A stretch of DNA of 37,096 nt from Candidatus Gastranaerophilales bacterium. Its GTDB lineage: Bacteria; Cyanobacteriota; Vampirovibrionia; Gastranaerophilales; JANQFW01. The DNA is taken from contig JANQHM010000268.1 in the NCBI GenBank assembly GCA_028282645.1, positions 1 through 37,096 of the forward strand, in the 5' to 3' direction. The position numbers and the translations under genes were made by a program. Position 1 is the stretch's first letter; the number at the start of each line of letters is the position of its first letter. Positions 1 through 37,096 of the stretch are shown here, piece by piece. Below the pieces are notes generated by a model. The model was given only the letters and a program-made list of their open reading frames with translations. It did not search any database and was not told where the DNA came from.

Positions 1-569
1 TAAAAAGAATTAAGACAATGATAATTTTTGCTTATAAAAGGGTATAAAAAGGCACACTTATCCTGGGTGATAGTCATCACCTTTTTTATGTTATCGCTAC
101 AAGCATTGATACAGCTTAAGTTTAACTGAATTAACATAGCTTGATCGACAACAATCATTGCCCCCAGGGGGGTAAAGTGCTGCTTTAAATGAGAAATTAA
201 ATTTTGCGTGGCTAGCACATCCTTTAATCTATTGATATATAATGAGTTTATATATTTAAATGCCTGATTTATTCTTATATTATTAAGATTAACTCTATTT
301 GATACAAAGTTTTTGTTTTTATATATGCTATTAGCCGCTACCAGAGTTTTGGCAGTGCTATTAGCTTTATTTTTTAATATTTTTTTATATATTAAATTTT
401 TAAATTTATTATATAGAATATAAAAATAATTAAAAATATACTTGGAAACAAAGAAAGAAGGCTTTTGTCCAACACAAAAAGTATTAAATGAAATAATTGA
501 GCATAAAAATGCTACCATATTCCACAAGATAAATAATAAGTTTTGGGCGAAGAACCGTGTTAACTTCAT
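1..569 (-). CDS. Partial hypothetical protein, N-terminal 189 codons, running off the left window edge; hydrophobic N-terminus
   Basis: Manual reading: ATG at 569-567 (MKLTRFFAQNLLFILWNMVAFLCSIISF...), no in-frame stop down to the window edge. It is absent from the ORF track, presumably because it has no stop in the window. Weak AAAGG upstream. Confidence 0.55.
   Translation of the reverse strand, partial: MKLTRFFAQNLLFILWNMVAFLCSIISFNTFCVGQKPSFFVSKYIFNYFYILYNKFKNLIYKKILKNKANSTAKTLVAANSIYKNKNFVSNRVNLNNIRINQAFKYINSLYINRLKDVLATQNLISHLKQHFTPLGAMIVVDQAMLIQLNLSCINACSDNIKKVMTITQDKCAFLYPFISKNYHCLNSF
66..162 (+). repeat. Family 1 dispersed repeat, copy A (divergent)
   Basis: ggtgatagtcatcacc...ttatcgctacaagcattgatacagcttaagttt...gatcgac...attgcc matches copies B-F. 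Confidence 0.7.
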
Positions 570-842
570 TTTCTATAGCCTTTAGTTTTTTTCTTAAATG
601 TCAATGTATTTCAAAATTATATTCTTAATATATATTTTAGCATCTTTTTTTTAATTCCGCAGGCTCTTGTAAAAATAAAATGCTAAACTTGTAACATTTC
701 TTAATTTATTTAAATTTTTAAATGATTGTGATGAGTTATCTTTAACAAAAAAATAATATTATATTTAAAATTTTAAAATCATATATTTAGAGATGTTCTT
801 TTCCTCTGACTATATGATATGATTCATATACTTGCCTTCAAT

Positions 843-903
843 TTAGTATATTTATTTTAAAACGTTTGAATAATCTGAAAAATCTTTTTAAGATAGTATA
901 ATG
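843..903 (-). promoter_or_regulatory. Single family 2 arm upstream of the neuB-like gene; CTGAAA (875-880), 16 bp, TATAAT (897-902)
   Basis: Reverse complement aligns to tatactaactctaaaatacttttcagattattcaa of the other family 2 copies; the promoter-like motif reads towards the ATG at 941. Confidence 0.5.
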
Positions 904-940
904 CTAACAATTGGGTATTAATGTTTGGGGGGGAAAGGAT

Positions 941-1831
941 ATGAGAAAAAAAATTAAAGTTGGAAACAAACTCATAGGTGATGGCGAGCCTACTTTTATT
1001 ATTGCGGAAATCGGCATTAACCATAATGGTGCTGTGGAAAATGCAAAAAAATTAATTGATATTGCCAAGACTTGCGGCTGTGATGCTGTAAAATTTCAAA
1101 AAAGAACAGTAGATGTGGTTTATACACAAGAAGAGTTAGCAATGCCAAGACCAAACCACTTCGGAGATACAAACGGCGACCTTAAAAGAGGTTTGGAATT
1201 TGGATATAAACAGTATAAAGAGATTGATGAATACTGTAAGGCAAAAGATATTTTATGGTTTGCATCTTGCTGGGATGAAGCATCTGTTGACTTTATAGAT
1301 CAATTTGATCCCCCTTGCTATAAAATAGCTTCGGCAAGCTTGACTGATGATAACCTGTTAATGCATACAAAAGCAACGGGAAAACCTATTTTATTATCTA
1401 CCGGCATGAGTACTCAGAAAGAAATAAAGCACGCACTGGATATTTTAGGTGATAATGTGGTATTATTCCACTGCACTTCAACTTATCCTACGGATTTAGA
1501 AGAAATTAACCTTAAAGTAATAACAAAATACAGAAATAAATATGACTTTCCTATTGGCTTTAGCGGGCATGAAAGAGGTGTATCCACTACGATTATTGCC
1601 GCAGCAATGGGTGCTAATTCAATAGAGAGACATATAACTTTTGATAGAACAATGTGGGGAAGCGATCATGCGGCAAGCTTGGAGCCGCAAGGGTTATTCA
1701 GATTAGTTAGAGATATAAGACAGATACCTATTGTAATGGGCGATGGGCAAAAAACTGTTTATGAGTCTGAAAAGCCTATTATCAAAAAATTAAGAAGAGT
1801 TAAAGGAAACAAAAATGCCTCAAAAGTTTAA
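941..1831 (+). CDS. NeuB-family nonulosonate (N-acetylneuraminate-type) synthase without SAF domain
   Basis: FIIAEIGINHNG, DAVKFQKR, KIASASLTDDNLL, LSTGMST, FHCTSTYPT, GFSGHERG. Start ATG 941 (GGGGGGAAAGGAT upstream) preferred over TTG 911. Confidence 0.88.
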   Translation: MRKKIKVGNKLIGDGEPTFIIAEIGINHNGAVENAKKLIDIAKTCGCDAVKFQKRTVDVVYTQEELAMPRPNHFGDTNGDLKRGLEFGYKQYKEIDEYCKAKDILWFASCWDEASVDFIDQFDPPCYKIASASLTDDNLLMHTKATGKPILLSTGMSTQKEIKHALDILGDNVVLFHCTSTYPTDLEEINLKVITKYRNKYDFPIGFSGHERGVSTTIIAAAMGANSIERHITFDRTMWGSDHAASLEPQGLFRLVRDIRQIPIVMGDGQKTVYESEKPIIKKLRRVKGNKNASKV

Positions 1832-2297
1832 TAAAAACATAAAAATAATTGCAACCGACTTTGACGGCATTATGACCGACAGTTGTGTTTATTTTTCTTC
1901 CGACAGCTTCGAGGAGCAGAAAAAAGTAAGTTATAAAGATATTATGGGAATGTCTTTGGCTGTAAAAAACGGCTATATAGTTGCAATAATATCAGGTGAG
2001 GACTCTCCTGTTATTGATAGGGTCGCTAATCGATTCAATCTGGAAGATGTGCATAAAGGCATAAAGAACAAACGGGAGTCTATAGAAAAAATATCTCAAA
2101 AATATTCTGTGCCTTTATCTCAGATATGTTATCTTGGAGATGATATCAATGATATTTGTGTGCTGGAGCGTGTAGGCTGGGCTGTGACCGTTCCTGATGC
2201 AAATTTTAAGGTTAAAGAGCTTCCCGGTATATATATTACAAAGGCTCAAGCAGGTAACGGCGCATTTAGAGAGGTTATAGATTTATTAATTAATTAA
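1815..2297 (+). CDS. KdsC-like HAD phosphatase (KDO-8-P / nonulosonate-P phosphatase family)
   Basis: TDFDGIMTD, IISGEDSPV, CYLGDDINDICVL, GNGAFREVIDLL; overlaps the upstream gene by 17 bp. Confidence 0.85.
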   Translation: MPQKFNKNIKIIATDFDGIMTDSCVYFSSDSFEEQKKVSYKDIMGMSLAVKNGYIVAIISGEDSPVIDRVANRFNLEDVHKGIKNKRESIEKISQKYSVPLSQICYLGDDINDICVLERVGWAVTVPDANFKVKELPGIYITKAQAGNGAFREVIDLLIN

Positions 2298-2345
2298 TTT
2301 ATATTATTTTTTTAAATAAATAAAAATAAAAAACAGAGGTGAGTG

Positions 2346-4229
2346 ATGTTTCAAAAAAATATAGAAGTTTTAAAATTTAAAAATCCTGACTTAGCATCAA
2401 AATTAGAAAAAAACAGGTTAGAGGATATAAATGAAAATTTTTCTGTTTTTGAAGCAAAAAGTAAGGACTTAATAATAGCATACAAAGACATACCCCTTAA
2501 CAGTCCGGTTGATCCTATTCAGGAGGCCAGACAAATTTGGAGTAAATCAATAAAATCAGAACCTGCTAAAAACGATATTCATTTGGTTTTTGGGATTGGC
2601 TTGGGATATTTGTTTAAAAGAACCTATATAAGCTCACCTGCCAGGATTTTTGTTTTTGAGCCTAACCTTGAAATTTTACGATTTGTATTTGAATATATTG
2701 ATTTTTCTCAGGAACTGGCTGATAAAAGAGTTTATTTTACAGATAACTTTGAAACTTTAATGGATAAAATTCAAAATGAATACCTGAGCGGTGACAAAAT
2801 AGAACCGCTTTTTGTCGACTCTTATGCTATATTAAATCAAAAAATATTAATGAATCTAACTTCTGAAATTATTAAAATATGCCAATTAAGAAATATGGAC
2901 CAGAATACGATTTTTAGTCAGTGTAAAGATTGGACTATAAATAATATAACTAATATGAAATTTTTCCCTAAAGCTCGACCTGTGAGTATTTTACAAAACA
3001 AATTCAAGGATAAGCCTGCTTTAATTGTTTGCTCCGGGCCTTCTTTAAAAGAAAATATTCAAAATATAAAAGAAAATAAAAATAAATATATATTAATATC
3101 TATTGGTAACGCTTTAAAATATTTGGTGCAAGAGAATATTATACCGGACTTTGTGGTGTTTTCCGATTCAAAATATCTTGAGCAGCATGTTGAGGGAATA
3201 AAAGACAAAATAAATGATATAAATCTTATTACTTGCTCAAAAGCTGATTTTAATTTATCAAGAAACCCCTTTAAAAGAAAATTATTTTATTTTTCCAAGA
3301 CAGACGCTATTGCGGATTGGCTTAATTCAGTTGATTCCAAGCATTTTGAATTATATAACTCAGCAGGTAGCGTCTCTATAATTAGCTATTTTGTTGCAAA
3401 AGAAATGGGATGCGCTCCCATTGTTTATACCGGTTTAGATTTGGCATTTGTAAATAACAAACTGTATGCAAATGATCAAAAGTTGGATGTAAACTCTCAA
3501 GGGGATATTAATTTGGGATATACTCCGGCGTATAACTACAAAAAGGCAATGCATGTAAAAGCTCGCAATGGTAAATATATTCTATCCAGAGATGATTATG
3601 CTTTGTTTATCAGACAATTGGAAGATATAATAGAGGAAGAAAATATTCAAAATCAGCTAATCAATACATCATTGAATGGTGCTTTGATTAAAGGTATGAA
3701 ATATATCGAATTTAATGAGGTTAACTCTAAAATTTCCAATAAAAATACAAATATAGATAAGACTTTGACACAATTATTTAATCAAAGCCGTGAAGAATGG
3801 GATGTTTTACTTAATAAATTTGCAAAAAGCTTAATAGGCCAGCATAAAGAAATAAAAATTATTAATGAAAATTGTAAAAAAATAGTTAAAACACTAGGAC
3901 AAATAAATAAACAATTACAAAGCGATGATGTTCAGCTTACGTTTGTAGACTCTTTGGTCAAGGGGATTAAGAAAACTATGTCTCAGACCAGGGGTGATAT
4001 TGTTAAAAATATATTTCTTTCTAATTCCCTTCAAAAGGAGATTCTGGACTATACAAATAATTACAAACTAGATGTATTACCGTCTCTTGAAATTATAAAA
4101 CATAATATGCAAGTTGAATATGAACTGTTTAATATGGCATGTATGGTTTCATCAGCTATAGAAAAGAATCTTGATGGTGTAATTTTTAAGTATAAAAGGA
4201 AAGTCATTAAGGATGAGTGCGTAGTGTAG
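2346..4229 (+). CDS. DUF115 / MptE-like (motility accessory factor, Maf-type) protein
   Basis: LVFGIGLGYL, IFVFEPNLEI, ALIVCSGPSLKENI, DFVVFSDS; SD AGAGGTGAG before ATG 2346. Confidence 0.8.
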   Translation: MFQKNIEVLKFKNPDLASKLEKNRLEDINENFSVFEAKSKDLIIAYKDIPLNSPVDPIQEARQIWSKSIKSEPAKNDIHLVFGIGLGYLFKRTYISSPARIFVFEPNLEILRFVFEYIDFSQELADKRVYFTDNFETLMDKIQNEYLSGDKIEPLFVDSYAILNQKILMNLTSEIIKICQLRNMDQNTIFSQCKDWTINNITNMKFFPKARPVSILQNKFKDKPALIVCSGPSLKENIQNIKENKNKYILISIGNALKYLVQENIIPDFVVFSDSKYLEQHVEGIKDKINDINLITCSKADFNLSRNPFKRKLFYFSKTDAIADWLNSVDSKHFELYNSAGSVSIISYFVAKEMGCAPIVYTGLDLAFVNNKLYANDQKLDVNSQGDINLGYTPAYNYKKAMHVKARNGKYILSRDDYALFIRQLEDIIEEENIQNQLINTSLNGALIKGMKYIEFNEVNSKISNKNTNIDKTLTQLFNQSREEWDVLLNKFAKSLIGQHKEIKIINENCKKIVKTLGQINKQLQSDDVQLTFVDSLVKGIKKTMSQTRGDIVKNIFLSNSLQKEILDYTNNYKLDVLPSLEIIKHNMQVEYELFNMACMVSSAIEKNLDGVIFKYKRKVIKDECVV

Positions 4230-4363
4230 TTAATATTAGCACCAATAGCTTTAAATGCAAGCAAGGAATACAAGTCTATTGCATTGGATTTTTAGGGAAC
4301 TTCCGTTTTTTTAACCAGATAGGCTCTTAGTTTGGGCAAACCAACCTTGGCTGCTCAAACCGG

Positions 4364-4390
4364 CCATAGCAACCCTGCCGCTATGGTTTT
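4364..4390 (+). terminator. Putative Rho-independent terminator after the DUF115 gene
   Basis: ccatagc-aaccctgcc-gctatgg-tttt. Confidence 0.45.
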
Positions 4391-4409
4391 ATAAAACTAA
4401 ATTAAATGT

Positions 4410-4862
4410 TTATTCCAGGCAATAAGCAATATTAAATTTTGTGTTTTGTAATTTAAAAAACAACTTTTTAGAAGGTGATCTGCTAATCATAATAAAGACA
4501 TCGTCCCCTGTTGTAATTGTAGGAGGAGCAACTTCTATGGTCTCCTCAAGTCTTAGCCGAGACAAGGCATTATTAAGCAACATAATTGTGAATTCACTTA
4601 AACAGCTTAAAGTTATATCATTTAGTTCGTACACAGATTGCCCCATCATGCCTGAAGCAATATCATAAGCAGCCTCTTTAGGCAGGCCTATTAAGATATT
4701 GCCTTTTACTGCATTTGTTAAACCTACAAGAATACTAACATCCTCTACTGAGTTTAATGAGCTTTCCGGCAGTTCACACATAAATCTGTGGTTTAATCCA
4801 AAAGAAGGCATAATTTGAGTTGCTGCTGCCACGATAATGTCTTTAAAGTTAAAGTCCTTCAT
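4410..4862 (-). CDS. CheX/CheC-like chemotaxis phosphatase-type protein
   Basis: KGNILIGLPKEAAYDIASGMMG... LSCLSEFTIMLLNNALSRL, CheX-like fold pattern. Confidence 0.65.
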   Translation of the reverse strand: MKDFNFKDIIVAAATQIMPSFGLNHRFMCELPESSLNSVEDVSILVGLTNAVKGNILIGLPKEAAYDIASGMMGQSVYELNDITLSCLSEFTIMLLNNALSRLRLEETIEVAPPTITTGDDVFIMISRSPSKKLFFKLQNTKFNIAYCLE

Positions 4863-4868
4863 TGTTTC

Positions 4869-5324
4869 TTATGATTCCTCAAAACCTAAATCGATAGTAA
4901 AAGCACCTATTTCTGACTTAAAATGAAATATATCAGAATCAACCCCCATTGTAAAGATACTCATACACTCATCAGAGTATACCGACGGCGGTGTTAAAGT
5001 TATTTCCCTATTTTTAAATATATTATTAATATATGTTGTAATTCGTCCACAGTAAATATTCCCAAACTCTGCCAGATACATAAAAAGCTCTTCCGGGTCG
5101 TCAAGCGGGTCACCGCAGTTCATAGCTACTGCAAACTTATCAGCTGTAGATTTATCTGTTTGAATTAATATTCTACCGTTTTTGTTACCGGTAATGCCTA
5201 TAACAACTGTTATCTCAGGAAAACTTTCTACTGTTTCGCAAGTAGAAAATTCTAAATCGGTTAATTCCTGACTGACTTCAATAAATGAATCCCTGAATAC
5301 GTCAAGCTTCTCTTTTAATATCAT
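4869..5324 (-). CDS. Second CheX/CheC-like protein
   Basis: VVIGITGNKNGRILIQTDKSTADKFAVAMNCGDPLDDPEELFMYLAEFGNIYCGRITTYINN; internal ATG 5324 with AGAGAG SD preferred over ORF start 5459. Confidence 0.6.
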   Translation of the reverse strand: MILKEKLDVFRDSFIEVSQELTDLEFSTCETVESFPEITVVIGITGNKNGRILIQTDKSTADKFAVAMNCGDPLDDPEELFMYLAEFGNIYCGRITTYINNIFKNREITLTPPSVYSDECMSIFTMGVDSDIFHFKSEIGAFTIDLGFEES

Positions 5325-5479
5325 ATTCTTACTCTCTTTATTCCTTACATCCAAACAATTTTTGAATATCTTCCTACAAGAATTTTTGAATTTATACCAT
5401 TTAAGTTGTAAATATATATAAATAATACACTTTGTTGATATTTTTTGCAAGATAAACATACTATGATTTAATACTGTAA

Positions 5480-5521
5480 TAAGTCTATTATATTAAGCTA
5501 TTTATACTGATTCTCAATTAT
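5480..5521 (-). repeat. Degenerate family 2 fragment, including CTGATTCTCAATTA (5507-5520)
   Basis: aagtctattatattaagctatttatactgattctcaa resembles the reverse complement of the 28574-28680 copy. Confidence 0.4.
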
Positions 5522-5522
5522 A

Positions 5523-6974
5523 TTATTCTTTATCGAATTTGTTAAGAAATTTTTCAGCTATATTTATGTGGTTTTTTATTTGCTTATCACCTTTTATGTC
5601 TAATTGTCTTGTTATAAGTTTTTCTCTGGGAATTTTTTCTAATTTTTCTCTATTTTTATATAAAAATCTCCAAAATAGTGCATCCCAAATTTCAGTCCAT
5701 TCTCCTGCAGGATAATCGCTCATTTTTTTAATATAGCTTGAAGAGCTAAAGTAGGGCTTTGTCATCATCAGACCACCGTCTGCAAATTGGCTCATTCCAA
5801 ATACATTTGGCAACATTACCCAGTCATAAGAATCAATATACATTTCCATAAACCACTTATAAATTTCTTGCGGAGAGATTTCACAAATAAACATAAAGTT
5901 TCCTAAAATCATAAGTCTTTCTATGTGATGGTTATAGCCTGTTTTTAAGAGTTTTTTTATAGTGCAGTCTACAGGCTTTATATCTGTTTGCCCAATATAA
6001 AAACCATGCGGTATTTGACTTTTATGATTCCAGAAGTTTAAATTTCTTTGCTCCTGGCCTTTTAAAATATACATATTTTTTATATATTCACGCCAGCCTA
6101 CTATTTGCCTGATAAAACCTTCCAAGGAATTTAGGGCGGGTTTATTTTCTTTTGCAAAATCAATGGTTGTTTTTAAAATTTCATCGGGGGTGATTAGCCC
6201 GATATTTATTGCATACGATAAAACCGAATGGAATAAATATTGCTCATCTTTTAGTATTGCGTCTTCATAGTCGCCAAAAAGATTTAGCCTGTTTTCTAAA
6301 AAATCTTCCAGCCAGCTTTGTACGCCTTTGTACATTATGGGATAAATAAAATCATCGTGGGAGCCGTAGTTATCTGCAAAATGCGTATCTATGTATTTTT
6401 TTGCTTCTGCTACATATTTATTTTTTCCATATTTTATTAATTCCGGTATAGCTATACCGGATGATATTTTTTTTCTGTTTTCAGGGTCAAAACTCCATTT
6501 ACCGCCTAGTGGCTTATTTTTTGAGTCTACAAGAATTTTTAATTTTTTTCTTTGCTCTATATAGAAAGAAGTTTGAGAGTATGTTTTTTTACCTTTGAAA
6601 AAATCTTCAAAACTTTCTTTAGTCGTTAAAAAACCGGGAGAGTCATACCATATTATTTTAAAGTTTGAGTTTTTAAGTTTTTTTTCCAGCTCTAAGTCAA
6701 CTACGTCAATGATATGTAATGTATTAATATTTTTATTTTTTAATATTTCAAAATAATTATCAGTAAAAGTAATATAATTAACTTTTAATCCTTGCTCTGT
6801 GAGGAATTCTTCATGGTGTTTCATAGATGATCTGTGCAAGACCAGCTTATTTTTATGAAATTTAAAATCAGTAAAAAATCTTTTTTCTTCTATAAGAAAA
6901 ATTTCTCTTTCTTTTGATAAAAGCGGTGATTTGGAAAAAAGCTGATTTGGAAATATTATGGATGCTTCATTCAT
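5523..6974 (-). CDS. Photolyase/cryptochrome-related protein (COG3046, PhrB/DPRP-like)
   Basis: GWREYIKNMY, TGYNHHIERLMILGNFMFI, WVMLPNVFGMSQFADGGLMMTKPY. Confidence 0.87.
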   Translation of the reverse strand: MNEASIIFPNQLFSKSPLLSKEREIFLIEEKRFFTDFKFHKNKLVLHRSSMKHHEEFLTEQGLKVNYITFTDNYFEILKNKNINTLHIIDVVDLELEKKLKNSNFKIIWYDSPGFLTTKESFEDFFKGKKTYSQTSFYIEQRKKLKILVDSKNKPLGGKWSFDPENRKKISSGIAIPELIKYGKNKYVAEAKKYIDTHFADNYGSHDDFIYPIMYKGVQSWLEDFLENRLNLFGDYEDAILKDEQYLFHSVLSYAINIGLITPDEILKTTIDFAKENKPALNSLEGFIRQIVGWREYIKNMYILKGQEQRNLNFWNHKSQIPHGFYIGQTDIKPVDCTIKKLLKTGYNHHIERLMILGNFMFICEISPQEIYKWFMEMYIDSYDWVMLPNVFGMSQFADGGLMMTKPYFSSSSYIKKMSDYPAGEWTEIWDALFWRFLYKNREKLEKIPREKLITRQLDIKGDKQIKNHINIAEKFLNKFDKE

Positions 6975-6990
6975 TTTTTTATTCCACTTA

Positions 6991-7165
6991 ACTATACTAT
7001 CTCTAACTCTAAAATACTTTTCAGATTTTTCAATCGTATAAGAGCTAATTTAAGATAAGCTATTTTTTAAATTGCGAAGCGGAAGCTTATAAAAAATAAA
7101 ATAGTCAATTTTACTTTTTATAAGCTTATTCCAAAGAGTAATTTTAAATTTAATTGAGAATCAGA
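6991..7165. repeat. Family 2 element, long copy with internal hairpin, between divergent photolyase and PEP-CTERM genes
   Basis: Left arm actatactatctctaactctaaaatacttttcagatt; right arm gagtaattttaaatttaattgagaatcagaatac; extra sequence in the middle. Confidence 0.65.
7083..7127. repeat. 20-bp inverted repeat, 5-nt loop (1 mismatch)
   Basis: AAGCTTATAAAAAATAAAAT-agtca-ATTTTACTTTTTATAAGCTT. Confidence 0.85.
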
Positions 7166-7368
7166 ATACAAAATTCATCAGCTATTTTATACTAAGTTTT
7201 TTTTTTAATAATTAGAAACTTGTTTATTTTCTGTATATTGAAGAAGTCTGCTAATACACCTCTAATTTTATAAAATTATTTAAAATATTTTCTCAATTAT
7301 CATTTTACAATCGATCTTATTTGTGTTATTTATATGTAACGTATTCAAATTAAATAAGAGGAGAAAAA

Positions 7369-7977
7369 ATGAAAAAGATTTTTAAAGGCTTATTGGTCTC
7401 GTTAGTGGCAGTAATAGCTCTATCTTCTAATCCGGCAGCTAATTCTGCAGCTATTACAAACGTGGCGGAAAACTCCAACATTACCCTAAATGGAACATTT
7501 TTTACAAATGGCTGGGGTGGAGGAAAAATTGTTGATCCTAAAACAATAGTTGATAATATATTTCTACCTGACTCAACACAGTGGGATCAAGGCGCTGTAT
7601 GGTGGGATTCTCATCCATTACCTCCACAAAATATTGAATTAAATCTTAACGGAATATTTGAAATTAATAGTTTTACCATTCAAGCTGATAATAATGATAT
7701 GTATAATCTTTATTACAAAAATTTAGCAGATAATTCTTGGAAACTTGCCTGGACAGTTCCTAATGTTGTAGGCTGGGGACTTAAAACTCGTTCTACTACT
7801 TTAACTGATTCAATAATAACAAACTCACTAAAATTTGAAGGCGTTCAACATCGTAGTGATAAAAATCTTTCTGTTTCAGAAATACAAGCATTTGGTACCC
7901 CTGCTCCGGAGCCATCTTCAATGATCTTTTTAGGCTTGTTGGGTGTAGCCGGTGCTTTAAGAAATAGAAAAAAATAG
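7369..7977 (+). CDS. Secreted PEP-CTERM-anchored protein with discoidin-like middle region
   Basis: Signal peptide MKKIFKGLLVSLVAVIALSS; C-terminus APEPSSMIFLGLLGVAGALRNRKK (PEP, hydrophobic segment, basic tail); SD aagaggag. Confidence 0.85.
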   Translation: MKKIFKGLLVSLVAVIALSSNPAANSAAITNVAENSNITLNGTFFTNGWGGGKIVDPKTIVDNIFLPDSTQWDQGAVWWDSHPLPPQNIELNLNGIFEINSFTIQADNNDMYNLYYKNLADNSWKLAWTVPNVVGWGLKTRSTTLTDSIITNSLKFEGVQHRSDKNLSVSEIQAFGTPAPEPSSMIFLGLLGVAGALRNRKK

Positions 7978-8028
7978 AATTTTAGAATATACTATTAACT
8001 CAAAAATAATTTATAAATATTAAAAAAT

Positions 8029-8074
8029 AAGCCCTGTTCATTATTATACTATAGTGATATGGGGCTTACTTTTT
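8029..8074 (+). terminator. Putative terminator after the PEP-CTERM gene
   Basis: aagccct ... ggggctt-acttttt. Confidence 0.45.
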
Positions 8075-8270
8075 AAATATATAATGTAAAAATTAACTAA
8101 ATCAGATTTATTAGCAAGGTAAAATTTGGTTTGAAACAGAAGAAGGTAAGGGAACGACTTTTTACTTCGCGTTACCGTTTTAAAACTATTCCACCATTAC
8201 AGACAATAGGGGCATAAAAATTTTATTGTTTTTTTTAAAAATCGGATTGGTTAATACGGAAAAAAACAAT

Positions 8271-8732
8271 ATGCAAGAAGCTAATCTCTACATAAATAAA
8301 ATAATTGAAAAATATAACTACTCACACACTGAGCTTTTAATCATTTTAGAAGAAATTGTAGCTGAAAATGGATATCTTACGGAAGCGATGGTAAGAAATA
8401 TTGCAAAACAATTATCAATGAGTCCTAATGAAGTTTATGCCGTGGCTACATTTTATTCATTTATCAGTACAAAGCCTACAGGTAAGTATATTATTAGAAT
8501 TTGTAAAACTATAAGCTGTCAGCTCGCAGGCAAAAATGAAATTATAAAAGCACTTGAGCAGGAATTAAGTATCAAAATGGGGTCAATCACAGATGATAAG
8601 TTATTTACGCTGAAAACAACCGATTGTATTGGTATGTGTGACAAAGGACCTTCTATGTTAATTAATGATGAAGTTTATCATCATTTAAGTCCTGAAAAGG
8701 CTGTCTCTATAATTAGAGAGTACAAAAATTAG
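8271..8732 (+). CDS. NuoE-like [2Fe-2S] subunit of NAD-linked [FeFe]-hydrogenase (HndA/HydC type)
   Basis: VYAVATFYSFISTKPTGKYIIRICKTISCQLAG ... TTDCIGMCDKGPSMLIND; ATG 8271 preferred over 8226. Confidence 0.85.
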   Translation: MQEANLYINKIIEKYNYSHTELLIILEEIVAENGYLTEAMVRNIAKQLSMSPNEVYAVATFYSFISTKPTGKYIIRICKTISCQLAGKNEIIKALEQELSIKMGSITDDKLFTLKTTDCIGMCDKGPSMLINDEVYHHLSPEKAVSIIREYKN

Positions 8733-8826
8733 GTGATGGTAATCACCTTTCTTAAGTCATCGCTGTAAACTTTTGATATAACTTAAGTTTGCTTGTAACT
8801 ATCAGTACTCTTGATTGACCATTACC
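8732..8826 (+). repeat. Family 1 dispersed repeat, copy B
   Basis: ggtgatggtaatcacctttcttaagtcatcgctgtaaacttttgatataacttaagtttgcttgtaactatcagtactcttgattgaccattacc. Confidence 0.9.
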
Positions 8827-8851
8827 AAAAATTATAATAGGGCAAGTTAAA

Positions 8852-10021
8852 ATGCAAAGAAAATTTATACTTTCTAATGATTACGTATTTTGGGAAGCCT
8901 TGAACAAGGTTTTGTCGGAACCGTCACAAGATTTTATTGAATTGATAAAAAAATCAGGTCTTCGAGGTAGAGGTGGCGCTGGATTTCCAACCGGTCTTAA
9001 GCTGGAATTAGTATCTAAAAATGGCTTAGGTGAAAAAAAATATATTGTTTGCAATGCTGACGAGGGTGAACCTGGGTCTTTTAAGGACAGGGAACTTTTA
9101 TTTAATCATACTGAGAAATTTATAGAAGGAATGATAGCGTCCGGCTACGCTGTCGGTGCATCCATGGGGTTTATTTATTTAAGAGCAGAATATAAGTGGA
9201 TGCTAAAGAATCTATTAAACAAAATTAAACAAATAAGGGAAAAAAATTATTTAGGTAAAAATATTCTGAATAAAAATTTTGATTTTGATATAGAAATCAG
9301 ATGTAATGCAGGAGCATATATATGTGGAGAAGAAAGCTCTTTAATTGAATCTATGGAAGGAAAAAGAGGTGAACCTAGAAATAGGCCGCCTTTTCCTGTT
9401 GAGCATGGTTATATTAATTTTCCAACACTGGTTGATAACGTGGAAACATTTGCTAATTTGCCATATATTGTTAAATATGGTGATGAAGAATTTAAAAAAT
9501 ACGGTACACAAAAATCACCGGGGACTAAATTGTTTAGTATTTCCGGAGATTGCCCAAAACCCGGTATTTATGAGTTTGATTTAGGGTGTACTTTATTAGA
9601 TTTATTAAAGGCATGCGAAGCTACAGATGTTAGAGCAGTTCAGGTCGGGGGGGCTGCCGGTGTCACTGTTGCACCAAAAGATTTTAAGAAATCTATTTGT
9701 TATTCGGAATTATCACCTGAGGGCTCAATTATTATATTTAATAAGTCTCGCAATATGTTTGAGGTTCTTAAAAATTTTACTGATTTTTTTAAAGAGGAAA
9801 GTTGCGGGCTTTGTACCCCATGCAGAGAAGGTGTGCCTAAGATTGCCGAAGCTGTAGATAAGATTATCAAAAAGGAAAGCATTCCTGATAGTCATATAGA
9901 AGTTCTGATGGAGCTTGCAGATGTTATGAAAGTTGCTTCTAAGTGCGGTTTAGGGCAGACTGCTTCTAATCCTTTTGTTTATATTTATAAAAATTTTGCT
10001 GATAATCATCACCCTTTTTAA
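8852..10021 (+). CDS. NuoF-like NAD/FMN/[4Fe-4S] subunit of hydrogenase (HndC/HydB type), short C-terminus
   Basis: SGLRGRGGAGFPTGLK, CNADEGEPGSFKDRELL, GAYICGEESSLIESMEGKRGEPRNRPPFP, ESCGLCTPCREG. Confidence 0.92.
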   Translation: MQRKFILSNDYVFWEALNKVLSEPSQDFIELIKKSGLRGRGGAGFPTGLKLELVSKNGLGEKKYIVCNADEGEPGSFKDRELLFNHTEKFIEGMIASGYAVGASMGFIYLRAEYKWMLKNLLNKIKQIREKNYLGKNILNKNFDFDIEIRCNAGAYICGEESSLIESMEGKRGEPRNRPPFPVEHGYINFPTLVDNVETFANLPYIVKYGDEEFKKYGTQKSPGTKLFSISGDCPKPGIYEFDLGCTLLDLLKACEATDVRAVQVGGAAGVTVAPKDFKKSICYSELSPEGSIIIFNKSRNMFEVLKNFTDFFKEESCGLCTPCREGVPKIAEAVDKIIKKESIPDSHIEVLMELADVMKVASKCGLGQTASNPFVYIYKNFADNHHPF

Positions 10022-10090
10022 ATCATCACTTTAAGCTTTTGATATAAATTAAATTTACTTGTAAGCATAAGTACTAAATAGAGTATCACC
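9998..10090 (+). repeat. Family 1 dispersed repeat, copy C; overlaps the 3' end of the NuoF-like CDS
   Basis: gctgataatcatcacccttttt...aatcatcactttaagcttttgatataaattaaatttacttgtaagcataagtact...gtatcacc. Confidence 0.8.
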
Positions 10091-10151
10091 AAAAATATTA
10101 AAGAAGATATTTAAATAAAAAAATAAAAGCACTGAAGTCGGGGGATTTTAA

Positions 10152-11942
10152 ATGAATGACAAACACAAACCCATATTAAAAGTAACCATTAATGGCAAAG
10201 AATATGAAACAAAAGAAAATGAAACAATACTGGAATTAGCTAAAAGAAATGATATATACATCCCGACTTTATGTTATCATCCTGATCTTTGTTTATCTGG
10301 AGTGTGCAGGCTTTGTTTGGTAGAAGTTGGAGGATGTAGGGCATTGCAAGCTTCTTGTAGTACTCCTGTACTCAATGGCATGATTATTCAAACAGAAACA
10401 GAGCTGGTTAATAAATCAAGAAGAATGGTGCTTGAGCTTATATTGGCAAATCATTATACAGGAAAAAGCAAATGTGATAAGACTTTAAGTTGTGAATTGC
10501 AAGAGCTTTTTATCAAATATAAGATAGAAGAAAGCCGATTTGGCAGGCCAAAAGAAAAAAGATATAAAATATTGGATAATACAGCCGTAATTAGAGATAA
10601 TGACAAATGCATAAAGTGCCGTAGATGTGTGGATGCCTGTGAATGTATGCAATGCGTTGAAGCTATTAAGCCTATGTATAGAAGTAATGAGCTATCTATA
10701 GGCTCTGTATTTGATGTCGACTTGGATAAGACAGGTTGCGTTTTGTGTGGTCAATGTATAAATTATTGTCCTACTACGGCATTAGTAGAAAAAGAATCTA
10801 TTAAAGAAGTTTATGAAGCTTTAAATGATCCTGCTAAACATGTGGTCGTACAAACAGCTCCGTCAATGCGTGCTACTCTGGCTGAAGAGTTTAATATTCC
10901 TGCGGGAAGAAGTTCTACTAAAAAGATGACAACAGCCCTTAGAAAAATAGGTTTTGATGCTATTTTTGATACTAATTTTTCTGCTGATTTAACTATAATC
11001 GAAGAATCCGCCGAGCTTTTAAGCAGAATAAAAAAGAAATTTTTAAATAAAGAAGAATCCTCTTTGCCTTTGTTTACATCTTGTTCGCCCGGGTGGATTA
11101 ATTATATTGAATATTTTTATCCTGAATTGCTTTCAAATGTATCTACATGTAAGTCTCCCCAGCAAATGTTTGGGGCTATAGCTAAAACTTATTATGCTAA
11201 TAAAATTAATATTCATCCGAAAGATATTATTTGTGTTGCAGTTATGCCTTGCACTGCCAAAAAATTTGAGGCAAATAGGCCCGAAATGAGAGACAGCGGT
11301 TACAAAGATGTTGATTATGTATTAACTATAAGAGAATTTGCAAAGATGATTCGGCGGTCTAATATAAACTTATTTGAGCTACCGGATAGTGATTATGATG
11401 CTCCTATGGGTATTTCAAGCGGAGCCGGCTTAATCTTCGGGGTTACAGGAGGAGTAATGGAAGCTGCTATTAGAACTGCTTATGAGGTTGTTACCAAAAG
11501 AGAAGTACCGTTTAAAAATCTTGATATATGCCCTGTTAGAGGAATGGAAGGAGTAAGAGAGGCATCTTTAATTATAAAAAATCCTATAGATGAGTGGAAA
11601 TTTCTTGACGGTTTTGAATTAAAAGTTGCAGTGGCTCATGAATTAAGAAACGCAAAAAAACTGCTTGATAGTATCAAAGCAAATGAGTCTGATTATCATT
11701 TTGTCGAAGTTATGGCATGTCCGGGCGGTTGCCTTGGTGGGGGCGGACAGCCTAAGCCGACAAACGTGGAAATTCGCAAAAAGCGTGCAAGGGTTATTTA
11801 TGAAGAGGACCGGGCTTTACCCTACAGAAAATCTCACGAAAATCCGGCTATTATAGAGCTTTATAAAGATTTTATCGGTAAGCCTTTAGGAGAAAAAGCA
11901 CATAAGCTTTTGCATACTTATTATACAGTTAGGAGAGATTAG
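10152..11942 (+). CDS. hydA: NAD(P)-linked [FeFe]-hydrogenase catalytic subunit (HndD/HydA type)
   Basis: N-terminal [2Fe-2S] region (CRLCLVEVGG), two [4Fe-4S] motifs (CIKCRRCVDAC, CVLCGQCINYCP), H-cluster motifs TSCSPGW, MPCTAKKFE, EVMACPGGCLGGGGQP. Confidence 0.95.
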   Translation: MNDKHKPILKVTINGKEYETKENETILELAKRNDIYIPTLCYHPDLCLSGVCRLCLVEVGGCRALQASCSTPVLNGMIIQTETELVNKSRRMVLELILANHYTGKSKCDKTLSCELQELFIKYKIEESRFGRPKEKRYKILDNTAVIRDNDKCIKCRRCVDACECMQCVEAIKPMYRSNELSIGSVFDVDLDKTGCVLCGQCINYCPTTALVEKESIKEVYEALNDPAKHVVVQTAPSMRATLAEEFNIPAGRSSTKKMTTALRKIGFDAIFDTNFSADLTIIEESAELLSRIKKKFLNKEESSLPLFTSCSPGWINYIEYFYPELLSNVSTCKSPQQMFGAIAKTYYANKINIHPKDIICVAVMPCTAKKFEANRPEMRDSGYKDVDYVLTIREFAKMIRRSNINLFELPDSDYDAPMGISSGAGLIFGVTGGVMEAAIRTAYEVVTKREVPFKNLDICPVRGMEGVREASLIIKNPIDEWKFLDGFELKVAVAHELRNAKKLLDSIKANESDYHFVEVMACPGGCLGGGGQPKPTNVEIRKKRARVIYEEDRALPYRKSHENPAIIELYKDFIGKPLGEKAHKLLHTYYTVRRD

Positions 11943-12075
11943 CAAAAAATTTTAAGTACTACTACAGCCGTAAATTGTTGAATAGGAATTAGCAAAAGAA
12001 ATCAGACAAAAAGCAAATGGCAAATATATTATTCTTTAAATAAAGTTATCAATTGGAAAAAGATCTATTATACAC

Positions 12076-12288
12076 TTGGATTTCAAGATATGGAAAAGTA
12101 AAAAATTAATTAAACCAAATGAATACAAGAAGAAAACAGAATTATTTTTTTCTATGATTCATGAATACTTGATTAGACGTATCCCTGTTAAAACAATACT
12201 TTTTGATAACGGATTTGCCTCCTGTAAAATGCTTAATTGCTTTAACAAGAAGAGTCCTAAATCTCTAATAAATACACATCTATATTAA
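12076..12288 (+). pseudogene. Possible transposase remnant (IS4-like DDE fragment)
   Basis: MIHEYLIRRIPVKTILFDNGFASCKMLNCFNKK resembles the second-Asp region of IS4-type transposases; far too short for an intact gene. Confidence 0.4.
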
Positions 12289-12306
12289 CATTTTCCCACT
12301 AAAGAA

Positions 12307-12329
12307 GGTCTTCTTATATAAAGAAGACC
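12307..12329. terminator. 9-bp perfect inverted repeat; possible terminator or IS-remnant end
   Basis: GGTCTTCTT-atata-AAGAAGACC. Confidence 0.4.
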
Positions 12330-12369
12330 CAAAATACGGCATTCTGTTTATTTAGATGTATTCGGTTCT

Positions 12370-13347
12370 TTATTGTTCCCTAATATTCAAAAATTTAATA
12401 AAAAAGTCTTTACATGCCGAAACACAATAACCACAACGTACGCACTTCTCATGAATAACCTTAGCCTGACCATATTCTAAAATCAAAGCTCCCTGAGGAC
12501 AAGAATGAATACAATTTTGACAACCTTCACACCACGGTTCAATATGAATAATTCTTTTTAAATTTTTAGTTAAACTATTTTGATCATCTGGCAACTTTGA
12601 ATTTTCAACAACATAGCTGTTAAAATTAATTTCTTCAACAGAAACCATACCAATAGCAAGGGAATCTATATTTTTATTAGCTGTAATATAAGATATGGAA
12701 TTCAAAATATTCTCTATAAGATATCCTCCAGCCAGAATTTTCATTGCATATAGGCCTTTATTATTTTTTTTTGCCTTGTCAATAGCTTTTTCCATATCAT
12801 TTAAAGTTCCGTCTTTTATTCCTATACCTTTATAATTGATTAAAGGCATAATAACATCTATTTCTTGGATATCCGCGGCCATTTTAACAACCTTGGCAGA
12901 ATGAGTAGTTAAAGATATCGCCTTTATTTTTCCCTTTTGTTTAAGGTTAGTAAGTGCTTCAAAAGCTTTAGGCCTAAATAAATCATATTCAAATTCACTA
13001 GCCTGAACCTCATGCATTCCAAAAATTTGAATATTGTTTTTATTTAAAGACTTTAGGCAATTATCTACACTTAAAGCCATATCATCATAAGTTTTAGCAT
13101 AACTTCTTGAAGAAATTATTATATCATCAGGCTTCCCGATTTTTTTCAGTGCCAGTCCAACAACTTGATAAGTCTCATATAATTCAGCAGTATCCCAAAA
13201 ATTAATACCCTTGTTGATGTACGCATAAACCAACAAATCACAAGCCTCATCGGGATGCAAATTAGCGTGATAAATACTTAATGCCAGTGTTCCATAACAC
13301 AAGTTCGATACTTCTATACCTGATTTACCCAAAATATTTTTTTTCAT
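12370..13347 (-). CDS. Aldo/keto reductase fused to a C-terminal 2x[4Fe-4S] ferredoxin domain
   Basis: GINFWDTAELYETY, AISLTTHS; CEGCQNCIHSCPQGAL ... CVRCGYCVSACKDF; start ATG 13347 (MKKN) preferred. Confidence 0.88.
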   Translation of the reverse strand: MKKNILGKSGIEVSNLCYGTLALSIYHANLHPDEACDLLVYAYINKGINFWDTAELYETYQVVGLALKKIGKPDDIIISSRSYAKTYDDMALSVDNCLKSLNKNNIQIFGMHEVQASEFEYDLFRPKAFEALTNLKQKGKIKAISLTTHSAKVVKMAADIQEIDVIMPLINYKGIGIKDGTLNDMEKAIDKAKKNNKGLYAMKILAGGYLIENILNSISYITANKNIDSLAIGMVSVEEINFNSYVVENSKLPDDQNSLTKNLKRIIHIEPWCEGCQNCIHSCPQGALILEYGQAKVIHEKCVRCGYCVSACKDFFIKFLNIREQ

Positions 13348-13514
13348 TTTTGTACCTACCACTCTTTATGAGATTGTTGATGAATAACTAAATGTAGTTA
13401 GTTTATTTAAATAAATTCAAGTTATAGCTGATTTTCAAAAAATAAAAATTAATTCGTCAACAGTCCCTTTATTAAATTTTAAATTATTCTTTTGAATATT
13501 TTTTCAAATAAAAA

Positions 13515-13534
13515 AGCCGCTATTTTAGGCGGCT
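13515..13534 (-). terminator. Rho-independent terminator on the minus strand with no upstream CDS
   Basis: Minus strand: AGCCGC-CTAAAATA-GCGGCT-TTTTTATTTG. Confidence 0.6.
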
Positions 13535-13833
13535 ACCAGACTTGGGGAAGAGATTGGGGTATATTGGCTATATTATTATAATCGGCATTTTATTTTAAAA
13601 CTTTAGGATTTTTTTATAAAATTTTTTATAGAAATTTTATCTTGGAGCAGAATAATTTACTGCAATAGACCATATGGCTAATAAAAAAATATGCATCTAA
13701 GGATCAATGAACTTAAATATAACATAATTTATACTTAAGTATATAAAAACATAAGGCTGGTTACTGGATCGAGGAGGAAAGTTAAACTTACTGACTCTAA
13801 GGAGATCAGAAAAAATATTTCAGGGATATTTCA

Positions 13834-13866
13834 ATCAGATGGTTAAAAAACCACTGATTTTTTTTA
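13834..13866 (+). terminator. Rho-independent terminator on the plus strand with no upstream CDS
   Basis: AATCAG(A)TGGTT-AAAA-AACCACTGATT followed by a T run. Confidence 0.65.
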
Positions 13867-14036
13867 CCGGCATAAGCCCAAATTTAATTGATGAATAAAA
13901 TAAAAATTTAAATTTGTACTTGCAAAATTTTTTCCTCTATTTTATAATTCATAACATAGAAAGGCGACACAAAAAAGATAAAAATCATATAAGATAATTA
14001 TTTTATTTGATCGCAAGTCTAAATTCCCTATAATCT

Positions 14037-14111
14037 GGGGCTGTAGCTCAGTTTGGTTAGAGTGCCTGCCTGTCACGCAGGAGGTCGCGGGTTCGAGCCC
14101 CGTCAGCCCCG
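14037..14111 (+). tRNA. tRNA-Asp (anticodon GTC)
   Basis: GGGGCTG/CAGCCCC acceptor, CCTGC-CTGTCAC-GCAGG anticodon arm, GCGGG-TTCGAGC-CCCGT T-arm. Confidence 0.95.
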
Positions 14112-14332
14112 ATTTTATATCTTTTAAAAAAGAAAATATTTTTTTATTGAAAGAAAGCTTTTTTTGCTTTTGCATGTATTGATACTTATTTTTATAATAT
14201 ATTTTTATCTTTATAAAGAATTAAAAAAGAAAATAATAAAGCTGATGCCGCCATTAAAAAAATAGTAGCAAATTTTTTCTTGGAGTTTTATAATAAAATA
14301 GCATTTTTATAATTATAAAATTTTTTTTTATA

Positions 14333-14403
14333 GTATACTAAATTCAAAAATATTTTTCAGACTATTCAATCGTGTTAAAGCGCATCCAATAAAGAGTAAT
14401 ATA
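14333..14403. repeat. Partial or degenerate family 2 element
   Basis: tagtatactaaattcaaaaatatttttcagactattcaatcg...aaagagtaat. Confidence 0.5.
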
Positions 14404-14407
14404 ATAA

Positions 14408-15022
14408 ATGGATAAAAATTTGCCTATAATCTTAGCAATATCAGCAGCAAGTGGTTTTATTTTAGGAATAAGAACACTTGAATACCTATTGCAGCACGAT
14501 TATAAAATTGAGCTTATTGTATCGCAGAATGCGTATTATATAGCTGAATCTGAGCTTGGACTCATATTGAACAATGATCGGGACTTGATTAGAAATAATA
14601 TTTTAGAATATTTAAATTTAAAAAATAAAAGTGAAAACCTAAAAATTTGGTTAGATACAGAGTTTCATGCTAATCCGTCAAGCGGTTCTTATAAAATAGC
14701 AGGTATGATTATAGTCCCTTCCAGTATGTCTACTGTAGCAGCAATAGCTAGCGGATATACAAGCAGTTTGATTATTAGAAGTGCTGATGTATGTATAAAA
14801 GAAAAACGAAAATTGCTTGTAGTTCCCAGAGAAACACCATTAAGCAGTATTCACCTGAATAATTTATTAAAACTTTCCGATAACGGAGTTATTGTAGTTC
14901 CGCCAACTATTGGATTTTATTCTGATCCTCAGTCATTAGATGATTGTATTAATTTTATAGTTGGAAAAATTTTAGATTTATTTTATATCGATAATAATTT
15001 ATATAAAAGGTGGTCATTATGA
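14408..15022 (+). CDS. ubiX: UbiX-like flavin prenyltransferase
   Basis: PSSMSTVAAIASGYTSSLIIRSADVCIKEKRKLLVVPRETPLSSIHLNNLLKLSDNGVIVVPP. Confidence 0.88.
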   Translation: MDKNLPIILAISAASGFILGIRTLEYLLQHDYKIELIVSQNAYYIAESELGLILNNDRDLIRNNILEYLNLKNKSENLKIWLDTEFHANPSSGSYKIAGMIIVPSSMSTVAAIASGYTSSLIIRSADVCIKEKRKLLVVPRETPLSSIHLNNLLKLSDNGVIVVPPTIGFYSDPQSLDDCINFIVGKILDLFYIDNNLYKRWSL

Positions 15023-15558
15023 GCGAAAAAAAAGTTATTGTAGTTTCCGGTAAACAGTTTTCGGGTAAAGATACTGTTGCTGCCGTTATTAAAGATGCTT
15101 TACCCGGATTTACAATTGCACCTATTGCTTATGCAATAAAAGATGAGTTTAGTAAATATAAAAATCTTACAATAAAAGAAATAGATATGAATAAGCCTAT
15201 TTATAGAGCTGATTTAATCCTTTTAGGCAGTAGAAGAAGAGATGAAGATCCTGATTATTGGATTAAAAAAGTTCTTGAGTATGAAGGAAATCTAATAGTT
15301 CCTGATGTAAGGCTTAAACGTGAATTAAAAACATTTAAAAAATTTAATACTATAACCATAAGGGTAGAGTCTTTAAGAAAAGAGCGTGCCAAGCGAGGCA
15401 AGCTTGTTTCTGAAAACGATTTTACCGAAGTTGCCCTTGATGAAGTTAAGAATTGGGATTATGTAATAGAAAACAATAAAGATCTTGACGCCCTCAAGGC
15501 AATTGCAAAAGAAATAGCTGAAGATCTTAAAGAAAAAATTGTAGAAGAGGTTTATTGA
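15019..15558 (+). CDS. P-loop kinase (NMP-kinase / phosphomevalonate-kinase-like)
   Basis: VVSGKQFSGKDTVAAVIK Walker A; ATGA overlap with the ubiX stop. Confidence 0.6.
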   Translation: MSEKKVIVVSGKQFSGKDTVAAVIKDALPGFTIAPIAYAIKDEFSKYKNLTIKEIDMNKPIYRADLILLGSRRRDEDPDYWIKKVLEYEGNLIVPDVRLKRELKTFKKFNTITIRVESLRKERAKRGKLVSENDFTEVALDEVKNWDYVIENNKDLDALKAIAKEIAEDLKEKIVEEVY

Positions 15559-16361
15559 TCCTTAATCAGGATAATCGATTTAACTTTTCTTGCAGAAGCA
15601 TCTTTAGCTGAGTTAAGAATAAATTTTATATTTTTTATATACATAGATGTGGAACTGCCGCCGTCTAAGGCCATTGCAGAGTCTACATCCATTTCTTTTA
15701 ATAATTTAGACAGCTCTTTTATCGTCATAGGATTGTCATTGCTTACGGCAATAAGTAAAATACTTTCCCCTTTTATTGCAATGGCGGATCTTGCGTATTT
15801 TTTTAATACTCCGGCTGAGCTACGTATTACTTTGTTATCTTTTTTCAATACAAAAAATTCTTTTTCCAAATCCATTTTTTCCAATAAAATCGGCCCTGCC
15901 TGAATTGAGCTAATTAGGGTACAACCCGGCATTGTTTCTTCTGAATGATATTTTATTGAATATTTATAACTATTTGAACAGTTTAAAATTCTAAATTCAG
16001 CTCTATTAAAAATTTTATCTAAATATTTTTTTAAAACATTATTGTTTATAAGATTTTCATTTAGCCAAGGATTTCCAATGTATCTATTATTTTTGTAAAT
16101 ATAGGAAATAGTCTTTTTATTATTAGGGTCAAAAAAGCCTCCATTAATACCTGCAAGCGCGTTAGTTTCTTCTACAACCTCTTCTACGGTTTCAAGCGTA
16201 TCAGAAAAATATATATCTAGGCAGCTATCGCAGAATAAAGTATCTATATCTATTACAAATACACCTTTAGCAGGAGAATAAAAATTAATGCCACTTACTC
16301 CGTCAGATAAAACCGGAGCTGTAGCCGTTACCATAAATAGCATTAACGTAATTATTATCAT
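15552..16361 (-). CDS. Phosphodiester glycosidase family (NAGPA/DUF2233-like) exported protein
   Basis: NALAGINGGFFDPNN, SSIQAGPILLE, RSAIAIKGESILLIAVSN, AMALDGGSSTSMYI; N-terminal hydrophobic segment. Confidence 0.82.
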   Translation of the reverse strand: MIIITLMLFMVTATAPVLSDGVSGINFYSPAKGVFVIDIDTLFCDSCLDIYFSDTLETVEEVVEETNALAGINGGFFDPNNKKTISYIYKNNRYIGNPWLNENLINNNVLKKYLDKIFNRAEFRILNCSNSYKYSIKYHSEETMPGCTLISSIQAGPILLEKMDLEKEFFVLKKDNKVIRSSAGVLKKYARSAIAIKGESILLIAVSNDNPMTIKELSKLLKEMDVDSAMALDGGSSTSMYIKNIKFILNSAKDASARKVKSIILIKDQ

Positions 16362-16422
16362 TTTTAAAAAAGTTGAAAAGATTTTTATATCGACCCCCTA
16401 CCCCCCTAGTAAGGAGGTTTTT

Positions 16423-17439
16423 TTATTTACTGGCAAATATTTTTCTGATTTCTTTTGCAATAGCTTCAGCCATTTCAAAAGTAGAAGCATGTCCGCCTAA
16501 ATCAAAAGTAACGCTTTCGCCTTTTTTAAGAACTTCAATAACTGCATTATAAAGCATTTTTGCTGCTTTTTGTTCACCTATGTGTTTAAGCATCATTACA
16601 GCAGAAAGTATTAAAGCAGTAGGGTTAGCTTTGCTTAGTCCGGCTAATCCGGGAGAACTTCCGTGTACGGGTTCAAATACGGCTATTTTCTCTCCCAAAT
16701 TTGCACCAGGTGCAATACCAAGCCCGCCTGTTAATCCTGCTGCAAGGTCTGATACTATATCACCATATAGGTTTGGCAATAGCAGAACATCATAAACCTG
16801 AGGATACTGAACCAGTTGCATACACATATTGTCAATTAGCAGCTCTTCACAATTAATTTCAGGATAGTCTTTTGCAATGTTCTTAGCTGACTCTAAAAAT
16901 AATCCGTCTGACAGCTTGCAAATGTTAGCTTTAGTTACAACTGTGACTTTTTGTCTTTTTTGCTTTTGGGCATATTCAAATGCTGATTTTGCAATTCTTT
17001 CTGATGCTTTTCTGGTTATTCTTTTGATTGATTCAGCTGTATCATCGTCTATTTGACGTTCTATACCTGCATACAAGTCTTCGGTGTTTTCTCTAAATAT
17101 TACTAAATCAACATTATCAAACTTTGTTTTTATGCCCGGCAAAGTTTTTGTAGGCCTTACACAGGCATATAAGTCAAGTTCTTTTCTTAAAGCAACGTTA
17201 ACGCTTCTGAATCCGCTTCCTATAGGTGTAGTTATAGGTCCTTTTAGCGCAACTTTGTTTTTTCTTATTGAATCAAGTATATGTGCCGGTAAAGGAGAAC
17301 CTTCTTTTTCTATTACTCCTTCCCCTGCATGAACAACCTCCCAGTTTATTTTTACATTAGTTGCTTCAATCGCAATTTGTGCTGCTTCTATTATCTCTGG
17401 GCCAATACCATCTCCTGGTATTAAGGTTATATTGTGCAT
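16423..17439 (-). CDS. Isocitrate/isopropylmalate dehydrogenase family; motifs favour isocitrate dehydrogenase
   Basis: LIPGDGIGPE, FRSVNVALRKELDLYACVRPTK, FRENTEDLYAGIE, LLLPNLYGDIVSDLAAGLTGGLG. Confidence 0.88.
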   Translation of the reverse strand: MHNITLIPGDGIGPEIIEAAQIAIEATNVKINWEVVHAGEGVIEKEGSPLPAHILDSIRKNKVALKGPITTPIGSGFRSVNVALRKELDLYACVRPTKTLPGIKTKFDNVDLVIFRENTEDLYAGIERQIDDDTAESIKRITRKASERIAKSAFEYAQKQKRQKVTVVTKANICKLSDGLFLESAKNIAKDYPEINCEELLIDNMCMQLVQYPQVYDVLLLPNLYGDIVSDLAAGLTGGLGIAPGANLGEKIAVFEPVHGSSPGLAGLSKANPTALILSAVMMLKHIGEQKAAKMLYNAVIEVLKKGESVTFDLGGHASTFEMAEAIAKEIRKIFASK

Positions 17440-17616
17440 TACGATTTTTCCTTTTCTGTTTCCTCTTTACTATATAATTTATATTATTTTTATTCTTTAA
17501 AATTAGTATAAATTTTATTATAGCCAATAATGTTAAAAAAAATACAGTTATAATCCCCTAGCAAAAAGGGACTAGCAAATTTTAAATGCCCTTCACTCAG
17601 TAAGTCTGGCACTTAC

Positions 17617-18120
17617 CTAAACTAACTGAAAATCACCATGTTTTTCAATATGTTTAGCAAGCCCGCCATCGTTTAATATTTTTATCATTACATCCGGTAA
17701 TGGAGTAATTGCAATATCTTCACCTGTTGTCTTGTTTTTAACAACACCTTCGTTTAAAGAAACTTCCAGCTCATCACCTTCGTTTATTTTATCAGTATCG
17801 CATTCGATAACCAATAAACCGATATTAATAGCGTTTCTAAAGAATATTCTTGCGAATGATTTAGCCATTACGCCGTTAACACCTGCCAACTTGATGATTT
17901 GCGGGGCATGCTCTCTTGATGATCCCAGCCCAAAGTTTTTACCAGCCACAACAAAGTCACCTTGCGACATGCCTGATGCAAAATCTTCTCTTGCATCTTC
18001 CAAAACATGTTTTGCAAACTCAGGAAGATTTGTTCTTAGATGAAATAATCTTCCCGGTGCTATATGGTCAGTACTTATCTCGTCTCCAAATTTCCAGGCT
18101 TTGCCTTTTCTTATTTCCAT
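17617..18120 (-). CDS. Aconitase-superfamily small (swivel) subunit, LeuD/HacB-like
   Basis: GDEISTDHIAPGRLFHLRT, GKNFGLGSSREHAPQIIKLAGVNGVMAKSFARIFFRNAINIGL. Confidence 0.9.
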   Translation of the reverse strand: MEIRKGKAWKFGDEISTDHIAPGRLFHLRTNLPEFAKHVLEDAREDFASGMSQGDFVVAGKNFGLGSSREHAPQIIKLAGVNGVMAKSFARIFFRNAINIGLLVIECDTDKINEGDELEVSLNEGVVKNKTTGEDIAITPLPDVMIKILNDGGLAKHIEKHGDFQLV

Positions 18121-18202
18121 TTTCGTCCTCTGTTTCTTTTATACCCACCCACCGTCATTTATAATCCCTTTAATTTTTTTATTTATTTTATAAAATACCC
18201 AA

Positions 18203-18225
18203 AAGGGGGAGGATTAATCCCCCTT
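18203..18225 (-). terminator. Hairpin at the leuC-like stop, between leuC-like and leuD-like genes (possible attenuator)
   Basis: AAGGGGGA-ttaatcc-TCCCCCTT then TTGGG on the minus strand; 8-bp stem. Confidence 0.4.
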
Positions 18226-19528
18226 AGGGTAAATAACTTTCAAACGGATAAATACCCTGTGAGGAAGAATTTAATGAAATTATCTCCCTAGGGTCGGATA
18301 TATGACCTGTTATTGCGCTATAAGCAGCGGTAGCAGGTGAACTTAAGTAAATTTGCCCTTTAGGATTACCCATTCTTCCTTGGAAGTTTCTGTTTTGAGT
18401 AGCCAGGCAAACCTCATCGTCTCCAAGTATGCCTGCATGAACACCGACACATGGACCGCATCCGGGTGCCAGTACTGATGCTCCGGCTTCAACAAATATT
18501 CTTATTAAGCCTTCTTTTATAGCTTGTAAATATATATCTTTAGAAGCAGGTACAACGATTAATCTTACATCGCTGTGTACTTGCTGATTTTCCAGTATTT
18601 GTGCTGCTATTCTCAAGTCCTCAATTCTACCGTTGGTACAGGTACCGATAAATACCTGATCAATCTTAATATCTTTTAATTCATCAACAGTAGCTGTATT
18701 GTCAACAGTATGAGGCATAGATACAGTCGGTTTTATTTGAGATGCATCTATAGTTATAACTCTTTCATAAACAGCATCAGGGTCCGCTGTTATTTCCCTG
18801 AATTTATCACCTCTGCCACGAGAAATAAGATATTCTTTAGTAAGTTGATCAGATTCTATCAGGCCGGCTTTTCCTCCTGCTTCAACAGCCATGTTTGATA
18901 GAGTAAATCTATCAGCCATGGACATATTTTTGATAGTGTCTCCACAGAATTCTAAAGCTTTATAAGTTGCACCGTCTGCACCTATTAGTCCGATTAAATG
19001 TAAAATAAAATCCTTTGCGCCTACTCCAGGTGCAAAGATTCCATTTACTTCAATTTTAAATGTTTCAGGTACTTTTAGCCAAACTTTACCCAACGCAATA
19101 GCAATACCTACATCAGTAGATCCCATTCCTGTTGCAAAAGATCCCAGAGCTCCTGATGTACACGTATGAGAATCAGCACCTACCAATATTTCACCGGGGT
19201 TAACATAATCCTCAATTAATCTTTGATGACATACCCCCTGTCCTGTTTCTGAAAGAATAGAACCTGTTTTTTTAGCAAATTCTCTTAGAATTTTATGAGC
19301 ATTAGAAAGTTCTTTTCTCGGGCTTGGAGATGCATGATCAATAAATAATATTGTTCTTTTAGGATTTGCTGCTTGTTCAAGGCCAATTTTTTGTATTTCT
19401 TGTATTGTTAATGGGCCTGTACCATCTTGTACAGCTGTTACGTCAACATTTGCAACAACAAAATCTCCTGCTTTTACATCTTTATTAGAATGTTCACCTA
19501 TTATTTTTTCTACAATAGTTTTTCCCAT
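18224..19528 (-). CDS. Aconitase-superfamily large subunit, LeuC/HacA-like
   Basis: VGADSHTCTSGALGSFATGMGSTDV, VFIGTCTNGRIEDL, APGCGPCVGVHAG, NRNFQGRMG. Confidence 0.92.
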   Translation of the reverse strand: MGKTIVEKIIGEHSNKDVKAGDFVVANVDVTAVQDGTGPLTIQEIQKIGLEQAANPKRTILFIDHASPSPRKELSNAHKILREFAKKTGSILSETGQGVCHQRLIEDYVNPGEILVGADSHTCTSGALGSFATGMGSTDVGIAIALGKVWLKVPETFKIEVNGIFAPGVGAKDFILHLIGLIGADGATYKALEFCGDTIKNMSMADRFTLSNMAVEAGGKAGLIESDQLTKEYLISRGRGDKFREITADPDAVYERVITIDASQIKPTVSMPHTVDNTATVDELKDIKIDQVFIGTCTNGRIEDLRIAAQILENQQVHSDVRLIVVPASKDIYLQAIKEGLIRIFVEAGASVLAPGCGPCVGVHAGILGDDEVCLATQNRNFQGRMGNPKGQIYLSSPATAAYSAITGHISDPREIISLNSSSQGIYPFESYLP

Positions 19529-19551
19529 TTAAACAATCCTTTTAGGTTAGT

Positions 19552-19663
19552 CTCTCAATTATACTAACTCAAATACTTTTCAGATTATTAAATTGAGTTA
19601 AGTTAGTAGAATAAACTATTCTCTGAAAAAGTAATCTGAAATTTAATTGATGAGTAGTATATT
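19552..19663. repeat. Family 2 element between the synthase and leuC-like genes
   Basis: tctcaattatactaactcaaatacttttcagatt ... gtaatctgaaatttaattgatgagtagtat. Confidence 0.75.
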
Positions 19664-19665
19664 TA

Positions 19666-20985
19666 TTAGCCTGCGGCTTCAGCAGCACATTTTTTCACGT
19701 CTTTGTCAATTCTCTTTTTAAGTTCACCGACAGGTAAATAATATGGAGTAACTGTCATTATTTTGGCAGCAATATCCGGATAATCATAGATAAATCTAAG
19801 TTCATTATCCATTAATGGTTTTTGCGTGTGAACGTTTGCATATCTTACTAATTCTAAGATATTTCTTGCTTCGTCTTCATCGTGGAATTCAAGCTCCAGC
19901 TTTTCGTAAACATCTCTAAATCCTTTGATTCCACCATATTCACCAGTTGTAATCATACGACCTGTTTCTATTATTTCAGGTTCACCACGACCTAGCTCTT
20001 CAAACTCATATAGTTCATAATTTTTTCTGTCTTTTAATGCGCCGTCAGCATGAATTCCTGATTCGTGAGCAAAAGCATTGTCACCTACAGCTACCAGGTT
20101 AACCGGAATTGGCACATCAAAAGCATAAGATGTGTATTTTGCTAATCTCCAAATTACACTTAGGTCAATATTTGGATCTAAAACGTACTTATCCTTAAAT
20201 CCACTTGATTTTAATACACCTAATACAACAGATGCCAAATCTGCGTTACCTGATCTTTCACCCATTCCGTTAATTGCTGTATTAATATAAGCATCCACAC
20301 CTGCATCAATAGCAGCTTGTGCCCCTGCAACAGAATTGCCGGCTGCCATTCCCAGGTCATTATGACAGTGTAATTCAACATCCATTTGTGTTTCTTGTGC
20401 TAATTTATAAATTCTGTTATAGGTTGTTAAAGGATCATCGTATCCTAATGTATCACAGTACCTGATTCTATGTGCACCGGCTTCTTTAGCTGCTTTACCT
20501 AATTTTATCAAATATTCTTCATCGGTTCTGGATGCATCTTCTGCATTAACCCCGATAATTTGGGCACCACAAGTTTGTGCAGCATCAATTGATTCGATTA
20601 CTTGTTTAATAATATCATCTTTGTTTTTTTTCCCGCCAAATTTCCCTTGTATCATTTGATCAGATGTGGAAATTGACAAGTTAACAAATTTTAATCTCGG
20701 AACATTTTGAAAAGCTTGAAAAACATCGCTGGCAAGTGCTCTCATCCATCCGCTTAATTTCGTTTTTGTAATAGCACCTCTATCCACTAGTTCCAGGTTT
20801 GCATTTAAGTAGTTAATTTCGTGTTTTGTATTAGGGAATCCAAATTCTGATTGAGTAATTCCCATTTCATTTAAAAGTACATTAATCATTGTTTTTTGAA
20901 GCTTTGCCAAGCTTAACCTTGATGTTTGCACTCCATCTCTATTCGTAACATCTACTATATATATTATATTCTTCGATTTTTCCAA
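19666..20985 (-). CDS. DRE-TIM metallolyase (homocitrate/2-isopropylmalate synthase family), probable Re-citrate synthase-like
   Basis: VDVTNRDGVQTSRL, SEFGFPNTKHE, GVNAEDASRTD, RYCDTLGYDDP, ELHCHNDLGMAAGNSVAGA, NGMGERSGNADL, HESGIHADGALKD; TTG start after AAAGGAGG. Confidence 0.85.
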   Translation of the reverse strand: MEKSKNIIYIVDVTNRDGVQTSRLSLAKLQKTMINVLLNEMGITQSEFGFPNTKHEINYLNANLELVDRGAITKTKLSGWMRALASDVFQAFQNVPRLKFVNLSISTSDQMIQGKFGGKKNKDDIIKQVIESIDAAQTCGAQIIGVNAEDASRTDEEYLIKLGKAAKEAGAHRIRYCDTLGYDDPLTTYNRIYKLAQETQMDVELHCHNDLGMAAGNSVAGAQAAIDAGVDAYINTAINGMGERSGNADLASVVLGVLKSSGFKDKYVLDPNIDLSVIWRLAKYTSYAFDVPIPVNLVAVGDNAFAHESGIHADGALKDRKNYELYEFEELGRGEPEIIETGRMITTGEYGGIKGFRDVYEKLELEFHDEDEARNILELVRYANVHTQKPLMDNELRFIYDYPDIAAKIMTVTPYYLPVGELKKRIDKDVKKCAAEAAG

Positions 20986-21180
20986 AATTAAACCTCCTTT
21001 AATCCAGACTTAATAATACCTACATTAAATTGCATGGTATACTAACACCATTATTTTATATTTAGCTAAAATAGTAAAGTAAATCAATAGCTCAAAAAAT
21101 TTTTTATAAAAAATTTTTTTAAATATAGTTCTATTTATCTTACAATACAATTGATTGAGCCAAAGTTAAGGAATATTAAC

Positions 21181-22404
21181 ATGCAAAAAACACCCAGAGG
21201 CATGAGGCTTCATATTGGTATTTTGGGAAAACGAAATGCCGGAAAATCAAGTTTATTAAATAAATTAACTAATCAAGATGTTTCAATCGTCTCAGAAACA
21301 GCAGGCACTACCACTGATCCTGTGGAAAAAGCATTGGAACTTTTACCTTTAGGGCCTGTATTATTTGTAGACACTGCCGGCATTGATGATGAAGGTGCTG
21401 TGGGAGAAATGCGTATTCAGAAAACTCTTGGCATTATTGATAGAACTGATCTGGCGATAATTGTCTGTGACTCGGAAGGGTGGGATGATTTTGAATTAAA
21501 ACTTTATAAAATTTTTAAAGAAAGAAATATCCCCGTAATCTGTGTAATAAATAAAATAGATATAAATTCACCAAGTGAATCAGTTATAAATAAAATAAAA
21601 GAACTCGAAGCCGATCCTGTTTGCATTTCTGCGATGACCGGTAAAGGTGTGGACGACTTAAAACAAAAAATAATTAAATCTGCACCGGAAGAATTTATAA
21701 TGCCGCCAGCAATTGTCTCTGATTTGGTTCCTGCTGGTGAATTGGCTTTGCTTGTAGTTCCAATAGACCTGGAAGCACCAAAAGGTAGGCTGATTTTGCC
21801 TCAAGTCCAAACCATAAGAGATCTTCTGGATAATGATTCAATGGTTATGGTCGTAAAGGAAAGAGAACTAAGAGATGCCTTAAACAGGTTAAACAGGCCA
21901 CCTTATTTGGTTGTAACAGATTCTCAGGCTTTCTTGAAAGTATCTGCGGATGTGCCAGGGGATGTTAAGCTAACCTCTTTTTCTATTTTATTTGCACGCT
22001 TAAAAGGTGATTTAAAAGAATTTGTAAAGGGCGCGGCTACGATAGATGATCTTGAATCAGATGACAAGGTTTTAGTTTGTGAATCTTGCACCCATCATGC
22101 TATCGGGGATGACATTGGCAGAGTGAAAATTCCAAGATGGCTGAACCAATACGTAGGAGGCAAGCTGGATTTTGAATTTTATGCCGGGCATGATTTTCCT
22201 GAAGATTTAAAAGAAAAAAATTATAAGCTTATTATTCACTGTGGGGCATGTATGACAAACAGAAGGGAAATCCTGACCAGAATAATGAAAGCAAATGCAG
22301 CAGGCATACCTATTACTAACTACGGATTAACTATTGCTTACTCCTTTGGCATATTTAAAAGGGCTTTAGAGCCGTTTCCTTTTGCGTTGGAGGTGTTAAG
22401 CTAA
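21181..22404 (+). CDS. hydF: [FeFe]-hydrogenase maturation GTPase HydF
   Basis: GKRNAGKSSLLNKLT, DTAGIDDEG; CTHHAIGDDIGR ... HCGACMTNR cluster motif; ATG 21181 after AAGGA. Confidence 0.92.
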   Translation: MQKTPRGMRLHIGILGKRNAGKSSLLNKLTNQDVSIVSETAGTTTDPVEKALELLPLGPVLFVDTAGIDDEGAVGEMRIQKTLGIIDRTDLAIIVCDSEGWDDFELKLYKIFKERNIPVICVINKIDINSPSESVINKIKELEADPVCISAMTGKGVDDLKQKIIKSAPEEFIMPPAIVSDLVPAGELALLVVPIDLEAPKGRLILPQVQTIRDLLDNDSMVMVVKERELRDALNRLNRPPYLVVTDSQAFLKVSADVPGDVKLTSFSILFARLKGDLKEFVKGAATIDDLESDDKVLVCESCTHHAIGDDIGRVKIPRWLNQYVGGKLDFEFYAGHDFPEDLKEKNYKLIIHCGACMTNRREILTRIMKANAAGIPITNYGLTIAYSFGIFKRALEPFPFALEVLS

Positions 22405-22451
22405 TTTTTTTTATTTTTTTTTAATTATTTTAAATAAAGGTTTAAAAATAT

Positions 22452-22543
22452 GATAGTGGTCAATCAAGTACTGATACTTACAAGTAAACTTAAGTTATAT
22501 CAAAAGCTTACAGCGATGACTTAAGAAAGGTGATGACCATCAC
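22452..22543 (-). repeat. Family 1 dispersed repeat, copy D
   Basis: gatagtggtcaatcaagtactgatacttacaagtaaacttaagttatatcaaaagcttacagcgatgacttaagaaaggtgatgaccatcac. Confidence 0.9.
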
Positions 22544-22554
22544 AAAAATATTAT

Positions 22555-23673
22555 TTATAAAGGAAATAAAAACCTATAAATCGCAACAATAAATAAATTT
22601 AAAAGAGATAACGGTAATAAAAATTTCCAACTGAAATTCATTAATTGATCAGTTCTTAGCCTTGGCAAGGTTGCTCTTATCCACATTATCACAAAGATAA
22701 TAAAATAAGTTTTTAGCATAAGCCAGGCTATTTGTTCGATATTTACTAATAAATTTAAAATTATTTTATTAGTAATAAAATTTTTAAAAATTAATAAACA
22801 TAAATAATCATTAAAAGGTGATAAATAGCCACCAAAAAACAATACAGAAATCAAAACACATATTATAAATAAAGCTGCATACTCCGCAAGAAAGAATAAT
22901 GCAAACTTCATGCCGGAATACTCTGTATTGTAGCCGCTGACCAGCTCGCTTTCAGCTTCAGGCAAATCAAAAGGTATCCTGTTTATCTCTGCTAAAGAGC
23001 ATATAAAAAATACAACAAGTCCCAGTGCAGCAGGCCACATATTCCAGCTAAAAATATTCCAGTTTAAAAATATATTATTTACAATACCACCGGATTGCCA
23101 TTGTACAATTGTAGGTAAATTCATTGATTCTGCTAAAACGCATATACCTACGGCAGCAAGTACAAGCGGAATCTCGTAACTAATAGCCTGAGCCACGCCT
23201 CTGATACCGCCTAACAATGAATATTTATTGTTGCTTGCCCAGCCTGACAATACAATTCCAATAGTGGATATTGAGGTAATCGCCAGTATTAAAAATAATC
23301 CTGCAGCAGCATTTATTGCAAGCAGATTTTCGCTGAACGGCACCAGGCCGTAAACGACCATAACCGGTGCAAAAAATACAATAGGCGCAATTGTAAATAA
23401 TATTTTATTTGTATTAGTAGCCATTATATCTTCTTTAAATAGCAGTTTTATTGCATCTGCAAAGGTTTGAAAGAAGCCGTTAGGCCCGACTCTGTTAGGT
23501 CCTTTTCTTACAGTAAATAAAGCAAGTAATTTTCTCTCCAGCAAAACAAGAAAAATAACAACAATAACTAAAGTTGCAGCAATACCAATAAACAGAAACA
23601 TAGGCCAGCTAATTTGAGCAAATACTGTTGGTATACTAAGGTGTTCAAATATTTTTATGTATAACTCGTACAT
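22555..23673 (-). CDS. nuoH: NADH-quinone oxidoreductase subunit H (NdhA-like)
   Basis: LERKLLALFTVRKGPNRVGPNGFFQTFADAIKLLFKED, RIPFDLPEAESELVSGYNTEYSGMKFALFFLAEY. Confidence 0.93.
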   Translation of the reverse strand: MYELYIKIFEHLSIPTVFAQISWPMFLFIGIAATLVIVVIFLVLLERKLLALFTVRKGPNRVGPNGFFQTFADAIKLLFKEDIMATNTNKILFTIAPIVFFAPVMVVYGLVPFSENLLAINAAAGLFLILAITSISTIGIVLSGWASNNKYSLLGGIRGVAQAISYEIPLVLAAVGICVLAESMNLPTIVQWQSGGIVNNIFLNWNIFSWNMWPAALGLVVFFICSLAEINRIPFDLPEAESELVSGYNTEYSGMKFALFFLAEYAALFIICVLISVLFFGGYLSPFNDYLCLLIFKNFITNKIILNLLVNIEQIAWLMLKTYFIIFVIMWIRATLPRLRTDQLMNFSWKFLLPLSLLNLFIVAIYRFLFPL

Positions 23674-23687
23674 GTTTTTGACTCCGA

Positions 23688-24872
23688 TTACCTGTCTACT
23701 TCAGGAAGTACAACGTCAAGGCTGCCAAATATAGCCATAAGATCCGAGTAAAGACTGCCCTTAGCAAGTTCCGGCAATACTTGAACATTAGAAAACGAAG
23801 GAGTTCTCCACCTTACTCTATACGGATTTTTAGTGCCGTCACTTACTACATAACAGCTTGTTATTCCTCTGGGTGCTTCTATCAGTGATGTTGCTTCACC
23901 TTTTGGAGGCTTAAAATTAACAAGGTTTATTTTTTTTTCTGTTAAAAGAGTATCAAATCCGCAATATTTACAATTTTCTTCACTACAACCGCAGTTAGGT
24001 CTTTTTATAAGTAACTTATCAGGCGTGCCTCCAGGTAGTTTTTCAATTGCCTGAAGCACTATATCAATAGACTGCCTCATTTCATCAAGCCTAATCAAAT
24101 ATCTGTCATAGCAGTCCCCGTTTTGCCTTGTGCATACGTCAAAACTAAACTCATTATAAACAGAATACCCGGGTTCTTTTCGCAAGTCTGTTTCAACACC
24201 TGAGGCTCTTAAATTTGGTCCTGTTATTCCGTAATCCAGCGCAACTTTTTTTGTTAAAATGCCTATACCTTTAGTTCTTTCCAAAAATATAGGGTTTTTA
24301 GTTATTATAGCCTCATATTCATTGAATAATACGGGTAGCTCATCGCATAACTTTTTGACTTTATTAAGCCAATTAGGGGGAAAATCCTGCTTAACTCCGC
24401 CAAAAGAATAAAAATTATATAATAATCTTGCACCTGCCAGCTCTTCAAAAAGGCCAAGCAGTTTTTCTCTGTCTCTAAATGTATAAAACAATGGAGATGT
24501 AGCACCAAGGTCCAGTAAAAATGTCCCCAACCAAAGCAAGTGAGAGCTTATTCTGTTAAGCTCCATTGTTATAACTCGAATATACTCGGCTCGTCTTGGT
24601 ACTTTAATTTTTGCTATTGATTCCACTGCATAACAAAACGAAGCAAGATTAAAGAAGCTCGATAAATAATCCACCCTGTCAACCATCGTTAGATACTGAT
24701 AATAAGTTCTTGATTCAGCGAGCTTTTCGATTCCACGATGTAAATACCCGATGACAGGCTCTAAATTTTTTATTACTTCGCCTTCCAGCTCAATAATAAG
24801 CCTTAATACTCCGTGAGTACCGGGATGCTGAGGGCCGACGTTTATTTTCATTTGTTTTGCTAGAGTTTGCAT
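23688..24872 (-). CDS. nuoD: NADH-quinone oxidoreductase subunit D (NdhH-like) with an unusual Cys-rich insertion
   Basis: NVGPQHPGTHGVLRL, GYLHRGIEKLAE, VDYLSSFFN, TGPNLRASGVETDLRK; cluster at 23961-23993. Confidence 0.93.
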   Translation of the reverse strand: MQTLAKQMKINVGPQHPGTHGVLRLIIELEGEVIKNLEPVIGYLHRGIEKLAESRTYYQYLTMVDRVDYLSSFFNLASFCYAVESIAKIKVPRRAEYIRVITMELNRISSHLLWLGTFLLDLGATSPLFYTFRDREKLLGLFEELAGARLLYNFYSFGGVKQDFPPNWLNKVKKLCDELPVLFNEYEAIITKNPIFLERTKGIGILTKKVALDYGITGPNLRASGVETDLRKEPGYSVYNEFSFDVCTRQNGDCYDRYLIRLDEMRQSIDIVLQAIEKLPGGTPDKLLIKRPNCGCSEENCKYCGFDTLLTEKKINLVNFKPPKGEATSLIEAPRGITSCYVVSDGTKNPYRVRWRTPSFSNVQVLPELAKGSLYSDLMAIFGSLDVVLPEVDR

Positions 24873-24883
24873 CTATCCACCTC

Positions 24884-25369
24884 TTACCGTTGATTCCAGA
24901 TTAAACGCTCATCGTCTTGAACATAGTCTTTTCTTAGAGGGTGTCCCTGCCAATTGTCTGTAAGTAAAATTCTTTTTAAGTTAGGATGGTTTTTAAATTT
25001 TATCCCCATAAGGTCATAATTTTCTCTTTCGTGCCAGTTTGCAGCGGAATAAATACCTGCAATGCTTTCTATTGTAGGATTTTCCTTTGACAAGCTTGCT
25101 TTAATAATTATTTGATTTTTAAAAACCGAGTCAAGCAAGTGATAAGAAACCTCAAAATGCTCTGGAAAGTCTACACTGCTTACGGACAATAAAATATCAA
25201 ACTTAACATCGCTTTCTCTCTTGAAAAATTCAATAATGTTACGAATATGATTCGCGTTAACAATTATAATTGAGGTTTCATTAGTATCAGATTTTTGCCA
25301 TTCACAATTTATATTTAAGTTTTTAAGCTTTTTAAGAGTTTGATATTTTATTACGCTTATTTTTTCCAT
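24884..25369 (-). CDS. nuoC: NADH-quinone oxidoreductase subunit C (NdhJ-like)
   Basis: SIAGIYSAANWHERENYDLMGIKFKNHPNLKRILLTDNWQGHPLRKDY. Confidence 0.92.
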   Translation of the reverse strand: MEKISVIKYQTLKKLKNLNINCEWQKSDTNETSIIIVNANHIRNIIEFFKRESDVKFDILLSVSSVDFPEHFEVSYHLLDSVFKNQIIIKASLSKENPTIESIAGIYSAANWHERENYDLMGIKFKNHPNLKRILLTDNWQGHPLRKDYVQDDERLIWNQR

Positions 25370-25374
25370 ACTTG

Positions 25375-25971
25375 CTATACGCTCACTTCTTCTTTATAAC
25401 TAGCATTCTGTACACCCCAATGATAAATTTTCATACCCGCTAAGGGTAAAGCCAGCTCTGAGTCTTCACTATATTTTACTTTAGGCTTATGAGCTTCCAG
25501 ATATTGCTTGCGCTCCAGCAGTGATTCTGTTTTTATTTTCTTTTGTAATTTTATGATAGCATCTAAAAGAGCTTCCGGTCTTGGCGGACATCCTGGCAAG
25601 TATACATCAACAGGTATTAATCTGTCTACACCCCTTACTACAGAGTACGAATCATTTTCAAACATGCCGCCGGTAACAGTGCAAGCACCCATTGCAAGCA
25701 CGTATTTAGGCTCAGGCATTTGTTCGTATAGCTGCACTACTGCGGGTGCCATTTTATGAGTTATTGTACCTGCTGTTATCATTAAATCAGCTTGTCTTGG
25801 CGTAGCTCTGAATACTTCTGAGCCAAATCGTGCAATATCAAAATTTGAGGCACTGGTTGACATCATTTCTATGGCGCAGCAAGATGTTGCAAAGGTCATT
25901 GGCCATACTGAATTTGACCTTGCCCAATTATATACAAAATCTACTGCTGTAAGAATTATTTTTATGTTCAT
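25375..25971 (-). CDS. nuoB: NADH-quinone oxidoreductase subunit B (NdhK-like)
   Basis: [61 protein letters not shown]. Confidence 0.95.
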
Positions 25972-26017
25972 ATAGCCATATACCCTTGGTTTACCTAGTC
26001 AACACACCTAATTTTAT

Positions 26018-26380
26018 TTACTTCCACTTTAAAAAATTTTTTTTCCATATATAAACTAAGCCTAAAACCAGTATTAAAATAAAAATAATAGCCTCCACCA
26101 GTGCAAACAAGCCTAATTTATTATAGGTTACAGCCCATGGAAAAAGAAAAATAGCTTCAATATCAAATATTATAAACATTAAAGCATACATATAATATTT
26201 GATATCAAATTGAAGTCTTGAGTCCCCAAATGTTTTCATTCCGCATTCGTAGGTGGAATTTTTATTTTTGCCTGGTGCTTTTGGGTGTACAACCCACGAT
26301 GTTATAATTGCAGCTGTTGCAAAAGCCAGAGAAAACAATATAAATGCAAATAAAATTCCGTATCCTTGAATATAAAGCAT
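26018..26380 (-). CDS. nuoA: NADH-quinone oxidoreductase subunit A (NdhC-like)
   Basis: YECGMKTFGDSRLQFDIKYYMYALMFIIFDIEAIFLFPWAV. Confidence 0.93.
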   Translation of the reverse strand: MLYIQGYGILFAFILFSLAFATAAIITSWVVHPKAPGKNKNSTYECGMKTFGDSRLQFDIKYYMYALMFIIFDIEAIFLFPWAVTYNKLGLFALVEAIIFILILVLGLVYIWKKNFLKWK

Positions 26381-26512
26381 TTTATATAGCTACCCCCTCT
26401 TCATATTTTGAAGTTTTATTTTTTCTTTAAAATTACTTAATAAAATTTTAGCTTATATGACTTTAAATGTATAATTCTTAACATTTCTATACGTAAAATT
26501 TTTGTCAATCCT

Positions 26513-27916
26513 TTAATTGCCTTTTATAACAAAAACAGGCTTTAATTTAGCTACCTTTCTGGCAAGACCTGCCTTGCAGACAGAATTTATTACTTCATCA
26601 TAATCCTTATAAGCTTCCGTAAATTCATCCACGGGATAATTTCTCATATTTGTTAAAACATCAGCCTCTTCCATTTTTTTGTTTACATAGCTCTGCGATA
26701 ATGTTCTCTTTGCTTCATTTCTGCCCATTGACCTGCCGGCACCATGGGGTACGGTATAATAATTGTTTTTAGATGACTCTAAGCCAACCATAATTGAACT
26801 GCCGGAAATAGAAGAACCCGGAATAATTACCGGATGGCCGGTATTATAAAACTTTGTGGGTTTTAAAGCAGGATGACCCGCAGGAAAGGCTCTTGTCGCA
26901 CCTTTCCTGTGTACATAATATTTTTCACCGTTTATTTCTTCCAACTGCGCCAGGTTATGAGAAATTAAATAAACAAAATTGATTTTAGCCTTTGGATACA
27001 AGCTTTCAACAGCGAATTTAATCGCCTTATTAATTGCCAAGTGATTAACAATAGCAAAATTAGCGGCGCATCCCATAGACAATAAATAATCTTTTCCTAT
27101 TTGCGAGTCTACTTTTGCCCATACGAGTTCTCTGTCAGACAGCGCAATATTATTAACACTAAAATAATCCCATAATTTTTTAAAATATTCTGTTGCGATT
27201 TGATGCCCCAGCCCTCTTGAGCCACAATGTGTTAAAAATCCGACACCTTCTGATATCTCCCACGCTGATGCAAGATTTTTATCAAGTATATTAACGTTTT
27301 GAGCTTCTAAAAAATGGTTTCCGCTGCCTAAAGAACCAATTTGTTCCTCGCCTCTTTTTATAACCTGTCCGCTTAACAGATTTGCATCTGCCGGTAAATA
27401 AGTTCTTTCCAGATTTTCTAACCATTCTAAAGGTATGCCTAAATCTTTCATTAAATCATGCTCTTTAGTTCCATTGTTTAAAATGGAAAAATATTCATTT
27501 TTACTTACTTTTAGCTGTTTTTTTGTTCTGTTTTTACCTACTCCATAAGGCACATACTCGCATATTTCGTTGATTAATTCTCTTCTTGCGATTTTATCTT
27601 TTAAAATTTTCGGATCTAAATCCGTTTGTAAATAAGATACTGAGCAGCTTATATCATAGCCTACAGGCCCGAGCATAATTGAATCTTTAGTTGCTACCAT
27701 ACTTCCGATAGGGCATCCATAGCCTTCATGTGCGTCAGCATTAAGGTTTATTTTGTTTACACCATTGGTAAGTGCTGTGTTTACAGCTTGTTGTATGGTT
27801 TTATCGCTAAAAGCACTTACTATTTTTTCTGTTGCAAATATATCAATAATTTTTCCGTTAGATATTTCAGGGTTTATGATGAAGTGAGCATCACCCTTTT
27901 TTACTAGTTTTTCCAT
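26513..27916 (-). CDS. rtcB: RtcB-family RNA ligase
   Basis: NADAHEGYGCPIGSMVAT, GPVGYDISCSV, GSLGSGNHFLE, THCGSRGLGHQIA, PHGAGRSMGRNEAKR. Confidence 0.92.
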   Translation of the reverse strand: MEKLVKKGDAHFIINPEISNGKIIDIFATEKIVSAFSDKTIQQAVNTALTNGVNKINLNADAHEGYGCPIGSMVATKDSIMLGPVGYDISCSVSYLQTDLDPKILKDKIARRELINEICEYVPYGVGKNRTKKQLKVSKNEYFSILNNGTKEHDLMKDLGIPLEWLENLERTYLPADANLLSGQVIKRGEEQIGSLGSGNHFLEAQNVNILDKNLASAWEISEGVGFLTHCGSRGLGHQIATEYFKKLWDYFSVNNIALSDRELVWAKVDSQIGKDYLLSMGCAANFAIVNHLAINKAIKFAVESLYPKAKINFVYLISHNLAQLEEINGEKYYVHRKGATRAFPAGHPALKPTKFYNTGHPVIIPGSSISGSSIMVGLESSKNNYYTVPHGAGRSMGRNEAKRTLSQSYVNKKMEEADVLTNMRNYPVDEFTEAYKDYDEVINSVCKAGLARKVAKLKPVFVIKGN

Positions 27917-27946
27917 TTTTTTTAAGCCTCAAAAAAAATTTTTTCC

Positions 27947-28501
27947 TTATTTATTATAATGCTTCATATAAGGTATTGCCAGAATATTATTGATAATATG
28001 CACCAAAAGAGGTACTAATAAATTACCTGTTAAAAGATATAGTCCGCCCAGATAGAATCCTGCCAGCATCGTATAAATACCGTAATTTACAGTTTTTTTA
28101 TCACTCACATGAAATAACCCGAATACTAAAGACGCAAAAATAATACCAAATTGTTGTTGCATTACTCCTCTAAAGAATATTTCCTCTGCGGCACCAGAGA
28201 ATATCCCTATCATTATAGCTTGGTACCAGCTTATATTTTGAAAAGCTGTTGATAATTTTATAAATGATTTTTTTATAATTTTAAAAAATTTTATATATTT
28301 AGATAAATATCTTATTGAAATAAAATTAGTAGTAATTAATAATAAACATGCAGCTAAAGCCAGCAAAATATCATTTAAGTTAAATGATATTAAAGCAAGA
28401 GGGTTGATTTTAATATAATATCCCCATATTAACGCCACAACAAAAAGAAAACTTTCTGTTAAAACAATAACTTTAGTTAAATTATACTGGCCTGCTTGCA
28501 T
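27947..28501 (-). CDS. CPBP-family intramembrane metalloprotease (CAAX protease-like)
   Basis: GAAEEIFFRGVMQQ, FASLVFGLFHVSD, PLLVHIINNIL. Confidence 0.85.
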   Translation of the reverse strand: MQAGQYNLTKVIVLTESFLFVVALIWGYYIKINPLALISFNLNDILLALAACLLLITTNFISIRYLSKYIKFFKIIKKSFIKLSTAFQNISWYQAIMIGIFSGAAEEIFFRGVMQQQFGIIFASLVFGLFHVSDKKTVNYGIYTMLAGFYLGGLYLLTGNLLVPLLVHIINNILAIPYMKHYNK

Positions 28502-28573
28502 ATTTTTATTCTTTTTCTGTTATGTTTATTTTATTGTGATTCAAATAACTTTTAATAATTATTTTTTTTAATA

Positions 28574-28682
28574 TTATACTAACTCTAAAATACTTTTCAG
28601 ATTCTTTAATCAGATAAAAGCTAATAAAATAGACTAAACTTTGAAAAGAGTAATCTGAAATTCAATTGATAAGCTGTATTAA
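28574..28682. promoter_or_regulatory. Family 2 element between divergent CPBP protease and mutS2; putative bidirectional promoter
   Basis: Left arm (minus): CTGAAA 28600-28595, 16 bp, TATAAT 28578-28573. Right arm (plus): CTGAAA 28655-28660, 16 bp, TATTAA 28677-28682. Confidence 0.6.
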
Positions 28683-28718
28683 ATAATAAATAAAAATCAA
28701 AAAAAGAAAAAATAAATC

Positions 28719-31091
28719 ATGTATAGTGAAGAAAAAACTTTTAAACTCCTGGAATGGAACATTGTATTAGGCAAACTGGCAAGCTTTGCAACCTGCTCCA
28801 TCGGTAAACAGCGTTGTTTGGACACACCTGTTTTTACAGACACAAAAAAAATACAGGAAGAATTAACCCTGACAACCCAGGCAAGATTTTTGCTAGACCA
28901 TCAACTACACCCTCCAATGGGTGGTATAACAGATATATTTGAATTTGTTGATCTTGCTCACTCAGGTCATACCTTAATAAACACAGAATTAATTGATATA
29001 GCCAAAGCAATTGAAGTCTCAAGGCGTTTAAAATCTTTTTTAACAAGATATCAGGAGGAAGCACCTGAGTTAGCCCAGTTAAATGAAAACTTATACGAAA
29101 ATAAAGAGCTGGAAGAGAATATTCTGGATATATTTGATAACGCAGGCAATGTCCTGGATTCGGCAAGCCCTGAGCTTAAAAGGCTAAGAAATAGTCTTAA
29201 GGACCAGATCTTTAATTTAAAAAATAAATTGAATCATTTAATTCAATCCCCTCAAGTATCAAAATACTTGCAAGAATCCGTATATACTCAACGCGAAGAT
29301 AGATATGTTATTCCTGTAAAGGCTGAATTTAAATCATTAGTACCGGGCATAGTACACGATACATCCTCAAGTGGCGCAACATTTTTTATTGAACCCAAAG
29401 CAGTAGTTGAATTAAATAACTCAATAAGAGAAACAGAATTAAAAATAGAACAGGAAATAAGAAGAATTTTTACTGAATTATCTAATAAGATTGGTGAACA
29501 CAGTGAAGAAATAATCAGAGCAACTTATGCACTTGCCGAGCTTGATTTTATTTTTGCAAAAGCAAAGTATAGTATATTTTTAAAAGCAATTGAGCCGGAT
29601 TTAAATAATGATAAATATTTATTATTAAAAAGTGTTAAGCACCCGGTATTAATGACTGTTATAGAAGAAGTTATTCCTAATGATTTTGAAATAGGAAAAG
29701 ATTGGAACAGCTTGATAATAACCGGATCTAATACAGGCGGTAAAACTGTTTTATTAAAAACAGTAGGCCTAAGCGTTCTGATGACAAAAGCAGGCCTGCA
29801 TATTCCGGCACATGAAGCTAATATTTATCCGTTTAAAAATATATTTGTAGATATAGGCGATGAACAAAGCGTAATTCAAAGCTTATCAACATTTTCCGGT
29901 CATATGGTAAATATTATTAATATACTAAACGCTGTTAACGATGATTCTTTAGTCCTCTTTGACGAAGTAGGAGCCGGTACAGATCCCTCCGAAGGCTCTG
30001 CGTTGGCACAATCAATACTGGAAGAACTTTATAACAAGGAAGCAAGGACCATAGTAACCACCCACTATGGCGAGCTAAAGTCCCTTGCTTATACCCAAAA
30101 AGGTTTTTACAACGCAAGTGTTGAGTTCAACGCAGAAACCCTTGCCCCAACCTATAAGTTATTAATGGGAATTCCTGGAAAAAGTAATGCAATTACAATA
30201 GCAATCAATTTGGGATTAAGTAAAAACGTTGCAGATAAAGCGCAGGAGATATATTTAACCCAAAAAGACCCGTCAGGTATAGTTCTGGAGGAGCTGCAAA
30301 TCACTCAACAACGCTTATCAAAAGATGCCCAAAAAGTTGAAGAAACAAAAGGCGAACTTGAAAAACTTGAAAAAGAATACAGTGAAAACATAGAAAAACT
30401 CAGGCATGAAAAGAAAAAAACACTTACGGTTTACAAGAAAAAATTTGAAAGCGAAATACTCGCAGCACGCTCAGAGCTAAAATCTATTTTAAATGAAATT
30501 AAGCGCACCAAAAGCGAAAAGCTACTAAAAAGAGGCGCAGGCAAAATAACTCAGGTCGAGTCCGTTCTAAGAGATATAACAGCTAAGGAAATGGAAGGCT
30601 TGAAGCCTGAAATCGAAAAGGTTGACTGGGATAATATAAAAATAGGCGATCAGGTGTACTTAAAGGATTTAGAACAAGATGCAACTCTTTTGAGCATGCC
30701 CGATAAAAATAAAAACGTACAAGTTCAAATAGGATTGCTAAAAACAAATGTTAAAGCCTCAAAAGTATATAAATCCGAACGAAAGAAGCCTGCAGAAGAA
30801 GTAAAAACTCAAGAAAAATATAAAAATTTTAAGCTTACAAAAATAAGAATAAGTAATAAACTTGATTTAAGAGGCTTTAAGGTAGAGGACGCACTTATTG
30901 AAGTGGATCTTTACCTTGATGAGGCTGCTTTATCTAATTTAACTCCGGTATATTTAATCCATGGTCACGGAACAGGAGCATTGAAGCAAGCAATACGGGA
31001 TTATTTAAAATCTTCTCCTTATGTTACGAACTTCAGGCCTGGTGACAAGTCAGAAGGCGGCGACGGAGTAAGTGTTGTGGAGCTTAAATAA
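28719..31091 (+). CDS. mutS2: Endonuclease MutS2 with C-terminal Smr domain
   Basis: ITGSNTGGKTVLLKTVGL, LVLFDEVGAGTDPSEGSALA, TTHYGELKSLAY; LDLRGFKVEDAL, HGHGTGALKQAIRDYL. Confidence 0.95.
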   Translation: MYSEEKTFKLLEWNIVLGKLASFATCSIGKQRCLDTPVFTDTKKIQEELTLTTQARFLLDHQLHPPMGGITDIFEFVDLAHSGHTLINTELIDIAKAIEVSRRLKSFLTRYQEEAPELAQLNENLYENKELEENILDIFDNAGNVLDSASPELKRLRNSLKDQIFNLKNKLNHLIQSPQVSKYLQESVYTQREDRYVIPVKAEFKSLVPGIVHDTSSSGATFFIEPKAVVELNNSIRETELKIEQEIRRIFTELSNKIGEHSEEIIRATYALAELDFIFAKAKYSIFLKAIEPDLNNDKYLLLKSVKHPVLMTVIEEVIPNDFEIGKDWNSLIITGSNTGGKTVLLKTVGLSVLMTKAGLHIPAHEANIYPFKNIFVDIGDEQSVIQSLSTFSGHMVNIINILNAVNDDSLVLFDEVGAGTDPSEGSALAQSILEELYNKEARTIVTTHYGELKSLAYTQKGFYNASVEFNAETLAPTYKLLMGIPGKSNAITIAINLGLSKNVADKAQEIYLTQKDPSGIVLEELQITQQRLSKDAQKVEETKGELEKLEKEYSENIEKLRHEKKKTLTVYKKKFESEILAARSELKSILNEIKRTKSEKLLKRGAGKITQVESVLRDITAKEMEGLKPEIEKVDWDNIKIGDQVYLKDLEQDATLLSMPDKNKNVQVQIGLLKTNVKASKVYKSERKKPAEEVKTQEKYKNFKLTKIRISNKLDLRGFKVEDALIEVDLYLDEAALSNLTPVYLIHGHGTGALKQAIRDYLKSSPYVTNFRPGDKSEGGDGVSVVELK

Positions 31092-31256
31092 AAATTATAT
31101 TTTATTTAAAAATTTAACTGGCGTATGAGTTATATTAATTTCTTCAACTTTGTTTTGTAACAAATTATATACTTTTACAAATTAAAGACTAAATATTCCT
31201 TAAAATTTATCGATTAATAACTTAGTGAGTTATTAATCATGGGGTTTTTGCATATT

Positions 31257-33128
31257 ATGAAAACAAATAAAAAAGCACAACAGTTGGTAGAGTTTGCATT
31301 GATTTTACCGATTATAATAATTGTTTTAGTTGTTATAGTAGAATTTGGTTATATTATAAATGCAAGAATATCGCTGTCAGAGTCAGTTAAGCTATCAATG
31401 ATAAAAGTAAATCAACTATATTCACAGCCCGGAGATGATACGACTAAACAAGCTGCTATTATGACCAGTATAGAAGACGATCTTAAAACATATTTTGATG
31501 ATCAAGGACTCCCTTATTCAGATTCACTGGCAGTTACTATAGAAAGAATACCTAATAGCTTAACTTCAATTATTAGAGTAAATTACGTATATAAGCCCTT
31601 TTTTTCGTTAGCAAATTTTTTCGGCTCGGAGATAATACCTACAGAATATACTTTTACATCAACTCAAGTAGTTAATGATGTGCTTTTACAAGCAAATAAC
31701 CTTGATTCCGCATTATCAACAACAGATCTTTCTTCATTTGGCAAAACGGCAACTAATTTTGACGGAAGGAACAGCATTCTAAAAAATCAAGAATTTGTAA
31801 TAGATGCAATGAATACATTGGACTTAAGAAAAAGTGTTGTTTTTTTAGTGGGTATTGATACTAATGATTATACTTATGCTAGGCTTATAAACTGGTATGG
31901 AGAAGACTTACTGCCCGCAAATCTCCTGGTTAATATTCAAACCGGAACTCTTTTTGTAAAGTCTCCATATTATTCAGTAGCATTATTTGATACACAAATA
32001 CCTTATATTTGGGTACTCACATCATTAGGATTTTCTCAAGCAATATACAGCAAAATAGATACAAACCCCGATATCCCGGAGAGAAGAGTTATGTTTCAAG
32101 ATGAAGACATTACTTTTAATTTGGGGATACCCTGGTGCAGTCAGCAATCTTGCGTAAGCTGCGGTGACTGTGCTGATGATATGACTGATATAAATTTAGA
32201 TAATCTTAATAAGCGCGGAATTAGTATGCTCCTTGATTCTAACAACCCCTCTTATGGAGCAATGGAGAAAATTAAAGTAGTAACCGGTAACACCAGGCCG
32301 GAAACAATTTTCAATCACAATTTTATAAGATCTAATTATGTTTTAAGGTTGTATGTTCCAAATGCAACAAAACCTGTTGATGCTGATAACGGATTTAAAT
32401 TTGATTTTGAAATTGATGCTACAGGGGTTTTAATGGCCGGTGGAGGAACACCTGTTGATATAGTTGATGTTATTATGGACAATGATAATGATAATATACC
32501 AAATGCCTGGGATAATGACCCCGAATATATGGATGTTGATGGTAACGGTATAATTGACGGTAATGAGACTGTTAATATAGATCCTGCAATGGTAGAATAC
32601 GGTTTGCCTGAACATGCAGATGCTTCAACACTTGCGATAGGTGCAGTTGTTGCGTCTGCAACTCCTGATTGTAGTGGTACTCCTTCTCAATATACAGTTA
32701 CGGCAAATGAGCCCGCAGCTGATCCTTTAACCGGTGCTGCTCCTTATGAAATATATTATACAGGCCCTTTTGATTTTGCCGGAATGCCCAATACCATTAA
32801 TCCTGCAAATACATATATACCGCCTACCCAAAAAGTGGCATTAGTAGATATATCATTTTCAAAAGTCGGATCTGAAATGGTAGCAGGTGTATGTACTGCC
32901 GTAAATAAAAATATCGGCCCGTTTAAATATATTACTTATGATAATGCCGGAGTTCTTTTTGTAATCAGACGTTTTGCAACCTGGGATACTGATCCTGCTA
33001 TAGCAATTACTCAAAAAGTTGAATTCATAAATGGAGTGGAAGCTGCGGGAACAATAGATCTTGATGATTCTCCGGAATTAAAAGTTTTAGAAGCCAGCTT
33101 ATTTAGTGCTACTAACAAAGTACAATAA
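31257..33128 (+). CDS. TadE-like pseudopilin-type protein with long C-terminal region containing a D-rich Ca-binding-like segment
   Basis: AQQLVEFALILPIIIIVLVVIVEFGYIINARISLSESV; later DNDNDNIPNAWDNDPEYMDVDGNGIIDGNE; ATG 31257 preferred. Confidence 0.7.
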   Translation: MKTNKKAQQLVEFALILPIIIIVLVVIVEFGYIINARISLSESVKLSMIKVNQLYSQPGDDTTKQAAIMTSIEDDLKTYFDDQGLPYSDSLAVTIERIPNSLTSIIRVNYVYKPFFSLANFFGSEIIPTEYTFTSTQVVNDVLLQANNLDSALSTTDLSSFGKTATNFDGRNSILKNQEFVIDAMNTLDLRKSVVFLVGIDTNDYTYARLINWYGEDLLPANLLVNIQTGTLFVKSPYYSVALFDTQIPYIWVLTSLGFSQAIYSKIDTNPDIPERRVMFQDEDITFNLGIPWCSQQSCVSCGDCADDMTDINLDNLNKRGISMLLDSNNPSYGAMEKIKVVTGNTRPETIFNHNFIRSNYVLRLYVPNATKPVDADNGFKFDFEIDATGVLMAGGGTPVDIVDVIMDNDNDNIPNAWDNDPEYMDVDGNGIIDGNETVNIDPAMVEYGLPEHADASTLAIGAVVASATPDCSGTPSQYTVTANEPAADPLTGAAPYEIYYTGPFDFAGMPNTINPANTYIPPTQKVALVDISFSKVGSEMVAGVCTAVNKNIGPFKYITYDNAGVLFVIRRFATWDTDPAIAITQKVEFINGVEAAGTIDLDDSPELKVLEASLFSATNKVQ

Positions 33129-33147
33129 CTTAATAGGATAAAAGAAA

Positions 33148-34515
33148 ATGCAATATATAAAAAATAATAAAAGAAAAGGTGTATCATTACTTATTCTTGC
33201 ATTGGGCATTGTTGCACTAATGGGATTTGCCAGCTTTGTTGCAGACCTGGGTATGATAATGAATGCCAGGAATGAATTACAAAAGGTTGTAGAGTCCGTT
33301 GCTCTTGTAGGGGCATCAAATTTAGAACCCCAGCAGGATATAGCGGGTAATGTTACTATTGATACCAGTCAGGTTGTAACAGTAATGACAGATACTTATA
33401 ACCAGATGGTAGCTTCTAATCCCATGCTAGCTAATGCTTCAGCACCTACAATAACTTTTAATGCACAGTCAAAAGCTGTTAGAATATTTACAACTTTGGA
33501 TGTGGGAACGTATTTTGCAAAAATTATAGGAATAAATGCCGTTAGAGTTCAAGCACAGGCTGCGGCACTTTCTTCACCTTATTATTTAAATGCAACTTTC
33601 CCTAAGGGATTTAGTCCCGGAAGCATAATAAGAGAAACAAGCGGTGACAGTGATATCAGAAAACCCGTAGGTGATAATGAAAATGTTAATATGCTATTTG
33701 ATCGAGCCTTGAGTGCACCTGATAATAAAGCTTTAACTTTAGGGCCCGGCGGATATTTGACAATGCGTTTTACAATGCCGCTTATGGATGGTATAGGTGC
33801 TGATTTATATATAAGAGAAATAGGTAATCTTGAAGGCTATTATCTATTTGCAGGAAATGATGCAGACCCTGATAACCCTTATGTAAATGAAGTAATGACC
33901 GGATCCGGTATTAATTGGGTTAATATCAGCTGTACGGGTATTCCTGTAGATATTGATCCAACAGGTAGTCCTATTGGCTCTTATCTTGCTAATGTCAATT
34001 ATTCATCAGGAACAACTAAGGAAGCTAAATTTTATGGGAGCGGTATCTTTGATATCGGTAAAACCTGTACTGATTCCACTGGAAATATTTTATATGACGG
34101 TAATGTAAAAGGTGTAAAATATTTAAAAATCATTGATGATAATACTATTGACGGCTTTTTAAGAGAAGATATAACCAAGCCGGTTGTATTGATAGGAGAA
34201 AATTCATCAATAACTGCCGGAGTTGATATTGATGCAGTTGCTATTTTACATCATACAAGGTTAATAAGTACAATTGAATTTAATAAAGACACTGATAACG
34301 ATAATTTAATAGATTTATTGGAGACAATTATAGGTACAAATCCTTCTGCGGCAGATAGTGATGCTGACGGTATAAACGATTCTCTTGAATATTCAGGATG
34401 GTACGGGGCTTCACAATCTATTATTGATGCAGGAAGCCAACAAGCACAATTTACTAATCCGCTTGATGCTGAAACTGATGGACCTGGTATAATATATATA
34501 GATAATCCAAGCTAG
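33148..34515 (+). CDS. TadG-like (Flp pilus assembly TadE/G family) protein with C-terminal thrombospondin-3-like D-rich repeats
   Basis: KRKGVSLLILALGIVALMGFASFVADLGMIMNARNELQKVVESVALVGAS; DTDNDNLIDLLETIIGTNPSAADSDADGINDSLE. Confidence 0.75.
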   Translation: MQYIKNNKRKGVSLLILALGIVALMGFASFVADLGMIMNARNELQKVVESVALVGASNLEPQQDIAGNVTIDTSQVVTVMTDTYNQMVASNPMLANASAPTITFNAQSKAVRIFTTLDVGTYFAKIIGINAVRVQAQAAALSSPYYLNATFPKGFSPGSIIRETSGDSDIRKPVGDNENVNMLFDRALSAPDNKALTLGPGGYLTMRFTMPLMDGIGADLYIREIGNLEGYYLFAGNDADPDNPYVNEVMTGSGINWVNISCTGIPVDIDPTGSPIGSYLANVNYSSGTTKEAKFYGSGIFDIGKTCTDSTGNILYDGNVKGVKYLKIIDDNTIDGFLREDITKPVVLIGENSSITAGVDIDAVAILHHTRLISTIEFNKDTDNDNLIDLLETIIGTNPSAADSDADGINDSLEYSGWYGASQSIIDAGSQQAQFTNPLDAETDGPGIIYIDNPS

Positions 34516-34569
34516 TGATCTGATTTTTTATGTTATCAGAATTTCTATTGACATTTAACTAAAGGTTTT

Positions 34570-36063
34570 CTAGGCTTTTGGTCTCATAGTAGGGAATGCA
34601 ATTACATCTCTGATATTTGCAGAGTTTGTAAGTAACATTATAAGCCTATCAATACCAATACCCAGTCCACCAGTTGGAGGAAGACCATATTCTAATGCAG
34701 TAAGATAGTCTTCATCTACATCACAAGCTTCTTCATCACCTTCAGCTTTTGCCTGTGCTTGCATTTCAAAACGACTTCTTTGATCAATAGGATCATTTAA
34801 CTCGGAGAATGCATTAGCAACTTCCCAGCCGTTAATTCTTGTTTCAAATCTTTCAACAAGTCTTGAGTCATCTCTATGGGCTTTTGCAAGAGGAGAAATC
34901 TCTCTTGGATAATCAATAATATGAATTGGTTGAATCAAATGCGACTCAACCTTTTCTTCAAATACTTTATCAAGAATTTGTCCCCAATTATCATAATCAT
35001 CTTCAACTTCAACACCCATATTTTTAGCTGCTTCAATAGCTTCTTGAGGTAACAATAATTGTCTGAAGTCAACGCCTGTATATTTTTTTATTGCACCAAC
35101 CATTGTAGACCTTTGCCAAGGTGGTGATAAATCTATTTGTTTACCTTGGAAGTCAATTATCATAGTACCAAGAACTCTTTGAGCAATAGTGCTTATAAGA
35201 TTTTCTGTAAGTACCATCATTTCATTATAGTCAACATAAGCCTGATAAAGTTCCAGCATAGTAAATTCCGGATTATGCCTTGAAGAAATACCTTCGTTAC
35301 GGAAACATTTATTTAATTCAAATATTTTTTCATTCAAACCGCCAACCATTAATCTCTTTAAATACAATTCAGGAGCTATTCTTAAATACATAGGGATATC
35401 TAAAGTATTATGATGAGTAATAAAAGGTTTTGCAGATGCTCCGCCAGCCATTGTTTGAAGTAGTGGTGTATCAACTTCCAGAAAACCATGCTCTTTTAAA
35501 TAACTTCTTATTTCCTGAATAATAAAGCTTCTTTTTCTAAATATATTTTTAGAATCTTCATTCATAATGAGGTCCAGATAACGTTGCCTGGATCTTGTTT
35601 CAATGTCAGTAAGACCATGCCACTTTTCAGGAAGCGGTAAAAGTGCCTTGCATAAAATTTTTAAATCTTTAACTCTTACACTAAGCTCACCTCTTGGTGT
35701 TCTTCTTACTATACCGGACGCTCCTATCATATCTCCAATATCAAGATGCTTTAAAAGAGCTATTTTTTCTTCAGGCACAGAATCTTTATGCGTAAATAGT
35801 TGAATTTTGCCGGTACTGTCCATGATATCCATAAACATGCCGTTATTTCTAATAGCCATTATTCTTCCAGCTACATTATAAAAGTCTTCAGTCTCTTCAC
35901 CTTGTGCTAATTCAGCATATTTATCTTGCAATTCGCCGTTAGATGCGGTTCTGTCAAAAGTATACGGATAAGGATTGATCCCTTTATCTACAAGATCATT
36001 TAATTTTAATATCCGTGTATTTCTTAGTGATTCTATTGCACTTTGAGTAACTTTTTCAGTCAA
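34570..36063 (-). CDS. lysS: Lysyl-tRNA synthetase, class II
   Basis: RSRQRYLDLI, EVDTPLLQTMAGGASAKPFITHHNTLD, FRNEGISSRHNPEFTMLELYQAY, GLPPTGGLGIGIDRLIML. Start probably TTG 36063 (GGAGG upstream) rather than TTG 36084. Confidence 0.95.
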   Translation of the reverse strand: MTEKVTQSAIESLRNTRILKLNDLVDKGINPYPYTFDRTASNGELQDKYAELAQGEETEDFYNVAGRIMAIRNNGMFMDIMDSTGKIQLFTHKDSVPEEKIALLKHLDIGDMIGASGIVRRTPRGELSVRVKDLKILCKALLPLPEKWHGLTDIETRSRQRYLDLIMNEDSKNIFRKRSFIIQEIRSYLKEHGFLEVDTPLLQTMAGGASAKPFITHHNTLDIPMYLRIAPELYLKRLMVGGLNEKIFELNKCFRNEGISSRHNPEFTMLELYQAYVDYNEMMVLTENLISTIAQRVLGTMIIDFQGKQIDLSPPWQRSTMVGAIKKYTGVDFRQLLLPQEAIEAAKNMGVEVEDDYDNWGQILDKVFEEKVESHLIQPIHIIDYPREISPLAKAHRDDSRLVERFETRINGWEVANAFSELNDPIDQRSRFEMQAQAKAEGDEEACDVDEDYLTALEYGLPPTGGLGIGIDRLIMLLTNSANIRDVIAFPTMRPKA

Positions 36064-36120
36064 TTTGACCTCCAATTTTTTCAAACTTGTTATTTTATAA
36101 CTTAACTTACCAAAAAATTT

Positions 36121-36195
36121 GGTAGTGGTCTATCGAGCTCTGATGCCTGCAAAAAACTTGAGCTGTATCAAAAGTTTATAGTGATGACCATCACC
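36121..36195 (-). repeat. Family 1 dispersed repeat, copy E (internally deleted)
   Basis: ggtagtggtctatcgagctctgatgcctgc...ttgagctgtatcaaaagtttatagtgatgaccatcacc; lacks about 20 bp present in copy D. Confidence 0.85.
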
Positions 36196-36518
36196 TAAAA
36201 TTTTATCATTAAAATAAAGGCAAAGAAATCTAAGTTGAAAACACAAAAAAAATTATTATAATCATCCATGAATCGCTTTATACTTGAAAGTTAATTGGTA
36301 AACAGCAGAATAAATGTAAAGCTTTGTAACTTTGTTATTGACATGTTTTATTTTTTGCTAAAGTTTTTAAAGATTCAAACCGATAAATTTCATGTAAGCA
36401 AAAACAAAGTATAAAAAGCAAAAAGAAATGTGTATATTCTAAAATGATTATATTTACAGATTAAAAAGGATTTGAAGAAGGATAATCAGGTTATATTATA
36501 TAAAAGGAGTATTTGCTA

Positions 36519-36938
36519 ATGACAGATCTCAACAATATCAACCCTCATTTTAGAGGAAAAAAAATAAACTCAAAGCAACACAAGCAAGAGGAAAAAGCTG
36601 AAAATCAACAAGCAGAAAAACAAGCAGTAGAAGATACCCAGGTTAAACATACGCCGGTTAATCCGGATAAGATAATGGAATTTATGTTCCAGGGTGGAAG
36701 TGGAATAAATATAGGTAAAACTAAAGCAAGTAAGTCGAAAAAAGGTCCTGAATTTACAGGAACAATTCAGGTTTCTAAATATGTAAGCTCTGAGCAGGCG
36801 CAAAGAATATCTGACAGTGTGAATGGATGTATGGCTTACTTATTTAAGTGCGAAGAAGCTGCTATAAAAGAATGGGGCCTCCCTAAAAAAGATGCGCAAC
36901 ATTTAGCGGCACTGACATTTGAAAACACAGCCTACTAA
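36519..36938 (+). CDS. Hypothetical protein, charged low-complexity N-terminus
   Basis: ATG 36519 preceded by AAAGGAG; 139 codons; no recognised family. Confidence 0.65.
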   Translation: MTDLNNINPHFRGKKINSKQHKQEEKAENQQAEKQAVEDTQVKHTPVNPDKIMEFMFQGGSGINIGKTKASKSKKGPEFTGTIQVSKYVSSEQAQRISDSVNGCMAYLFKCEEAAIKEWGLPKKDAQHLAALTFENTAY

Positions 36939-36942
36939 TTAT

Positions 36943-37004
36943 GGTAGTTGTCAGTTGAGTACTGATGCTTACAAGTAAACTCAAGTTATATCAAAAGCTT
37001 AGAG
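36943..37004 (-). repeat. Family 1 dispersed repeat, copy F (truncated)
   Basis: ggtagttgtcagttgagtactgatgcttacaagtaaactcaagttatatcaaaagcttagagcc; the hairpin end is missing. Confidence 0.8.
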
Positions 37005-37096
37005 CCTATCTGGTTAAAAAAATAAAAGCTGGTTATATCAATAATAAAGGCTCATTTAAGGACTGCGATGTTAAAGCTGAAGCGGCTTGCCTGGCA
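36965..37096 (+). CDS. Possible partial CDS starting inside repeat copy F and running off the right edge
   Basis: Manual reading: MLTSKLKLYQKLRAYLVKKIKAGYINNKGSFKDCDVKAEAACLA..., no stop before the window end; no clear SD. Confidence 0.3.
   Translation, partial: MLTSKLKLYQKLRAYLVKKIKAGYINNKGSFKDCDVKAEAACLA

Follow-up and report, generated by a model that had tools for sequence, protein, structure and literature searches.

A conserved four-cysteine loop, probably a structural metal site, in the NuoD subunit of a complex I from Gastranaerophilales

The 49-kDa subunit of complex I (NuoD/NdhH) normally binds no Fe–S cluster. What, then, is the meaning of four closely spaced cysteines in the NuoD of a Candidatus Gastranaerophilales bacterium, a member of the class that forms the non-photosynthetic sister group of cyanobacteria? 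The window analyzed here, a stretch of 37,096 nucleotides, contains the nuoD/ndhH gene at positions 23688–24872 of the minus strand, as an intact reading frame of 394 amino acids. A preliminary description of this DNA had located a C-x-C-x4-C-x2-C cluster at 23961–23993, and these coordinates are exact: read on the minus strand, they span C294 (codon 23993–23991), C296 (23987–23985), C301 (23972–23970), and C304 (23963–23961).

The identity of the protein is clear. It matches the Complex1_49kDa family (PF00346; 322 bits), its nearest solved relatives are the NdhH subunits of Thermosynechococcus elongatus and chloroplasts (E-value 1e-112), and its predicted fold is likewise nearest to T. elongatus NdhH (TM 0.89 to 6hum_H, with a pTM of 0.81 for the AlphaFold model of the whole subunit). 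H20, Y69, and D121 align with H23, Y72, and D124, to which roles in the quinone site of T. elongatus NdhH have been assigned (PMC6992706); H23 and D124 also served to check the numbering of the latter protein. The N- and C-terminal CxxC pairs that bind nickel in the large subunit of [NiFe]-hydrogenases are absent from this NuoD, whose C-terminus reads LPEVDR. Outside the cluster, its only cysteines are at positions 80, 176, 247, 254, and 340, and the four-cysteine loop coincides with neither nickel-ligand position.

The gene belongs to a nuo cluster that runs in the order nuoA-B-C-D-H from 26380 down to 22555, all on the minus strand: nuoA (26018–26380; PF00507), nuoB, whose product carries N2 (25375–25971; PF01058), nuoC (24884–25369; PF00329), nuoD, and nuoH (22555–23673; PF00146). 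A second contig of this genome (L098, that is G000:C39) carries nuoI (9561–10040, minus strand), followed in order by nuoJ, K, L, M, and N, which were assigned from open reading frame order and sequence. The subunits present in the genome are thus NuoA–D and NuoH–N. Only two NuoF-like (PF01512) proteins are encoded in this genome, and because both belong to [FeFe]-hydrogenase gene clusters, we conclude that NuoEFG is missing from this NdhH-type enzyme, a complex I of 11 subunits; the lack of nuoE/F/G beside nuoD, remarked on earlier, therefore reflects the absence of an NADH module. Moreover, NdhS and NdhN, which help form the ferredoxin-docking pocket in cyanobacteria (PMC6992706), gave no match in any of the 16 genomes of the class that were searched, including the one studied here, and were found in all of the cyanobacteria searched (3/3).

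The window encodes a HydABC-like trio at 8226–11942 (a NuoE-like thioredoxin-fold [2Fe–2S] protein, a NuoF-like flavoprotein, and an [FeFe]-hydrogenase large subunit) as well as a GTPase similar to the maturation factor HydF at 21151–22404. A second HydABC-like set lies on contig G000:C146 (L099), with a HydB of ~617 amino acids and NuoE-like and NuoG/HydA-like neighbors. In the genomes of family f8 (loci L084–L095), NuoI carries a long low-complexity Ala/Pro/Lys tail past its two 4Fe–4S motifs, which the other families do not have.

We examined the conservation of the four cysteines in an alignment of the NuoD family. A sequencing or assembly artifact, such as a frameshift, or a chance occurrence of cysteines can be discarded with near certainty, given the intact frame and the conservation of the motif in independent genomes, in which the same nuoD is found at identities from 90% (same genus) to 63%. 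The cysteines are indeed conserved within a clade: together with K290, N293, G305, and D307, all four are invariant in the 14 distinct Gastranaerophilales carriers (families f1, f3, and f4 and one f7 genome), across which the spacer positions 295, 297–300, 302, and 303 each accept three to seven different residues and both TGC and TGT are used at every cysteine of the cluster. In family f8, nine NuoDs show, at the same place, an invariant sister form, C-x2-C-x4-C-x2-C-G-G-D. Whether they begin with C-x-C or C-x2-C, the two forms continue with x4-C-x2-C-G-x-D, keep the four putative ligands, and have in common the pattern PGG...L...C.(.)C....C..CG.D.....KK. Among 103 distinct NuoD sequences, 23 contain the motif (one of them with a fifth cysteine, in the spacer), and the other 80 have either no cysteine (74) or a single one (6) in this segment. 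When 382 genomes of the class were scanned with a DNA motif, every match in nuoD fell in a known carrier; the remaining matches lie outside nuoD, at a low rate similar to that of a reversed control pattern.

The presence of either four cysteines or none to one is what a metal site would be expected to show. Because four invariant cysteines in tight spacing are conserved as a unit, with free variation between them, we lean toward the view that they form a metal site in a donor-docking loop, a structural knuckle holding Zn(II) being the likeliest form; metal binding, zinc as the metal, and a stabilizing role are what we infer from the sequence, its conservation, the subunit composition, and the alignments. 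Searches of PDB and Pfam with the loops alone gave no significant match to any metal-binding family. The Pfam matches of the cysteine loops, all sub-threshold, were mainly zinc ribbons and zinc fingers, a similarity that rests on cysteine spacing, and the loop of the window NuoD itself had no zinc-family match, even sub-threshold. In the AlphaFold model, for which the input alignment comprised 14 sequences, 3 of them with the cysteine loop, pLDDT is below 50 over residues 283–313, which makes the ligand geometry unreadable from the model.

The same cysteines might instead act as a thiol/disulfide or metal-responsive switch that modulates donor docking. Such a role would suit a cysteine-rich loop that is exposed beside the docking site and whose carriers span different families of the class, but exactly four invariant cysteines in a tight C-x(1–2)-C-x4-C-x2-C arrangement suit a tetrahedral metal better than one or two disulfides, and no partner regulator is known. 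We give this possibility the least credence among those considered for a genuine cluster.

How the loop is distributed bears on its origin and function. Standard NuoD/NdhH sequences had been described as free of such a cluster, and this is the case for classical NuoDs, cyanobacterial NdhH, and many sister lineages. They had also been described as carrying a MESLIHHF-type segment in this region, which is true of the classical NuoDs of the phylum (L171–L174 and L178; e.g., YQNIEGLINHFKLIFEG) but does not apply to the protein studied here, which is of the NdhH type, with EAKRxxxGxKSEWxxFDYQYIxKK as the counterpart. Since the protein is of the cyanobacterial NdhH type, the cysteine cluster is to be regarded as a variant of the NdhH loop, which in oxygenic cyanobacteria contains no cysteine (KRxxxGxKSEWxxFDYQYIxKK). 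In the other orders of the class, the loops have no cysteine and very different lengths. Within the same order, the loop is cut to a few residues in G005 (family f5), G007 and G012 (f7), G011 (f6), and the f2 genomes. Among the f8 NuoDs, some have an insert without cysteines or no insert at all. Outside Cyanobacteriota, the comparison covered a few loci from Bacillota and archaea and five aligned PDB chains, none of which has the motif.

We mapped the trait on a tree built from the NuoD alignment without the loop columns, on which it takes five changes, versus a mean of about 22 when shuffled, with gains not distinguishable from losses. Judged from this tree, the loop is inherited in clades, yet was gained or lost several times. 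The residues shared around the cysteines hint at a common origin of the C-x-C and C-x2-C forms; two separate gains would also be compatible with the tree. This loop follows the last helix and precedes the EAPRG strand; across the class, it ranges from full deletion to about 55 extra residues, and it varies far more than the remainder of NuoD; most lineages keep KK (or K) in it, followed by a basic residue of the FK/LR type. That lineages have repeatedly lost or replaced the loop while keeping the core subunits fits a structural, exchangeable part, as a zinc knuckle would be.

No other part of NuoD varies as much across the class as this loop, as would also be expected of an interface, and the cluster could stabilize or recruit a partner protein, either a dedicated donor or an accessory subunit, in place of NdhS and NdhN, the accessory subunits of cyanobacteria that the searched genomes of the class lack. 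The genomes G010 and G016, carriers from different families, have etfB and etfA, identified by sequence, directly upstream of nuoA in divergent orientation (L032:478–2325 and L100:586–2401). However, etfBA is not beside nuoA in the window genome or in most carriers, and no neighbor gene of nuo is conserved across carriers, so that a recruited partner seems to us quite improbable.

Where the loop lies in the complex is a further argument, and indeed the reason why these cysteines are of interest. In the ferredoxin-bound enzyme of T. elongatus, Lys315 and Lys321 of NdhH touch ferredoxin, along with Lys86, Lys89, and Lys91 of NdhI (PMC7021789), the docking patch being made of the C-terminal fragment of NdhH and a hairpin of NdhI (PMC6992706). 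In the alignment, the counterparts of the two NdhH lysines in the window NuoD are K314 and K321, which lie 10 and 17 residues past C304 in the segment K313/K314–K321 (KKINLVNFK; 23910–23936, minus strand). All 14 Gastranaerophilales carriers have K313, and 13 of the 14 have K314 and K321, the latter being replaced by an arginine in one. Furthermore, when PDB was searched with a profile of the cysteine loops alone, T. elongatus NdhH ranked first (E-value 7e-4), the alignment covering the loops over their full length and keeping K315/K321 in register. There are thus good grounds in the alignments for considering the four-cysteine loop homologous to the NdhH segment that precedes the ferredoxin-contact lysines, a position that would place it at the electron-input face. 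The preliminary description had suggested an electron-input site; because the loop aligns with the segment leading into K315 and K321, this suggestion is plausible by position, the cluster apparently adjoining lysines known to contact ferredoxin in cyanobacterial NDH-1.

Combining this position with the metal-site reading, we propose that the four cysteines coordinate one metal, most likely Zn(II), which would pin an otherwise floppy loop just upstream of the docking lysines. Once the loop is pinned, K313/K314 and K321 would join the NuoI hairpin in presenting a docking surface for a soluble electron donor, placed next to cluster N6a. The knuckle would thereby stiffen the docking loop in enzymes that have no NADH module, no NdhS, and no NdhN. 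A point against this proposal is that a search for covariation between NuoI and loop presence inside two families yielded no convincing column.

The alternative that deserves the closest attention is that the metal is part of an Fe–S center. The C-x4-C-x2-C spacing, constant in the carriers, also occurs in plant-type [2Fe–2S] ferredoxins, where it separates three of the four cluster ligands, and an extra center, for example of the [2Fe–2S] type, could be the first acceptor of electrons from ferredoxin or another donor and pass them to N6a in NuoI. The location next to the ferredoxin-contact lysines would be suitable: in the cyanobacterial enzyme, the cluster of bound ferredoxin is 9.6 Å from N6a (PMC6992706). 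The enzyme has no NADH module, and the electron supply to such 11-subunit complexes, including their direct donor, has been called an open question (PMC11238625). On the other hand, the loops resemble no Fe–S family, none being found among their Pfam or PDB matches, and cyanobacterial NDH-1 accepts electrons from ferredoxin without any cysteine loop. Moreover, the loop is missing from three genomes of the order (G005, G007, and G012) and from many genomes of f8 and f2, all of which keep the remaining enzyme. Because close relatives drop or replace the loop and keep complex I, we favor a structural metal site and consider an additional Fe–S center unlikely, if worth bearing in mind given its ferredoxin-like spacing and suitable location. 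That the loop would hold a redox-active cluster through which electrons enter and are relayed to N6a, in an enzyme devoid of an NADH module, we regard as less probable again.

Comparison with known systems puts the putative zinc knuckle into perspective. Cyanobacterial and chloroplast NdhH (6hum, 6nbq, and 7eu3) are closest by sequence and fold, likewise work without an NADH module, and share the end-to-end loop alignment and the two ferredoxin-contact lysines. The cyanobacterial loop, KRMLEGAKSEWNGFDYQYIGKK, contains no cysteine cluster, however, and its ferredoxin pocket is supported by NdhS and NdhN, which are missing in the window genome. Classical NuoD, such as Nqo4 of Thermus, is of the same family and core fold but has the MESLIHHF segment, no cysteine there, and an NADH module as a partner. 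The peripheral arm of mitochondrial complex I also holds a small zinc site, in NDUFS6/NUMM, which contacts NDUFS2 and NDUFS8, the equivalents of NuoD and NuoI, respectively (PMC7699753). This protein is, however, a separate subunit with a C-x8-H-x7-C-x2-C motif, whereas the cysteines described here are within NuoD and spaced C-x-C-x4-C-x2-C, and the resemblance is one of analogy rather than of shown homology. Finally, COX5B of cytochrome c oxidase, which the loop profile matched below threshold (E-value 0.36), has a zinc site made of C-x-C and C-x2-C-G in a respiratory complex, but its cysteine pairs are far apart, whereas those of NuoD are separated by four residues, and we claim no homology between the two.

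As far as the open-access literature shows, a four-cysteine loop in this core subunit of complex I is apparently unreported; in particular, the words "cysteine" and "insertion" are absent from the main text of the article on the phylogeny of complex I in Melainabacteria (PMC8235220). The loop would represent a lineage-specific, metal-site-like element at the place where cyanobacterial NDH-1 docks ferredoxin, in a class of non-photosynthetic bacteria. The four cysteines and the natural pairs of close relatives with and without them offer a handle on how such a docking site is built and on whether the core 49-kDa subunit ever gained an extra cofactor.

Elsewhere in the window, downstream of a MutS2-like gene, positions 31239–34515 encode two adjacent large proteins with TadE/TadG-like, that is pilus-assembly-like, N-termini.
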